52,443 bases of DNA from assembly GCA_027624135.1 (NCBI GenBank), contig JAQBXL010000008.1, positions 1-52,443 on the forward strand. Direction: 5' to 3'. The position numbers were made by a program, and so were the translations under genes. Below, piece after piece: positions 1-52,443 of this stretch. The notes below the pieces were generated by a model. It searched no databases. It saw nothing but the letters and a program-made list of their open reading frames with translations, and had not been told where the DNA came from. Position 1 is the stretch's first letter, and each line of letters starts with the position of its first letter. Source of the stretch: Chloroflexota bacterium (GTDB lineage Bacteria > Chloroflexota > Dehalococcoidia > Lucifugimonadales > UBA3495).

Positions 1-1559
1 TTCGCCACCTCACCAGTGTCCACGCCCATACCGGTGACTGATACGGTCAGGGTCGTGCCTGGGCCACCCTTTGCCGGGCTGACGATCAAAGTCCGAGGCG
101 TCCTAGCGAAGGCGCCTGAGGATGTCGCACCAGTCAGGTCGCTAGAGTCTGTCACCGCGATCGTAACAGCGTCGCTTACGGTGTTGGTGAACAGTTCTAA
201 TGTCGGCAATGTGGTCACGTAGGCCCACGCACCGCTGGCGTCTATTGCGATGTTCGTTGTGCATTTACCGAGGTGGTTGATGGCAACCGTTCCGCCATCG
301 GTGGACGCGGCGGTCAATTTTCCAGTGCCGGTGTTTCCGCAAGTGATAGTCCCGCTCTTGGTGAAGCCGGTACCCTGAATAGTGATCGACTGACCAGGCG
401 ACGCCGTGGCAGGGGTCACCGTTATTACACGAGTAAGGACTTCCATCGTGAAGCTTGCGCTCTTGGCGCTGTCAGCAATCGTGACCTTGTGCGAGCCTGC
501 AATTGTATCTTTGGGCATCACGAACACGAACGGGACGAGGGCTGTCGTGTCTCCCGTGCTCGGCACAGTAAGAGCTGTGTTGGTTGGGGCGGTGATCTGT
601 CCGCCGACTGTTACCGCACTGGTGCCCATGACGGCGGCCGGCGTGAAGTCAACCAGGTCAACGCTAACCGATCCTCCAGGTGACACTGTGGCGGCCCGCG
701 GCGTCGCACCAGCTAGCTGTGCAAACTTTGTTGTACTAGCTTTGTCGGCGCCCGTGGAATCAGTCACCCAAACGTGACCACCGGCGGAGGTGGAAGACGA
801 CAGGGTAACCGTGCCAGAGAATACTCCGTTGGCGTCGATCGAACCAGAACCGAAAGCGCCTGTGGTCGGAGCTGTGACCTGATCGCCATTGAAGTAGACC
901 TTACAGGTCGTGCAATCCTTTTCGAATCCGCCACCAGTTACGGTTACCGTGGCACCCCTCGCAGCCGTGCTCGGGGTGAAGCTCACGAAACTGTTGATGG
1001 TGTAGGCAGAGCTCGTGACCGCTGTTGCGTCTGCGGTCGTCGCTACCGTGAGAGTGTAAGTGGCTTTCGCCAGGTTCGGGTTCTGGATGCCCGCGGCCTG
1101 GGTGAAGGTGATCGTTATACCGGCGCTGGCATCAATGCCATTGTCGCCAATACTGCCACCGGACGTGCCGGGGTCCATGTCGGGAACCGTGAGGGTTACC
1201 GCTTTACCGGAGATCGTTACTCCAGCAACGTTAACCAGCTGGTTTCCGGTTCCAGTACCGACGTTATTGGCCTTAATCTTAACGGCGGATGCCGCGATGG
1301 AGGAAGGGACCCCCGTGCTGGTGTTGAACGTAACGGTGATGGTGTCACCAACGTTCAGTGCGCCCTGCGCACCACCGGTCACTAGGACCGTGTACTGGGC
1401 GATTGACCTAGCCTTGTCCGGCGTGACCGTTACGGTCGCTGCGGGCGTGTCCGCGCTCACCGGCTTGGCTGAAAACATGCCCAAGACCAACATGGTGGCG
1501 ATTACGCCGATGGCCATGAGCAATGCGAGCCCAAAAGATGTTCCGATTTTAGTGTTCAT
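1..1559 (-). CDS. Secreted IPT/TIG (Ig-like) domain protein, C-terminus off the window
   Basis: Reading the minus strand from the ATG at 1557-1559 gives about 519 codons with no stop before the window edge, so the gene is open at its 3' end and absent from the ORF track. A Shine-Dalgarno (AAGGAGATAGG) precedes the ATG. Residues 7-36 form a signal peptide: a hydrophobic stretch, then a likely cleavage site at VSADTP. The mature protein is rich in Thr, Val, Ser, Gly and Ala. It has a beta-rich N-terminal region (about 40-185) and repeated units resembling IPT/TIG folds near 191 (FTPSTAARGATVTVTGGGF), near 388 (VTPATASPGQSITIQGTGF) and near 490 (VSPAKGGPGTTLTV). Such proteins are usually cell-surface or S-layer-associated and bind other surface molecules. 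No catalytic motif is seen. The function is unknown and the anchor, if any, lies outside the window. ORFs called on the plus strand here are shadows. Confidence 0.85.
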   Translation of the reverse strand, partial: MNTKIGTSFGLALLMAIGVIATMLVLGMFSAKPVSADTPAATVTVTPDKARSIAQYTVLVTGGAQGALNVGDTITVTFNTSTGVPSSIAASAVKIKANNVGTGTGNQLVNVAGVTISGKAVTLTVPDMDPGTSGGSIGDNGIDASAGITITFTQAAGIQNPNLAKATYTLTVATTADATAVTSSAYTINSFVSFTPSTAARGATVTVTGGGFEKDCTTCKVYFNGDQVTAPTTGAFGSGSIDANGVFSGTVTLSSSTSAGGHVWVTDSTGADKASTTKFAQLAGATPRAATVSPGGSVSVDLVDFTPAAVMGTSAVTVGGQITAPTNTALTVPSTGDTTALVPFVFVMPKDTIAGSHKVTIADSAKSASFTMEVLTRVITVTPATASPGQSITIQGTGFTKSGTITCGNTGTGKLTAASTDGGTVAINHLGKCTTNIAIDASGAWAYVTTLPTLELFTNTVSDAVTIAVTDSSDLTGATSSGAFARTPRTLIVSPAKGGPGTTLTVSVTGMGVDTGEVA

Positions 1560-1709
1560 CTACTCCTATCTCCTTGATCTGCTTGCCTGAAGTGAAGTGA
1601 ATTCTGGTGATTCGTTCCTCTCGGACTCCACTCACACTCCATTCTAAATCATGGAATGTTACGAGTTAGTTACCGTTGTACGAGTCCTCTAGGCGAATCG
1701 TGCCTCTAG

Positions 1710-1793
1710 TCACATATGTAACCCCCGCGGAGGCTTCGGAATGTTCGAGGGGTCGACATCCGGAGAAACAAAAATAAGGTCACAAATAGACAT
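1710..1793 (-). CDS. Candidate 27-aa leader peptide or small protein
   Basis: A short minus-strand ORF of 27 codons (begins MSICDLIFV, ends PPRGLHM) is preceded by TAGGAGGTGAGG, a near-complete complement of the 16S 3' end. It lies in the long leader between the IPT/TIG gene (start 1559) and rho. The ORF is too short for the track. It could be a leader peptide that influences the downstream surface-protein gene, an independent small protein, or a chance ORF beside a purine-rich stretch. No family is recognised. The strong ribosome-binding site is the only positive evidence. Confidence 0.3.
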   Translation of the reverse strand: MSICDLIFVSPDVDPSNIPKPPRGLHM

Positions 1794-2339
1794 GATTACC
1801 CCTCACCTCCTAGTAAATTAGATGGGTCGAGCTAAATTCTCTCTCATTTAGCACCATGAACTTTAGCTTGTCAAGGTATTAAATTGGGCTGTAATTAACA
1901 AAAAGCGCCCAGAGGTTTTACGCCTGAGGCGGGCCTGCGACGCTGCTTTTTGGGTTGATTGTTAAGCCAGGCAATTTTTGGTTTCTTGATGGACCTGCAC
2001 GGCCACTTAACCGGTTATGGATTTTTCGACCGATTCGAAACAAACCGTTCTGGACGCGAGGTTCTGCCGGAAGTTTTGATAGAAGTTTTACCAAGCGAGA
2101 TGACGGTAGATGGGTCACCACGAAGGGTTACTCGAAGAGGTGGACGCCCCGCCCAACAAGAAACCAAATCAGATGCGTTGATTTCTTTAACCGAACCCAT
2201 TGTCCGTGTGCAGTGTGTATTGTGAAAGTCAGTCGAGTAAAAGGCAAGCCGCAATCTGGGGCAATTAGTTATCTGGAAGAGCGTCAATGACGCCGGTAAG
2301 CCTGGGATTCCGGAATTGCAGCCTGATAGTGTTCGCCAG
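1794..2339. other. Gene-poor spacer between rho and the IPT/TIG gene
   Basis: About 550 bases without a supportable gene. Several overlapping ORFs of 67-111 codons occur on both strands (1918-2290), but none has a recognisable family or good ribosome-binding site, and they contradict one another. Within it, an A-run plus AAAAAGC at about 1900 and GCTTTTT at about 1951 could pair around a GCCC/GGGC-containing loop. This is a possible bidirectional transcription terminator, weakly supported. The sequence may also contain promoter signals for the minus-strand IPT/TIG gene or the decayed remains of a gene. Confidence 0.4.
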
Positions 2340-3629
2340 TTATGCGTCTTTGTTCAGGTTTGCGAGGAATTCTTCGTTGTTGTTTGACTTGGCCAATCGC
2401 TCCAATACCCGTTCGGTGGCGTTTACGGCCCCGTCGTTGGAGATTAGGCTAATCATGCGGCGCAGCAGCACTATCTGTTTAAGAGTTTTCTCTCCGAAGA
2501 GCAATTCTTCGCGTCGGGTTCCGCTGCGAACGATGTCGATGGCCGGGAAGTAACGGCGCTCGGCCAGTCTACGGTCCAGGTGCAGCTCCATATTTCCAGT
2601 GCCTTTGAATTCTTCGTAGATCACTTCGTCCATCCGGCTACCGGTGTCGATCAAGCAGGAGGCGATGATCGTCAAACTGCCGCCTTCTTCTATATTGCGT
2701 GCTCCACCGAAGAATTTCTTTGGTGGGTAAAGGGCTGCGGAGTCTATGCCTCCGGAGAGGGTGCGCCCACTGGTGGGAACGGCCAGGTTGTAGGCACGGG
2801 TGAGACGCGTGATGCTATCCAGCAGGATTATGACATCCTGCCCCATCTCCACCAGCCGCTTGGCCCGTTCTAGGCAAAGCTCGGCGACCCGGCATTGTTC
2901 TTCAACTGACTCGTCGAATGTGGAGGCAAATACATCGCCGGTCACCGCCCTGCGCATGTCCGTCACTTCCTCTGGGCGTTCACCGATGAGGGCGACCATC
3001 AATTTGGCTTCAGGGCAGTTCGCCTGAACGCCGTGGGCGATCTGCTTCAACATGGTGGTCTTGCCCGCTTTGGGGGGCGAAACGATCAGTCCGCGCTGGC
3101 CAAGGCCGATCGGTGCGAATAGGTCAACCATCCTGGTGGAGAGCTCGGAGGAAGAGGTCTCCAAGATAACCTGTTTCTCTGGGAAGATGGGCGTCATATG
3201 TTCGAAGATCGGACGGTAGCGACTCTGAACTTGGTCGGTCTGCAATCCGTTGATCAGTTCCACCCGCACCAGTCCGAAATAACGCTCGCCCTCTTTGGGT
3301 GGCCGGACCTGTCCAGTGACAGTGTCGCCAGTCCTCAGGTTAAACCGTCTTATCTGTGATTGGGAGATATAGACGTCGCCAGATCCCCTGTAAAAGGTGA
3401 TTTGGCGAAGGAAGCCGTAACCTTCGTCCATTATTTCCAGGATGCCCGTGGAGAACAGGGCTTGCTTGGCGGAAACCACTTGGAACAGCCGGCTGAGCAG
3501 GTCCTCTTTATGCAGTGTTGCCAGAGCAGTGGTGTCGTTTAATCCGACATCGCTAGCCAGGCCCAAGAGTTCTTCTTTGGACTTGGCTCCCATCTCCGAC
3601 ACATCAAACATTAGTTCAGTGGTTGCCAT
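2340..3629 (-). CDS. rho: Transcription termination factor Rho
   Basis: Full-length Rho of 429 residues (E. coli 419). It is an RNA-dependent ATPase that loads on C-rich nascent RNA as a hexameric ring and dissociates RNA polymerase. Visible are the N-terminal helical Rho_N region (about 12-50), the cold-shock-like primary RNA-binding domain with the YGFLR motif (71-75), Walker A PPKAGKTT (175-182), Walker B DVIILLDS (255-262) and the SGTRREELL arginine-finger segment (about 369-377). The start ATG follows AAAGAGG. It is transcribed in the same direction as the upstream transaldolase and pyrG, but a 205-bp gap with a tandem repeat separates it from them. No insertion domain of the actinobacterial type is present. 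Confidence 0.98.
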
Positions 3630-3755
3630 GTTTACCTCTTTCGGGGGTCTTGGATCAAGCGCCGGTCTGCGGTCCCGGGTCCTGAAAGTTGGGATTTGGA
3701 ATTTTGTCTGATTGCCGCAGTTGGGCAGTGGGCGTTCAAGCGGTGGTTAGTCAAT

Positions 3756-3799
3756 TGAAAATTCGGTGAAAATTCGGTGAAAATCTAGTGAAAATCTGG
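3756..3799. repeat. Four tandem 11-bp units upstream of rho
   Basis: Two exact copies of TGAAAATTCGG are followed by TGAAAATCTAG and TGAAAATCTGG, giving 44 bp with an 11-bp period. The array lies between the transaldolase stop and the rho start. The 11-bp period is close to one helical turn, so it could space binding sites, but replication slippage is the simpler explanation. Read on the minus strand the unit (GATTTTCACCG) resembles the intergenic repeat at 12136-12161. Confidence 0.8.
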
Positions 3800-3834
3800 C
3801 TGATCCATAGGATTGGAGTCCTCGGTTTCGGGGG

Positions 3835-4494
3835 TTACGAGTTCCCCGATTTCTCCCAGTCCGATTTGAACCGAGCTACTCCGGAGTCGGTCAGCGGGTG
3901 CTGGGCCATCTGTAGCAGGGTTTTGTAAGGCACGGTGGCAATGTGCGCCCCAGCCTGAGCCGCCATTGTGCAGTGCAGCGTGTGGCGTATGCTGGCCGCC
4001 AACACCTTGGTTTCGATGTTGTGCTTGGCGTACACAGAAACGATGTCTCTGATCAGGTCGATTCCCTCTAAGCCGATATCATCCAGGCGGCCAATGAATG
4101 GGCTAACCGCAGTGGAGCCGGCCTGGGCGCCAAGAAGAGCCTGATTCACCGAGAAACACAAAGTCTGGTTTACCTTGATGCCTTCCTTTGAAAGGATCGA
4201 TATAGCCTCGAACCCAGCGACGGTACTGGGGATCTTCACCCACGGATTAGGGATCCAGCCTGCAATGTCTCTGCCTTCGGCCACCATACCGGGTGCGTCG
4301 AGGGAGATTACCTCCACGGAGATAGGGCCGTCGACAATGTCAGAGATTTCTCGAACCGCCGCTTTATAGCTTTCTGAGCTTCCGATACCTTCCGCAGATG
4401 CCAGCGAGGGATTGGTAGTGACGCCGCTGATCACCCCCATCCTGGCCCCGTCGCGTATCTCTTGAATATTGGCCGTATCCAAAAAGAGCTTCAC
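3835..4494 (-). CDS. fsa: Transaldolase, small TalC/FSA-type
   Basis: A 219-residue single-domain TIM barrel of the short transaldolase class (TalC/MipB/fructose-6-phosphate aldolase-like, about 215-220 residues). It would transfer dihydroxyacetone units between sugar phosphates in the non-oxidative pentose phosphate pathway, or cleave fructose 6-phosphate. MKLFLDTANIQEI is the classic N-terminus, GVTTNPSL follows at 24-31, and the Schiff-base lysine is K87 in WVKIPST. The fold-closing VPYKTLLQM and HPLTDSG motifs are present near the C-terminus. The ATG follows GGTGAGG at very close spacing. It sits between pyrG and rho on the same strand. Sequence alone does not separate transaldolase from aldolase activity. 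Confidence 0.93.
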   Translation of the reverse strand: MKLFLDTANIQEIRDGARMGVISGVTTNPSLASAEGIGSSESYKAAVREISDIVDGPISVEVISLDAPGMVAEGRDIAGWIPNPWVKIPSTVAGFEAISILSKEGIKVNQTLCFSVNQALLGAQAGSTAVSPFIGRLDDIGLEGIDLIRDIVSVYAKHNIETKVLAASIRHTLHCTMAAQAGAHIATVPYKTLLQMAQHPLTDSGVARFKSDWEKSGNS

Positions 4495-4659
4495 ATCCTC
4501 ACCGCCGTTGGGAGATTTTGGTCCGGATCCCCGCCTTCACCAATAGTAAGAAAGTGGCGGGAAAGAATAACAACAACTGGTAATTGGAGTTTGGTTGCGC
4601 TGGTGGATCGTGGATCGCTCATCAGATATGTAGAAGATAGATACATGGTTTTGGAGTTG

Positions 4660-6306
4660 CTAGCTGGTCGTAAGGTCCAGGGGCAGTGGCCTTTGGACGC
4701 CCTCTCTGATGGTTTCTTTGGCAGCCCCGATGAACTGGCTGAACAAAGGGTGGGGGCGATTGGGCCGGGATTTGAATTCAGGATGATATTGTGTGCCGAC
4801 CATGAACGGATGGTTTTTGACTTCGCCGGTCTCAACCAGGTTGCCGTCGGGAGAAAGACCGCCGATGACCAGCCCTGAACTTTCCAGGGATTCCCGGTAG
4901 GTATTGTTAAGTTCGAACCGGTGACGGTGACGCTCGGTTATCGTGTCGGCGCCGTAAGCCGCTCTGGTTCGGGTGTTGGATTGCGTGTTGCAGGGATAAT
5001 CCCCCAGCCGCATGGTGCCACCCTTGCTCGAGATATTCTGTTGATCGGGCATAATGTCGACCACTGGATATTCGGTATCTGGAACCAACTCCGAAGAATT
5101 GGCGTTGCTCAACCCCAGCACGTTTCTGGCCCACTCGATGACCATCACTTGCAGACCCAGGCAAAGGCCTAGGTACGGCACCTGATGCTCCCTGGCGTAA
5201 CGGGCAGTTTCGATCATGCCCTCTACACCCCGAGGTCCGAATCCGCCTGGGACCACGATACCGCAAGCATTGGACAGCAGAGCATCCGGCCCGAAGCGCT
5301 CGACATCTTCGGAATGGACCCATTGAATATCAATGTCCCTGTCATGGTCCAGCCCCGCGTGCCGTAGCGCTTCTCGAACCGAGAGATAAGAATCGGGGTA
5401 TTCAACGTACTTTCCGACTAGTGCGATGGACAGACAATCTTTTGGCGACTTCATCCTATCGACCATCGCCGACCATTCCGACATGTCTCCGGATTGGCCG
5501 TTAAGACTGAGAGATTCTACGATGATGTCGCCCAAACCCGCGTCCTCAAGCATCAATGGCACTTCGTATACATTGTCTACGGTCAGCAAGGGAATCACCG
5601 CATTGAGAGGGACGTCACAGAAGGCCGAGATCTTCTTACAGATGTCCTCAGACACCGGAAGGTCGCTTCTGCAGAGAATGGCGTCAGGTTGTATTCCGAT
5701 TGAGCGCAGTTCTTTCACACTGTGTTGGGTTGGTTTGGTTTTCAGTTCTTGGGCTGCCGATATATATGGAAGCAAGGTTAAGTGGATGTAGAAAACGTTG
5801 TCCCGGCCCACGTCGTTCCGCATCTGCCGGATGGCCTCTAAAAAGGGCAGGCCTTCGATGTCGCCGACCGTCCCGCCGACTTCAGCGATGATCACATCGG
5901 CGCCCGATTCGGCGGCCAGTGCGAGCACCCTGTCTTTGATGGCGTTGGTCACGTGGGGCACGGTTTGAATCGTGCCGCCCAGGAAGTCGCCGCGACGTTC
6001 TTTGGCTATAAGGTTGAGGTAGACCTCTCCGGCTGTAAGGTTGGAGGTTCGGGTTAATTCGACGTCGATGAATCTTTCGTAGTGGCCCAGATCCAGATCT
6101 GTCTCCCCACCGTCTTGGGTCACGAAGACCTCGCCGTGCTGATAAGGGGACATGGTTCCAGGATCGACGTTAAGGTAAGGGTCCAGTTTGATGACGGAGA
6201 CGGTGAGGCCTCGGCTTTTCAGGATGCGTCCGATGGATGCGACGCTGATCCCTTTGCCTAGTGAGCTGACAACTCCGCCTGTAACGAAGATAAACTTTGT
6301 CGGCAT
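4660..6306 (-). CDS. pyrG: CTP synthase
   Basis: A 548-residue CTP synthase catalysing ATP-dependent amination of UTP to CTP with glutamine as nitrogen donor, the last step of de novo pyrimidine nucleotide synthesis. The N-terminal synthetase domain (about 1-270) begins with the invariant FVTGGVVSSLGKG P-loop segment. The C-terminal class I glutamine amidotransferase domain (about 290-540) has the oxyanion PGGFG motif, nucleophile C382 in GLCLGLQ, and the H518/E520 pair in QYHPE. Length and motif order match the family. The start has only a weak ribosome-binding site, and a consensus promoter lies about 150 bp upstream. The ORF of 114 codons overlapping its 3' end is a shadow. Confidence 0.98.
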   Translation of the reverse strand: MPTKFIFVTGGVVSSLGKGISVASIGRILKSRGLTVSVIKLDPYLNVDPGTMSPYQHGEVFVTQDGGETDLDLGHYERFIDVELTRTSNLTAGEVYLNLIAKERRGDFLGGTIQTVPHVTNAIKDRVLALAAESGADVIIAEVGGTVGDIEGLPFLEAIRQMRNDVGRDNVFYIHLTLLPYISAAQELKTKPTQHSVKELRSIGIQPDAILCRSDLPVSEDICKKISAFCDVPLNAVIPLLTVDNVYEVPLMLEDAGLGDIIVESLSLNGQSGDMSEWSAMVDRMKSPKDCLSIALVGKYVEYPDSYLSVREALRHAGLDHDRDIDIQWVHSEDVERFGPDALLSNACGIVVPGGFGPRGVEGMIETARYAREHQVPYLGLCLGLQVMVIEWARNVLGLSNANSSELVPDTEYPVVDIMPDQQNISSKGGTMRLGDYPCNTQSNTRTRAAYGADTITERHRHRFELNNTYRESLESSGLVIGGLSPDGNLVETGEVKNHPFMVGTQYHPEFKSRPNRPHPLFSQFIGAAKETIREGVQRPLPLDLTTS

Positions 6307-6458
6307 TTGTCTACGCTAAAATAGGTGTTGAGGGGATACTTGCTTGACGGTTGATGAACCGAGTCACTGTCTTAGCAGGTACGCCAATAGGTGCAGTGGT
6401 AACACGGTTACGAAGCTGGACGTTAAGAACTAGGGCGTTCGCTGGGGATTACCCGATA

Positions 6459-6488
6459 ATTATATGAGGTGGTTTTGCAAAGTGTCAA
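6459..6488 (-). promoter_or_regulatory. Consensus sigma-A promoter for pyrG
   Basis: On the minus strand TTGACA (6483-6488) and TATAAT (6459-6464) are separated by 18 bp, both hexamers exact. Transcription would start near 6452, leaving a leader of about 145 nt before pyrG. The bases at the expected start are GGGTA. B. subtilis pyrG starts GGGC and is controlled by reiterative G addition; here the fourth base differs, so that mechanism cannot be claimed. Confidence 0.8.
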
Positions 6489-6542
6489 GCATTCGTGCGG
6501 AAGATTGCAACATGTCTTGAATCTGCTGATCGGCCATCGTTT

Positions 6543-7937
6543 TCAGCGGTCTTCGCTAGTAGGAGGCAGATGATCCAGGTAGCCGGCGTCGTACTCGGCG
6601 ATCCACCCAAGCACCACTTGTTCCTCTAGCGGGACCGTTCCCGGCGCGCCGCCGCCCTCAGGAGTGTGGCCGATGATCCATTCCTCCTCGAATGCCTTCA
6701 GCCGGGCCTGGTCTACCCCGAGCAACTCCTTCAGAACGTAATCGTTGCCCTCGCCTAGTTGGGGAGCCGGTCCCTTGATGGCTGCTTCGCTTTTGGAGAA
6801 TTTCCAGCCCCTTCCTACGTAGCCCTTGGTTCTCAGGCCAACTTCGGCAGGGTTATGAACGGTCTCGAAAAATCCCCTGGCTGCGTACTGAGGATCGGTC
6901 AAAGCTTGCTTGCAAGTTAGTATCGGTCCTGCGGGCACCCCGGCGCCTTGCAGCGATTCCATGACTTGGTAGGAGGTCCGGGCGGACGTCCAAGTCGCGA
7001 TAATATCGTCCAACACTTCCTGGTTTTGGCGGCGGTCAATGGGGTCTGCGAATCGCGGATCAGACGCGATGTTCGGGGCGTCAATCGTATGGCAGAACGC
7101 CAGCCAATCGTCTTGGTCACGCACGGCGATGGCTACCCACTGGTCATTGCCCTGGCAAGGGTAGACGCCATGGGGCGACCATACCGGGTGGCGGTTGCCG
7201 ATCCGCAGAGAGCGCCGTCCATTAAATGCGAAGTCGAGCACGCCTGTTCCAATCACCGTGGTCCCGGTTTGATACATCGCGAGGTCGATCCATTGGCCTT
7301 CTCCGGTGCGGGCCCGCCTCAGCAATGCCGCCATCAAACTGCCCAACGCAGTCCAGGTTGCGAGAAAATCGGAGTAGGAGTTGCCCATCTTGTTCGGGAC
7401 CTGACCTTCGAACATGCGGCCATCCGGACCTTCTTCCATATATCCCATAAAGGCCCCAGTGCCGTGGGTCGGTTCCAGCGCCGACGCCATCGCGCCGAAG
7501 TTGCTCCAAGGTCCACTGTGTCCATAGCCAGTGTTGGACACCATGATCAGGTCAGGCTTCTCAGCCCGGAGGCTTTCATAGTCCAATCCAAACCGGGCCA
7601 TCACCCGCGGGGTAAAGTTCTCCAAAACCACGTCGCAAACTCGGACCAAGTCTTTGATGATCGCCTGGGAATCCTCAGACCGAAGATCAAGGGTCAAACT
7701 CCGCTTGCCCCGATTCAGCATCTGGAAAGTGCCGCCCTGTTCCCACCAGAGTTCGCCGGGCTGGTTGTCGGGAAACGGTCCGGTGATAGTTCTGGTGGTG
7801 TCCATGAACTGGGTCTGGCAGGTATCGACCTTTATGACCTCCGCGCCCAGGTCCGCCAGGTTAGCCCCGGCGAACGGCATAGCGAAGACCCGGCTAAGGT
7901 CTAGCACTCGAATGTTTTTTAATGGGGCTTGGGGCAT
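6543..7937 (-). CDS. CaiB/BaiF family (class III) CoA-transferase A
   Basis: A 464-residue class III CoA-transferase, moving CoA between an acyl-CoA donor and a carboxylic acid acceptor through an enzyme-bound anhydride. The ORF track extends it to 8243, but those first 102 codons are the shadow of the neighbouring gene. The true start is the ATG at 7935-7937 (MPQAPLKNIRVLDLSRV), which opens exactly at the conserved family N-terminus and has AAGAGGG upstream. The domain holds the GAEVIKVD motif, LDLRSEDS, and the likely catalytic aspartate D190 in NSYSDFLA, equivalent by position to formyl-CoA transferase D169. It is the last gene of the 10235-6543 cassette, 34 bp after the second CoA-transferase. 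The substrate is not deducible from sequence. Confidence 0.92.
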   Translation of the reverse strand: MPQAPLKNIRVLDLSRVFAMPFAGANLADLGAEVIKVDTCQTQFMDTTRTITGPFPDNQPGELWWEQGGTFQMLNRGKRSLTLDLRSEDSQAIIKDLVRVCDVVLENFTPRVMARFGLDYESLRAEKPDLIMVSNTGYGHSGPWSNFGAMASALEPTHGTGAFMGYMEEGPDGRMFEGQVPNKMGNSYSDFLATWTALGSLMAALLRRARTGEGQWIDLAMYQTGTTVIGTGVLDFAFNGRRSLRIGNRHPVWSPHGVYPCQGNDQWVAIAVRDQDDWLAFCHTIDAPNIASDPRFADPIDRRQNQEVLDDIIATWTSARTSYQVMESLQGAGVPAGPILTCKQALTDPQYAARGFFETVHNPAEVGLRTKGYVGRGWKFSKSEAAIKGPAPQLGEGNDYVLKELLGVDQARLKAFEEEWIIGHTPEGGGAPGTVPLEEQVVLGWIAEYDAGYLDHLPPTSEDR

Positions 7938-7971
7938 GGGAATGTCTACCCTCTTAGAACTGTAGGTTGTT

Positions 7972-9168
7972 TTAGATAACGCCGTGCGTTCTGAGAGAAA
8001 CCAGGTCTTTTGACGAATAACCCAACTCCTGCCCGTATACCTCCGCATTGTGCTGGCCCAGTAGTGGGGCTGGTTCGGACGCGGTGATGGTCTCTCCAGG
8101 CAGCCGGACGGCCATGCCGGGGTATTGGGCCTGGCCAACCACCGGATGGTCAACGTCCACGAAGAACTCTCTGGCTTGCAGGTGGGGACAGTTGGCCAGG
8201 TCTCCGGCATCCTGGGCCATACCAAACACCAGCCTGCGCTCACCTGAGGCGATGAAGAGGGGCCTCCGGTCCCATTGGGCCAGCCCTTTGATCAACAGTT
8301 CTTTCAGCTCTTCCCCGTGGGCAATGCGGCCAGCACCGGTGGCGAATTTCTCGTCTTGCAGCTCTTCCAACCCGATCAGACTGGCGACCGTCGCCCAGGG
8401 TTGGGAGCCCTGCACCGACGGCGCGACGTAACCGTCGCGGGCGGGCATCAGCTCTTCGAAACCGGCGCCACGGACCGGGCGTCGCCCTTTGACCGCCCCC
8501 ATGTAGTTGTAGTAGGGCACCGGCTGCACCAGATGAGCGCCCAAACATGCAGCCGCCGAAACGTCCACATGTTGGCCCTCGCCCGAGGTAAGCCGGGCAA
8601 ACAGAGCCACCTGGGTTGCGGCGGCTGCATTGGCTCCGGCCACATAGAATGATTGGTCGAGAACGTTGCGCAAGGGTTCTTTGTCCGAATCGCCCGAGTG
8701 ATACATGAGGCCGCTCAAGGCATAGGTCACAATGTCGGTGGCCTCAAAGTCCCGGTATGGCCCGGTCTGGCCGAAGGGGGTGATGGACGTGACGACCAAC
8801 TGGGGGTTCACCTTGGCAAGGGACTCGTAGTCCAAACCCATCGCTTTGGACTGGGCCGGGGGGAGATTCTCCACTAACACGTCGGCGTCGGCCAGCAGAC
8901 GGTTCAGGAGTTTGCGCCCGGTGGCGCTGGAGGGATCCAGCGTGACGCCCTTCTTGTTGGTGTTCAGGTAAAGGAAGGTCAGGCTTTTCTCCGGGTCGGG
9001 GTCGTCGCCCGCGAACGGCCCCATGCGGCGGGTGGAATCTCCACAGCCGGGCGTTTCAACCTTGATGACCTCGGCGCCGTAGTCGGCCAGAATCTTGGCG
9101 CACCATGGCCCGGAGATGCCGGAGCCTAGGTCCAAGACACGGATTCCAGACAGGAGTCCGGCTGGCAT
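7972..9168 (-). CDS. CaiB/BaiF family (class III) CoA-transferase B
   Basis: A 398-residue class III CoA-transferase. It has the family N-terminus IRVLDLGSGISGPWCA, the GAEVIKVETP motif, LNTNKKGVTLD, and the expected two interlocked Rossmann-like halves by length. Its ATG overlaps the TGA of the upstream hydratase (ATGA at 9165-9168), so translation is probably coupled. It differs strongly from CoA-transferase A next door, so the pair is not a recent duplication; they may form a heteromer or act on different acids. The acceptor and donor are unknown. By analogy with mesaconyl-CoA C1-C4 transferase beside mesaconyl-C4-CoA hydratase in Chloroflexus, it could act on a branched dicarboxylyl-CoA, but this is inference. 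Confidence 0.92.
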   Translation of the reverse strand: MPAGLLSGIRVLDLGSGISGPWCAKILADYGAEVIKVETPGCGDSTRRMGPFAGDDPDPEKSLTFLYLNTNKKGVTLDPSSATGRKLLNRLLADADVLVENLPPAQSKAMGLDYESLAKVNPQLVVTSITPFGQTGPYRDFEATDIVTYALSGLMYHSGDSDKEPLRNVLDQSFYVAGANAAAATQVALFARLTSGEGQHVDVSAAACLGAHLVQPVPYYNYMGAVKGRRPVRGAGFEELMPARDGYVAPSVQGSQPWATVASLIGLEELQDEKFATGAGRIAHGEELKELLIKGLAQWDRRPLFIASGERRLVFGMAQDAGDLANCPHLQAREFFVDVDHPVVGQAQYPGMAVRLPGETITASEPAPLLGQHNAEVYGQELGYSSKDLVSLRTHGVI

Positions 9169-10235
9169 CAGTCTTCCAACTCCCAGGTCAGCGGCAGACT
9201 CTGGCCGTTCTTCGGCAGCACCACCGTGCCCCTGCCGGATGCGGTCTGCTCGCCACGGTTGTTGGTGAGATTGACCTCACAGTCCACGTGCCCATAGTTA
9301 CCGACTTCCCGGACGGCGGTGACGGTTCCCGAGGCAGTGATCACGTCTCCGGGGTAGTCCATCCCCCGGTGTTCCACGTAGAACCGTTTGAACCAACCTT
9401 CGGACCCAGCGAACTTGATCATCAACTGGCCCAGGTATTGGTTCTTAAGCGACCCGTTCACTACGACGTTGCTGAGGCCTTGATGAACCTGGGCGAAGGG
9501 CAGGTCCCAATGAATACGGGCGTAGTTTCCGTTGGCGGCCGCCCACCGCACCAGATGGGTGGTGGTTAGCGGACCCTTGACCACCGGCTCCATATCCATG
9601 CCCACCGAGATGTCCTCGAAATGCTGCTGGGTTCCCGCCGCATGAACGGTTCGGGGAACGGTGTGGCCGGCAGCTGGCGGGGAGATGACCACAGTCTCCA
9701 ATCCTTTCCCGGCGTCGATGGCCGCCTCGATCTGGTCGCCGGCCGGCCGGCCACGGTGGATGCTCACCCGGTCGGCAACACTGATGGCGTCGCCGTGTTG
9801 GTTGGTCTGGGTCTCCCGGCGGACGATGAAAACCAACGGCCCGGACCGGCCCTGTTTCTCAAAGACATCCATTACTCGGAATTGGCGTGTGACCCAATCC
9901 CCGACGTATGCGGGCCGTAGGAACTGCCAATCGCTGCCGCCGTTCAGCCCGTAGCTGTTGAAAGGCAGCGGCACATCGAAATGAGATTCTTGGCCGGCGC
10001 CGAAGTATCCGATTGAAGGAGCGATGTCCTTCCAGGTTGCCAGCGGAGGACAGAGCAGACCCTTGAATCGGCTGGCTTCGGCCTGGGCTCTGTCGATGTA
10101 GAGCGGGTTGGGGTCTTCTGTCGCGTCGGACAGGTCGTAGGCCATCTCGTCGCTGATGGCGAAGCGGTTCTTTTCAGGTGGGGTCTCGCCGCCGATCAGG
10201 GCGCGGACCTCCGCAGTTATCAATGTGTCGGCCAT
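9168..10235 (-). CDS. Double-hotdog MaoC/FAS1-like dehydratase (acyl-CoA hydratase)
   Basis: A 355-residue protein with two hotdog domains. The N-terminal half (about 15-165) resembles the MaoC N-terminal/FAS1-like dehydratase domain (DEMAYDLSDATEDPNPLY, LLCPPLAT). The C-terminal half (about 210-345) is a second hotdog with a hydratase-like segment (RWAAANGNYARIHWD). Such proteins hydrate or dehydrate enoyl-CoA thioesters. Mesaconyl-C4-CoA hydratase of the 3-hydroxypropionate bi-cycle has the same architecture. It is the first gene of the three-gene acyl-CoA cassette and overlaps the next start by ATGA. The ATG is preceded by GGGAG. The assigned substrate is open; no mcl or mch partner lies in the window. 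Confidence 0.85.
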   Translation of the reverse strand: MADTLITAEVRALIGGETPPEKNRFAISDEMAYDLSDATEDPNPLYIDRAQAEASRFKGLLCPPLATWKDIAPSIGYFGAGQESHFDVPLPFNSYGLNGGSDWQFLRPAYVGDWVTRQFRVMDVFEKQGRSGPLVFIVRRETQTNQHGDAISVADRVSIHRGRPAGDQIEAAIDAGKGLETVVISPPAAGHTVPRTVHAAGTQQHFEDISVGMDMEPVVKGPLTTTHLVRWAAANGNYARIHWDLPFAQVHQGLSNVVVNGSLKNQYLGQLMIKFAGSEGWFKRFYVEHRGMDYPGDVITASGTVTAVREVGNYGHVDCEVNLTNNRGEQTASGRGTVVLPKNGQSLPLTWELED

Positions 10236-10423
10236 GAAGCGGGCTCCCAGCGGTTTTGATTGGTAGTTTTGGTTGGATGATATTCCAAGATGGGACAGGC
10301 GTGCGCCGAGTGCAGTTTAGCATACCCCGGACGCTGCGGCTGGGTGTATCATGTGTGCCTGCCGGAACGCTGGCCGGGCCGTCCTCGCTGGGCCAGAGAG
10401 GCTTTCAATTAGGAGAACATGGC

Positions 10424-10927
10424 ATGACTCTGAACGAGTTTATCGAAGACGCTTTCAACACAGAGCACGAGTATCTGATGGATGCCCTGGGAGACATAAC
10501 ACCCGACGAACTGATGTGGCGCGCCGGTCCGGAGGCAAATCCCATCGGTTGGATCCTCTGGCACATGACCAGGGTGGAAGACATGTGGTTCCAGTTCTTC
10601 ATTCAGCGCCAGACCGAGATCTGGGAACGGGATGGTTGGAACGAAAAGTTCGGACTGCCGACCAGGGACAACGGCTTTGGCCATACGTTGGAACAGGTGG
10701 CGAGTTTCCCTGCGTACGACCTGTCAGAGATGCTTAAGTACGGGGAGGCGGTGCGGGCTGAAACGTTGCGCTACCTGATGACGGTCACTCCGGAGCAGAT
10801 GGACGTTGTCCCTCGGGAGGCCAGGCCGGAGATGTCGGTGGGCAGGATATTCAGGCAGGTGGTCGGAGAGGTCTACCAGCACCAGGGTCACATCGCCTAC
10901 CTAAAAGGACTTGCCAGATCCAGATAG
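10424..10927 (+). CDS. DinB superfamily protein (putative metal-dependent)
   Basis: A 167-residue four-helix-bundle DinB/DUF664-type protein. The track ORF starts at 10256, but AGGAG at 10411 and family length support the ATG at 10424 (MTLNEFIEDAF). Helix 2 carries the conserved WHMTRVEDMWF (H47), and the C-terminal helix has YQHQGHIAYLKG (H153, H156), together forming the usual histidine metal site. Members include bacillithiol or mycothiol S-transferases and many proteins of unknown role; the thiol partner cannot be chosen here. It is divergent from the acyl-CoA cassette with about 190 bp between starts. Confidence 0.8.
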   Translation: MTLNEFIEDAFNTEHEYLMDALGDITPDELMWRAGPEANPIGWILWHMTRVEDMWFQFFIQRQTEIWERDGWNEKFGLPTRDNGFGHTLEQVASFPAYDLSEMLKYGEAVRAETLRYLMTVTPEQMDVVPREARPEMSVGRIFRQVVGEVYQHQGHIAYLKGLARSR

Positions 10928-11052
10928 ATACCAGATAGATATTAGGCGTTTCACGTCCCAACGGCTACCGGGTGTTCTTGACAGAAGAAACACCTGGGCG
11001 TAGCGTGCAATTCAGTAACGGTTGTATGAGCCAGCATTCATGCCATCTATTC

Positions 11053-11079
11053 CATCCGTTTTCATCCGTTTTCATCCGT
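11053..11079. repeat. Tandem 10-bp repeat (CATCCGTTTT)
   Basis: Two exact CATCCGTTTT units and a third partial CATCCGT stand in the gap before the UPF0104 membrane-protein gene. The array is part of a set of short slippage-like repeats confined to intergenic sequence in this window. Confidence 0.75.
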
Positions 11080-11110
11080 CCAATGGCCCACCTGGCCGTA
11101 AAGCAGCGAT

Positions 11111-12106
11111 TTGAGAACAGCGGCCAGCATCGTCCGACATTTCGTACTTCAGCCAAAGATCAGGCTAGTTCTGGGGCTGACTATCGGCTCGGTCATTGGT
11201 TTCGCGATGGTTCGAGACGTTGAATGGGCCTCCCTCTCTCAGGCCTTCCAAAATTTCCCCATCGGCTACGCGTTTCTTTCCCTGTTGGTGTTCTCTGCGG
11301 CCACTGTTCTACGCGGCTACCGCTGGCAGGTGCTATTCATTGGCGATAGAGTGCCGCTGCACCGCCTTGTGCTGGTGCAGAACATCGGCATCGGCCTGAA
11401 TAGCATCTCTCCGATTCGGATCGTCAGCGAGGCCACACAATTCCTGTTGCTAACCCTTCGTTACCGGATGCGCGGCGACGATGCGGCGGCCACTCTGGGC
11501 GTGCAACGCGTCTTGGATTTCGTGATTGGGGCCATCTTGCTGGGTGTGGGTTTGATGGTGCTGCCCAGCGTGCAGGGATTTGCTCTCTACGTCATCGGCG
11601 CTGGTATCTTGGCGTTGGTCAGCGTCTTGGCGGTCCCGGTGGTGATTTGGTTCGGGTCTAGGCCTGGGCTGACCCACCTGCATCTGCTGGCTTCGACTTC
11701 TTCGTCGCTCAAAGGGCTGGTCCGAGCGCGGCTGAGACTCACCTGGTCCTTCCTCCTGACCCTGGGTTACTGGGTTTTGCTGGGGGTTTCGGCCTGGATA
11801 TTGGCCTACGGTATGGGGATCGAAATGACCCTGCTGGTGGCGACTTTGCTGGTGATCGGCACCCTCACCTTCGTAGCGTTGGTTCCATCTCTGCCCGCTT
11901 CGATCGGAACCTTTGAATTCGCGGTATTCTACTTCCTCACCAACATCGGCGTAGGGGATGGCGACGCTCTGGGATTTGCGCTGGTGATTCACGTGATCCT
12001 ATTCATGCCCCCGATATTGATCTCAATCTTGGCCTTTGCCACTTGGGCCGTCACCGGACGCCGTAACCCTTCGCCCGAACTCCTGACCGCAGACACAGCG
12101 GACTGA
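11111..12106 (+). CDS. UPF0104 / LPG-synthase transmembrane-domain family protein
   Basis: A hydrophobic protein of 331 residues with about eight or nine membrane segments, starting with IRLVLGLTIGSVIGFAMV. It matches the lysylphosphatidylglycerol-synthase TM/UPF0104/AglD-type family; the conserved signature near the C-terminus is PSLPASIGTFEFAV. Members act as lipid flippases or bind lipid-linked intermediates. There is no C-terminal aminoacyl-transferase domain, so it is not a full MprF. The start is TTG at 11111 with no clear ribosome-binding site. An alternative is a downstream start, but that would cut the first membrane helix. Downstream lies the SBP lipoprotein gene, about 200 bp away. 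Confidence 0.8.
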   Translation: MRTAASIVRHFVLQPKIRLVLGLTIGSVIGFAMVRDVEWASLSQAFQNFPIGYAFLSLLVFSAATVLRGYRWQVLFIGDRVPLHRLVLVQNIGIGLNSISPIRIVSEATQFLLLTLRYRMRGDDAAATLGVQRVLDFVIGAILLGVGLMVLPSVQGFALYVIGAGILALVSVLAVPVVIWFGSRPGLTHLHLLASTSSSLKGLVRARLRLTWSFLLTLGYWVLLGVSAWILAYGMGIEMTLLVATLLVIGTLTFVALVPSLPASIGTFEFAVFYFLTNIGVGDGDALGFALVIHVILFMPPILISILAFATWAVTGRRNPSPELLTADTAD

Positions 12107-12135
12107 GCGTTCCTCTACTTTCGATTACCACGGTC

Positions 12136-12161
12136 GATTTTCGCCGTTGATTTTCACCGTA
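12136..12161. repeat. Two 13-bp repeat units (GATTTTCRCCGTW)
   Basis: GATTTTCGCCGTT is followed directly by GATTTTCACCGTA in the spacer after the membrane-protein gene. The core GATTTTCACCG also occurs, on the other strand, in the tandem array upstream of rho. Confidence 0.6.
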
Positions 12162-12314
12162 CGGCGCATCCGAACACTCGTGGACTGGTCATAACGCTGG
12201 TCTATGATTGTTTATCAGTCCCGCAGAATCGATGCGGGACAACTTCGAATTTTCGTGTACTTCTCCGGGTCCTTCATGGGCCGGGGCGGATGTGTGGACC
12301 GGGACGGTGGGACC

Positions 12315-14000
12315 ATGGGACTATTCTCAACAAAAGGCCTATTAATCACGGGTGCGGCCATATTCGCGATCGGCTGCTCCTCTTCAAGCGCCCCGACCTC
12401 CTCTGGCGCCGTTGGTTCCGACGGATTGCCGGTGCCAACCCCAACTCCAGTTGTTGCCGTTGCTCCTTCGGGGTCGAACGGCGGCACGCTCACTCTCGTC
12501 GCCACGGCTAAGATTCCCCACCGAGATGTCCATCAAGAGGTCCAAGAGACCCTAACTGCAATGGGGCCTGGACTGGCCTACAGCCGGCTGCTGCGTCTGC
12601 GTTCCGGCCAGGGATTGGACCGACAGCCGAACCTAATGCTGGAATGCGACGTTTGCCAGAGTTGGCGGATGACAAATGACCTGGCATACGAGTTCAAGCT
12701 GCGCCCCGGTGTTCTCTGGCAAAATGTGGCGCCGGTGAATGGCAGAGCGCTTACGGCCCAGGATATCGCGTTCAGCTTTGAACGCCTCAAGACCCCAGGC
12801 TGGCCCAACGCCCCACTGCTATCGTCCATCGGGGACCTAATAGCTCTCGATGATCAGACGCTGCGGGTTGAACTGACCCTGATCGACGCTGACGCTCTCC
12901 TCGCTCTGGCTGATGGACACGCCAAGATCGTTGCTCCGGAGGTGGTGGCCGAGTACGGGGACCTGAAAGAAGCTCCAGTGATTGGCACTGGCCCCTGGAT
13001 CTGGCAAGAGACCGGGACTGGCACGCAGATGGAATTCCTGAGGAACCCTGATTATTTCGAAGATAGTCTGCCCTTCCTTGACAAGCTAAACATCGCAGTT
13101 ATGAGGTCCGAAGCCCTGTCAGAACCGGCCGAGATGGACAAAGTGGCGGCCTTTCAGGCGGGGCAGATCGACGTTCTTTCGGTTGGTCCCAGCGAATGGG
13201 AGATCGTCGGGAGAGGCGGCTTGGATTTCCAGTCGGTCGTCTCTCGCAGGTCCGGCGCTGGCGTCATGTTAGCTATGAACTCCAAAACCCTGGGATCCGG
13301 GAACACGGCGGTGCGGCAGGCGGTGTTCCAGGCGATCGACCCGTGGGACTACCTGGACACTGTATGGTCCGGCCAGGGGTTCACCAGCGTGGGCATACCG
13401 GTGCGGGAATCCGGTTGGCTGCTGGACCGCACAGAGATGCGGCAGAACTATTTCGCTGATCGTGGGAAAGCTCGGCAATTGCTGGCCGATTCCGGCCTGA
13501 CCCTTCCCATAGACATTGAAGTAACGGTGCGCATCGACCGGACCGGAGCGGAGAACCTGGCCTTGGAAGAAAGGCTTTTGGCCGACCTGACTGCGGTGGG
13601 ATTCAACCCTGAGATACGGCGCATGAACCCGGTGCAGTTCAATGACTTGGTCATGGGGCCAAGCCGGGAATTCCAATTGGCGGTGGGGGCAGTGCCTCCG
13701 ACATCAACCACAAACAGCTTCCTGTATGGGCTGCTGCACAGCCAGGGCCGGTGGAACTTGTCTGGCCATGAAGACACTGAGTTAGACTCGATGATCGAGG
13801 TGCAGGCAGGAGAGTTCGACCACCTGAAACGACAGGAACAATTGGTGGAGATTCAACGCCGGGTGTTGGACCAGGCCTACATGTTCAGTCCGGTGACCGC
13901 CGCCTCCAGGTGGGTTTTCAACAGCGACCTAAAAGGTTTCGAACCCAACACGGCGCTCTCCGAGTACAACTTCTGGTCGAGGACTTGGCTGGAGCGTTAA
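12315..14000 (+). CDS. ABC transporter substrate-binding lipoprotein, family 5
   Basis: A solute-binding protein of 561 residues for a dipeptide/oligopeptide or nickel-type ABC importer, acting at the outer face of the membrane. The track start at 12204 adds 37 codons without a signal peptide. The ATG at 12315 gives a proper lipoprotein signal: hydrophobic segment, lipobox AIGC with C21, and a Ser/Pro/Thr-rich linker (22-55). The SBP_bac_5 body shows the family segments YEFKLRPGVLWQN and LTAQDIAFSFERLK, and later NPDYFEDSLPFLDKLNI. No permease or ATPase genes are adjacent, so the importer partners are elsewhere. It ends 11 bp from the convergent SufU paralogue. The ligand cannot be read from sequence. 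Confidence 0.9.
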   Translation: MGLFSTKGLLITGAAIFAIGCSSSSAPTSSGAVGSDGLPVPTPTPVVAVAPSGSNGGTLTLVATAKIPHRDVHQEVQETLTAMGPGLAYSRLLRLRSGQGLDRQPNLMLECDVCQSWRMTNDLAYEFKLRPGVLWQNVAPVNGRALTAQDIAFSFERLKTPGWPNAPLLSSIGDLIALDDQTLRVELTLIDADALLALADGHAKIVAPEVVAEYGDLKEAPVIGTGPWIWQETGTGTQMEFLRNPDYFEDSLPFLDKLNIAVMRSEALSEPAEMDKVAAFQAGQIDVLSVGPSEWEIVGRGGLDFQSVVSRRSGAGVMLAMNSKTLGSGNTAVRQAVFQAIDPWDYLDTVWSGQGFTSVGIPVRESGWLLDRTEMRQNYFADRGKARQLLADSGLTLPIDIEVTVRIDRTGAENLALEERLLADLTAVGFNPEIRRMNPVQFNDLVMGPSREFQLAVGAVPPTSTTNSFLYGLLHSQGRWNLSGHEDTELDSMIEVQAGEFDHLKRQEQLVEIQRRVLDQAYMFSPVTAASRWVFNSDLKGFEPNTALSEYNFWSRTWLER

Positions 14001-14011
14001 GCGGGTACTTG

Positions 14012-14470
14012 TTAACCGGCTTTCGAATGGTAGGCCTTGATCCCCTCTTCCAGCGCCACTAAGGGCAGTAGGGCGCACTTGATCCGCACCGGGTACCTGC
14101 GCACCACTTGTAGCGCCAGCAAGTCACCCAAACCTTCCGTATCATCGCCGGTCCCGTTGTACATCGAGGCCCGAAATCGCTCCGCGATCGCTGTCAGTTC
14201 ACATAATGACTTGCCCGGTAGCATGTCGGACAACATGGATGTGGCGGCCTGAATTATGGAGCACCCTTCGGAGCGTGCGCTTACGTTGCAGACCTTGCCT
14301 TGGCCGTCTAACTTGATCTGGAGTGCGGCCCGGTCACCGCAGAAAGGATTGAACTCTTCAGCCTCGATATCGGCTTCACTGATAAGAGCACGGTTATGGG
14401 GATGGCGGTAGTGGTCCATGACCAGGTCGCCATAGAGTCCGTCCAAAGGGACTTCGGGCTGTTGAGGCAT
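14012..14470 (-). CDS. SufU/IscU-like Fe-S scaffold paralogue 1
   Basis: A 152-residue SufU-type protein. It keeps all expected zinc/active-site ligands: C44 and D46 in NPFCGDR, C70 in SEGCSII, C132 in RIKCALL. In SufU systems this protein relays persulfide sulfur from SufS to the SufBCD complex. It lies 156 bp downstream of a second SufU and differs from it over most of its length, with an 8-residue N-terminal extension, so it is an old duplicate. Whether it is a sulfur-transfer protein or a scaffold with a different partner is not clear. No start-overlap coupling to the rest of the operon exists. Confidence 0.88.
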   Translation of the reverse strand: MPQQPEVPLDGLYGDLVMDHYRHPHNRALISEADIEAEEFNPFCGDRAALQIKLDGQGKVCNVSARSEGCSIIQAATSMLSDMLPGKSLCELTAIAERFRASMYNGTGDDTEGLGDLLALQVVRRYPVRIKCALLPLVALEEGIKAYHSKAG

Positions 14471-14521
14471 TGAGTAGTCGACCCTGCAGAGATTATCGTA
14501 TCTAGCGTAGCACAGGGCGGT

Positions 14522-14548
14522 AGCGGTCAGCGGTCAGCTTTCAGCGGG
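14522..14548. repeat. Tandem 7-bp repeat (AGCGGTC) between the two sufU genes
   Basis: AGCGGTC occurs twice, then AGCTTTC and AGCGGG, with a strict 7-bp period. It lies in the 156-bp spacer between the two SufU genes, like the other slippage-type arrays in this window. Confidence 0.65.
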
Positions 14549-14626
14549 CTTAAGCGGAGAGAGACTGCGAATAATCGACCAACTACCAGGGAACGAACAC
14601 CCATGAAAACCCGGCTGCGCCGGCGG

Positions 14627-15076
14627 CTATTCGGTGGTTATCGCGTCTGCGTCGCCGGTTAGTGCGGCTTTCATCGTGTGCCAGGCCAACACCGCGCACT
14701 TGATGCGGGTGGGGTAGGCGTTAACACCGGAGAGAGTCTCAAGGTCGCCAAGGGTATCGTAATCCAACTCGGCGCCGGGCTCAGTGATCATGTCGTGGAA
14801 GGCGTCGAATATCTCCTGGGCTTTCTCGACGCTCTGGCCTTTGATGCTCTGGGTCATCATGGAAGCCGAGGCCCGGGAGATGGCGCAGCCGCTGCCCTGG
14901 AATCCTACGTCGTCAATCAGCCCGTCAATCACTTTGAGATAGATGGTAACCTGGTCGCCGCAAAGCGGATTGTACCCCTCTGAGGTCTTGTTCGCTTCTT
15001 CAACCTCGCGAAAGTTCCGGGGCTTGCTGTTGTGCTCCAGGAGGATCTCCTGGTACAGGTCGTTGAGCCCTGGCAT
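14627..15076 (-). CDS. sufU: SufU sulfur-transfer/scaffold protein (operonic copy)
   Basis: A 149-residue SufU with the zinc-site residues C39 and D41 (NPLCGDQ), C64 (GSGCAIS) and C127 (RIKCAVL). SufU accepts persulfide from the SufS cysteine desulfurase. Its ATG overlaps the sufS stop as ATGA (15075-15078), so the two are translationally coupled and this copy is the obvious partner of SufS. The 18-20-residue insertion between the second and third cysteine found in SufU but not IscU is consistent with the longer 70-125 segment. Confidence 0.95.
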   Translation of the reverse strand: MPGLNDLYQEILLEHNSKPRNFREVEEANKTSEGYNPLCGDQVTIYLKVIDGLIDDVGFQGSGCAISRASASMMTQSIKGQSVEKAQEIFDAFHDMITEPGAELDYDTLGDLETLSGVNAYPTRIKCAVLAWHTMKAALTGDADAITTE

Positions 15077-16323
15077 CAGCCGAACACCTCAAGTACTCGG
15101 TCGATGCCCTTGACTAGGGCGTCGATGTCCTCTTTGGTGTTGTAAAAAGCCAGAGAGGCCCGGGCGGTGGCGGGGATCTGGAACCGAAGCATCACCGGCT
15201 GGGCGCAGTGGTGGCCGGTACGAATCGCGATGCCCTGTTCGTCCAGGATCGTCCCAATGTCGTGGGGGTGGGCGTTGTCCATCGTGAACGAGAGGATGCC
15301 AGCCTTATGAGGCGCGGTGCCGATCAGTTTTACCCCGGCGATGGAAGTGAGGGCTTGAGTGCCGTACCGGAGTAATTCCTCTTCATGGGCAGTGATCTGA
15401 TCAAAGCCCAGGTTGTTTACGTAGTCCACGGCCGCGCCTAAGGCTATGGCCCCGGCGATGTCGGGAGTTCCAGCTTCGAACTTATAGGGCAAGTCGTTGT
15501 AGATAGTCTTCTCAAATGTGACCGATTTGATCATGTCACCGCCCCCCATGAAGGGTGGCATGGCCTCTAAAAGGTCTGACTTTCCGTAGAGTATCCCGAT
15601 GCCCGTGGGGCCGAACAATTTGTGTCCAGAGAACGCATAGAAATCGCAGTCTAATTCCTGCATGTCGACGGGCATGTGTGGGACGGCCTGGGCGCCGTCT
15701 AGCAACACAGGGGCGCCGTAGGCATGGGCCATGCTGACGATCTGGGCCGCTGGCAGGATGGTGCCAAGGGCATTGGACACGTGGGTGATGGAGACCAGCT
15801 TGGTGCGGGGACTGAGCATCTTCTCATACTCGTCCATCAACAGTTCGCCGGTGTCGTCGATGGGCACTACCCGCAGGTTGGCTCCCTTTTCTTCGCAGAC
15901 AATCTGCCATGGGACAATATTTGAGTGGTGCTCCATGTTGGAGACGATGATGTCGTCGCCAGGGCCCACGTGTTGCCGGGCGTAGGAGTGGGCCACCAGG
16001 TTGATGCCCTCGGTGGTGTTTCTGGTGAAGATGATCTCCCGGTCGTCGCCGGCGTTGATGAACCGCCGTATCTTAGCTCGCGCGCCCTCGTAGCCATCGG
16101 TCGCCTGCTGGCTCAGGGTGTGAACCCCGCGATGCACGTTGGCGTTGGTCGTGGTGTAGTAGCGCACGATGGCGTCGATGACCGATTGGGGTTTCTGGGA
16201 CGTGGCTCCGTTGTCCAGATAGACCAGGGGATGGCCGTTCACCTGCTGCTTCAAGATCGGGAAATCGTCGCGGACCTTCTCAACGTCGAATGCGGCAGCG
16301 GCAGTGCGGTCTCCGGTGGTCAT
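15076..16323 (-). CDS. sufS: Cysteine desulfurase SufS
   Basis: A 415-residue class V aminotransferase of the group II cysteine desulfurases. It removes sulfur from L-cysteine to form a persulfide. The PLP lysine is K235 in FSGHKLFGPTG, and the persulfide-forming cysteine is C373 in RTGHHCAQPVM. GAQAVPHMPVD carries the PLP-ring aspartate neighbourhood. It lies between sufD and sufU, with ATGA overlaps on both sides, indicating stoichiometric production of the Fe-S assembly complex. Confidence 0.97.
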   Translation of the reverse strand: MTTGDRTAAAAFDVEKVRDDFPILKQQVNGHPLVYLDNGATSQKPQSVIDAIVRYYTTTNANVHRGVHTLSQQATDGYEGARAKIRRFINAGDDREIIFTRNTTEGINLVAHSYARQHVGPGDDIIVSNMEHHSNIVPWQIVCEEKGANLRVVPIDDTGELLMDEYEKMLSPRTKLVSITHVSNALGTILPAAQIVSMAHAYGAPVLLDGAQAVPHMPVDMQELDCDFYAFSGHKLFGPTGIGILYGKSDLLEAMPPFMGGGDMIKSVTFEKTIYNDLPYKFEAGTPDIAGAIALGAAVDYVNNLGFDQITAHEEELLRYGTQALTSIAGVKLIGTAPHKAGILSFTMDNAHPHDIGTILDEQGIAIRTGHHCAQPVMLRFQIPATARASLAFYNTKEDIDALVKGIDRVLEVFG

Positions 16324-17687
16324 CGGGTTATCCCGAAGGGCAGGCTTTTGTCGGGGATGGCTGCGCTGAAAAGGGTGTCCAGGTATTCCCTCAGAGGCTC
16401 AGGCTTAACGGTGGAGATGATCTCGCCGGCGAAGGCGTGAATCAGCATCCTGCTGGCGGCGTCCAGATCTAGGCCCCGGCTGCGCAGGTAGAACAGAGTG
16501 TCGGCGTCGATATGGCCGGCGGTTGCGCCGTGGCTGCACTTCACGTCGTCAGCGTAGATCATGAGGCTGGGCTTGGAGTTGACCTCTGCTGAATGGGAGA
16601 GTATCAAGTTCTTGTCGGTCTGCTGGGCGTCGCTCTTTTGAGCGTCCCGGCGGACCATGACTTCGCCGCCAAACACCGCACGCGACTTGCCGTCCAGTAT
16701 TCCTTTGTAGTTCAGCCGGCTGGTGCAGTTGGGCTGGGCGTGATCGATGCTGATCAGGTTGTCTATGTGCTGATTGTCGGTGGTGAGATATAGGCCGTTA
16801 AGCGAGCAATAGGCGCCTGAGGCATCCAACAGGACTTCAAAGTCGTTCCGGGCCAAGGCCGTGCCCAAGGCGAATGACGCAGAGCTGAAACTGCTGTCTT
16901 TTTCCTGGTTGACCCGGCTGGTGCCGACGTGGAACGCCTTTGCGCCGTCCAGAAGCAGCCGGTAGTGATCGACCTTTGCTCCTTCGCCAACTGAAATCTC
17001 AGTGACGGCATTGGTGAAGTAAACTTCGTCTTGAGGACCGGTATAGCTCTCCACCACTGTGACGTCGCTGTTGCGTCCGGCAACCACCAGGGTCCTTGGG
17101 TGGGTCACCTTCGGCGCGCTGTCGATGGCCGTTTCGGTTGTGACATATGAAAGGTGTATGACCACCTTTTCTGAATGTCCATCGGCAACGTGCACAGAGG
17201 CGCCGTCGTGGAGAAAAGCGGTGTTTAATGCGACGAATCCATCATCATCATCCAGGGGCGCATAGTTTCCGATGCGGGCTTCGAGGTCGAAACTGCCATC
17301 GGCAACGGTGGTAGCCAAGCTGTCGGCTCTAACTCCGTTGGATCCATTGGCAGGTGAAGAAAGCCCGGAATGCAAACGGCCATCGACGAAAACCAAACGG
17401 TAAACCGCAGGTCCATCTAGTTGGTATTCAGGCGCCAAAGCCTTTGATGCATTGACTGGCGCCGCTCCGGACGCCAACCCAAAGTCAATCTTGGCTATCG
17501 GCCCGACGTTGCTGTACTTCCAACGTTCGTTGCCCCGCCGGGCGGTTGGAAAGCCGGTCTCGCTGAATCTCGACCAGGCGTTGTCCCGGATGGTTTTAAG
17601 CCAAGGAGGAGCGCCAGCGCCGGGTCCCTGGCTCAAGGCCTGGAAGTCGGCAAAGTAGTGGGCGTATTTGGCAGGTGCTAGGGTCAT
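16320..17687 (-). CDS. sufD: Fe-S cluster assembly protein SufD
   Basis: A 455-residue SufD, the right-handed beta-helix partner of SufB in the SufBC2D scaffold. The conserved C-terminal SufBD signature is present: SHSAEVNSKPSLMIYADDVKCSHGATAGHID, with the HGAT motif and metal-binding-type histidines, followed by LFYLRSRGL. The N-terminal RRGNERWKYSN segment is typical of SufD. It overlaps sufS by ATGA and follows sufC by 24 bp. Confidence 0.95.
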   Translation of the reverse strand: MTLAPAKYAHYFADFQALSQGPGAGAPPWLKTIRDNAWSRFSETGFPTARRGNERWKYSNVGPIAKIDFGLASGAAPVNASKALAPEYQLDGPAVYRLVFVDGRLHSGLSSPANGSNGVRADSLATTVADGSFDLEARIGNYAPLDDDDGFVALNTAFLHDGASVHVADGHSEKVVIHLSYVTTETAIDSAPKVTHPRTLVVAGRNSDVTVVESYTGPQDEVYFTNAVTEISVGEGAKVDHYRLLLDGAKAFHVGTSRVNQEKDSSFSSASFALGTALARNDFEVLLDASGAYCSLNGLYLTTDNQHIDNLISIDHAQPNCTSRLNYKGILDGKSRAVFGGEVMVRRDAQKSDAQQTDKNLILSHSAEVNSKPSLMIYADDVKCSHGATAGHIDADTLFYLRSRGLDLDAASRMLIHAFAGEIISTVKPEPLREYLDTLFSAAIPDKSLPFGITR

Positions 17688-17711
17688 GCGGTCTCGATGG
17701 TGCCGGGGACG

Positions 17712-18500
17712 CTAAACGCCCGCATCGACGGTGTCTTTGATCCAGTCGTAGCCCTTCTCCTCCAGCTCCTGAGCCAGTTCAGGGCCGCCAGATCGTACGA
17801 TCCGTCCGTCGAACAGCACGTGGACGTGATTTGGGGTGATGTAGTCCAATATTCGCTGATAGTGAGTCACCAGGATGATAGCGTTCTCAGGAGAACGCAG
17901 GTTGTTGACCCCTTCGGATACGATGCGTAACGCATCGATGTCCAAGCCAGAGTCTGTCTCATCCAGCAGGGCCAGTTTGGGTTGAAGCACAGCCATCTGG
18001 AGCACTTCGTTCCGTTTCTTCTCGCCGCCGGAAAAACCTTCGTTCACGGCCCTCTTGATCAGATCAGGGTCGATCTGGACCTCGACGATCTTGGCCTTGA
18101 GCATCTGGTCGAACTCACGGGCGCTCATCTCCTCTTCGCCGTTGTGGATCCGTCGGGCGTCGACTCCAGCCTTGAGGAATTGCCAGGCCCGAACCCCGGG
18201 AAGCTCTAGGGGGTATTGGAAGGCCAGGAACAGGCCCATGCGAGCCCTGATCTCCGGTTCCAGTTCCAACAGGCTCACGCCTTGGAACAGCACTTCGCCT
18301 CCCGTGACTGTGTAGTCGGGGCGGCCAGCCAGTACATTGGCCAGGGTGCTCTTGCCGGAACCGTTGGGACCCATGATCGCGTGGACTTCACCGGCGAAGA
18401 CGTCCAGGTCGATACCCTTTAGAATCTCCAGATCGCCAGCCGAGGCGGTCAGTCCTTTGATCGACAGCATGGGAGTCGCGTTCTTTTCAGAAGCTGGCAT
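17712..18500 (-). CDS. sufC: Fe-S assembly ATPase SufC
   Basis: A 262-residue ABC-type ATPase that drives conformational change in SufBCD. Walker A is GPNGSGKS (44-51), the signature is FSGGEKKRNE, and Walker B ends in LALLDETDSGLD, with the switch His in VTHYQRILDY. The SufC-specific QYPLELPGV motif in the Q-loop region is present. The start ATG directly follows the sufB stop codon (TAG-ATG with no gap). An internal start at residue 11 is possible. Confidence 0.97.
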   Translation of the reverse strand: MPASEKNATPMLSIKGLTASAGDLEILKGIDLDVFAGEVHAIMGPNGSGKSTLANVLAGRPDYTVTGGEVLFQGVSLLELEPEIRARMGLFLAFQYPLELPGVRAWQFLKAGVDARRIHNGEEEMSAREFDQMLKAKIVEVQIDPDLIKRAVNEGFSGGEKKRNEVLQMAVLQPKLALLDETDSGLDIDALRIVSEGVNNLRSPENAIILVTHYQRILDYITPNHVHVLFDGRIVRSGGPELAQELEEKGYDWIKDTVDAGV

Positions 18501-19961
<1,461 letters not shown>

Positions 19962-20037
19962 TTGCTCCTAGTTCTAAGTCGGGGTTGGGGTCTAAATCTG
20001 AGGCTAAATTGGCCTGATCCAAGTCAAGCCGGTCGAT

Positions 20038-20066
20038 AATTTAACATTGTCGACCACTTTGGTCAA
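20038..20066 (-). promoter_or_regulatory. Promoter of the suf operon
   Basis: On the minus strand TTGACC (20061-20066) and TAAATT (20038-20043) are separated by 17 bp, which would start transcription near 20031, about 70 nt before sufB. The hexamers are near consensus. The inverted repeat at 20046-20070 covers the -35 and the spacer. Confidence 0.7.
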
Positions 20067-20070
20067 CAAT
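20046..20070. promoter_or_regulatory. IscR type-1-like operator over the suf promoter
   Basis: A 25-bp interrupted palindrome: ATTGTCGACC, then ACTTT, then GGTCAACAAT, with a single mismatch between arms. Length, 5-bp centre and the GAC/GTC core match the layout of the E. coli IscR type-1 motif (ATAS-YYGACT-RWWWY-AGTC-RRSTAT, from memory). It overlaps the -35 and spacer of the suf promoter, the expected position for repression by a [2Fe-2S]-bound Rrf2 regulator. A further right-arm-like half-site, GGTCGATAAT, stands at 20031-20040, exactly 30 bp away. No Rrf2/IscR gene is in the window. Confidence 0.65.
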
Positions 20071-20291
20071 TATGCTACCATTCGGTTTTGAGGGTGTCAA
20101 CGAGTTTCGTAATTGACTGTGGACATTACTATTCGAGAGACGGTCGAAAGACGGATTTGCCGCTTAGAGAGGAAGTTCATCGACGGCCGGTGAGCGTGGC
20201 TTTCGAGTAAGATTGACCGGTAAGAATGACCGGGACCAGCAGATCGGAATTTGGACAATGGGTGCACATCTGTCTCGAATTCCGGTATCGC

Positions 20292-20320
20292 TTGACCTCG
20301 ACTCGCAACCTCATTATATG
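20292..20320 (+). promoter_or_regulatory. Putative promoter for tatD
   Basis: TTGACC (20292-20297), 17-bp spacer and TATATG (20315-20320) point toward tatD, with a predicted start near 20327 and a leader of about 60 nt. It is divergent from the suf promoter 226 bp away. Confidence 0.55.
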
Positions 20321-20389
20321 ATTTCCAGCGAGGCCAGGGAGCACGGCGATGCCTAACGCGATCAGATCCATCCCAGCCGCGGGGTAAAA

Positions 20390-21187
20390 ATGCCTAACGA
20401 TTATCTACTAGGCGACGGCCATACTCACCTTGACCAATACCCTGCCTCGGAAATGTCCGAGATATTGGACCGGGCGCGGGAAGCAAGATTGGCGTTCGCC
20501 GTGTGCGCCGGGACCACATTGCAGTCAACGCAGAACTGCATCGACCTGGCCGAGGCCCATGAACCCCTCTATGCTGGCGTTGGCATTCATCCGATGGAGG
20601 CCAACGAGCAAGTCACCGATGATGTCTATGCCGATCTTGAGAGGATGGCCAGATCGTCCGCCAAAGTGGTGTGCATCAGCGAAGTCGGGCTGGACTACCT
20701 GCCCACCTCCCCCGATCATGACATCCAGGACCAGGTCTTTAGGGCGCACATCCGGTTGGCCCGTAGCCTGAAGTTGCCCATCATCTTCCACTCCCGCGAG
20801 TCCCATCCCGAGGTCTTCAAGGTATTGCGGGAGGAGAACGCGGGCGAGGTCGGCGGGGCCATGCATTATTTCCAGGCTGATGAGGCCACCGCACGGGAAG
20901 CGATTGATTGCGGATTCTACATCTCGCTGGCCCGGCCTTTAACTCGGCTGCCAGAATTGCAGGAAGTGGCCAAGATTATCCCTTTGGAAAACATGGTCCT
21001 GGAAACGGACGCCGCGCCGCAGCCCTTTAAGAAATACCGCACCAATTGGACAGAACCAAGACATGTTCAGTCGGTTGCCGAGACCCTGGCCGAGATCAAA
21101 GGCATCTCGGTTGAAGAGGTCGCACGGGTGACCACGGGTAATCTGGCGAAGTTGCTCGGGCTTGAGCGACTCGTCGGCACGGATTAA
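20390..21187 (+). CDS. tatD: TatD family metal-dependent hydrolase
   Basis: A 265-residue TatD-like hydrolase, a TIM-barrel metallo-enzyme of the amidohydrolase fold with DNase activity in characterised members. Metal-site motifs are in order: DGHTHLD (9-15, H11 and H13), SEVGLDY with the bridging Glu, IFHSRESH, MHYF and LETDAAP with the final Asp. Length fits. It is followed closely by a LysR gene whose track ORF begins inside it. Role could be 3'-5' exonuclease in repair or D-aminoacyl-tRNA quality control; sequence does not decide. Confidence 0.88.
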   Translation: MPNDYLLGDGHTHLDQYPASEMSEILDRAREARLAFAVCAGTTLQSTQNCIDLAEAHEPLYAGVGIHPMEANEQVTDDVYADLERMARSSAKVVCISEVGLDYLPTSPDHDIQDQVFRAHIRLARSLKLPIIFHSRESHPEVFKVLREENAGEVGGAMHYFQADEATAREAIDCGFYISLARPLTRLPELQEVAKIIPLENMVLETDAAPQPFKKYRTNWTEPRHVQSVAETLAEIKGISVEEVARVTTGNLAKLLGLERLVGTD

Positions 21188-21191
21188 CGGC

Positions 21192-22178
21192 ATGCCCGGC
21201 CAGGCCAGACGTGCTTCTGGTGGAGGGTCCTCCGGCAGTCAATTGAACTTCCACCAGCTTCATATATTCCAAACGGTAGCCGAACATTCAAGTTTCTCTC
21301 GGGCTGCTGAAGCGCTCCAGATCACCCAGCCTGCGGTGTCTATCCAAGTCCAAGAGCTGGAGAAATTTCTCGGAGTCACCCTGTTTCACCGCCGGACCCG
21401 TGGGCTTAGGATCACCGAAGCGGGGGAAGCTGTGCTTGCGTACTCCAAACAGATATTCGTCCTTTCCAGCCGTCTGTTGGAGACGGTCCAGGAGATGGAA
21501 AACCTGCGATCCGGCCATCTGATCCTTGGCGCAAGCACTACGCCTGGCGAATACGTCTTGCCCATCGTCGTGGGCCGGTTCCGCCAAGTCTATCCGGGGA
21601 TACGCGCTGAATTGGTGATCGGTAACACCCGGTCCATCATCCAGCGTGTCTTGAACCGAGATATGGACCTGGGCATGGTCGGTGAGCACGTGGACGAATA
21701 CTCAAGTGAATTGGAGATGGTGGACTACCAAGACGACGAGATAGTCTTGGTGGCCGCGCCCAGTCACTCGGCAGCCAATGCGGGCCGGCTTACCGCCCAG
21801 CACGTGGTTGACGTGGGCCTGCTGGCCAGGGAAGAAGGATCGGCGACGCGCCGGGCGGCAGAAAGTCTATTTAAGCAACTTGGCGTTGTTCCCCTGATCG
21901 CCATTGAACTGGGTAGTAACCAGGCGGTGAAGCAAGCGGCGATGGCCGGTGGCGGCATCGGAATCATCTCGCGGTTGGGCATAACCGCCGAGCTAAAGGC
22001 TGGCTTACTTACCGTGTTAGACGTTGAGGGTTGGGAATGCCGGCGGCCTTTGACTTTGATACAACCTAAAGACCGGTACCTATCGCCCTCTCAACGTGCC
22101 TTCCGGGAATTCTTGATGAACGAAAGGTCGACCCTCGCGGATGGACGGAATCTGTCAGATACGTCACCCGCGCCCTAA
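21192..22178 (+). CDS. LysR-family transcriptional regulator
   Basis: A LysR-type regulator of 328 residues. The track ORF starts at a TTG (21162) within tatD; the ATG at 21192, 5 bp after the tatD stop, is preferred, although the ribosome-binding site is weak. The N-terminal winged helix is clear (LNFHQLHIFQTVAEHSSFSRAAEALQITQPAVSIQVQELE split over about 18-56), then a linker helix and the effector-binding domain (about 105-310). The sequence resembles the CysL/CbbR branch. The adjacent target is not obvious: the DUF1802 gene begins 220 bp downstream. The first 17 residues are a Gly/Ser-rich tail before the helix. Confidence 0.9.
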   Translation: MPGQARRASGGGSSGSQLNFHQLHIFQTVAEHSSFSRAAEALQITQPAVSIQVQELEKFLGVTLFHRRTRGLRITEAGEAVLAYSKQIFVLSSRLLETVQEMENLRSGHLILGASTTPGEYVLPIVVGRFRQVYPGIRAELVIGNTRSIIQRVLNRDMDLGMVGEHVDEYSSELEMVDYQDDEIVLVAAPSHSAANAGRLTAQHVVDVGLLAREEGSATRRAAESLFKQLGVVPLIAIELGSNQAVKQAAMAGGGIGIISRLGITAELKAGLLTVLDVEGWECRRPLTLIQPKDRYLSPSQRAFREFLMNERSTLADGRNLSDTSPAP

Positions 22179-22398
22179 AGTCACCTGCCAAAGTGATTGC
22201 CGGCGCCCTATACGGGGATTGAGCGGACCTTTTGCCAGTGATAACATTGAGCTTACGAGAACTTACGAAAACCTACGACTTCCAGGTTGGAACTTCCTGC
22301 ACAGGTATCTGGGAATTTAGTAGGTTTACAGCTTGGTTCCCTCCGCCTTTTTTTTGGAACGGAATCTCAGAGTGAGACAGAATACGGAGATGGTTAAG

Positions 22399-22989
22399 AT
22401 GTTGCCGGAAAATTGTCAGATGGCCCTGAAAGAGTGGGCGGTCACCGTTGAAGCCATGGCCCAGGGAGACCAGGTGCTCCTGTTGCGCAAGGGCGGGATC
22501 CATGAAGACGGCAAGGACTTCCGTGTGATTCATCGGGAATTCTTGTTCTACCCGACCTACCTTCATCAGAAAGAGGACCTGTTGCAACCGGCCTATCAGC
22601 CTGCCCTGAGCAAAGTTCTAGAACAGCCCCACGATGACGACCACATCACCTTCAGTTACTGGGCTAAGGCCGAAGAAGTTCTGGAAATATCTGAGCAGGA
22701 TAAGGTCGACGACCTGGAACCGCATTATATCTGGACGACCGCTTACGCCCAGTCCAAGCTCCATTGGAAGCCCATGCTACCGCTTTCGGTGCTTCTATTG
22801 CGCGTTTACAAGCTGGAGCAACCCGTGACCGTGAAATACCTGCCCGAGTACGGCGGCTGCACATCGTGGGTTGAGGTCTTGTCTGATGTTAACCTGGGCA
22901 ATATGGAACCGGTGTTGGATGATGCCACGTTCCAGCGCCGTGTCGATGAGATAAAGGGCAGTCTGGGCCTCACGGTAATCGCGGGTTAA
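22399..22989 (+). CDS. DUF1802 family protein
   Basis: A 196-residue protein of the DUF1802 family, recognised by its N-terminal ALKEWAVTVEAMAQGDQVLLLRKGGIHE pattern. No biochemical role is established for the family. The start is placed at 22399, where GGAG stands 9-13 bases upstream; the in-frame ATG at 22390 directly abuts that GGAG and would lack spacing. The protein is acidic and soluble, without signal peptide or membrane segment. It is followed after 32 bp by the transglutaminase-like gene, so the two probably form an operon. Confidence 0.7.
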   Translation: MLPENCQMALKEWAVTVEAMAQGDQVLLLRKGGIHEDGKDFRVIHREFLFYPTYLHQKEDLLQPAYQPALSKVLEQPHDDDHITFSYWAKAEEVLEISEQDKVDDLEPHYIWTTAYAQSKLHWKPMLPLSVLLLRVYKLEQPVTVKYLPEYGGCTSWVEVLSDVNLGNMEPVLDDATFQRRVDEIKGSLGLTVIAG

Positions 22990-23021
22990 CCGCCAGACGA
23001 TAATGTTTGGAGGATGGCCAC

Positions 23022-23627
23022 TTGGGTAAGTTGCTTTCCATGCTGGAAGCAGAAAGCCAAAAGCGAGGAATGGCCCAACACGGTCAGGCTATCGATGCGG
23101 TAGCCGCGTTCGGGTTGGTCAGGGACATGCCCTACCAGAGAGCCAGCACACGGGCACCCGAGTCCATCATCAAGGAATGGCGGGGCACCTGCTCTGGCAA
23201 GCATTATCTCCTGGACAGCATCTTCAAAGAAGAAGGCATGGAATCCCGGGTGATTATGGCCACCCACCGGTTCACTCCGGACACAACGGCAAATTTTCCG
23301 CCGGAGTTGCGGGAAGTTTTGGCCAAAGGGCCGGTGCCTGACGTTCATACCTATATCAGGCTCAACACCGAGTTAGGTTGGATGACCGTGGACGCAACCT
23401 GGCCAACGAAAGCGGCCTCACTGGGTATCGTGGTCAATAATGACTTCCGGCCCGGCGTCGATATGATATTGGCCTGCAGTCCCATCGACACCTACGAAGT
23501 GCCGGAGGGCAAGGCCCCCCAGGAGTTCAAAGAAGATCTGATAAATAGTTTCTGCGGCTCACAGAGTGATGAACGAGACCGTTTCATCAACGGTTTGGGC
23601 GAGTGGCTTAGCAGGATTACATCATAG
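23022..23627 (+). CDS. Transglutaminase-like (Cys-His-Asp) protein
   Basis: A 201-residue protein, not a well-known family. It shows an ordered Cys-His-Asp set typical of the transglutaminase-like fold: C57 in GTCSGKHYLL, H109 in VHTYIRL, D124 in VDATWP (numbered from 23022). The GTCSGKH arrangement is the family-like nucleophile helix start. The start is TTG at 23022, placed 8 bases after GGAGG; the track start at 23007 lies before that site. It may be a cysteine protease/peptidase-like enzyme or an inactive fold. Acts in the cytoplasm, as there is no signal peptide. Pairs with the upstream DUF1802 gene. Confidence 0.55.
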   Translation: MGKLLSMLEAESQKRGMAQHGQAIDAVAAFGLVRDMPYQRASTRAPESIIKEWRGTCSGKHYLLDSIFKEEGMESRVIMATHRFTPDTTANFPPELREVLAKGPVPDVHTYIRLNTELGWMTVDATWPTKAASLGIVVNNDFRPGVDMILACSPIDTYEVPEGKAPQEFKEDLINSFCGSQSDERDRFINGLGEWLSRITS

Positions 23628-23660
23628 ATTTGGGCACCCGGATTTGAGGATTTATAGATC

Positions 23661-24665
23661 ATGAAATATCGCAAATTACCCCGCACCGAGATGGTTCTAT
23701 CCGAGGTTGGGTTCGGAGTTTGGACCGTCGCCACCAACTGGTGGGGCAAGATTGAAGATGCCGACAAGAGAGCGCTATTGGAGAACGCTGTTGAAGAGGG
23801 CATAAACTTCTTCGACACCGCTGACACCTACGGAGACGGGCTCGGCGAAGAGATACTGGCCGATGTCCTTGGCCACAAGCGGAATGACATCATCATCTCC
23901 ACCAAGTTCGGCTACGACATCTACGATCCGACTCCCCGAGACGGCCACAAAGAGCGGGCGCAGAAGTTTGACAAAGAATTTGTGCGATACGCCTGTGAGC
24001 AAAGCCTTCGCCGGCTGGGAACCGATTATATAGACCTCTACCAGGCGCACAACATCAAGTTGGCTGATCTCGAGAAGGACGAGCTTTTCGAGACACTGGA
24101 GCAGCTTCAATTCGAGGGCAAGATACGCTATTTCGGCGTTGCCCTGGGACCCGACATCGGATGGTACGAAGAAGGCGAATACTCGATGCGGGAACGCCCA
24201 ATAAGCAGCGCTCAAATCATCTACAGCATCTTGGAGCAGGACCCGGCCAAAGACTTGATCAAACTGGCCGAAGAAAACGACATCGGACTGTTGTCCCGGG
24301 TGCCCCATGCCTCGAATACTCTGACCGGAGAGTATGAGCGTGGACTGCCCGTCTTTGATCCAGATGACCACCGCGCTCACCGCAAGAATGAGTGGTTGGA
24401 AGATGCGATGCGAAAGGTCGCCAAGGTGCGCTTCTTGGTGCAAGAAGACACCAGGACCATGGCTCAATCCGCGATCCAGTTCGTCTTGAAACAACCAGCC
24501 ATCGTCTCGGTCCTGCCTAACTTCACCAAGTTGTCGGAGATCAAGGAATACACCGCCGCCTTGGAAACTCCGGAGATTACAGATCAAGAACAAGCGAAGA
24601 TGGACGAGTTGTGGGAACACGGCTTCGATCTCGCAGAGCCAGAACCTCAATTCCGCGAGATATAG
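23661..24665 (+). CDS. Aldo/keto reductase
   Basis: A 334-residue NAD(P)H-dependent aldo/keto reductase with a TIM barrel fold. The catalytic tetrad is complete: D52, Y57, K82 and H130 (DTADTYGDG, STKFGY, YQAHN). It reduces aldehydes or ketones; the physiological substrate is unknown. It follows the transglutaminase-like gene by about 30 bp and may be co-transcribed with it. Its stop codon lies within the first arm of a three-way-junction RNA structure. Confidence 0.93.
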   Translation: MKYRKLPRTEMVLSEVGFGVWTVATNWWGKIEDADKRALLENAVEEGINFFDTADTYGDGLGEEILADVLGHKRNDIIISTKFGYDIYDPTPRDGHKERAQKFDKEFVRYACEQSLRRLGTDYIDLYQAHNIKLADLEKDELFETLEQLQFEGKIRYFGVALGPDIGWYEEGEYSMRERPISSAQIIYSILEQDPAKDLIKLAEENDIGLLSRVPHASNTLTGEYERGLPVFDPDDHRAHRKNEWLEDAMRKVAKVRFLVQEDTRTMAQSAIQFVLKQPAIVSVLPNFTKLSEIKEYTAALETPEITDQEQAKMDELWEHGFDLAEPEPQFREI

Positions 24666-24706
24666 GGGCTGCAAAAACAGCCGTATGCGCCCGGTGCGCT
24701 CCTATA
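24661..24706. repeat. Nested three-way-junction inverted repeat
   Basis: An outer stem TATAGG/CCTATA encloses two hairpins, GGCTG-CAAAAA-CAGCC and GCGC-CCGGT-GCGC, 46 bp in all, with all pairs Watson-Crick. It starts at the aldo/keto reductase stop codon. It could be a REP-like element or an mRNA 3'-end stabiliser. Confidence 0.65.
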
Positions 24707-24727
24707 AAACCTAACGAAATAAATGAT

Positions 24728-24782
24728 ATATGGCCGAGGAATTACGATTTACGCAGCTCGAAGTCGTGAGCCTCGGCCATAT
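24728..24782. terminator. Perfect 12-bp inverted repeat downstream of the aldo/keto reductase
   Basis: ATATGGCCGAGG (24728-24739) pairs with CCTCGGCCATAT (24771-24782) around a 31-base loop, followed by TTATT. Its place after the gene suits termination, but the T-tract is weak and the loop long. Confidence 0.45.
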
Positions 24783-24798
24783 TTATTGGCCCTTCAAG

Positions 24799-24826
24799 TT
24801 GATTTGTTCTTTCACTCCGTTATACA
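24799..24826 (+). promoter_or_regulatory. Putative promoter for ppdK
   Basis: TTGATT (24799-24804) and TATACA (24821-24826) with a 16-bp spacer precede the PPDK start by about 47 bp. The spacing is short by one base. Confidence 0.4.
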
Positions 24827-24872
24827 GTCGAATGGTTGGCGCCAGGGCGTAGGGAAATGAGAGGATGTGCCC

Positions 24873-27629
24873 ATGACCATTCAAACGGCACAAGCCGCGA
24901 AGCTTGTCTACCGGTTCGATGAAGGGAACGCTTCCATGGCCGACCTTCTTGGTGGGAAGGGAAGCAACCTATGCGAAATGGCCCGGTTGGGACTGCCAGT
25001 TCCTCCGGGTTTTGTTATTTCTACTCAAGCGTGCCGGGATTACCTCACCGAGAACCAGACCCTTCCCGATGGGCTGGAACAGTCGATCAGAGAAAATATC
25101 TCTGATCTGGAAAAATCCATCGGCCGCAATTTCGGCTCAACCTCAGACCCGCTTTTGGTATCGGTCCGCTCCGGCGCTCTCATCTCCATGCCGGGGATGA
25201 TGGACACCATCTTGAATCTGGGCATCAACGACCAGATAGTCGAGGGCCTGGCATCGATGATGGGTGACCCTCGCCCCGCCTACGACGCGTACCGCCGCTT
25301 CATCCAGATCTATGCTGGAGTGGTCATGGGCGTGGCAGGGGATGCCTTCGAGCAAGTTCTGGTAGAACACAAACAAAGAGCGGGTGTCAGCCAAGACCAC
25401 CAATTGTCGGCCGAGCAATTGAAGGGAGTGGTCTCAGATTTCAAGAAAGTAACGAAAGAGGCGGCTGGGTTCGAGCCTCCCTCAGACCCATGGGAGCAAT
25501 TGATGGCTGCCGTGGAGGCCGTGTTCCGCAGTTGGAACACCCCTCGCGCCATCTTCTACCGCAATCACAACAAGATCGACCACGATATGGGCACCGCCGT
25601 GACGATCATGGCCATGGTCTTTGGCAATCTTGGCCCCACCAGCGGGACCGGTGTGCTGTTCACCCGCAACCCATCCACCGGAATCGCCCAAGTCTATGGC
25701 GAGTTCCTGATCAACGCCCAGGGAGAAGACGTGGTCGCCGGAGTCCGCACTCCGCAGCCCATCGCCAGCCTAGATGGCGTCCTTCCCGATTGTTACTCCG
25801 AACTCATGGCCCTGGCCAAGAACTTGGAGATTCACTATTCAGATGTACAAGACGTGGAGTTCACCATCGAGAACGCCCGTCTCTTCCTTCTGCAGACACG
25901 GAGCGCTAAGCGCACCGCCATGTCCGCCGTTAAGACAGCAGTGGACATGGCCAACGAAGGCCTGATCAGCCAGTCTCAGGCATTGCTTAGAGTGGATGCT
26001 GAAGAGATTTCCAGGCTGCTAGTTCCCCAATTCACTGACGATATTTCGGAAGAAGACTTGGCAGCCAGGTTCTTGGCCCGGGGCGCCCCTGCTTCCCCAG
26101 GCGCCGCAGCGGGTGCCGTTTGCTTCGACGCCACCCTGGCCGCTGAGTTGGCTGCGGCCGGCGTGGCCGTGATTCTGGTGCGTCCAGAGACCAAGCCCGA
26201 CGATATCCACGGGATCACCGCATCCGTGGGTGTCGTAACCAGCCGAGGTGGTGTGACCAGTCACGCGGCAGTGGTAACCAGGGGCCTGGGCAAGCCCTGC
26301 ATCGTCGGTTGTGAAGACATACAGGTTGACCTGGAGGCCGGTCAATTTTTGGCTGATGGAACGACCGTCCAAGAAGGCGAGATCATCAGCATGGACGGGG
26401 CTTCGGGGACAGTCTACCTGGGAGAACTGAAAACCGTTCACCCCAGTCTGGACGACCTGCCGGAAGCCGAGGAGCTGCTGCGCTGGGCCGATGAGACTCG
26501 CAGGTTGGGAGTCATGGCCAACGCAGACACCCCGGCCGACGCGGCCCTATCGATCATCATGGGTGCGGAGGGTATCGGCCTGTGCCGCACTGAGCACATG
26601 TTCTTGGACCCAGAACGCTTGCCAGCCGTCCGGCAGATGTTGCTGAACGCGGAGTCCGCAGAGACTTGGCGGCGGGAGAACAACGACCGGGTATTCCGGG
26701 CGGAGCTTGAGAGCGACTCGGATCAGTCTGTAAAAGACTTTTACGAAGCTCTGGATCAAGTCAGAAAGCTTCAGACCAGTGACTTCGGGGGAATATTGCG
26801 GGTGATGGGCGCCAGGCCGGTGATCATCCGGCTGTTGGACGCCCCGTTTCATGAATTCCTGCCGGCGCAGGAAACCCTGATCACCGAGTTGATGGAGCTT
26901 CGCCACATTGGCGCTCCGCTCAAAGACCTGGAAGAGAAAGAGGCATTCATACAGCTCGCCGACTACCTGCGCGAATCGAACCCCATGTTGGGTCACCGGG
27001 GTTGCCGGCTGGGCCTGAGCTTCCCAGCCATCTATCGTATGCAGGTGGAAGCCATCATCACGGCAGGCGCGCTCCTGGTCGAAGAAGGCCTGGACGTTAA
27101 CCCGGAGATCATGATTCCGTTGACCGTGGACATCGAGGAGATGCACCGTCTTCGGCAGGACCTGAGTTTGGTCGCCTCCCAGATCCAAGAACGGATGGGG
27201 GTCAAAGTCCATTACAAGTTCGGCACTATGATCGAGACGCCCCGGGCTGCCTTGACCGCCGGCGAGATAGCTAAGGAGTCGGAATTCTTCAGTTTCGGGA
27301 CTAACGATCTGACCCAGATGACCTTTGGTTTCAGCCGGGATGACGCGGAAGGCAAGTTCCTTCGTTGGTACATCGATGAAGGGATATTGCCCAACGACCC
27401 CTTTGCTTCGATGGACCGACAAGGAGTAGGTCTATTGGTCAAGATGGGAGTAGAGGCAGGACGCCGGGAAAAGCCAAACCTGGAGATGGGTATCTGCGGA
27501 GAACACGGAGGAGACCCGGCCAGCATAGCGTTCTGCCACGAAGTTGGGCTAGATTACGTGAGCTGCTCGCCTTTCCGGGTGCCAGTGGCACGCTTGGCTG
27601 CGGCTCAGGCGGCGTTGACCGGAAAATAA
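24873..27629 (+). CDS. ppdK: Pyruvate, phosphate dikinase
   Basis: A 918-residue PPDK, interconverting pyruvate, ATP and phosphate with phosphoenolpyruvate, AMP and pyrophosphate. The N-terminal ATP-grasp nucleotide domain (about 10-360) begins with LLGGKGSNLCEMARLGLPVPPGF. The phospho-histidine domain carries GGVTSHAAVVTRG with H464. The C-terminal PEP-binding barrel contains GTMIETPRA, GTNDLTQMTFGFSRDD and the catalytic-Cys segment GICGEHGGDP. The ATG at 24873 has GAGG 8 bases upstream and is preferred over the GTG at 24867. Domain order and length fit the family. A strong terminator follows, so it is a one-gene unit. No PPDK regulatory protein is adjacent. Confidence 0.97.
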   Translation: MTIQTAQAAKLVYRFDEGNASMADLLGGKGSNLCEMARLGLPVPPGFVISTQACRDYLTENQTLPDGLEQSIRENISDLEKSIGRNFGSTSDPLLVSVRSGALISMPGMMDTILNLGINDQIVEGLASMMGDPRPAYDAYRRFIQIYAGVVMGVAGDAFEQVLVEHKQRAGVSQDHQLSAEQLKGVVSDFKKVTKEAAGFEPPSDPWEQLMAAVEAVFRSWNTPRAIFYRNHNKIDHDMGTAVTIMAMVFGNLGPTSGTGVLFTRNPSTGIAQVYGEFLINAQGEDVVAGVRTPQPIASLDGVLPDCYSELMALAKNLEIHYSDVQDVEFTIENARLFLLQTRSAKRTAMSAVKTAVDMANEGLISQSQALLRVDAEEISRLLVPQFTDDISEEDLAARFLARGAPASPGAAAGAVCFDATLAAELAAAGVAVILVRPETKPDDIHGITASVGVVTSRGGVTSHAAVVTRGLGKPCIVGCEDIQVDLEAGQFLADGTTVQEGEIISMDGASGTVYLGELKTVHPSLDDLPEAEELLRWADETRRLGVMANADTPADAALSIIMGAEGIGLCRTEHMFLDPERLPAVRQMLLNAESAETWRRENNDRVFRAELESDSDQSVKDFYEALDQVRKLQTSDFGGILRVMGARPVIIRLLDAPFHEFLPAQETLITELMELRHIGAPLKDLEEKEAFIQLADYLRESNPMLGHRGCRLGLSFPAIYRMQVEAIITAGALLVEEGLDVNPEIMIPLTVDIEEMHRLRQDLSLVASQIQERMGVKVHYKFGTMIETPRAALTAGEIAKESEFFSFGTNDLTQMTFGFSRDDAEGKFLRWYIDEGILPNDPFASMDRQGVGLLVKMGVEAGRREKPNLEMGICGEHGGDPASIAFCHEVGLDYVSCSPFRVPVARLAAAQAALTGK

Positions 27630-27673
27630 ACGGCAAAACAAACCGCTCTATGGCTGGCGATTAAGAGATTTGG

Positions 27674-27710
27674 CGACGCCCACGACACCGTGGGCGTCGT
27701 TTTCATTTTC
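27674..27710 (+). terminator. Strong intrinsic terminator after ppdK
   Basis: An 11-bp perfect stem CGACGCCCACG/CGTGGGCGTCG with loop ACAC is followed by TTTTCATTTTC, the form of a factor-independent terminator. Confidence 0.92.
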
Positions 27711-27739
27711 TTGACCCTGTCTAGGCCCTGGGATAGACT
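27711..27739 (+). promoter_or_regulatory. Putative promoter for the acyl-CoA dehydrogenase
   Basis: TTGACC (27711-27716), 17-bp spacer and TAGACT (27734-27739) lie right after the ppdK terminator and about 60 bp before the dehydrogenase start. Confidence 0.5.
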
Positions 27740-27797
27740 TCGAATCTACCCGAGGCCCGATTTCGGGCCGATTCCCCAGTAAGAAAAGGAGATTTCC

Positions 27798-28961
27798 TTG
27801 ACGCCTACACCTCCCGAAGCCCGAGCTCAGATCGTAAATATGGTCCGCGACTTTGTGCGGCGGGAAGTTGAGCCGGTCGCCAGTCAGCATGACCGCGACG
27901 ACACTGTGCCCCACGATTTGATCGACCGCATGAAAGAGTTGGGTCTATTCGGGATCACGGTGCCCGAAGAATACGGCGGCATGGGGCTGGATTACACCAC
28001 ATTCGCCAATATCTTTGAAGAACTGAGCAAGGGGTTCATGACCCTGAGCGGGGCAATCGGCACCCATCACATCCTGACTTACGTGTTAACCCATTACGGG
28101 ACGGAAGATCAGAAGCAGCAATTCCTGCCGGACTTGGCCGCCGGGCGCAAGCGGGGCGGACTGGCCTTGACCGAACCCAGTGGCGGCACCGACATGGCCA
28201 ATCTGCAGACCACGGCCACCAAGAATGGCGAAGAATACCTCATCAACGGTACCAAGATGTTCATCACCAACGGGCGGTACGGCGACGTGTTCTGCCTGTT
28301 GGCCCGGACCGACCCGGACATGGAACCCAAGCACCGGGGGATAAGCTGTTTCGTGGTGGAGAAAGGCGGTCCCGGTTTCACGGTGGGGAGGGACCTGGAC
28401 AAACTCGGGTATCGAGGCCTGGACACCTGCGAGTTGATCTTCGATAACTATGCGGTTCCGGAAGACAACTTGATCGGTGGCAAAGAAGGAGCGGGGTTCG
28501 GAATGGTGATGAGTGGCCTGGAGACCGGCCGTATCAACGTCGCTGCCCGGGCGGTGGGAGTCGCCCAAGCCGCCTTTGAAGCCGCCATCAAATATTCGCA
28601 GCAGCGAGAAACATTCGGCAAGCCCATCTCCGAGCATCAGGCCATTCAGCTCAAACTGGCCGACATGGCCACCAAGATTCAGGCTGCGCGGCTGCTGGTC
28701 TACGACGCGGCGGCCAAGAAAGACACCGGGCAGAGGGTGGACCTGGAATCTGGGATGGCCAAACTGTTCGCCAGCGAAGTGTGCTTGGAAGTAGCCATGG
28801 AGTCCATGCGGGTCCACGGCGGCTACGGTTACCTAAAGGAATCGCCGGTGGAGCGGTACTACCGGGACGCACCGTTGATGATAATCGGAGAGGGCACCAA
28901 CGAGGTCATGCGTCTGGTGATCGCCAAACAGCTGCTCCGCCTACCTGAGTATCAGCTTTAA
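27798..28961 (+). CDS. Acyl-CoA dehydrogenase
   Basis: A 387-residue flavin-dependent acyl-CoA dehydrogenase, introducing the alpha-beta double bond of acyl-CoA in beta-oxidation or amino acid breakdown. Domain order is N-terminal helical, beta middle (LTEPSGGTDMANL, FITNGRYGDVF) and C-terminal helical with QRETFGKPISEHQAIQ and the GGYGYLKESPVERYYRDA segment. GEGTNEVM carries the usual active-site glutamate position. The start is TTG at 27798, 8 bases after AGGAG; no nearby ATG fits. It has its own promoter and is convergent with the crotonase gene. Chain-length preference is unknown. Confidence 0.95.
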   Translation: MTPTPPEARAQIVNMVRDFVRREVEPVASQHDRDDTVPHDLIDRMKELGLFGITVPEEYGGMGLDYTTFANIFEELSKGFMTLSGAIGTHHILTYVLTHYGTEDQKQQFLPDLAAGRKRGGLALTEPSGGTDMANLQTTATKNGEEYLINGTKMFITNGRYGDVFCLLARTDPDMEPKHRGISCFVVEKGGPGFTVGRDLDKLGYRGLDTCELIFDNYAVPEDNLIGGKEGAGFGMVMSGLETGRINVAARAVGVAQAAFEAAIKYSQQRETFGKPISEHQAIQLKLADMATKIQAARLLVYDAAAKKDTGQRVDLESGMAKLFASEVCLEVAMESMRVHGGYGYLKESPVERYYRDAPLMIIGEGTNEVMRLVIAKQLLRLPEYQL

Positions 28962-29029
28962 AGCGATTTCTAGTCGGCCCCGACACGCGTAAGCCATATT
29001 TCGCTCTGTAGTAGGGGTCGGCGTTAAGG

Positions 29030-29806
29030 CTACCGCCCCTTCCATTGGGGTTTGCGCTTCTCTGCGAAGGCTTTGGGGCCTTCTTTGGAGTCCTCGGTCA
29101 GCAGTAGTGCATCGTACATCTGGTAGGTCAGGGCAGATATGTCCGGGTTGGACATATTTAGGCCCCGGTAGGCCAATTCTTTGAACGTCTGCACGGCCAG
29201 CGGTGCGTTGTCCGCGATCTGTTGCGCCATTGCCATCGCCTCTTCCATCAGGTCTCCGGCGGGCACGACTTTGTTCAAGAACCCCATGTCATAGGCCCGT
29301 TGAGCTGTCACGGGTTGAGCGGTAAGAACCAACTCCAACACTGCGGACAATGGCATCTGCTTGGGCAAGATCGTGCCAAAGGGAGGAAGCAGGCTCCACT
29401 TGGTCTCGGAAATGCCCAGTTTGGCTTCTTCGGAGGCGATGCGCAGATCGCACATCTGAGCGATTGACCATCCACCCGCCAGGGCAAACCCGTTCACTGC
29501 GGCGATCATCGGTTTCCAGGTCCGTGGCCACATGAACGGACTTTCCTTGGTCATGCTGGCCGAGGCATTGGCCTGGATCCCCTTGGCATTGTCCTCAGCC
29601 CGCTCTTTCAGGTCTCGTCCCGAGCAGAACGCCCGGCCGGCCCCGGTGATGATGGCGACGAAGGCTTCGGGGTCGTTGTCGAACTGGACTATGGCATCAG
29701 CCAGTTCCTGGCGCAGCAGCCGGTTGATGGCGTTCAATGAGTCCGGCCGGTTCAGTGTCATGGTAACGATGTTGCCCTGCTTCTCGTAAATGATCGTCTC
29801 AGCCAA
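29030..29806 (-). CDS. Enoyl-CoA hydratase/isomerase (crotonase) family protein
   Basis: A 258-residue crotonase-fold protein. The oxyanion-hole segments AGRAFCSGRDLKE (about 56-68) and NGFALAGGW are seen, as is the LGISETKWSLLPPFGT segment, which carries one of the two catalytic glutamate positions; the second glutamate is not clearly conserved. It may therefore be a hydratase, isomerase or other crotonase. The start is TTG, placed 9 bases after AGGAG; no ATG fits better. It is convergent with the acyl-CoA dehydrogenase and may share a pathway with it. The next minus-strand gene upstream is the HIT protein. Confidence 0.88.
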   Translation of the reverse strand: MAETIIYEKQGNIVTMTLNRPDSLNAINRLLRQELADAIVQFDNDPEAFVAIITGAGRAFCSGRDLKERAEDNAKGIQANASASMTKESPFMWPRTWKPMIAAVNGFALAGGWSIAQMCDLRIASEEAKLGISETKWSLLPPFGTILPKQMPLSAVLELVLTAQPVTAQRAYDMGFLNKVVPAGDLMEEAMAMAQQIADNAPLAVQTFKELAYRGLNMSNPDISALTYQMYDALLLTEDSKEGPKAFAEKRKPQWKGR

Positions 29807-29867
29807 AATTGTTTGCTCCTAACTGGAAGATAATGTGTGCCATGACTGTTGTGCGCTGACAACTACC

Positions 29868-30203
29868 CTACGCGTACGGACCCAGGTCTCTGCCGCCGAT
29901 GACGTGCAGATGGCCATGGGCCTGGCTCTGCATGCCGTCGCGTCCAAAATTCGATAGGAATCGAAAGCCATTGGGCGCGTACATCGCCCCCATATCCACC
30001 GCCAGATTCCCCATGCGGGTCAATAATCCACTGCTCCACATCTCAATCTGGCTCATGTGCCTGCGGGGAATAACCAACAGCATCAAAGGAACCCAGGTGA
30101 GCTTGTTCACTATGACCATCAGATCATCGTCCAGATAACGGTACTTGGCCGGTTCTTGGCCCGCGGAGATGCGGCAGAAAACACAGTTGGGGTCTGAACT
30201 CAA
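29868..30203 (-). CDS. HIT (histidine triad) family protein
   Basis: A 111-residue HIT protein with the active-site triad in AHGHLHVIGG and an N-terminal CVFC motif (residues 7-10) that suggests a zinc site. HIT proteins hydrolyse or transfer nucleotidyl groups, such as AMP-lysine or dinucleoside polyphosphates. The start is TTG at 30201-30203, placed about 9 bases after AAGGA. Together with the crotonase it may form a minus-strand unit, with 61 bp between them. Confidence 0.85.
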   Translation of the reverse strand: MSSDPNCVFCRISAGQEPAKYRYLDDDLMVIVNKLTWVPLMLLVIPRRHMSQIEMWSSGLLTRMGNLAVDMGAMYAPNGFRFLSNFGRDGMQSQAHGHLHVIGGRDLGPYA

Positions 30204-30342
30204 TGGCGGATGATCCTTCGGGTGTGTCGGTTTGCCTTGTGACTATAGGTTGCCCCATATTCCATGTCAACGAACCGCATCGGATCAGCGAGCAAACGGG
30301 GTTGGCAGGACTAGCTGATTCGTGCCTGAGTGCTGCCTGTGG

Positions 30343-30348
30343 TATCAT
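30343..30348 (+). promoter_or_regulatory. Possible extended -10 of mogA
   Basis: TGG followed by TATCAT (30343-30348) gives an extended -10 box, with transcription starting about 12 bases before the mogA start. No matching -35 is clear. Confidence 0.3.
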
Positions 30349-30366
30349 CTCCAAACGGAGGGTGAC

Positions 30367-30858
30367 ATGTACGGATTAGCCGTTTTGACGGTCAGCACGT
30401 CCGGGTCACAGGGAAAGCGTGACGACAGCAGTGGACAGGCCATAAAAGACCTGCTGGTGGGTGACGATTTCCAGGTGGTTCGCTATGAGATTGTGTCTGA
30501 CGACAAAGACACTATCTCGGCGAAGTTGTCCGAATGGGCCGACGCCGATGACGTTGACCTGATCGTGTCCACCGGCGGCACTGGTCTGGGACGCTACGAC
30601 GTGACTCCCGAGGCCTGTCTAGCGATTCTGGACAAAGAGGTGCCCGGCATGGCGGAAGCGATGCGGGCCAAGACTTTGGAATTTACTCCGATGGCGATGA
30701 TTAGCCGATCGGTGACTGGCATACGAGGCAACACTCTGATCATCACGCTGCCGGGCAGCACCAAGGCGGTACAGGAATGCTTGGCAGTGGTTATGCCCGT
30801 GATACCCCACGCCTTGGAATTGCTCCGCCGCGAAACGGTCAGCGAACACCCCCGGTAG
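30367..30858 (+). CDS. mogA: MogA/MoaB family molybdopterin adenylyltransferase
   Basis: A 163-residue MogA/MoaB-family protein, adenylylating molybdopterin for molybdenum insertion. The motif TGGTGLGRYDVTPEA (about 79-93) and the GSTKAVQECLAVVMPVIPHA C-terminal region are typical. The track start (30322) is replaced by the ATG at 30367, which has GGAGG in front. No other molybdenum cofactor genes are in the window, so it is an isolated member. The 113-residue unknown gene follows by 39 bp. Confidence 0.9.
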   Translation: MYGLAVLTVSTSGSQGKRDDSSGQAIKDLLVGDDFQVVRYEIVSDDKDTISAKLSEWADADDVDLIVSTGGTGLGRYDVTPEACLAILDKEVPGMAEAMRAKTLEFTPMAMISRSVTGIRGNTLIITLPGSTKAVQECLAVVMPVIPHALELLRRETVSEHPR

Positions 30859-30897
30859 TCGCGTAGCCCTTATCTCAACCTCAGGAAAACTAGGAAT

Positions 30898-31239
30898 ATG
30901 AGCGAAGAAACCACCGAAACACAAGTCGTCTACTGGCCGAGAGTAAAAGAGATTTTGGACGGGATAATGGCCCGTTGGATCGAGCGCTGGGGACGGCAAC
31001 CGCTACCTGGAATCCATGCCTATTATTGGGACACACCTCAGGCGCTTCAGGAGTCTGTGCTGTCCGGTTTGCGGGCCATCGAACCAGGACTGCCCGCCAG
31101 ACAGACCAACTTGGTGAAGTCTTTGGCCCGGAGCGTTGGCACGTCTGGCAAGATGCCCTTGCGCGGGCCATTCTTGTCTACTGAGGAAGTTGACGAGGTA
31201 GTGGCTTGGATCGACGGAGGAATGCCTGAAGGCCCATAA
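30898..31239 (+). CDS. Small protein of unknown function, cytochrome-c-tail-like C-terminus
   Basis: A 113-residue protein, not recognised. The C-terminal portion (GKMPLRGPFLSTEEVDEVVAWIDGGMPEGP, split 84-113) resembles the tail of short c-type cytochrome or planctomycete-cytochrome-like domains, which use WI(D/N)xGxP. There is no CXXCH heme motif and no signal peptide, so if related it has lost heme binding. The N-terminal half is Trp/Tyr-rich. It lies 39 bp after mogA and is followed by a strong hairpin, so the pair may be one transcript. Confidence 0.5.
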   Translation: MSEETTETQVVYWPRVKEILDGIMARWIERWGRQPLPGIHAYYWDTPQALQESVLSGLRAIEPGLPARQTNLVKSLARSVGTSGKMPLRGPFLSTEEVDEVVAWIDGGMPEGP

Positions 31240-31289
31240 CGGCTGATGGGTCGACCAGTCAGATCTTCACTAAAGATTTGGATACAAAA

Positions 31290-31319
31290 AAAGAGCCGAG
31301 GCGTTAGCTCCGGCTCTTT
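31290..31319. terminator. Bidirectional hairpin terminator
   Basis: AAAGAGCCG pairs with CGGCTCTTT around a 12-base loop, with an A-run upstream and TAGTTTT downstream. It lies between convergent genes (the 113-residue gene and the NHL gene), which suits termination from both sides. Confidence 0.85.
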
Positions 31320-31344
31320 AGTTTTGCTTGGGAGATGGCGCTTT

Positions 31345-32349
31345 CTAGACCAGCGCCGGCTCTGCTTCCTTGACGTATACCTGGATGCGATTCCGGGTAT
31401 GGTCAATGATGCAGATCCTACCCTGTGAATCAATCTTGACCGCACAAGGATGGGCCAACAACTTTTCGTAGTCGGGGTCGTTATTGTAAGCAAGGTTCCG
31501 CTGCCGGATCATGTCCGGATTGGATCCAAGCTTGTCCTTGCCCCACTTGGAAAGCCGGGCCTCGCCACGGAACTCACTCACGTAACGGCCGTCGGGAGCG
31601 AATACCTGTACCCGGTTGTTCATCCAGTCGGCGACGTAGATGTCGCCATCTGCGTCCACGGCGACACCGTTGGGCCGGTTCAACTGCCCAACGCCGCTGC
31701 CAGAGACGCCTATGGAGGCTTCCCATTGGCCATCGGCGGTGAACTTCTGGATCCGGTCGTTGCGCCAGTCGGCGATGTAGATGTGACCTTCGCCGTCCAG
31801 TGCGATGCCCCAAGGCATGTTGAACTGTCCGTCTCCACTGCCCGCGGAGCCGAACTGGCTGAGGTACTTGCCATCAAGGGTGAACTTCTGAACCCGGTTG
31901 TTGCCGGCATCGACGACGAAAATGTTGTCATCGGCGTCAATGGCCAGGCCAGCTGGACCCTTCAGCTCTCCGTCTCCGGAGCCGGCGGTTCCCCACTTGC
32001 TGACGAACTCACCATCTTTGGTGAACTTTGTGATGCGGTTCAGCCACTCGTCGGCCAGATAGAGGTTTCCCTTACTATTCAGGGCTACAGAAGTGGGCCA
32101 CATGAATTCGCCGTCGGCCTCGCCGTAGGCGCCGAATTCAGTGATGTACTCTTCATCCAATGTGATTGCAGTGACGTGAACGCCATCTGGCCGGTTCTCA
32201 TAAGACCGGTTGCAGAGGTAGACGGTTCCGTCAGGGGCGATGGCCATATCCGTAGGATTGCGGAAACCGGTGCCGGCAAATTCTGCCCGGCCAACGTCAT
32301 GGCTGTGGCGGAAGGTTCGGCTAGTTAGGCCGAAGAAATGTGTTGCCAT
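31345..32349 (-). CDS. NHL-repeat beta-propeller protein
   Basis: A 334-residue protein with six NHL repeats, each with the pattern P-x-G/S-(V/I)-A-(V/L)-D-x-x-G-(N/D)-(I/L)-Y-(V/I)-A-D plus NR(I/V)QKF. They fill nearly the whole protein, so it forms a six-bladed propeller. NHL propellers bind proteins, RNA or sugars, or act as peptidylglycine-lyase-like enzymes. No signal peptide is visible, so a cytoplasmic place is suggested unless exported by another route. It follows the DUF1501 gene after about 133 bp that contains a 28-bp palindrome, and is probably part of the DUF1800-DUF1501-NHL operon. Confidence 0.88.
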   Translation of the reverse strand: MATHFFGLTSRTFRHSHDVGRAEFAGTGFRNPTDMAIAPDGTVYLCNRSYENRPDGVHVTAITLDEEYITEFGAYGEADGEFMWPTSVALNSKGNLYLADEWLNRITKFTKDGEFVSKWGTAGSGDGELKGPAGLAIDADDNIFVVDAGNNRVQKFTLDGKYLSQFGSAGSGDGQFNMPWGIALDGEGHIYIADWRNDRIQKFTADGQWEASIGVSGSGVGQLNRPNGVAVDADGDIYVADWMNNRVQVFAPDGRYVSEFRGEARLSKWGKDKLGSNPDMIRQRNLAYNNDPDYEKLLAHPCAVKIDSQGRICIIDHTRNRIQVYVKEAEPALV

Positions 32350-32377
32350 ATGTCTTTACCTCTTCGTTGCTTGTTGC

Positions 32378-32405
32378 GCCGGGCCGCTTTCGAAAGCGGC
32401 CCGGC
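32378..32405. repeat. 28-bp perfect palindrome between DUF1501 and NHL genes
   Basis: GCCGGGCCGCTTT and its exact complement AAAGCGGCCCGGC meet at a central CG, so both strands read the same over 28 bp. As RNA it forms a very stable hairpin between two same-strand genes. There is no T-tract, so it is not a canonical terminator; it could be a processing or mRNA-stability signal or a dimeric protein site. Confidence 0.85.
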
Positions 32406-32482
32406 CAAACGTTGCAATAAGTTAACCGTTACCGACTTGCAGCCATCAATGCTGCGTCGGATGACCTAACCACAGGAGGAGG

Positions 32483-33622
32483 TTAGGCGAAGAACTTTAC
32501 TCGCTCGAAGTTGCCGCCGACGATGGGCTCGGCGTCCAACTGGAACCAGTCTTCCAAGATGGTGGAGTAGACAGACCGGAAGTCCAGGTTGAACTTCAGG
32601 TTGCCGCCGTCTTCCTGCTTGGAAGGCTCTAGAGAGGGATACTCGCCGTAGATGCCGCCCTTGACATGCTCACCGACTGCGAAGGCAACGCCAGCGGCGC
32701 CGTGGTCGGTGCCTGAGCCGTTGTCGGCTATGCGGCGACCGAACTCACTGAAGAACAACAGCGTCATGTTGTCGCTGGCGTCATGCTGTCGGAGGTCGGT
32801 CATGAAGGTATCCACGGTGTTCGAGACATCGGTCAACAGACCAGCATTGGCTTGGGCCTGGTTGGCGTGAGAGTCGAAGCCGTTGTACGGAGAGGTGGTG
32901 TACAGAACCCGCGTGCCGAAGCCAGCGAGGTTGGTCTGCACGATGTTCTTCATGTACTGTCCGATGGCCGTCGGCGAGTACTCCACGTTGGAGGTGTACT
33001 TGTCGGGAGCGGTGGACAGGATGTCGGCGCCCTTGAGGGCGTCGGTGCCGGTCTGATGGATGTAGTCCATCACAGCGCCGGTGCCGATGGCAGGGGAATA
33101 CATGCGGCCGAAGACGTCAAGAGCCTCGTTCCGCTGGTTCTCACCCTCGATGCCGGTCAGCAGACCGTAGGTCTCCAAGTTGCCCACAGACGCGACGGGG
33201 ACGCCGTCCATCACCAAGGCTCGGGGAAGACCACGGCCGAAGTTGACGGCAGTCAGCACGTTTTCAGAGTTGGGGTCCAACTGTTTGGTGGCGCGGCCCA
33301 ACCAACCCTCGGTTCCAATGGTTTCCGGCTCACAGGTGTGCCAGATGTCCATCGAACGGAAGTGAGAATAGCTGGGGGTGGGGTATCCGATACCCACGAA
33401 GATGGCCAGCTTGCCCTCGTCCCAATACTTCTTCAGTGGGCCCATCGTGGGATGGAAGCCCAAATCGTCGGTTATAGGGATAATCTGATCTTCGGGCACG
33501 GCCAAGGTGGGGCGTAAGTCCCGGTACAATCCGTTGTTCCGGGGGATGACGCAGTTTAGGCCGTCGTTTCCGCCGGACAGGGAGAGTACTGCCAGGACTG
33601 GATCTTTCTGGGTTGAAACCAT
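32483..33622 (-). CDS. DUF1501 family protein
   Basis: A 379-residue member of the DUF1501 family (alkaline-phosphatase-like superfamily, sulfatase-type fold), seen in SLSGGNDGLNCVIPR at the start and SEFGRRIADNGSGTDHGAAG at about 290-310. Most members carry a Tat signal; here the protein begins directly with MVSTQKDPVLAVLSLSGG, with no signal. It is coded 51 bp after DUF1800, a very common partner. The start has AAGGAG in front. The role of the DUF1501/DUF1800 pair is not established. Confidence 0.9.
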   Translation of the reverse strand: MVSTQKDPVLAVLSLSGGNDGLNCVIPRNNGLYRDLRPTLAVPEDQIIPITDDLGFHPTMGPLKKYWDEGKLAIFVGIGYPTPSYSHFRSMDIWHTCEPETIGTEGWLGRATKQLDPNSENVLTAVNFGRGLPRALVMDGVPVASVGNLETYGLLTGIEGENQRNEALDVFGRMYSPAIGTGAVMDYIHQTGTDALKGADILSTAPDKYTSNVEYSPTAIGQYMKNIVQTNLAGFGTRVLYTTSPYNGFDSHANQAQANAGLLTDVSNTVDTFMTDLRQHDASDNMTLLFFSEFGRRIADNGSGTDHGAAGVAFAVGEHVKGGIYGEYPSLEPSKQEDGGNLKFNLDFRSVYSTILEDWFQLDAEPIVGGNFERVKFFA

Positions 33623-33673
33623 GATTTCTCCTTACGTTTTTAGTATCTCGAGAGTCAGTCTTTTTGCGCAGAC

Positions 33674-35098
33674 TTACTCGAACTGGAATTCCGCGGTGGC
33701 AGCAATCATCTGGAACATCTCACCAGACCGGCGGGTGAAGTCCGCCTGCTCAGCTTCGGTTCCGTGAGTCAAATCGCCTTCCTTGGATGCGTGGGATATC
33801 AGTAGTCCCATGGTGTCTTCGGTCATGACCAGCGGGCCGGTCAGGTCCAGACAACCGTTGACGAACTGTTCTGGGCTAATCTTGTCGCCCAGGCCCATGA
33901 GCCGGTTGACCAGGGAACGCACCCCTGCCAACTCGGTGTTGCCTAGGATGTCGGAGGCGAAGTTGATACGCTCGACCAGGGTGCCGCTATCGATCCACTC
34001 GCGACCGGTGTGCCAACCTTCGACGGTGGGCGGGTTCATCAGGTCCATGCCCATGTACTTCGGCTCTTGAGAGAGTTCAAACAGGCCGGGTTTGTAACCT
34101 TGGAACTCTCCAGTCATGCGGAGCAGGCTAACGACCATCTCGGCGGGGTTCTTTACCTTGGCGTAGCGCACTGCTTCGTCCTTGAAGAAAGCGGAATTGA
34201 AGAGGACGTCCAGCATCGCTTTGATGGAGTGGTCCGAATCCCAGTAGGCCTTCTCCAGAGCTTCAATGGCTGCCTGATCCCGGGGCGGGGTTAACCGCCA
34301 GGCGGGGACCTGGGGCTCGTCGGCTACGAAGTAGTTATAAAGGTGCCTGGCCAGGAACCGGGCGGTGGCAGGCTGTTCGCAGGCAATCCTAATAATGTCT
34401 TCGCCGTTCCAGTTGCCGGTCTGACCAAGGAAAGTCTTCTCGGAGTAGTCGTGGTCGGCTGGGTCGAACCGGAACTCCCAGGGACTGCGCCCGTGGGGGA
34501 ACGGAGGATAGGGCGGGGCGATGTTCCAGCCGGTGAAGGCCCTGGCGCAGACCTTGACGTCGTCTTCACTGTAGTTGAAGGCTTCGTCCATCCCTACGCC
34601 CAGGGAGAATAGCTCCAAGAGCTCTCGGCCATAGTTCTCGTTGAGGTTGGCCTTGTGGCTCTCGGTGTTGTCCAGGTAGTACATCATGCCGGGGTTAGTC
34701 GAGAGCTTGAACAACAGATCGTCGAACTTGCCCATTCCATTCTGCCGGAAGATGTCGACCATCAGACCCATCTCTTGGCCGCTATCAATCTTGCTGTGTC
34801 CGGCACAGAAGATCATGTGCCAGAACAAGGCCACCTTTTCTTGAAGCTGACGGGGGCTGTTGATCATCCGCCAGACCCATTGCTGCACATTGTTCTCAAT
34901 GGCAGCCGCCTCGAAGTACGAGGGGTTGAAGCGAATCAGCAAATCTTCCTCGACGGCCCCTTGGCTCTCGGGGTTGAGTAGTTCTTGGACTACGCTGTCA
35001 TAACCTTGCGCCGCTTTGGCCTCAATCTCATCTAGACTCGCTCCGAAACCGGCGCGGCGCATGAGGTGGGCCATCAACGCGATATCCTGTTCAGCCAT
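33674..35098 (-). CDS. DUF1800 family protein
   Basis: A 474-residue DUF1800 protein, with HLMRRAGFGASLDEI at the N-terminus, VALFWHMIFCAGHSK, NENYGRELLELFSLGVG and FTGWNI as typical segments. The ATG follows AAGGAGGAGCAC, a strong ribosome-binding site. It is the first gene of the DUF1800-DUF1501-NHL operon behind a near-consensus promoter. No signal peptide is visible, which parallels the DUF1501 partner. Function is not established; the pair is often linked to extracellular or surface processes in other phyla, but the lack of export signals argues against assuming that here. Confidence 0.9.
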   Translation of the reverse strand: MAEQDIALMAHLMRRAGFGASLDEIEAKAAQGYDSVVQELLNPESQGAVEEDLLIRFNPSYFEAAAIENNVQQWVWRMINSPRQLQEKVALFWHMIFCAGHSKIDSGQEMGLMVDIFRQNGMGKFDDLLFKLSTNPGMMYYLDNTESHKANLNENYGRELLELFSLGVGMDEAFNYSEDDVKVCARAFTGWNIAPPYPPFPHGRSPWEFRFDPADHDYSEKTFLGQTGNWNGEDIIRIACEQPATARFLARHLYNYFVADEPQVPAWRLTPPRDQAAIEALEKAYWDSDHSIKAMLDVLFNSAFFKDEAVRYAKVKNPAEMVVSLLRMTGEFQGYKPGLFELSQEPKYMGMDLMNPPTVEGWHTGREWIDSGTLVERINFASDILGNTELAGVRSLVNRLMGLGDKISPEQFVNGCLDLTGPLVMTEDTMGLLISHASKEGDLTHGTEAEQADFTRRSGEMFQMIAATAEFQFE

Positions 35099-35244
35099 GT
35101 GCTCCTCCTTGAAAAATGGTTTTAGATTTAGCTTCGGGCAGAACTTCTACCCGTACAATCGCAGCTACATGAAGAAGGCGCATCAAACATGGGCCATAAC
35201 CCAAGCTTGATGCATACCTTATGTAATATTCGTTACAAGAAAGA

Positions 35245-35273
35245 AATATAGACTAAAGTGGAATTACTGTCAA
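35245..35273 (-). promoter_or_regulatory. Promoter of the DUF1800-DUF1501-NHL operon
   Basis: On the minus strand TTGACA (35268-35273), a 17-bp spacer and TATATT (35245-35250) form an almost perfect sigma-A promoter. The transcript would start near 35238, leaving a leader of about 140 nt before DUF1800. Confidence 0.82.
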
Positions 35274-35642
35274 CTAAAATTTGGCCGATGTTTGCCGAAG
35301 CTAAATCGTGCCTGTTCAAATCGCCCAACTTTGGCCGGTTGGCGACCCAGTAATTCGGGTAAAATCTTCCTCTGAAGGGCAAATCAGACTAAAAAGTGCG
35401 AGCATATCGGTGCTGTTTACGGAGCCTTTACGATACTGCTGGTTGATCAATCGAAGATGTCTCGCTGATTGTACCGATTCGTGCACATTTCGCACAACCG
35501 TGGGCCAGGCCTGAAAATCTAGCCACCCTGGCCAGCATTGGCCCGTCTTCAGCAAATATTAGGGCGGAGTTGTAGGCTGCGAAGTTGTAGACTATCGAAC
35601 AAGTCGATAACGAACTGGGATCGTTGCCACAACCGGATTGTC
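35274..35642. other. Intergenic region between divergent operons
   Basis: About 370 bp separate the DUF1800 promoter from the hopanoid promoter. Three ORFs of 68-79 codons are present on both strands, but none has a recognisable family or ribosome-binding site. Short GC-rich inverted segments (for example GGCCAGG/CCTGGCC around 35500-35535) may fold, but I see no defined element. Confidence 0.5.
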
Positions 35643-35672
35643 TTGACATGGTCTAAAACGCTTTGCTAGCAT
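35643..35672 (+). promoter_or_regulatory. Promoter of the hopanoid gene cluster
   Basis: TTGACA (35643-35648), 18-bp spacer and TAGCAT (35667-35672) start transcription near 35679. The track start codon for the first gene (35671) overlaps the -10, so translation must begin downstream, at 35755. Confidence 0.7.
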
Positions 35673-35754
35673 GCCCGTAATCGGCTTCCATCGTATGCCG
35701 ATGTATCCCGTCAGCCGCTCAGCGGCTGACCCTCTCTATAGAGAGAAGAGGAGT

Positions 35755-36837
35755 ATGGTCCAAGACGACGCCCAGCAATCGAACTTGGGTCTGGAACGGG
35801 GGGGCCAACTACCCGCCATGTTCTCCAGATATAAAAACTCTGTAGAACAAGAGCTCTATAAGGCTGTGCCCGGCTCTGACGTGTCTGAGGCGTATCGCCT
35901 GCTCCGTTACCACCTTGGTTGGATCGACCAGCAGGGCCGCGCGATGGGGACCACCACCTCTCAAGGCAAAGCTCTCCGCCCCACCTTGTGTCTATTCGCT
36001 TGCGAGGCTTTAGCCGACGATTACTCTAAGGCGCTCCCCGCCGCTGCGGCTCTGGAACTGATTCACAATTTCTCTCTGATCCACGATGATATACAGGATC
36101 AGGACGTGGTGCGGCGGCACCAACCCACGGTCTGGCATATCTGGGGAGTCCCCAAAGCCCTTGCCGCCGGCAACGCCATGCAGTGCACCGGCGACCTGGC
36201 GCTGCTGGGTGCCGGTGGAAAAGATGTTGCCCCGGAGACGGTGCTTCGGGTTTCGAGCATCTTGACCGAAAGCTACATGGAGATGATTCAAGGCCAGTGC
36301 ATGGACTTGGCCTTCGAGTCCCGTACCGATATCAAAGCTGATGAGTATCTGTACATGATCGCCTGCAAAACCGGAGCTTTGATCAGGTGCGGCATGGAGA
36401 TTGGCGCTCTGCTTGCAACGGAAGACGAGGCTAAGGTGCGGGCATTCGCTGATTTTGGCGATTGTCTGGGCCAAGCCTTCCAGATAAGAGACGATTATCT
36501 GGGTATCTGGGGCGATGAGGCTACCCTTGGCAAGGCCACCGGCAACGACATACGCCGCCGGAAGAAATCTTATCCTGTGGTGTTCGCTCTGGAGCGGGCC
36601 AGCGGCCGGGCCATGGACGACCTGCTTCGCATATATGGACAAGACGAGTTGGAAGAGGACGATGTGCAAAGGGTGTTAGCAGTGTTGGACGAGGTAGGCT
36701 CCCAAGAACACTCCCAACGCATTACGGAGGCGGCAGCAGCACGGGCTCTTGAGGTATTGAAGCCGGTTTCGCTGCCAGATTGGGCTCAATCCGAGGCCGA
36801 AGAACTGGTTGACTTTCTGGCCGGAAGAGAATACTAA
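35755..36837 (+). CDS. Polyprenyl (trans-isoprenyl) diphosphate synthase
   Basis: A 360-residue all-alpha prenyltransferase. The track start at 35671 lies on the -10 box, so the ATG at 35755, with GAGGAG just upstream, is used. The first aspartate-rich motif is DDIQD (111-115); the second is RDDYLG (245-250). It condenses IPP with allylic diphosphates; in this locus it most likely makes farnesyl diphosphate for squalene, although the product length cannot be read safely from sequence. It is the first gene of the hopanoid locus, 82 bp before hpnH. Confidence 0.88.
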   Translation: MVQDDAQQSNLGLERGGQLPAMFSRYKNSVEQELYKAVPGSDVSEAYRLLRYHLGWIDQQGRAMGTTTSQGKALRPTLCLFACEALADDYSKALPAAAALELIHNFSLIHDDIQDQDVVRRHQPTVWHIWGVPKALAAGNAMQCTGDLALLGAGGKDVAPETVLRVSSILTESYMEMIQGQCMDLAFESRTDIKADEYLYMIACKTGALIRCGMEIGALLATEDEAKVRAFADFGDCLGQAFQIRDDYLGIWGDEATLGKATGNDIRRRKKSYPVVFALERASGRAMDDLLRIYGQDELEEDDVQRVLAVLDEVGSQEHSQRITEAAAARALEVLKPVSLPDWAQSEAEELVDFLAGREY

Positions 36838-36919
36838 CCTAGTACCCACGTGACGGGGATCGAAACCGGTCCTAAACAGGAATAGCTACCTATCAAGGTT
36901 TTACGAGAGGTTTTACGAT

Positions 36920-37978
36920 ATGACCACTGCAGAACAATGCAAACGAGCCACAAGACCATTGGAATTATCCGTCAGATTGGCGGGCTACATATTAAAGAAC
37001 AAGCTCAAAGGCAGGAAGAAATTTCCCTTGGTGACGATGCTTGAGCCTCTGGAGATGTGCAACCTTGCCTGTGTCGGCTGCGGGCGTATTCGCGAGTATA
37101 AGAATGTGATGGATAAGATGATGCCGGTGGAGGAGGCGCTTAGAGCGGTCCACGAGGCCGGCGCTCCCATAGTTTCAATCGCCGGCGGAGAACCGACCAT
37201 CCACCCCCAGATCGACGAGATCATCAACAAGCTGATTGAAGAGAAGTACTTCGTTTATTGCTGCACCAACGGCCTGCTGTTGGACCGGGTCATGGACAAG
37301 ATTCCCCCGTCCAAGTACCTGTGCTGGGTAGTGCATATGGACGGCATGGAAGAGAAACACGATGAGTCGGTGGATCGCAAAGGGGTCTTCACCAAGGCCG
37401 TGGCCGCCATACAGTCGGCCCTTGACCGCGGCTACCGTGTCTGCACCAACACCACCGTCTTTCGCACCAGCGATGTTGACGATCTCTCGGAGATGTTTCG
37501 CCTAGTCGCCGACCTTGGAGTCGAGGGCTCCATGATCTCCCCTGGCTTCGATTTTGAAGACGCCCCTGAGCAGGACATGTTTTTGACTCGTATGGAGTCG
37601 CATACGCTCTTCCAGCAACTGCTGTCGCCAGAGCATTCCGAAGGCGCTCGTTTCTACAACAACCCGCTCTATCTGAACTTCCTGAAAGGAGAGCGCGAGT
37701 ACCAATGCACTGCCTGGTCCAACCCAACCTACACGGTTATGGGATGGAGGAAGCCCTGCTATCCCCTGGCCGACGAGCATGTGGAACACGTAGATGAGTT
37801 GTTCGACCAGGACATCTGGGATAAATACGGTGTGGGCAAAGATCCCCGGTGCGCCAATTGCATGATGCACTGCGGATTTGAGTCTGCCACCATCTTTACG
37901 GCTATAACCACGCCCAAAGATTGGGCCACCTTGATCAAGTCTGGCGCTGCCCTCAAGGGCGGCATCACGGCTGCCTAG
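36920..37978 (+). CDS. hpnH: Adenosyl-hopene transferase HpnH (radical SAM)
   Basis: A 352-residue radical SAM enzyme. The CxxxCxxC motif is C47-x3-C51-x2-C54 (CNLACVGC), preceded by LEPLEM. The GGEPTIHP motif follows at about 94-101, and the C-terminal DUF3463-type segment contains further cysteines (PRCANCMMHCGFE). HpnH joins the 5'-deoxyadenosyl group to diploptene to give adenosylhopane, the first step to C35 hopanoids. The gene order with HpnG, HpnA and the cyclase supports this. Confidence 0.95.
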   Translation: MTTAEQCKRATRPLELSVRLAGYILKNKLKGRKKFPLVTMLEPLEMCNLACVGCGRIREYKNVMDKMMPVEEALRAVHEAGAPIVSIAGGEPTIHPQIDEIINKLIEEKYFVYCCTNGLLLDRVMDKIPPSKYLCWVVHMDGMEEKHDESVDRKGVFTKAVAAIQSALDRGYRVCTNTTVFRTSDVDDLSEMFRLVADLGVEGSMISPGFDFEDAPEQDMFLTRMESHTLFQQLLSPEHSEGARFYNNPLYLNFLKGEREYQCTAWSNPTYTVMGWRKPCYPLADEHVEHVDELFDQDIWDKYGVGKDPRCANCMMHCGFESATIFTAITTPKDWATLIKSGAALKGGITAA

Positions 37979-37996
37979 CTTTACGAGTAAGGGACG

Positions 37997-38734
37997 TTGT
38001 TGATCGTGGCTGCCAGCATGAATCAAGAACTGATCGGTCTCCGGCAAGAATTGCTTGAGATCGAGGATGTGACTGGAGTCCGCCCCCAGGTCGAGTTCCA
38101 TATTCTGGGAGTCGGACCAGACCGGGCGGGCAGCGCATTGGCCTCGCTGCTCGAAGATCGGCGTTCCGGCGTAGGTGGCGTAATGATTCTGGGAGTGGCT
38201 GGAGGCGTTAACCCCGCGCTGGAATCCGGAGACCTATTGCTGGCGGACCGGTACTCACTTCAGAACGGCGCCTCACAGGGGGCTGGACAGGCTCTCCGGC
38301 CCGACCCTCAGATGCTCAAGTCAGCAGAGCAGACTGCCCTTAATCTCTCCATGCCGGTCTGCAACGGCGGCTCATTGACCGTTGACCATTTGGTTTCGGA
38401 GCGGGAGGAGCGGGAAGACCTTCGGGCGCAGTATCAGGTGGACAGCGTAAACATGGAAGACTACCGGGTTGCCGAGGCTGCCCAAAATGCGGGCGTGCCC
38501 TTCCTGTCGGCCAGAGTGGTTCTGGACACTGCCAACGAAAGCCTGCCCGGCTATCTGCCGGGACTGGCAAAATCGCCATACAAAGTCATAACTAATGTGC
38601 TGCTCATGCCGTGGCGGATCCCGACGATGCTTCGTCTGAAGAGACAGCTTCAATTGGGCCAGATGGTCTTAACCAACTTTGCGGTGGCCTACATGAAGGA
38701 GACCGGGGTCATTGGCAACGGGAATTCCCGTTAG
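37997..38734 (+). CDS. hpnG: Purine nucleoside phosphorylase/nucleosidase, HpnG-like
   Basis: A 245-residue protein of the nucleoside phosphorylase/MTAN fold: LGVAGGVNPALESGDLLLAD and MEDYRVAEAA plus DTANES near the C-terminus. In hopanoid loci HpnG releases adenine from adenosylhopane to give ribosylhopane. The start is a TTG at 37997 or 38000 after AAGGGA; no ATG fits. It follows hpnH by 18 bp and precedes hpnA by 18 bp. Confidence 0.87.
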   Translation: MLIVAASMNQELIGLRQELLEIEDVTGVRPQVEFHILGVGPDRAGSALASLLEDRRSGVGGVMILGVAGGVNPALESGDLLLADRYSLQNGASQGAGQALRPDPQMLKSAEQTALNLSMPVCNGGSLTVDHLVSEREEREDLRAQYQVDSVNMEDYRVAEAAQNAGVPFLSARVVLDTANESLPGYLPGLAKSPYKVITNVLLMPWRIPTMLRLKRQLQLGQMVLTNFAVAYMKETGVIGNGNSR

Positions 38735-38752
38735 CAGGATTAAATCAAATAG

Positions 38753-39796
38753 ATGAAGGTATTAGTCACCGGCGCCACCGGATTCATCGGCGGAAACCTG
38801 GCCCGCGAACTGTGGCGGCGCGGTGACGATGTTCGGGCACTGGTACGCCCAGGTAGCAATCGATTAACAATTGAAGACACCGGAATCGTCCCAGTGGAAG
38901 GCGATATCCTGGACCGGGCATCAGTTGACCGTGCCGTTCTGGGTTGTGAGGTGGTCTTCCATGTGGCCGCCGCCTACACCTTCTGGTCCAGAGATCCTAA
39001 GAGAGTGTCTCTGACCAACGTGGAGGGCACGGTCAACGTGCTTGACGCGGCAAGGCAGGCGGGGGTCTCCCGCACGGTCTACACCAGCACCGTGGGGACC
39101 ATAGGCCTGGCCAAGAGAGCGCTGGGTGACGAGGAGACACATCTCGATGCAAAGACGCTCCACGGCCACTACAAGCAGTCCAAGCTCCAATCGGAGCAGA
39201 AAGCTTTGGCCAGGGCGGCCGATGGGATGCCGGTGGTGGTGGTGAATCCCACAGCGCCGGTTGGGCCGTGGGATGTAAAGCCCACGCCCACGGGGCGGAT
39301 GATTCTGGACTTTCTCCGCCGGCGGGTCCCGGCTTATTTGAAAACTGGAATGAATCTGGTGGACGTGGCTGATGTGGTGGATGGCCACATCCTGGCATTG
39401 GAAAAAGGAAGATCCGGCGAACGGTACATACTGGGCAACCGGAACGTGAGTTTGAAGGAAATTTTCGACATACTGAGCAACCTGACCGGCCTGTCGGCGC
39501 CTCGGATAAGAGCGCCCTACTGGCTGGTAGTCGGCGCTGGCTATGCCGACCGGTTCGTAGAGGGGACTCTGCTGCGCCGAGAGCCGGCCATTCCTGTTGA
39601 GGGAGTCCTGGCGTCGAAGACACCGGCTTACGTTAGTTGCGAAAAAGCGATCCGTGAGTTGGGACTGCCCCAGCGGCCCATCGAAGACGCATTGCAACAG
39701 TCGGCTGATTGGTTCTCGGCCCACGGTTACATTGACGGTAACATCGACGGCTACTTCGATAGTAAGGGCGGAAAACCCGAGGGAAGCACAGCATAG
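38753..39796 (+). CDS. hpnA: Hopanoid-associated NAD-dependent epimerase HpnA
   Basis: A 347-residue extended short-chain dehydrogenase/reductase. GATGFIG (7-13) binds NAD(P), and the YxxxK pair is Y140/K144 (HYKQSKLQ). It matches the sugar epimerase/dehydratase-like HpnA of hopanoid operons, whose exact reaction is unsettled. The stop at 39794-39796 is followed immediately by the squalene-hopene cyclase start region. Confidence 0.92.
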   Translation: MKVLVTGATGFIGGNLARELWRRGDDVRALVRPGSNRLTIEDTGIVPVEGDILDRASVDRAVLGCEVVFHVAAAYTFWSRDPKRVSLTNVEGTVNVLDAARQAGVSRTVYTSTVGTIGLAKRALGDEETHLDAKTLHGHYKQSKLQSEQKALARAADGMPVVVVNPTAPVGPWDVKPTPTGRMILDFLRRRVPAYLKTGMNLVDVADVVDGHILALEKGRSGERYILGNRNVSLKEIFDILSNLTGLSAPRIRAPYWLVVGAGYADRFVEGTLLRREPAIPVEGVLASKTPAYVSCEKAIRELGLPQRPIEDALQQSADWFSAHGYIDGNIDGYFDSKGGKPEGSTA

Positions 39797-39800
39797 ATTG

Positions 39801-41798
39801 GTGACTGAATCGAGACATACAGATGTCAGGCAGGCGGCGGACCGGGCAGTGCGTCAGTCCCAAGATTACTTCCGTCGAACCCAATATCAGGACGGCTATT
39901 GGTGGGGCGAGTTGGAGTCCAACCCGACCATGGAAGCCGAGTATCTGATGTTGTGCTATTTCACGGGCCGGCATGACCCGGAGCGATGGCGCAAAGTCTG
40001 CAACTACATACTCGGCAAACAGCGGAGCGATGGCTCGTGGGGCCAGTACTACGAAGCCCCTGGAGATGTGAGCACTTCGGTGGAGTGTTACTTCGCCCTG
40101 AAACTGGCCGGTCATTCTCCGGACTCGGAACCCCTGCGCAAGGCCCGGGAATTCATACTGGCCAACCGCGGGGTGCCCAAGGTCCGCGTATTCACCAAGA
40201 TATGGCTGGCCCTGTTCGGTCAATGGGACTGGAAAGGCACGCCAAACATGCCACCCGAGATGATTTTTCTGCCATCTTGGGCGCCGTTCAACATCTATGA
40301 ATTCGCCAGTTGGGCCCGCGCCACCGTGGTGCCCATGCTGATCATCCTGACCCACCAACCCCATTGTCCGGTGCCAGAATCGGCCAACATCGATGAACTA
40401 TATCCAGACGGCCGGGATGCCACCGATTACTCCTTGCCCAAACCCACCGGGGGTTTGGGAGTGTCCAAAGCCCTGCACTGGTCGGACAAGCTGGTCGGAC
40501 TCTACCATCGGTTGCCGGTGCATCCACTACGAGGCCACGCAGAGCGCAGGATCTTGCAGTGGATCCTGGAGCATCAAGAGGCCGACGGTTCCTGGGCCGG
40601 GATTCAGCCACCATGGGTTTACTCGCTGATCGCGCTGCATGTCTTGGGTTACGGACCAGAACACGAGGCAGTCAAAAAAGGTTTTCAAGGCTTCGAGGCG
40701 TTCGCCATTGAAGACGAAGATACCTGCACCGTTCAGGCTTGCCTTTCGCCCGTTTGGGACACCTGTATCGCCCAATTAGCCTTGTTGGAATCCGGCATCG
40801 CCCCTGACGACCCCGTGGTCCAAACCTCGGCCAGATGGCTTCTGGACAAACAGATATTCTCGGGCGGCGATTGGCAGGTGCGTGAGAAGGACCTGCGCCC
40901 TGGGGGATGGTCGTTCGAGTTCGATAACCAGCACTACCCCGACATAGATGACGCATCCATCGTCGTCATGGCTTTGAACATGGTTCGTTTGCCGGACGCC
41001 GAAGAACCCCGCCGGGCTGAATCGATCAAGCGGGGTGTGGAATGGATGGCCGGGATGCAATCCAAGAACGGCGGTTGGGCGGCGTTTGACAAAGACAACA
41101 ACAAGCAATACCTGACCAAGATTCCGTTCTCGGATTTTGGCGAGACTCTTGATCCTCCCAGCGTTGACGTCACCGCTCACCTGCTGGAGATGTACGGGCG
41201 GTTGGGCTACACCAGAGAGGATCAGGCCGTTGACCGGGGTTTCAACTACGTGGTTAGCGAGCAAGAAGAGGATGGCTCTTGGTTTGGCCGTTGGGGGGTC
41301 AATTACGTCTATGGAGTCGGTGCTGTGTTGCCGGCGCTGGAAGCCATCGGCGAAGACATGACCCAGCCGTACATCAGAAAGGCCGTGGATTGGATCGTGG
41401 CTCACCAGAATGAGGATGGCGGTTGGGGCGAGAGCTGTGGTTCCTATGTTGACCCGGCTCTTCGGGGCGTGGGACCGAGCACAGCTTCGCAGACTGCCTG
41501 GGCCTTGCTAGGGCTGGTTGCATCCGGAGACCACGGGTGCGAGGCCGCCCGGCGGGGAGTAGAATACCTCGCCAAGACGCAACAGGAAGACGGAGCGTGG
41601 GACGAGCCGTACTTTACTGGCACCGGATTTCCCGGCTACGGAGTGGGCGAGAGGTTAAAGGACCTGCCGGATCCCGGAGAGTCGGGCTACCAGGGTTTGG
41701 ATATGCCGGCCGGTTTCATGATTAATTATCATCTGTACCGTAACTATTGGCCGCTGTTGGCTTTGGGAAGGTATTCCCGAGCCGTTTCCGTAGAGTAG
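39801..41798 (+). CDS. shc: Squalene-hopene cyclase
   Basis: A 665-residue class II triterpene cyclase turning squalene into hopene and hopanol. The protonating DXDD motif is DIDD (381-384 from the GTG start). Several QW motifs are present (QRSDGSWG, QEADGSWAG, QSKNGGWAAF, QEEDGSWFG, QNEDGGWGE, QQEDGAW). The track ORF begins within hpnA (39597), but its first 67-68 codons are a shadow. Start options are GTG at 39801 or TTG at 39798; both follow GGGAAG at modest spacing. Membrane association through a hydrophobic patch is expected. Confidence 0.97.
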   Translation: MTESRHTDVRQAADRAVRQSQDYFRRTQYQDGYWWGELESNPTMEAEYLMLCYFTGRHDPERWRKVCNYILGKQRSDGSWGQYYEAPGDVSTSVECYFALKLAGHSPDSEPLRKAREFILANRGVPKVRVFTKIWLALFGQWDWKGTPNMPPEMIFLPSWAPFNIYEFASWARATVVPMLIILTHQPHCPVPESANIDELYPDGRDATDYSLPKPTGGLGVSKALHWSDKLVGLYHRLPVHPLRGHAERRILQWILEHQEADGSWAGIQPPWVYSLIALHVLGYGPEHEAVKKGFQGFEAFAIEDEDTCTVQACLSPVWDTCIAQLALLESGIAPDDPVVQTSARWLLDKQIFSGGDWQVREKDLRPGGWSFEFDNQHYPDIDDASIVVMALNMVRLPDAEEPRRAESIKRGVEWMAGMQSKNGGWAAFDKDNNKQYLTKIPFSDFGETLDPPSVDVTAHLLEMYGRLGYTREDQAVDRGFNYVVSEQEEDGSWFGRWGVNYVYGVGAVLPALEAIGEDMTQPYIRKAVDWIVAHQNEDGGWGESCGSYVDPALRGVGPSTASQTAWALLGLVASGDHGCEAARRGVEYLAKTQQEDGAWDEPYFTGTGFPGYGVGERLKDLPDPGESGYQGLDMPAGFMINYHLYRNYWPLLALGRYSRAVSVE

Positions 41799-41875
41799 GA
41801 GCGCAACGTAATGGCAGACCTAAGAGAAATAATTTCAATGTCGATTCACGCTAAGTTAAAAGGGGGAACTGCATT

Positions 41876-42319
41876 ATGAACACCAAGTCATTTTGCAAAC
41901 GGTTGGAGACCAAGTGCGCGCCGGAGTTCATCGATATCACAGATTGGGTGGCCCAATGCGTCGTCGATTCCCAGATAGCCCACGGGTTTGCTGTTGTGTA
42001 TTCCAAGCACACCACCGCGGCCATCAAGATCAACGAGAACGAGCCATTGCTGCTGCAAGACATGGCCGTATTTCTGGAGAAGATGTCTCCAAGGGAGAAC
42101 GGCTACCAGCACAATAATTTCGAGATTCGCACCGTCAACATGAACGATGACGAGTCACCCAACGGCCACGCTCACCTGCAACACCTGCTTCTTGGCACCA
42201 GCGAGACGGTGCCGGTGATCGACGGCGAGATGCAGTTCGGAAGATACCAGAGCGTATTCTTCATCGAACTTGACCACCCACGCAGCCGGGAAGTCATGGT
42301 CCAGGTGGTCGGGGAATAG
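41876..42319 (+). CDS. yjbQ: YjbQ/UPF0047 family protein
   Basis: A 147-residue UPF0047/YjbQ protein with the metal-site motifs SKHTTAAIKINE (His) and NGHAHLQHLLLG (His). E. coli YjbQ shows thiamine phosphate synthase side activity; the real role is unsettled. It sits between the cyclase and the HpnD-like synthase, an unusual place, so a lipid-linked role or simple coincidence are both open. The start follows AAAAGGGGG. Confidence 0.9.
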   Translation: MNTKSFCKRLETKCAPEFIDITDWVAQCVVDSQIAHGFAVVYSKHTTAAIKINENEPLLLQDMAVFLEKMSPRENGYQHNNFEIRTVNMNDDESPNGHAHLQHLLLGTSETVPVIDGEMQFGRYQSVFFIELDHPRSREVMVQVVGE

Positions 42320-42450
42320 CGAGACCGAACGTTTGTACCCGGATAATGGGCGATCCGAATCCGGGTCTGCCACATCGTGCAAGATGACAACTAGGCGGGC
42401 CAGTGGCACTCTGGCCCGCTCCCCCGAATCGGGATTCTCCGGTAACTCCT

Positions 42451-43347
42451 ATGCCCACTTCCTCAATAGAACTTAAATCAGAACTTAAATCGGCTTACGA
42501 GGCCTGCCGGACGATCACCCGCCGGGAAGCCAAGAACTTCTACTACGCATTTTTGACCCTCCCAGCGGCCAAGCGCCGCGCCATATATGCCGCATACGCT
42601 TTCTGCCGCCATTGCGATGATTCGGTCGATGAGGAAACCTCGACCGACGCCAAGTTGACGGCGTTGGCCGATCTTCAGTCCAATCTTGACGCCGCTTATT
42701 CTGGCAACCCATCAAGCCCGGTTTTCCTGGCGTTGGCCGACGTCGCACAGCAGTACGAGATTCCCCAAGCCTACTTCCAAGGGGTCATACGGGGCGTCGA
42801 GAGTGATCTGGTTAAGGACCGGTTCCAGAACTTTGACGAACTGCGGGAATATTGCTACCGGGTGGCCTCGGTCGTGGGGCTGATCTGTCTTCAGATCTTT
42901 GGTTACGAGGATGACGACGCCAAGGAGTATGCCGTCGATCTGGGCCTGGCGATGCAGCTGACCAATATCATTCGAGATGTGCGAGAAGACCTGGACATGG
43001 GCCGGGTCTATCTGCCCCAAGACGAGATGGCGCGGTTCGGGTACTCTGAAGAAGACCTGAGGAACGGGGTTCGCAACCAGGCTTTTATGGACCTGATGCA
43101 GTTCCAGTCCCAGCGAGCCAGGGGATACTTTGACTGCGGATTCAAGCTGCTACCGTACCTCACCAGGCGGTCCCGAGCCTGTCCAGCCGTCTTGGGCGCG
43201 CTATACTCCAAAGTGTTGGACCGGATCGAGGCGTCGGAATACAACGTCTTGGAATCTAGGGTGTCACTAAGTAAGTCCGAAAAGATCAAGATAACGGCCC
43301 AGACCTGGTTGGGCAGTATGTTGCCCCTCTCTCGTCCCTTCCGGTAA
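42451..43347 (+). CDS. hpnD: Squalene/phytoene synthase family protein, HpnD-like
   Basis: A 298-residue trans-isoprenyl head-to-head synthase. Two aspartate motifs are visible, DDSVD (56-60) and DVRED (176-180) in RDVREDLDMGRVYLP. In hopanoid producers HpnD makes presqualene diphosphate from two farnesyl diphosphates, after which HpnC and HpnE complete squalene. The length fits HpnD rather than the longer classical squalene synthase with a C-terminal helix. The ATG at 42451 is chosen over the track start, which adds 16 residues; the ribosome-binding site is weak. The phytoene-synthase alternative cannot be excluded. Confidence 0.85.
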   Translation: MPTSSIELKSELKSAYEACRTITRREAKNFYYAFLTLPAAKRRAIYAAYAFCRHCDDSVDEETSTDAKLTALADLQSNLDAAYSGNPSSPVFLALADVAQQYEIPQAYFQGVIRGVESDLVKDRFQNFDELREYCYRVASVVGLICLQIFGYEDDDAKEYAVDLGLAMQLTNIIRDVREDLDMGRVYLPQDEMARFGYSEEDLRNGVRNQAFMDLMQFQSQRARGYFDCGFKLLPYLTRRSRACPAVLGALYSKVLDRIEASEYNVLESRVSLSKSEKIKITAQTWLGSMLPLSRPFR

Positions 43348-43445
43348 TCTCTAATACCAGATCAGGCCAAGCAATCTGCTTGGCTGGATGTTGGAAGATG
43401 ATAAACTGGTGAGTCGATAATCACCGGGGCAGGCGGCAGGATAGG

Positions 43446-44426
43446 ATGGCCCGACAGGGAAAGATAGTAGCCGTAACCGGCGCCTCCGGTTACATCGGCA
43501 CCAAGCTTCTGGAGCTGCTGGAGCAGGAGCCCGGCCTCCAGAAAATTGTGGCTTTCGATGTCAAACCACTATCCGTTCCCATACACAACATCACGGTCTA
43601 CCGCAAAGACGTCTCCAAACCCATCGACGACGAGTTGAACGACCAGGGGGCCACCACCATGGTTCATCTGGCTTTCAACGCCAGCCGCGGCGTCAACCGT
43701 CGCGATGTGGCCGCGATACGCCATGAGAACCTGGACACCTTGCGGTCGGTGTTAGCGTCATGCGTTAGGGCGCGGATTGGGCACCTGATATACCTGAGCT
43801 CCCACACAGTTTATGGGGCACACAGCGATAATCCACTCCCCATTCTTGACGATGCGCCGATGCGGCCGTCGCAAGATTATCCCTATGGCTACGACAATTA
43901 CCTTAATGAACTGGCGCTGGAAGAGTTTGGCCGGGCCCAACAAGATATAAAGATCACGGTACTGAGATCGTGCATCGTTCTGGGGCACGGCGCCGACAAC
44001 TCGGTGACCCAGGCATTTTTCCGCCCGTGGCTCCTGGGCGTGCTGGACGCCAACCCGGCGATGCAGTTCGTCTATGATGATGATCTAGCCAGGGTCATCT
44101 CCATCATCATCCAAAGAGAGACGCCCGGAACGTTCAATGTTGCCGGTGACGGGGTGGTCTATTACCGAGAGATGGCCGAAATCATCAAGAGCAAGCTCAT
44201 CAACCTTCCGGCGCTCCTGGCCTATCCCATGGCTCAATTGTCTTGGGAGCTTCACTTGCAGAGGGACGCCACTTCTCAAGGACTGGACATGGCCCGCTGG
44301 CCGATCATAATGAGCACCGGGAAACTCCATAAGACCATCGGATACCGGTTCTGGCATACGGGATTGGACGCACTGACGGCGTTCGCCAATTCAGCGTATC
44401 TCTACAAGGACCCTGCCCCATTTTAG
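43446..44426 (+). CDS. NAD-dependent epimerase/dehydratase-fold protein, atypical active site
   Basis: A 326-residue extended SDR. GASGYIG (12-18) binds the nucleotide. The expected YxxxK pair is not seen: the region reads YGYDNYLNELALEE, with Asn where Lys is usual. A Ser pair at the strand before (YLSSHTVYG) is present. It may be an NAD-binding protein with altered chemistry or no catalysis. The SD AGGATAGG precedes the start. It follows the HpnD-like gene by about 100 bp and precedes the nucleoside hydrolase. Confidence 0.82.
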   Translation: MARQGKIVAVTGASGYIGTKLLELLEQEPGLQKIVAFDVKPLSVPIHNITVYRKDVSKPIDDELNDQGATTMVHLAFNASRGVNRRDVAAIRHENLDTLRSVLASCVRARIGHLIYLSSHTVYGAHSDNPLPILDDAPMRPSQDYPYGYDNYLNELALEEFGRAQQDIKITVLRSCIVLGHGADNSVTQAFFRPWLLGVLDANPAMQFVYDDDLARVISIIIQRETPGTFNVAGDGVVYYREMAEIIKSKLINLPALLAYPMAQLSWELHLQRDATSQGLDMARWPIIMSTGKLHKTIGYRFWHTGLDALTAFANSAYLYKDPAPF

Positions 44427-44471
44427 AAGCGTCATTTTCTCCAGACTCGATCAGGTATCGACGAGAGACCG

Positions 44472-45395
44472 ATGGTCCAGCCGGCTAATCTGATCATAGA
44501 CACCGATCCTGGAGTGGATGACGCCATTGCTATCTTGATGGCTCTAGCATCACCAGGGGTCGATATCGTTGGATTGACCACGGTAGGTGGAAACGTCCCG
44601 TTGGCCCGGTCCACCCGAAACGCCTTGGCGCTGCTCCAAGCGGCCGGGAGGAGCGATATTCCCGTCGCCAGAGGCGCGACACGGCCCATGCGGGGCAGGT
44701 ACATCTATGCCCCCCAGTTTCATGGCCCAGGTGGACTATCGACCCGTCTGCCCGACCCGATCGCTCAGCCGGTCCCGGAGGGTGCGGTCCAGTTTCTGCA
44801 TAATCATCTGACTCGCCAACCCGGTGGGTTCGTCCTTGTCGCCCTTGGGCCGTTGACCAACCTCGCCCGCCTGATTCGGGAGTGGCCGACCGCATTGGAA
44901 CAGGCAAAGAAGATCGTGATCATGGGCGGGGCGGTAGATACACCTGGCAACGTCACGCCGAAGGCTGAGTTCAATTTCTACAGCGACCCGGTGGCCGCCG
45001 AGATCGTTTTATCGAGTCGACTTCCGGTCACCCTGGTTGATCTGGCAGCCTGCCGTCAGGTCGGCATCAGCCGCGATCAGGCGTTTGGGCTGCGAACCGC
45101 ACACCCCCTTGGCCGGCTGGTCCTCAGCTTGCTAAATGGCTGGTTCCAGCGAGAGCCCAGCCGGGAGAGGTTCGAGTTCTACGACCCATTGGCCTTAGCT
45201 ATAGCCCTGGACCCCGCCATCGCCACAGTCGTCAAGGTGGACCTGGACGTGGGTCTGGAAGAGAACGATTCCTGGGGAGAGACATTGGAAAGCGGCGGTC
45301 CGGGCGAGGTTACGTTGCCTCAAGCCGTGAACGTGCCAAGGTTCTTTGGGATGCTTGAGACTTTCCTGGAGATAGAGGAATTGCCTGTCCAGTAA
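44472..45395 (+). CDS. Inosine-uridine preferring nucleoside hydrolase
   Basis: A 307-residue nucleoside hydrolase of the IunH family. The calcium-binding DTDPGVDDA motif is at 10-18, with MGGAVDTPGNVTPKAEFNFYSDP as the second signature and FYDPLALA near the C-terminus. It cleaves the N-glycosidic bond of ribonucleosides to free base and ribose. It ends the hopanoid locus and is the second base-releasing enzyme there, beside HpnG. A role on adenosylhopane is possible, but ordinary purine/pyrimidine salvage is as likely. Confidence 0.9.
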   Translation: MVQPANLIIDTDPGVDDAIAILMALASPGVDIVGLTTVGGNVPLARSTRNALALLQAAGRSDIPVARGATRPMRGRYIYAPQFHGPGGLSTRLPDPIAQPVPEGAVQFLHNHLTRQPGGFVLVALGPLTNLARLIREWPTALEQAKKIVIMGGAVDTPGNVTPKAEFNFYSDPVAAEIVLSSRLPVTLVDLAACRQVGISRDQAFGLRTAHPLGRLVLSLLNGWFQREPSRERFEFYDPLALAIALDPAIATVVKVDLDVGLEENDSWGETLESGGPGEVTLPQAVNVPRFFGMLETFLEIEELPVQ

Positions 45396-45398
45396 AGA

Positions 45399-45500
45399 CT
45401 CCTTCGACAGGCTCAGGATGAGCGGATGCAGGGCAATCAAATACGTCAATTTCAGATCATGAGCGGAATCACGGGAACCTTGCAACTCCCCCTCATCCTG
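45399..45500. repeat. REP-like inverted element (CTTCGACAGGCTCAGGATGAG)
   Basis: CTCCTTCGACAGGCTCAGG and following bases resemble a widespread intergenic element. CAGGATGAG (45414-45422) pairs with CTCATCCTG (45492-45500). GCAAC/GTTGC also flank the second arm at 45482-45505. It lies in the 280-bp spacer after the nucleoside hydrolase; nothing else is seen there. Confidence 0.5.
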
Positions 45501-45677
45501 GGTTGCGCAATCGCCACCGACACGCGTTTTGGCTACGGGGATTGTTGTTCTAGGGGTGGGCGATTGGATTCATAGACTTTAGGATGCTGCATGATTCCCA
45601 CCGAGTCGGGAACTTTTGACTGGTCTGTATCGTCATTAGTAGATCAGAGAATGATTTGTTAAACCCGGAGCGACGAT

Positions 45678-47243
45678 ATGACCCGAATGATCTCTTTCGC
45701 AGCTGTCATGGCTTTAGCCATATCCGTCTTCGCCGTGCTGGCCGTTGCCGAGTCTGCGGTGGCCTGTGGTGGCTTCTTTTGTCAGAACTCCCCCGTAGAT
45801 CAAAACGCCGAGCGCATAATCTTCACCCAAAACAAAGATGGCACTACCTCGGCCTATATCCAGATTCAGTACACCGGCTCAGCATCCAGTTTCTCCTGGA
45901 TTCTGCCTCTGCCAGAGGCCATTGGCCCCGAGGATATTGAAGTTCCCGAGGACGCTATGGCGGCCTTTACTGAGCTGGAGGTGGCGACTGATCCAGTATT
46001 CATTCCGCCGGAGTTGCCCGAATGCGCCAGAGTGCAGATGTCAGTCATGGCAGTAGCCCAGTCCGCCGCTCAGGAAGATGGGGTTGAGATTTTCGCAAGC
46101 GGTGAGGTGGGGCCCTACGGATTCGACGTAATCGGGTCGGCGAATCCCGACGCGCTAGTAGAGTGGTTGCGCGAAAACGAGTACTGGGTCACAGAGGAAA
46201 TGGAGCCTCTGATCAACGTCTACGTCGAGGAACAATTCGTCTTCTTGGCTATGCGCCTCCTGCCGGGTCAAGGAGCGCAGGATGTCCAACCGGTCAAGAT
46301 TACCTACCCATCTGAGAGGCCTATGATTCCTCTTCGACTGACGGCCGTAGCAGCAAACCCAGACATGGCAGTGATGACCTGGTTCTACGCTGATAGTCAG
46401 GCGGCGCCGATGAATTACGCCAAGATGGAAATTGCTGATGAAGACCTAACTCTCTCCCTTTTCGGCCGCAGCAACTACCGTCAGCTAATGAGCGACCGCG
46501 CCGACGAATTCGGCGGTCATGCCTTCATCACCGAGTACGCAGCCCCCACACAAGAGTTGCGAGTCACTCATCCATTGCTTCGTGACCTGGGAAACAGATA
46601 CCCCTACGTGACCCGCCTAAACACTGTCATATCGCCATTGGAGATGACCGTCGACCCTGTATTCGATTACGACCCACAGCTCAAGGATGTATCGAATATC
46701 CACGACCTGTCGGCAATGACGGGATTGTTCGACTGCGAGCGGAGCAGCGGCATCAACACTTCCGCAAGTCAGACCAAGGTAACAGACGATTGTCAGGACC
46801 CTTCGGCCTCTGATTCTCAATCGGTCTCCCTAACCTTGGGTGTGTCAGATGTCTCAGGCACATTTGATGAAATTATGGAGTTGATGGCCGACTTGGGTGG
46901 CGTGCTGGGCCGGTCCAGCCTGTCAGTGCAGACGGGAGAGGATAGCGGGTTCTTGTCCTTTAGCGTCGACCGGAATGAACTTCAATCTGCCTTGGAATCT
47001 ATCGAAGGCCAGGGAAAAGTACAACTTAAAGAGCTGCGAGAAAGCTTGGCCCCCCTGGATGGTGAGGACCGATCCCCGGATGGAACGAACGCCCGCATCG
47101 ACGTGTCGCTGATCGAAGATACGTCTTCTAAAACAGGACTGATCGTCGCGATTGCGGCGCCTAGTGCAGTAGCATTTATTGTTCTTCTGGCCGGCCTCTT
47201 CTTTCTAACTTACCGGCTTGGAAGCCGCCGCGTGAGAAATTAG
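45678..47243 (+). CDS. Membrane-anchored DUF2330 protein with a C-terminal DUF4349-like region
   Basis: A 521-residue exported protein. The signal peptide covers 1-29, with the DUF2330 opening motif CGGFFC at 30-35 and SSFSWILPLPEAIGPEDI following. Residues 45-340 form the DUF2330 body. From about 390 the sequence changes to a DUF4349-like pattern (VSLTLGVSDVSGTFDEIMELMADLGG, then SRSSLSV, and ARIDVSLIEDTSS), and it ends in one transmembrane segment (about 492-512) with a basic tail. The N-terminal part would be outside and the tail inside. Both domains lack known function. DUF4349 is usually found in its own lipoprotein, so the fusion is notable. The start has GGAG 8 bases upstream. Confidence 0.82.
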   Translation: MTRMISFAAVMALAISVFAVLAVAESAVACGGFFCQNSPVDQNAERIIFTQNKDGTTSAYIQIQYTGSASSFSWILPLPEAIGPEDIEVPEDAMAAFTELEVATDPVFIPPELPECARVQMSVMAVAQSAAQEDGVEIFASGEVGPYGFDVIGSANPDALVEWLRENEYWVTEEMEPLINVYVEEQFVFLAMRLLPGQGAQDVQPVKITYPSERPMIPLRLTAVAANPDMAVMTWFYADSQAAPMNYAKMEIADEDLTLSLFGRSNYRQLMSDRADEFGGHAFITEYAAPTQELRVTHPLLRDLGNRYPYVTRLNTVISPLEMTVDPVFDYDPQLKDVSNIHDLSAMTGLFDCERSSGINTSASQTKVTDDCQDPSASDSQSVSLTLGVSDVSGTFDEIMELMADLGGVLGRSSLSVQTGEDSGFLSFSVDRNELQSALESIEGQGKVQLKELRESLAPLDGEDRSPDGTNARIDVSLIEDTSSKTGLIVAIAAPSAVAFIVLLAGLFFLTYRLGSRRVRN

Positions 47244-47425
47244 AGAAAATACACGGGTCTTATCTCGGGGGCAGGCCATTTCGGCTCGCGTCCGACTTAG
47301 CGCGGCGCCACCAAACAATCGCGGTCAGGGTCGCATTTACACTATGATTTGGACGCCTGCCGGACCAATCCTCTATTGATGAATGGTTGGTGTAATGCCT
47401 GGGTCGGGTTCCTTTTGGCTACATG

Positions 47426-48826
47426 CTAGAGTGGCAATGTCTCTAGTGTTAGGTCGCCCGCCAGCCCGTCTTGCAAGATGTCCAGCATTGGGAAATCCCA
47501 CTCGGTGACGAATGTGATGGCTGTGCCGTCGCGTCCCATGCGCGCGGTTCTCCCAATGCGGTGGACGTACTCTTCCAGGTTTTGGGGCATGTCGTAGTTG
47601 ACAACGTGGGAGATCTGCGGAATATCCAGGCCCCGGGCAGCTACATTGGTAGCCACAAGCACCCTGAGTTCCCCGGTGTGAAATGACCGCATAGCGGAGT
47701 TTCGTTCCGATTGTATCAGGCCACCATGAATCCCCGCAGCGGCGATGCCTTGCCGCTGCAGCGCTTGAGCCAGATTATCTACGCCGGCTTTGGTTCTTCG
47801 GAATATAAGGACCTTCCCATCATTCACCTCGGTTTTTAGCAGCTTAACGAATGAACGCGTCCGGTCCTGTTCCAGCACCTCGTAGTACACCTGGCGTACG
47901 TCTGGTGCGGTTTCAATCTCACTGCCTATTCGTATCCAAACCGGTGACCGCATGTGGCGGCCGACGATTCGGCGAATAAGAGAGGGCATTGTGGCAGAGA
48001 ATAGGGCGGTCTGCCGGTTTTTGGGCGTATGCCACAGGATCCGCTCGATATCCGGCAAAAAGCCGATGTCTAGCATCTCGTCGGCCTCGTCCAGTACTAC
48101 GGTGCGAACAGATTCTAGCCGTAAAGTCCCTTTACCAATGTGATCCAATACCCGGCCGGGAGTACCCACAACTATATGAGCATTGCGATTGATCGCCGCA
48201 ATCTGCCTGGCGATGGGTTGTCCTCCGTAGCAAGCGACCACTCCCAGGCGACGGAACTGGCTCAGGCGAACTAGTTCATCGCGGACCTGCATCGCCAGTT
48301 CGCGAGTCGGAACCAGTATCAACCCTTGAATGGAATTCTGTGAGGGGTCTGCCTGTTCCACCAAGGGAATCCCAAAAGCGGCGGTTTTCCCAGTGCCCGT
48401 GTGGGCTTGGCCCACCACATCGTTGCCAGCTAAGAGCGGCCCGATGCAATCGGTTTGGATTGGGGTGGGTTCATCGTAGCCAATCGTTTTGAGGGCGAGG
48501 GCGACATCGTGACTTACTTCCTGAGTGCCGAACCAATACGGGCCTGGTCCATCGAGAATCGGGAGTGTCGGCTTTTTTACGGCTGGTTTATTCCGGCTTC
48601 GTCGATTATCTGCCTCAACACGGCCTGCATTGTTGTGGCCTGGATCGTTAGGGAGAGAAGTTACTTTAGGGACCTGCTCAACCTGGAGTAGAGGAGTGGA
48701 AGCCACTTGAAGGGTTTGCTCGGCTTGGGGTGGGGAAATGGAGGCAGGGTCTTGATCCCTACGCCATGGACGGCGATGCCACCACCGGGACTGGCGATTA
48801 GGAGGCGTTGACGCCTGCGATGTCAT
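47426..48826 (-). CDS. DEAD-box RNA helicase
   Basis: A 466-residue DEAD-box ATPase, unwinding RNA duplexes in ribosome assembly or cold stress. All core motifs are seen: Q motif GYDEPTPIQ, AHTGTGKT (141-148), PTRELA, GTPGR, DEAD (246-249), SATMP, and HRIGRTARMGR. Residues 1-95 are a disordered Pro/Gln/Arg-rich extension (RRPWRRDQD) of unknown role. The C-terminus stops just after the second RecA domain, without an RNA-binding tail. No ribosome-binding site is clear before the ATG. Its 3' end faces the DUF2330 gene. Confidence 0.95.
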   Translation of the reverse strand: MTSQASTPPNRQSRWWHRRPWRRDQDPASISPPQAEQTLQVASTPLLQVEQVPKVTSLPNDPGHNNAGRVEADNRRSRNKPAVKKPTLPILDGPGPYWFGTQEVSHDVALALKTIGYDEPTPIQTDCIGPLLAGNDVVGQAHTGTGKTAAFGIPLVEQADPSQNSIQGLILVPTRELAMQVRDELVRLSQFRRLGVVACYGGQPIARQIAAINRNAHIVVGTPGRVLDHIGKGTLRLESVRTVVLDEADEMLDIGFLPDIERILWHTPKNRQTALFSATMPSLIRRIVGRHMRSPVWIRIGSEIETAPDVRQVYYEVLEQDRTRSFVKLLKTEVNDGKVLIFRRTKAGVDNLAQALQRQGIAAAGIHGGLIQSERNSAMRSFHTGELRVLVATNVAARGLDIPQISHVVNYDMPQNLEEYVHRIGRTARMGRDGTAITFVTEWDFPMLDILQDGLAGDLTLETLPL

Positions 48827-49227
48827 GGGGTCGGAGTTGCGTCTGTTAAATATGATGCTTTTTTCCTTGTTATCTCACTGCAGTAATCTTGATTTTACAC
48901 CTTCGCCGATTTTTTAGTATTCGAGAACTCTTCTTTCCCAGCTCTCTGGGAGCATCCAGGGGTCACTCAGGACCAGCGGCGAGACTTGGTCAGGGAAGTA
49001 TTGGATGGAATCTGGCTTCGTTATGGCAAGCTCGTTGCTGTGAAACCGGGGTCGGAGTACGCCCCTTGATTCGCGTACAATATCTGGAGTGAAAACCACC
49101 AAGTCGGTGACGACCGCTCATCCTGACAAAGGTTACGCAAATTACCCTTTGCGGTTCACTCTGACCAGGACTTTGGTTAAGCGTCCGAAGTCGAGAGTCT
49201 CCTCGGATATACCCGGCGATGGGGCAA
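48827..49227. other. Spacer between the helicase and the accessory region
   Basis: About 400 bp with only short, unconvincing ORFs. No tRNA was recognised, so there is no obvious attachment site. It marks the change from core to accessory genes. Confidence 0.45.
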
Positions 49228-49986
49228 TCACAGTGCCCCTGCCCTGATTATGGCAACCTTGACGCTGCGAATAAACTCGTCAACCGTCGCGATCAATGCG
49301 TCGGTTTTTGTTGCCAGCCTAGTGCGCAGAGTCAAATGCGGTACGCCGTTAGGGCTAACTCCAGACACCTCGAAGGTCATAGCAAAGCCTTTTTGGCTTT
49401 CGATGGCTTGTCCCACGAATTCCACCATTCGACTTTGGAGTCGGTCATAGTCTCTATTCAACCGCTCCGAGTCCTCCCTCGGAAGGCGGTCGAGCACCTC
49501 TTTCAACAATTCTTCTTCTTCGTCTCTTAGCCAGCAGCGCGTAACCTCACCCTCAACCTGTTGCCACGATAAATCACGGCTACCCACCCGTTCGATACGG
49601 AACCCGGTTCTTTGGTCGAACGCATCGAATCCATTCATCTCCCATGGATCAGGGACCCACATCGAATCGAACAGTCCACTAACGTCCGGTATGGGACGGG
49701 AGCGGGCACCGCGTCCCGATGGGCGCGGGCTGGGTTCAGCAGGTGGGATCGGCTTTGGGTGAAGCTTGCGGTACTCCAGGTAATAAGGGTAAAGAAACTT
49801 GGATTGTCGAGGCCAATCGCTTCCGAACTCCCCGCCTTTATACCCTCGGTCGAACCGGCCCAACCAAACTCTGAGTCTTTCCCAGGTGCGATCACTCAGG
49901 GCGTCTGTATCAACAAGGACCCCGCCGGTCTCTAGCTGCTCCCAAAACCGCATTGCTATTTCTGGGGTGACCTTCGTCTCTGCCAC
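49228..49986 (-). CDS. Protein of unknown function
   Basis: About 252 residues. The track start at 50007 has no ribosome-binding site, but GGAGG lies inside its first codons, 5 bases before a GTG at 49986, which I prefer. No family is recognised. It has an N-terminal region (ETGGVLVDTDALSDRTWERLRVWL), a Pro/Arg-rich middle (PIPPAEPSPRPSGRGARSRP) and a charged helical segment (RDEEEELLKEVLDRLPRED) that may form a coiled coil. It is divergent from the small plus-strand gene by about 31 bp, a possible shared promoter. Confidence 0.5.
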   Translation of the reverse strand: MAETKVTPEIAMRFWEQLETGGVLVDTDALSDRTWERLRVWLGRFDRGYKGGEFGSDWPRQSKFLYPYYLEYRKLHPKPIPPAEPSPRPSGRGARSRPIPDVSGLFDSMWVPDPWEMNGFDAFDQRTGFRIERVGSRDLSWQQVEGEVTRCWLRDEEEELLKEVLDRLPREDSERLNRDYDRLQSRMVEFVGQAIESQKGFAMTFEVSGVSPNGVPHLTLRTRLATKTDALIATVDEFIRSVKVAIIRAGAL

Positions 49987-50017
49987 AGCAACCTCCGAGA
50001 AAGCCATTATTCAGTAG

Positions 50018-50266
50018 ATGGCAATTTGGTGCAAATGCGTTGCCTACTGGCTTTTTCCCACTGGCTTTGACACGGCAGTCCCGCCAGCTATTGTGGAAGA
50101 GGTGGGTAAGAAGAAGAAGCAGCCACCGCCGATGCCGACGGTCGTCCTGATCCCCCATTCTAAAGCGGACGGGGACCGGCGGTTGAAGAAGGCCTTTGAC
50201 TTGATTCTCCACGCGACCAAGAGCCCAGCAGATCCGCAAGAGCCGAACGAATCTCAAGAGGAGTAG
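50018..50266 (+). CDS. Small protein of unknown function, upstream of the ATPase
   Basis: An 82-residue ORF, with a Lys/Pro-rich middle (GKKKKQPPPMPTVV) and acidic tail (PQEPNESQEE). No family is recognised. The start has no clear ribosome-binding site, and a downstream GTG is possible. It ends 3 bp before the ATPase start, so if real it is co-transcribed with it, and its 3' end carries the ATPase ribosome-binding site (AAGAGGAG). Confidence 0.4.
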   Translation: MAIWCKCVAYWLFPTGFDTAVPPAIVEEVGKKKKQPPPMPTVVLIPHSKADGDRRLKKAFDLILHATKSPADPQEPNESQEE

Positions 50267-50269
50267 GGG

Positions 50270-51571
50270 ATGATGGAAAAAGGCAGAAATTCCCGCATAC
50301 GCCGTGCGACCATAAACCCTTCAGACGACGGATTAGCCGTCGAGGACCGGGTGCTCCGAAAAAAGCAGGAGGAGACACCGGAGGACGAGGAGGCGATGGA
50401 GTTGTTATCGCATCCCGATCTCCTGAATCGCTTCCTCGCTTTTGGGTACGAGGCTGGGCACGTTGGCGAGGAGGAGAACCGCCAGGCACTTTATGTGATC
50501 CTGACGGGACGAAAGGTGCTGAATTACCGCATGCACGCCGGTGTTATCGGAGAATCCGGTGCAGGGAAGTCCGAGTTGTGCCGATTCGTGCTCTCAACCA
50601 TGCCGCAGCAGGAGGTCCTTTACCTTGGAGGAGGCGTCAGCAAGAAGGCCCTCCAATTCCAAAAAGATCTCACTGGCCGGCTCATATTCATCGATGAGGC
50701 CAACAAGCTGGACGACGACACTTGGGCTTTGCTCCGGGAGGCGATGACCAAACCAGAAGTCCAGCGAATGGTGACGGAGCGGACCGAGTCCGGGATTTAC
50801 GGGGCACGAACCTACGTCGCTCAATGCGACCGGCTGGTACTAGTCCAGGCTGCTTCTCGTCCCATCGTGGATCCAGCCAACGAGACCCGGTTTTTCCTCC
50901 TGCACCCGGACACCTCTCCCGAGCAGACTGAGGCTATCTTAGACGTCCAGGCTATGAGGGCGGAGGGCCGTCCGCCCTCCTCCCTCAAAGCCGATCTGGG
51001 GGTTTGGAGGCGTGCGCAGGAGCTTCTAAGGCCGTGCCACGTGGAGATACCTTATGCGACTGGTCTCAGGCAGTTGTTTACTTCAAACGCAATCCGAGCC
51101 AGGAGGGACTTCGACCGTGTTCTTGCCCTGGTTGCCGCAACGGCCTGTCTCCACCAGTACCAGAGGCCCACCGAGAGTGAGGATGATTAACTCGTCATCA
51201 AAGCGGAAATCCGGGACTACGAACTTGCGTACCGCTTTGCCGGGCCGATCTTCTACAGATCAACGGCAAGTCTTACCCCGACGCAGAAGAAGGTCTTGGA
51301 AAGGATGATTGGGAAGAGGCCGAAGTTGGGAGCCAGATTCAAGACGCATGAGGTCAAGGAGTGGATGGGCAAGACGTACACGACCGTGAAGGAGCACCTG
51401 GACAACCTGAGGGACCTGGGAATCCTTGAAGAAGGGCAAAACAAAGACGGGAAGTTTTACAAGCGAGTCTCCGATCAACCTCGGGGCGCCGACCTTCCTT
51501 CTCCTGCGGAGTTACGGAAAAGCATGGAACCTGAGATAAATGACTCCGAGGGCGGCACGGAGGTGGTGTAG
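50270..51571 (+). pseudogene. P-loop ATPase of a mobile replication-type module, interrupted by in-frame TAA
   Basis: The reading frame that begins at 50270 encodes an ATPase with Walker A GESGAGKS (94-101) and Walker B LIFIDEANK (138-146). It ends at TAA 51188-51190 after residue 306 (ending PTESEDD). The same frame continues directly as CTC GTC ATC AAA and so on, giving a coherent C-terminal part to 51571: IKAEIRDYELAYRFAG, then a winged-helix-like region (THEVKEWMGKTYTTVKEHLDNLRDLGILE). In related mobile-element ATPases the LHQYQR segment (about 292-297) is followed by such a region in one chain. A nonsense change (or sequence error) therefore seems to split one gene. The 3' part keeps the ribosome-binding site of the next gene. 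Its exact role (helicase-like, phage or plasmid type) is inference. Confidence 0.7.
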
Positions 51572-51573
51572 CC

Positions 51574-51939
51574 ATGGACGCTGAGCAACTCGTGGACAGG
51601 CTCCGTCGCCAAGGGGTGGCAATCAGCATACGCGACGGTGAATTGAGGCTGGTGCCGGGATCCCTTGTACCAGGCCACTTGGTGAAGCAGGTGCGGGAGA
51701 ACAAGTCAGACATCTACCGCTACCTTCAGGTCAATCCGCCATCCACCATGGGTACTGACGCTACAACCGAAGGCTGCTGGCCACTGGAGCTCTGGCGGCG
51801 TCTGAGTCGTCCAGAGTGGCGCCAGTATCTGAGGCAGAGCATAGAAAACCAAGACAAAGAGCGGGAGGAGCACGCCCGCTGGATGTTGCGGGAGATATTA
51901 CCCCGCATTTCCCATATGGCTCAAAAGCTCTCTCAGTAA
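51574..51939 (+). CDS. Small protein with TubC-docking-like N-terminus
   Basis: A 121-residue protein. The first 50 residues (VDRLRRQGVAISIRDGELRLV, then LVKQVRENKSDIYRYL) resemble the TubC N-terminal docking-type domain, a small alpha/beta unit first seen in synthetase docking and also found in mobile-element proteins. The rest is helical and charged, with no known domain. GGAGGTGG, inside the last codons of the ATPase frame, precedes its ATG by 9 bases, so translation is coupled. It is the last gene before the insertion sequence. Confidence 0.55.
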   Translation: MDAEQLVDRLRRQGVAISIRDGELRLVPGSLVPGHLVKQVRENKSDIYRYLQVNPPSTMGTDATTEGCWPLELWRRLSRPEWRQYLRQSIENQDKEREEHARWMLREILPRISHMAQKLSQ

Positions 51940-52059
51940 TTCGTCTATGTTCTTTCAACCGTTGTCTAATTATAGGCCAGGTTGCGTTTGGACAGCTAGA
52001 ATAACTCCATGATTTGGCCTCATTGCAGTAAGATACCGTAATAATCATGGAGGCACCCA

Positions 52060-52443
52060 ATGGGTGACGGCGAAAATGCCTCTCTCCGGCTTCAATTCAA
52101 CCCAAAAGTCCGCCTGGAATTCCACGGTTCCACCATCACCTCAGATGCTGGTCTTCTTGCATTTCGAGAGTTTGATGATGCCTTGGGCCTTACCGAAATC
52201 GCTGAGGACTACCTCCAGGAAAGCCGTACCGGACGCAATATCCTACACCACCTGGTCCCGCTGCTAAGACAGTCGATCTACAGCCGCCTGGCTGGCTACG
52301 ATGATACCAATGACGCAGTGCGCCTTTCCCAAGACCCAGCCATGCGAGTGATCGTGGGTTGGCTGGGCTCGGAGCGCAAGGCTGCCAGCACCAGCGAGAT
52401 GGGCCGGTTTGAGACCGAGTTGCTGACCCAAGAGAACAACCGG
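52060..52443 (+). mobile_element. IS1380-family transposase, N-terminal 128 codons (cut by window edge)
   Basis: The ATG at 52060, 6 bases after GGAGG, opens a frame that runs to the window edge. The sequence has the IS1380 hallmarks SDAGLLAFREFDDALGL, YLQESRTGRNILHHL, RLAGYDDTNDAVRLSQDPA and ASTSEMGRFETELLT. The catalytic DDE residues lie beyond the window. The left inverted repeat should be in 51940-52059, but I could not define it without the right end. It is probably intact but its completeness is unknown. Confidence 0.88.

Follow-up and report, generated by a model that had tools for sequence, protein, structure and literature searches.

The window, that is, the whole stretch of 52,443 nucleotides analysed here, carries a suf operon whose genes sufB, sufC, sufD, sufS and sufU are followed by a gene for a second SufU-like protein, likely the last of the operon (Table 1). 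Between this operon, which lies on the minus strand, and a divergent TatD-like gene there is a 25-bp palindrome, ATTGTCGACC-N5-GGTCAACAAT, with its left arm at 20046-20055, its right arm at 20061-20070, the gap ACTTT, and nine of the ten pairs matching. An earlier note on this DNA had described a 25-bp inverted repeat upstream of sufBCDSU, and both the repeat and the naming of the minus-strand genes are correct.

Table 1. Features of the suf locus, in window coordinates.
Feature	Position	Strand	Basis or remark
Second SufU-like protein	14012..14470	-	TIGR01994, score below that of sufU
sufU	14627..15076	-	TIGR01994
sufS, cysteine desulfurase	15076..16323	-	annotation by sequence
sufD	16320..17687	-	annotation by sequence
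sufC, ATPase	17712..18500	-	annotation by sequence
sufB	18501..19958	-	ATG start at 19958; PRK11814, TIGR01980
Extra half-site GGTCGATAAT	20031..20040	+	exactly 30 bp from the matching arm
P2, possible -10, TAAATT	20038..20043	-	in most congeners, absent from the wider family
Operator palindrome, IscR type-1-like, 25 bp	20046..20070	.	20/25 to E. coli consensus, and conservation
P2, possible -35, TTGACC	20061..20066	-	motif read; within the operator
P1 (main suf promoter), -10, TAGCAT, TG-extended	20072..20077	-	operator starts 1 bp downstream
P1, -35, TTGACA	20095..20100	-	near-fixed distance to the operator in the family

We do not accept the inverted repeat by itself as evidence, because a bare repeat of this kind is ordinary: counting those with 10-bp arms, a 5-bp gap and nine or more matching pairs, the window contains nine. 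A type-1 operator is defined here as a 25-bp palindrome fitting ATASYYGACTRWWWYAGTCRRSTAT, with the E. coli consensus taken from PMC6599224. By this measure no site in the window matches better than 20046-20070, which agrees at 20 of 25 positions as compared with 18 for the runner-up, while the relatives' sites that were compared agree at 20-23 of 25. The P. aeruginosa IscR site B, ATAGTTGACCTAATTACTCGGATAA, which is a validated precedent with a similar site (PMC6599224), scores 20/25 by the identical count. None of 100 shuffles gave the operator sequence within three mismatches. The IscR type-1 layout that had been proposed for the palindrome is thus borne out, in score and in register.

Conservation upstream of suf, on which the earlier proposal had been staked, is found throughout the family and in much of the order. 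The operator precedes sufB in all 29 readable (aligned) genomes of the genus and family, where the congener sites are related sequences rather than independent draws, and its columns in these 29 suf upstream regions hold a mean of 1.5 bits of information, as compared with 0.2 downstream. Because it is conserved in relatives, the reality of the palindrome is certain. It is a real element and, judged by that conservation, a functional one.

Two promoters can be read upstream of sufB. P1, TTGACA-17-TAGCAT (20100 to 20072, minus strand), scores 10/12, and P2, TTGACC-17-TAAATT (20066 to 20038), scores 9/12. Across the 29 aligned regions a TTGACA box, a TAgcaT box and the operator follow one another in constant order and at near-fixed spacing. 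Since P1 is the conserved and better promoter, we place the operator at about -5 to +20 relative to it. P2 was the promoter originally reported; it exists, but it is secondary and largely restricted to the genus, and the conserved P1 had been missed. The conservation of TTGACC is no evidence for P2, because TTGACC forms part of the operator. The half-site lies exactly where it had been placed, but it is not conserved beyond one other congener (G009) and, in part, G001. We therefore reject it as a second operator, and it is probably non-functional.

A pattern search of 60 relatives, allowing at most two mismatches, gave about 73 sites in 45 genomes, and the reversed control pattern gave one match in the same genomes. 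All but two of these sites (G037:C3 and G029:C113) precede suf, rrf2 or a DUF59-Mrp operon, by which we mean a DUF59 gene (PF01883) followed by a gene for an Mrp/ApbC-type NTPase (PF10609). A further site of this sort in the window's own genome lies before DUF59-Mrp, at C14:48796 (L033). Scanning 84,980 species genomes, which overlap with the 60 relatives so that the two counts are not independent, for exact matches gave 65 sites, 46 of them in Chloroflexota (SAR202/Dehalococcoidia). Fully 45 of these 46 stand before Fe-S genes: 36 before sufB (one of which, L164, lies on a cut locus and was assigned from the corresponding contig of G003), five before DUF59-Mrp and four before rrf2. When one mismatch is allowed, a scan of the class finds matches in only 11 of 294 genomes, and the exact motif is therefore centred on the order.

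The remaining exact match in Chloroflexota (L161:6948-6972) comes from a groundwater MAG, where a perfect operator immediately precedes a lipoprotein-like gene, a possible extra member of the regulon. The 19 exact matches outside Chloroflexota are mostly intragenic or before unrelated genes and look like chance, with the exception of two Polaromonas operons and one site in Fusobacterium naviforme. In the two Polaromonas genomes, which are far from Chloroflexota, the exact palindrome lies upstream of a sufB operon (L170:2275-2299 and L211:2273-2297), whose first gene in L170 is iscA-like. In F. naviforme ATCC 25832 the exact palindrome precedes an Rrf2-like gene by 11 bp (L187:2615-2639).

The operator is placed differently at its three kinds of promoter. 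At DUF59-Mrp the palindrome itself provides TTGACC as the -35 and covers both the -35 and the spacer; TATAAT or something close to it follows, usually 17-18 bp downstream. At rrf2, in several congeners, the palindrome lies directly against the upstream edge of a TTGGAT-17-TATAAT promoter; the operator before rrf2 is degenerate in G002 and G007, and some relatives have none there. That the palindrome takes three different promoter positions points to an operator acting as DNA and not to an RNA element. With its 5-nt loop, the inverted repeat could fold as a hairpin, and so might form a leader hairpin or attenuator of the suf mRNA. At DUF59-Mrp and rrf2, however, the palindrome lies at or upstream of the -35 and would not be transcribed, the predicted suf start site falls within the palindrome, and no terminator-like site was found. 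The promoter positions, together with the lack of a terminator-like site, lead us to reject the hairpin, which we regard as scarcely credible.

The earlier note looked to an Rrf2/IscR gene with three conserved cysteines elsewhere in the genome. No Rrf2 gene (PF02082) was found in the window's assembly, which is 87% complete and in 213 contigs, but matches above the cut-off occur in nine of 11 congeners, where the three cysteines are conserved, and in 51 of the 60 relatives, nearly always as one full-length gene. The rrf2 neighbourhood of G009 aligns with contig C2 of the window's genome, and this contig stops 225 bp beyond the end of the alignment, with about 0.5 kb still to go to the expected position of rrf2; the other flank of this neighbourhood was not found in the assembly. 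In G008, a congener that also has no Rrf2 match, a contig stops immediately short of rrf2, on the opposite side. Because contigs end short of rrf2 in both genomes, an assembly gap is the likely reason for its absence from the window's assembly.

The location of rrf2 varies. Among congeners it lies between a gene for a MoeB/E1-like adenylyltransferase and a thioesterase gene (L083:3570-4415 and 5254-5679), a neighbourhood kept genus-wide. In several order-level relatives it is inside the suf operon, in the order sufB-C-D-U-rrf2-S-U2, and the pair of SufU and second SufU flanks it there. In G254, from another order of the class, a site with one mismatch lies just upstream of an Rrf2 gene (L227:1850-1874), which suggests that autoregulation predates the order to which the window's genome belongs.

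At the order level, the four genomes without Rrf2 (G022, G051, G052 and G058) have suf upstream regions with no clear operator, and the operator is kept, in some cases drifted, in 16 of the 18 other genomes compared. The joint absence of operator and Rrf2 has p = 0.017, or 0.004 when we leave out G059, a genome 81% complete with the site present and no full Rrf2. Two genomes, G043 and G056, have Rrf2 and a weak or absent operator at suf. In G043, whose rrf2 is inside the suf operon, a perfect palindrome with an altered core, ATTTATGAG-N7-CTCATAAAT, replaces the usual operator before sufB (L093), and co-evolution of site and regulator is possible.

These observations bear on whether the operator might serve another Fe-S or iron regulator, such as a SufR-type ArsR/DeoR protein, Fur, DtxR or a different HTH protein, with the type-1 match being coincidental. 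The window's own assembly, with no Rrf2 match, would be compatible with such a regulator. Against it, the site fits the IscR type-1 register, it is also found before rrf2, in several congeners as well as in one genome from a different order, and it tends to vanish together with rrf2. SufR in particular is rejected, as TIGR02702 is above its cut-off in none of the 60 genomes and gives no match whatever in the genus. We consider another regulator very unlikely.

We conclude, with a probability of roughly 0.88, that an Rrf2-type Fe-S regulator controls suf through the predicted site at 20046-20070. Such Fe-S-sensing control had been proposed from the palindrome, and it is well supported because the operator is conserved before suf, rrf2 and DUF59-Mrp, because three-cysteine Rrf2 proteins are near-universal in relatives, and because operator and Rrf2 are absent together. 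In the mechanism we propose, a homodimer of the cluster-bound Rrf2 protein would bind the 25-bp site and block RNA polymerase, the site covering -10/+1 at the suf promoter and the -35 and spacer at the DUF59-Mrp promoter. If Fe-S clusters ran short or were damaged, the protein in its cluster-free form would release the DNA, and suf and DUF59-Mrp would be induced. The E. coli IscR carries a [2Fe-2S] cluster, and its holo form is needed at type-1 sites. By analogy with known systems, repression by the holo form is probable here also. The output at rrf2 may differ, because the site there is just upstream of the -35.

That last position, abutting the upstream edge of the -35, is one that could activate, and apo-IscR does activate the E. 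coli suf promoter. The regulator might likewise switch suf on from an activator site. Yet the overlap with -10/+1 at suf (P1) and with the -35 and spacer at DUF59-Mrp are repressor positions, and the M. xanthus RisR, a similar regulator, works as a repressor from overlapping sites (PMC9973013), so that we find activation improbable and prefer repression.

The congener protein belongs to the Rrf2 family, scoring 119.4 bits with PF02082 (cut-off 30) and 115 with TIGR00738 (cut-off 73.3). It falls short of the IscR equivalogs, with 88.8 as compared with 207.6 bits for TIGR02010 and 83.8 as compared with 275 for PRK10857, and also of the NsrR family PRK11014 (35, cut-off 182 bits). Because it passes the superfamily cut-off while failing those of IscR and NsrR, the regulator is best described, from its sequence, as an IscR-like Rrf2 protein of its own subgroup and not as a canonical IscR. 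Its closest solved structure by sequence is the T. potens BadM/Rrf2 regulator 4cic (E = 1.5e-26). The three cluster cysteines are present in 50 of 50 Rrf2 sequences, with the spacing C-X6-C-X5-C as compared with X5-X5 in E. coli IscR. The equivalent of His107, the fourth ligand in E. coli IscR (PMC6599224, PMC10510648), is found in none of the 50, and Q, R, K or M stands there instead. Asp8 and Arg12 are present in all 49 readable sequences, counted with a search pattern that does not presuppose either residue and with the NsrR reference sequence confirmed. Arg59 is retained in 48 of 50; at position 43 Asp predominates, and at position 38 Pro.

The type-1-like operator, the three cysteines and the IscR-like DNA-binding domain would all suit a canonical [2Fe-2S] IscR. 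The missing His107 in 50/50, the X6-X5 spacing and the equivalog score (88.8 against 207.6) all speak against one, and we think it unlikely. The label 'IscR' thus has to be qualified. The residues of NsrR-type cluster ligation, namely Asp8, Arg12 and three Cys, are present, as read from sequence only. This set, together with the lack of His107, suggests NsrR-like rather than [2Fe-2S] ligation, and by analogy we give an even chance to a [4Fe-4S] cluster in which Asp8 takes part. Slightly more tentative still is the combined proposal of a distinct SAR202 clade of Rrf2 proteins, which would pair an IscR type-1-like operator with an NsrR-like, three-Cys/Asp8 [4Fe-4S] sensor and so separate specificity from chemistry. 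If this is true, the signal for suf would be the damage that NO or oxygen does to a relatively stable [4Fe-4S] cluster, and not [2Fe-2S] supply.

For SAR202, a marine lineage not yet in culture, we found no description of Rrf2/IscR control in the open-licence literature searched. Here a small Fe-S regulon is defined by sequence alone, comprising suf, DUF59-Mrp and, in congeners, rrf2, and the operator links the DUF59-Mrp pair to Fe-S supply. The regulon is a further instance of Rrf2 proteins being recruited to Fe-S operons, as has happened repeatedly (PMC9973013), and with it one can test whether a type-1-like site is readable by an Asp8-type [4Fe-4S] protein.

Compared with known systems, the SAR202 switch shares with the IscR of E. 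coli and P. aeruginosa the 25-bp palindrome with a GAC-N7-GTC core, AT ends and promoter overlap (PMC6599224), as well as a three-Cys Rrf2 protein with Arg59 in control of Fe-S assembly genes. It differs in having T/A for A/T at operator positions 3 and 23 and often C for T at position 10; in the protein, by the lack of His107, the X6-X5 spacing, the mostly Asp position 43 and the Pro at position 38; and in serving one SUF operon and DUF59-Mrp rather than isc. The M. xanthus RisR is likewise a suf-associated Rrf2 protein, with a probable [4Fe-4S] cluster, that binds a palindrome with the GAC-N7-GTC core over promoter hexamers and represses, a second validated precedent for such a site, but it governs both isc and suf and its cysteines (C92, C102 and C108) are spaced differently (PMC9973013). 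The Asp8 of each subunit of S. coelicolor NsrR pairs with Arg12 and is a ligand of the [4Fe-4S] cluster in the partner subunit (PMC5411485, PDB 5n07); the SAR202 proteins share Asp8, Arg12, the three cysteines and the absence of His107, whereas NsrR senses NO, has other target genes and is more distant in sequence (E = 8.8e-10). The Thermincola potens IscR (PDB 4cic), although nearest by sequence among solved relatives, has no Asp at position 8 of the aligned chain. RirA is an Rrf2 protein with three cysteines and Asn8; exchanging this residue for Asp (N8D) gives it a more stable cluster resembling that of NsrR (PMC10510648), and the Asp8 of the SAR202 proteins is of functional interest for this reason. 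Related switches are therefore known elsewhere; this one, as far as the residues indicate, combines a DNA site resembling those of IscR and a regulator with cluster residues that look more NsrR-like.
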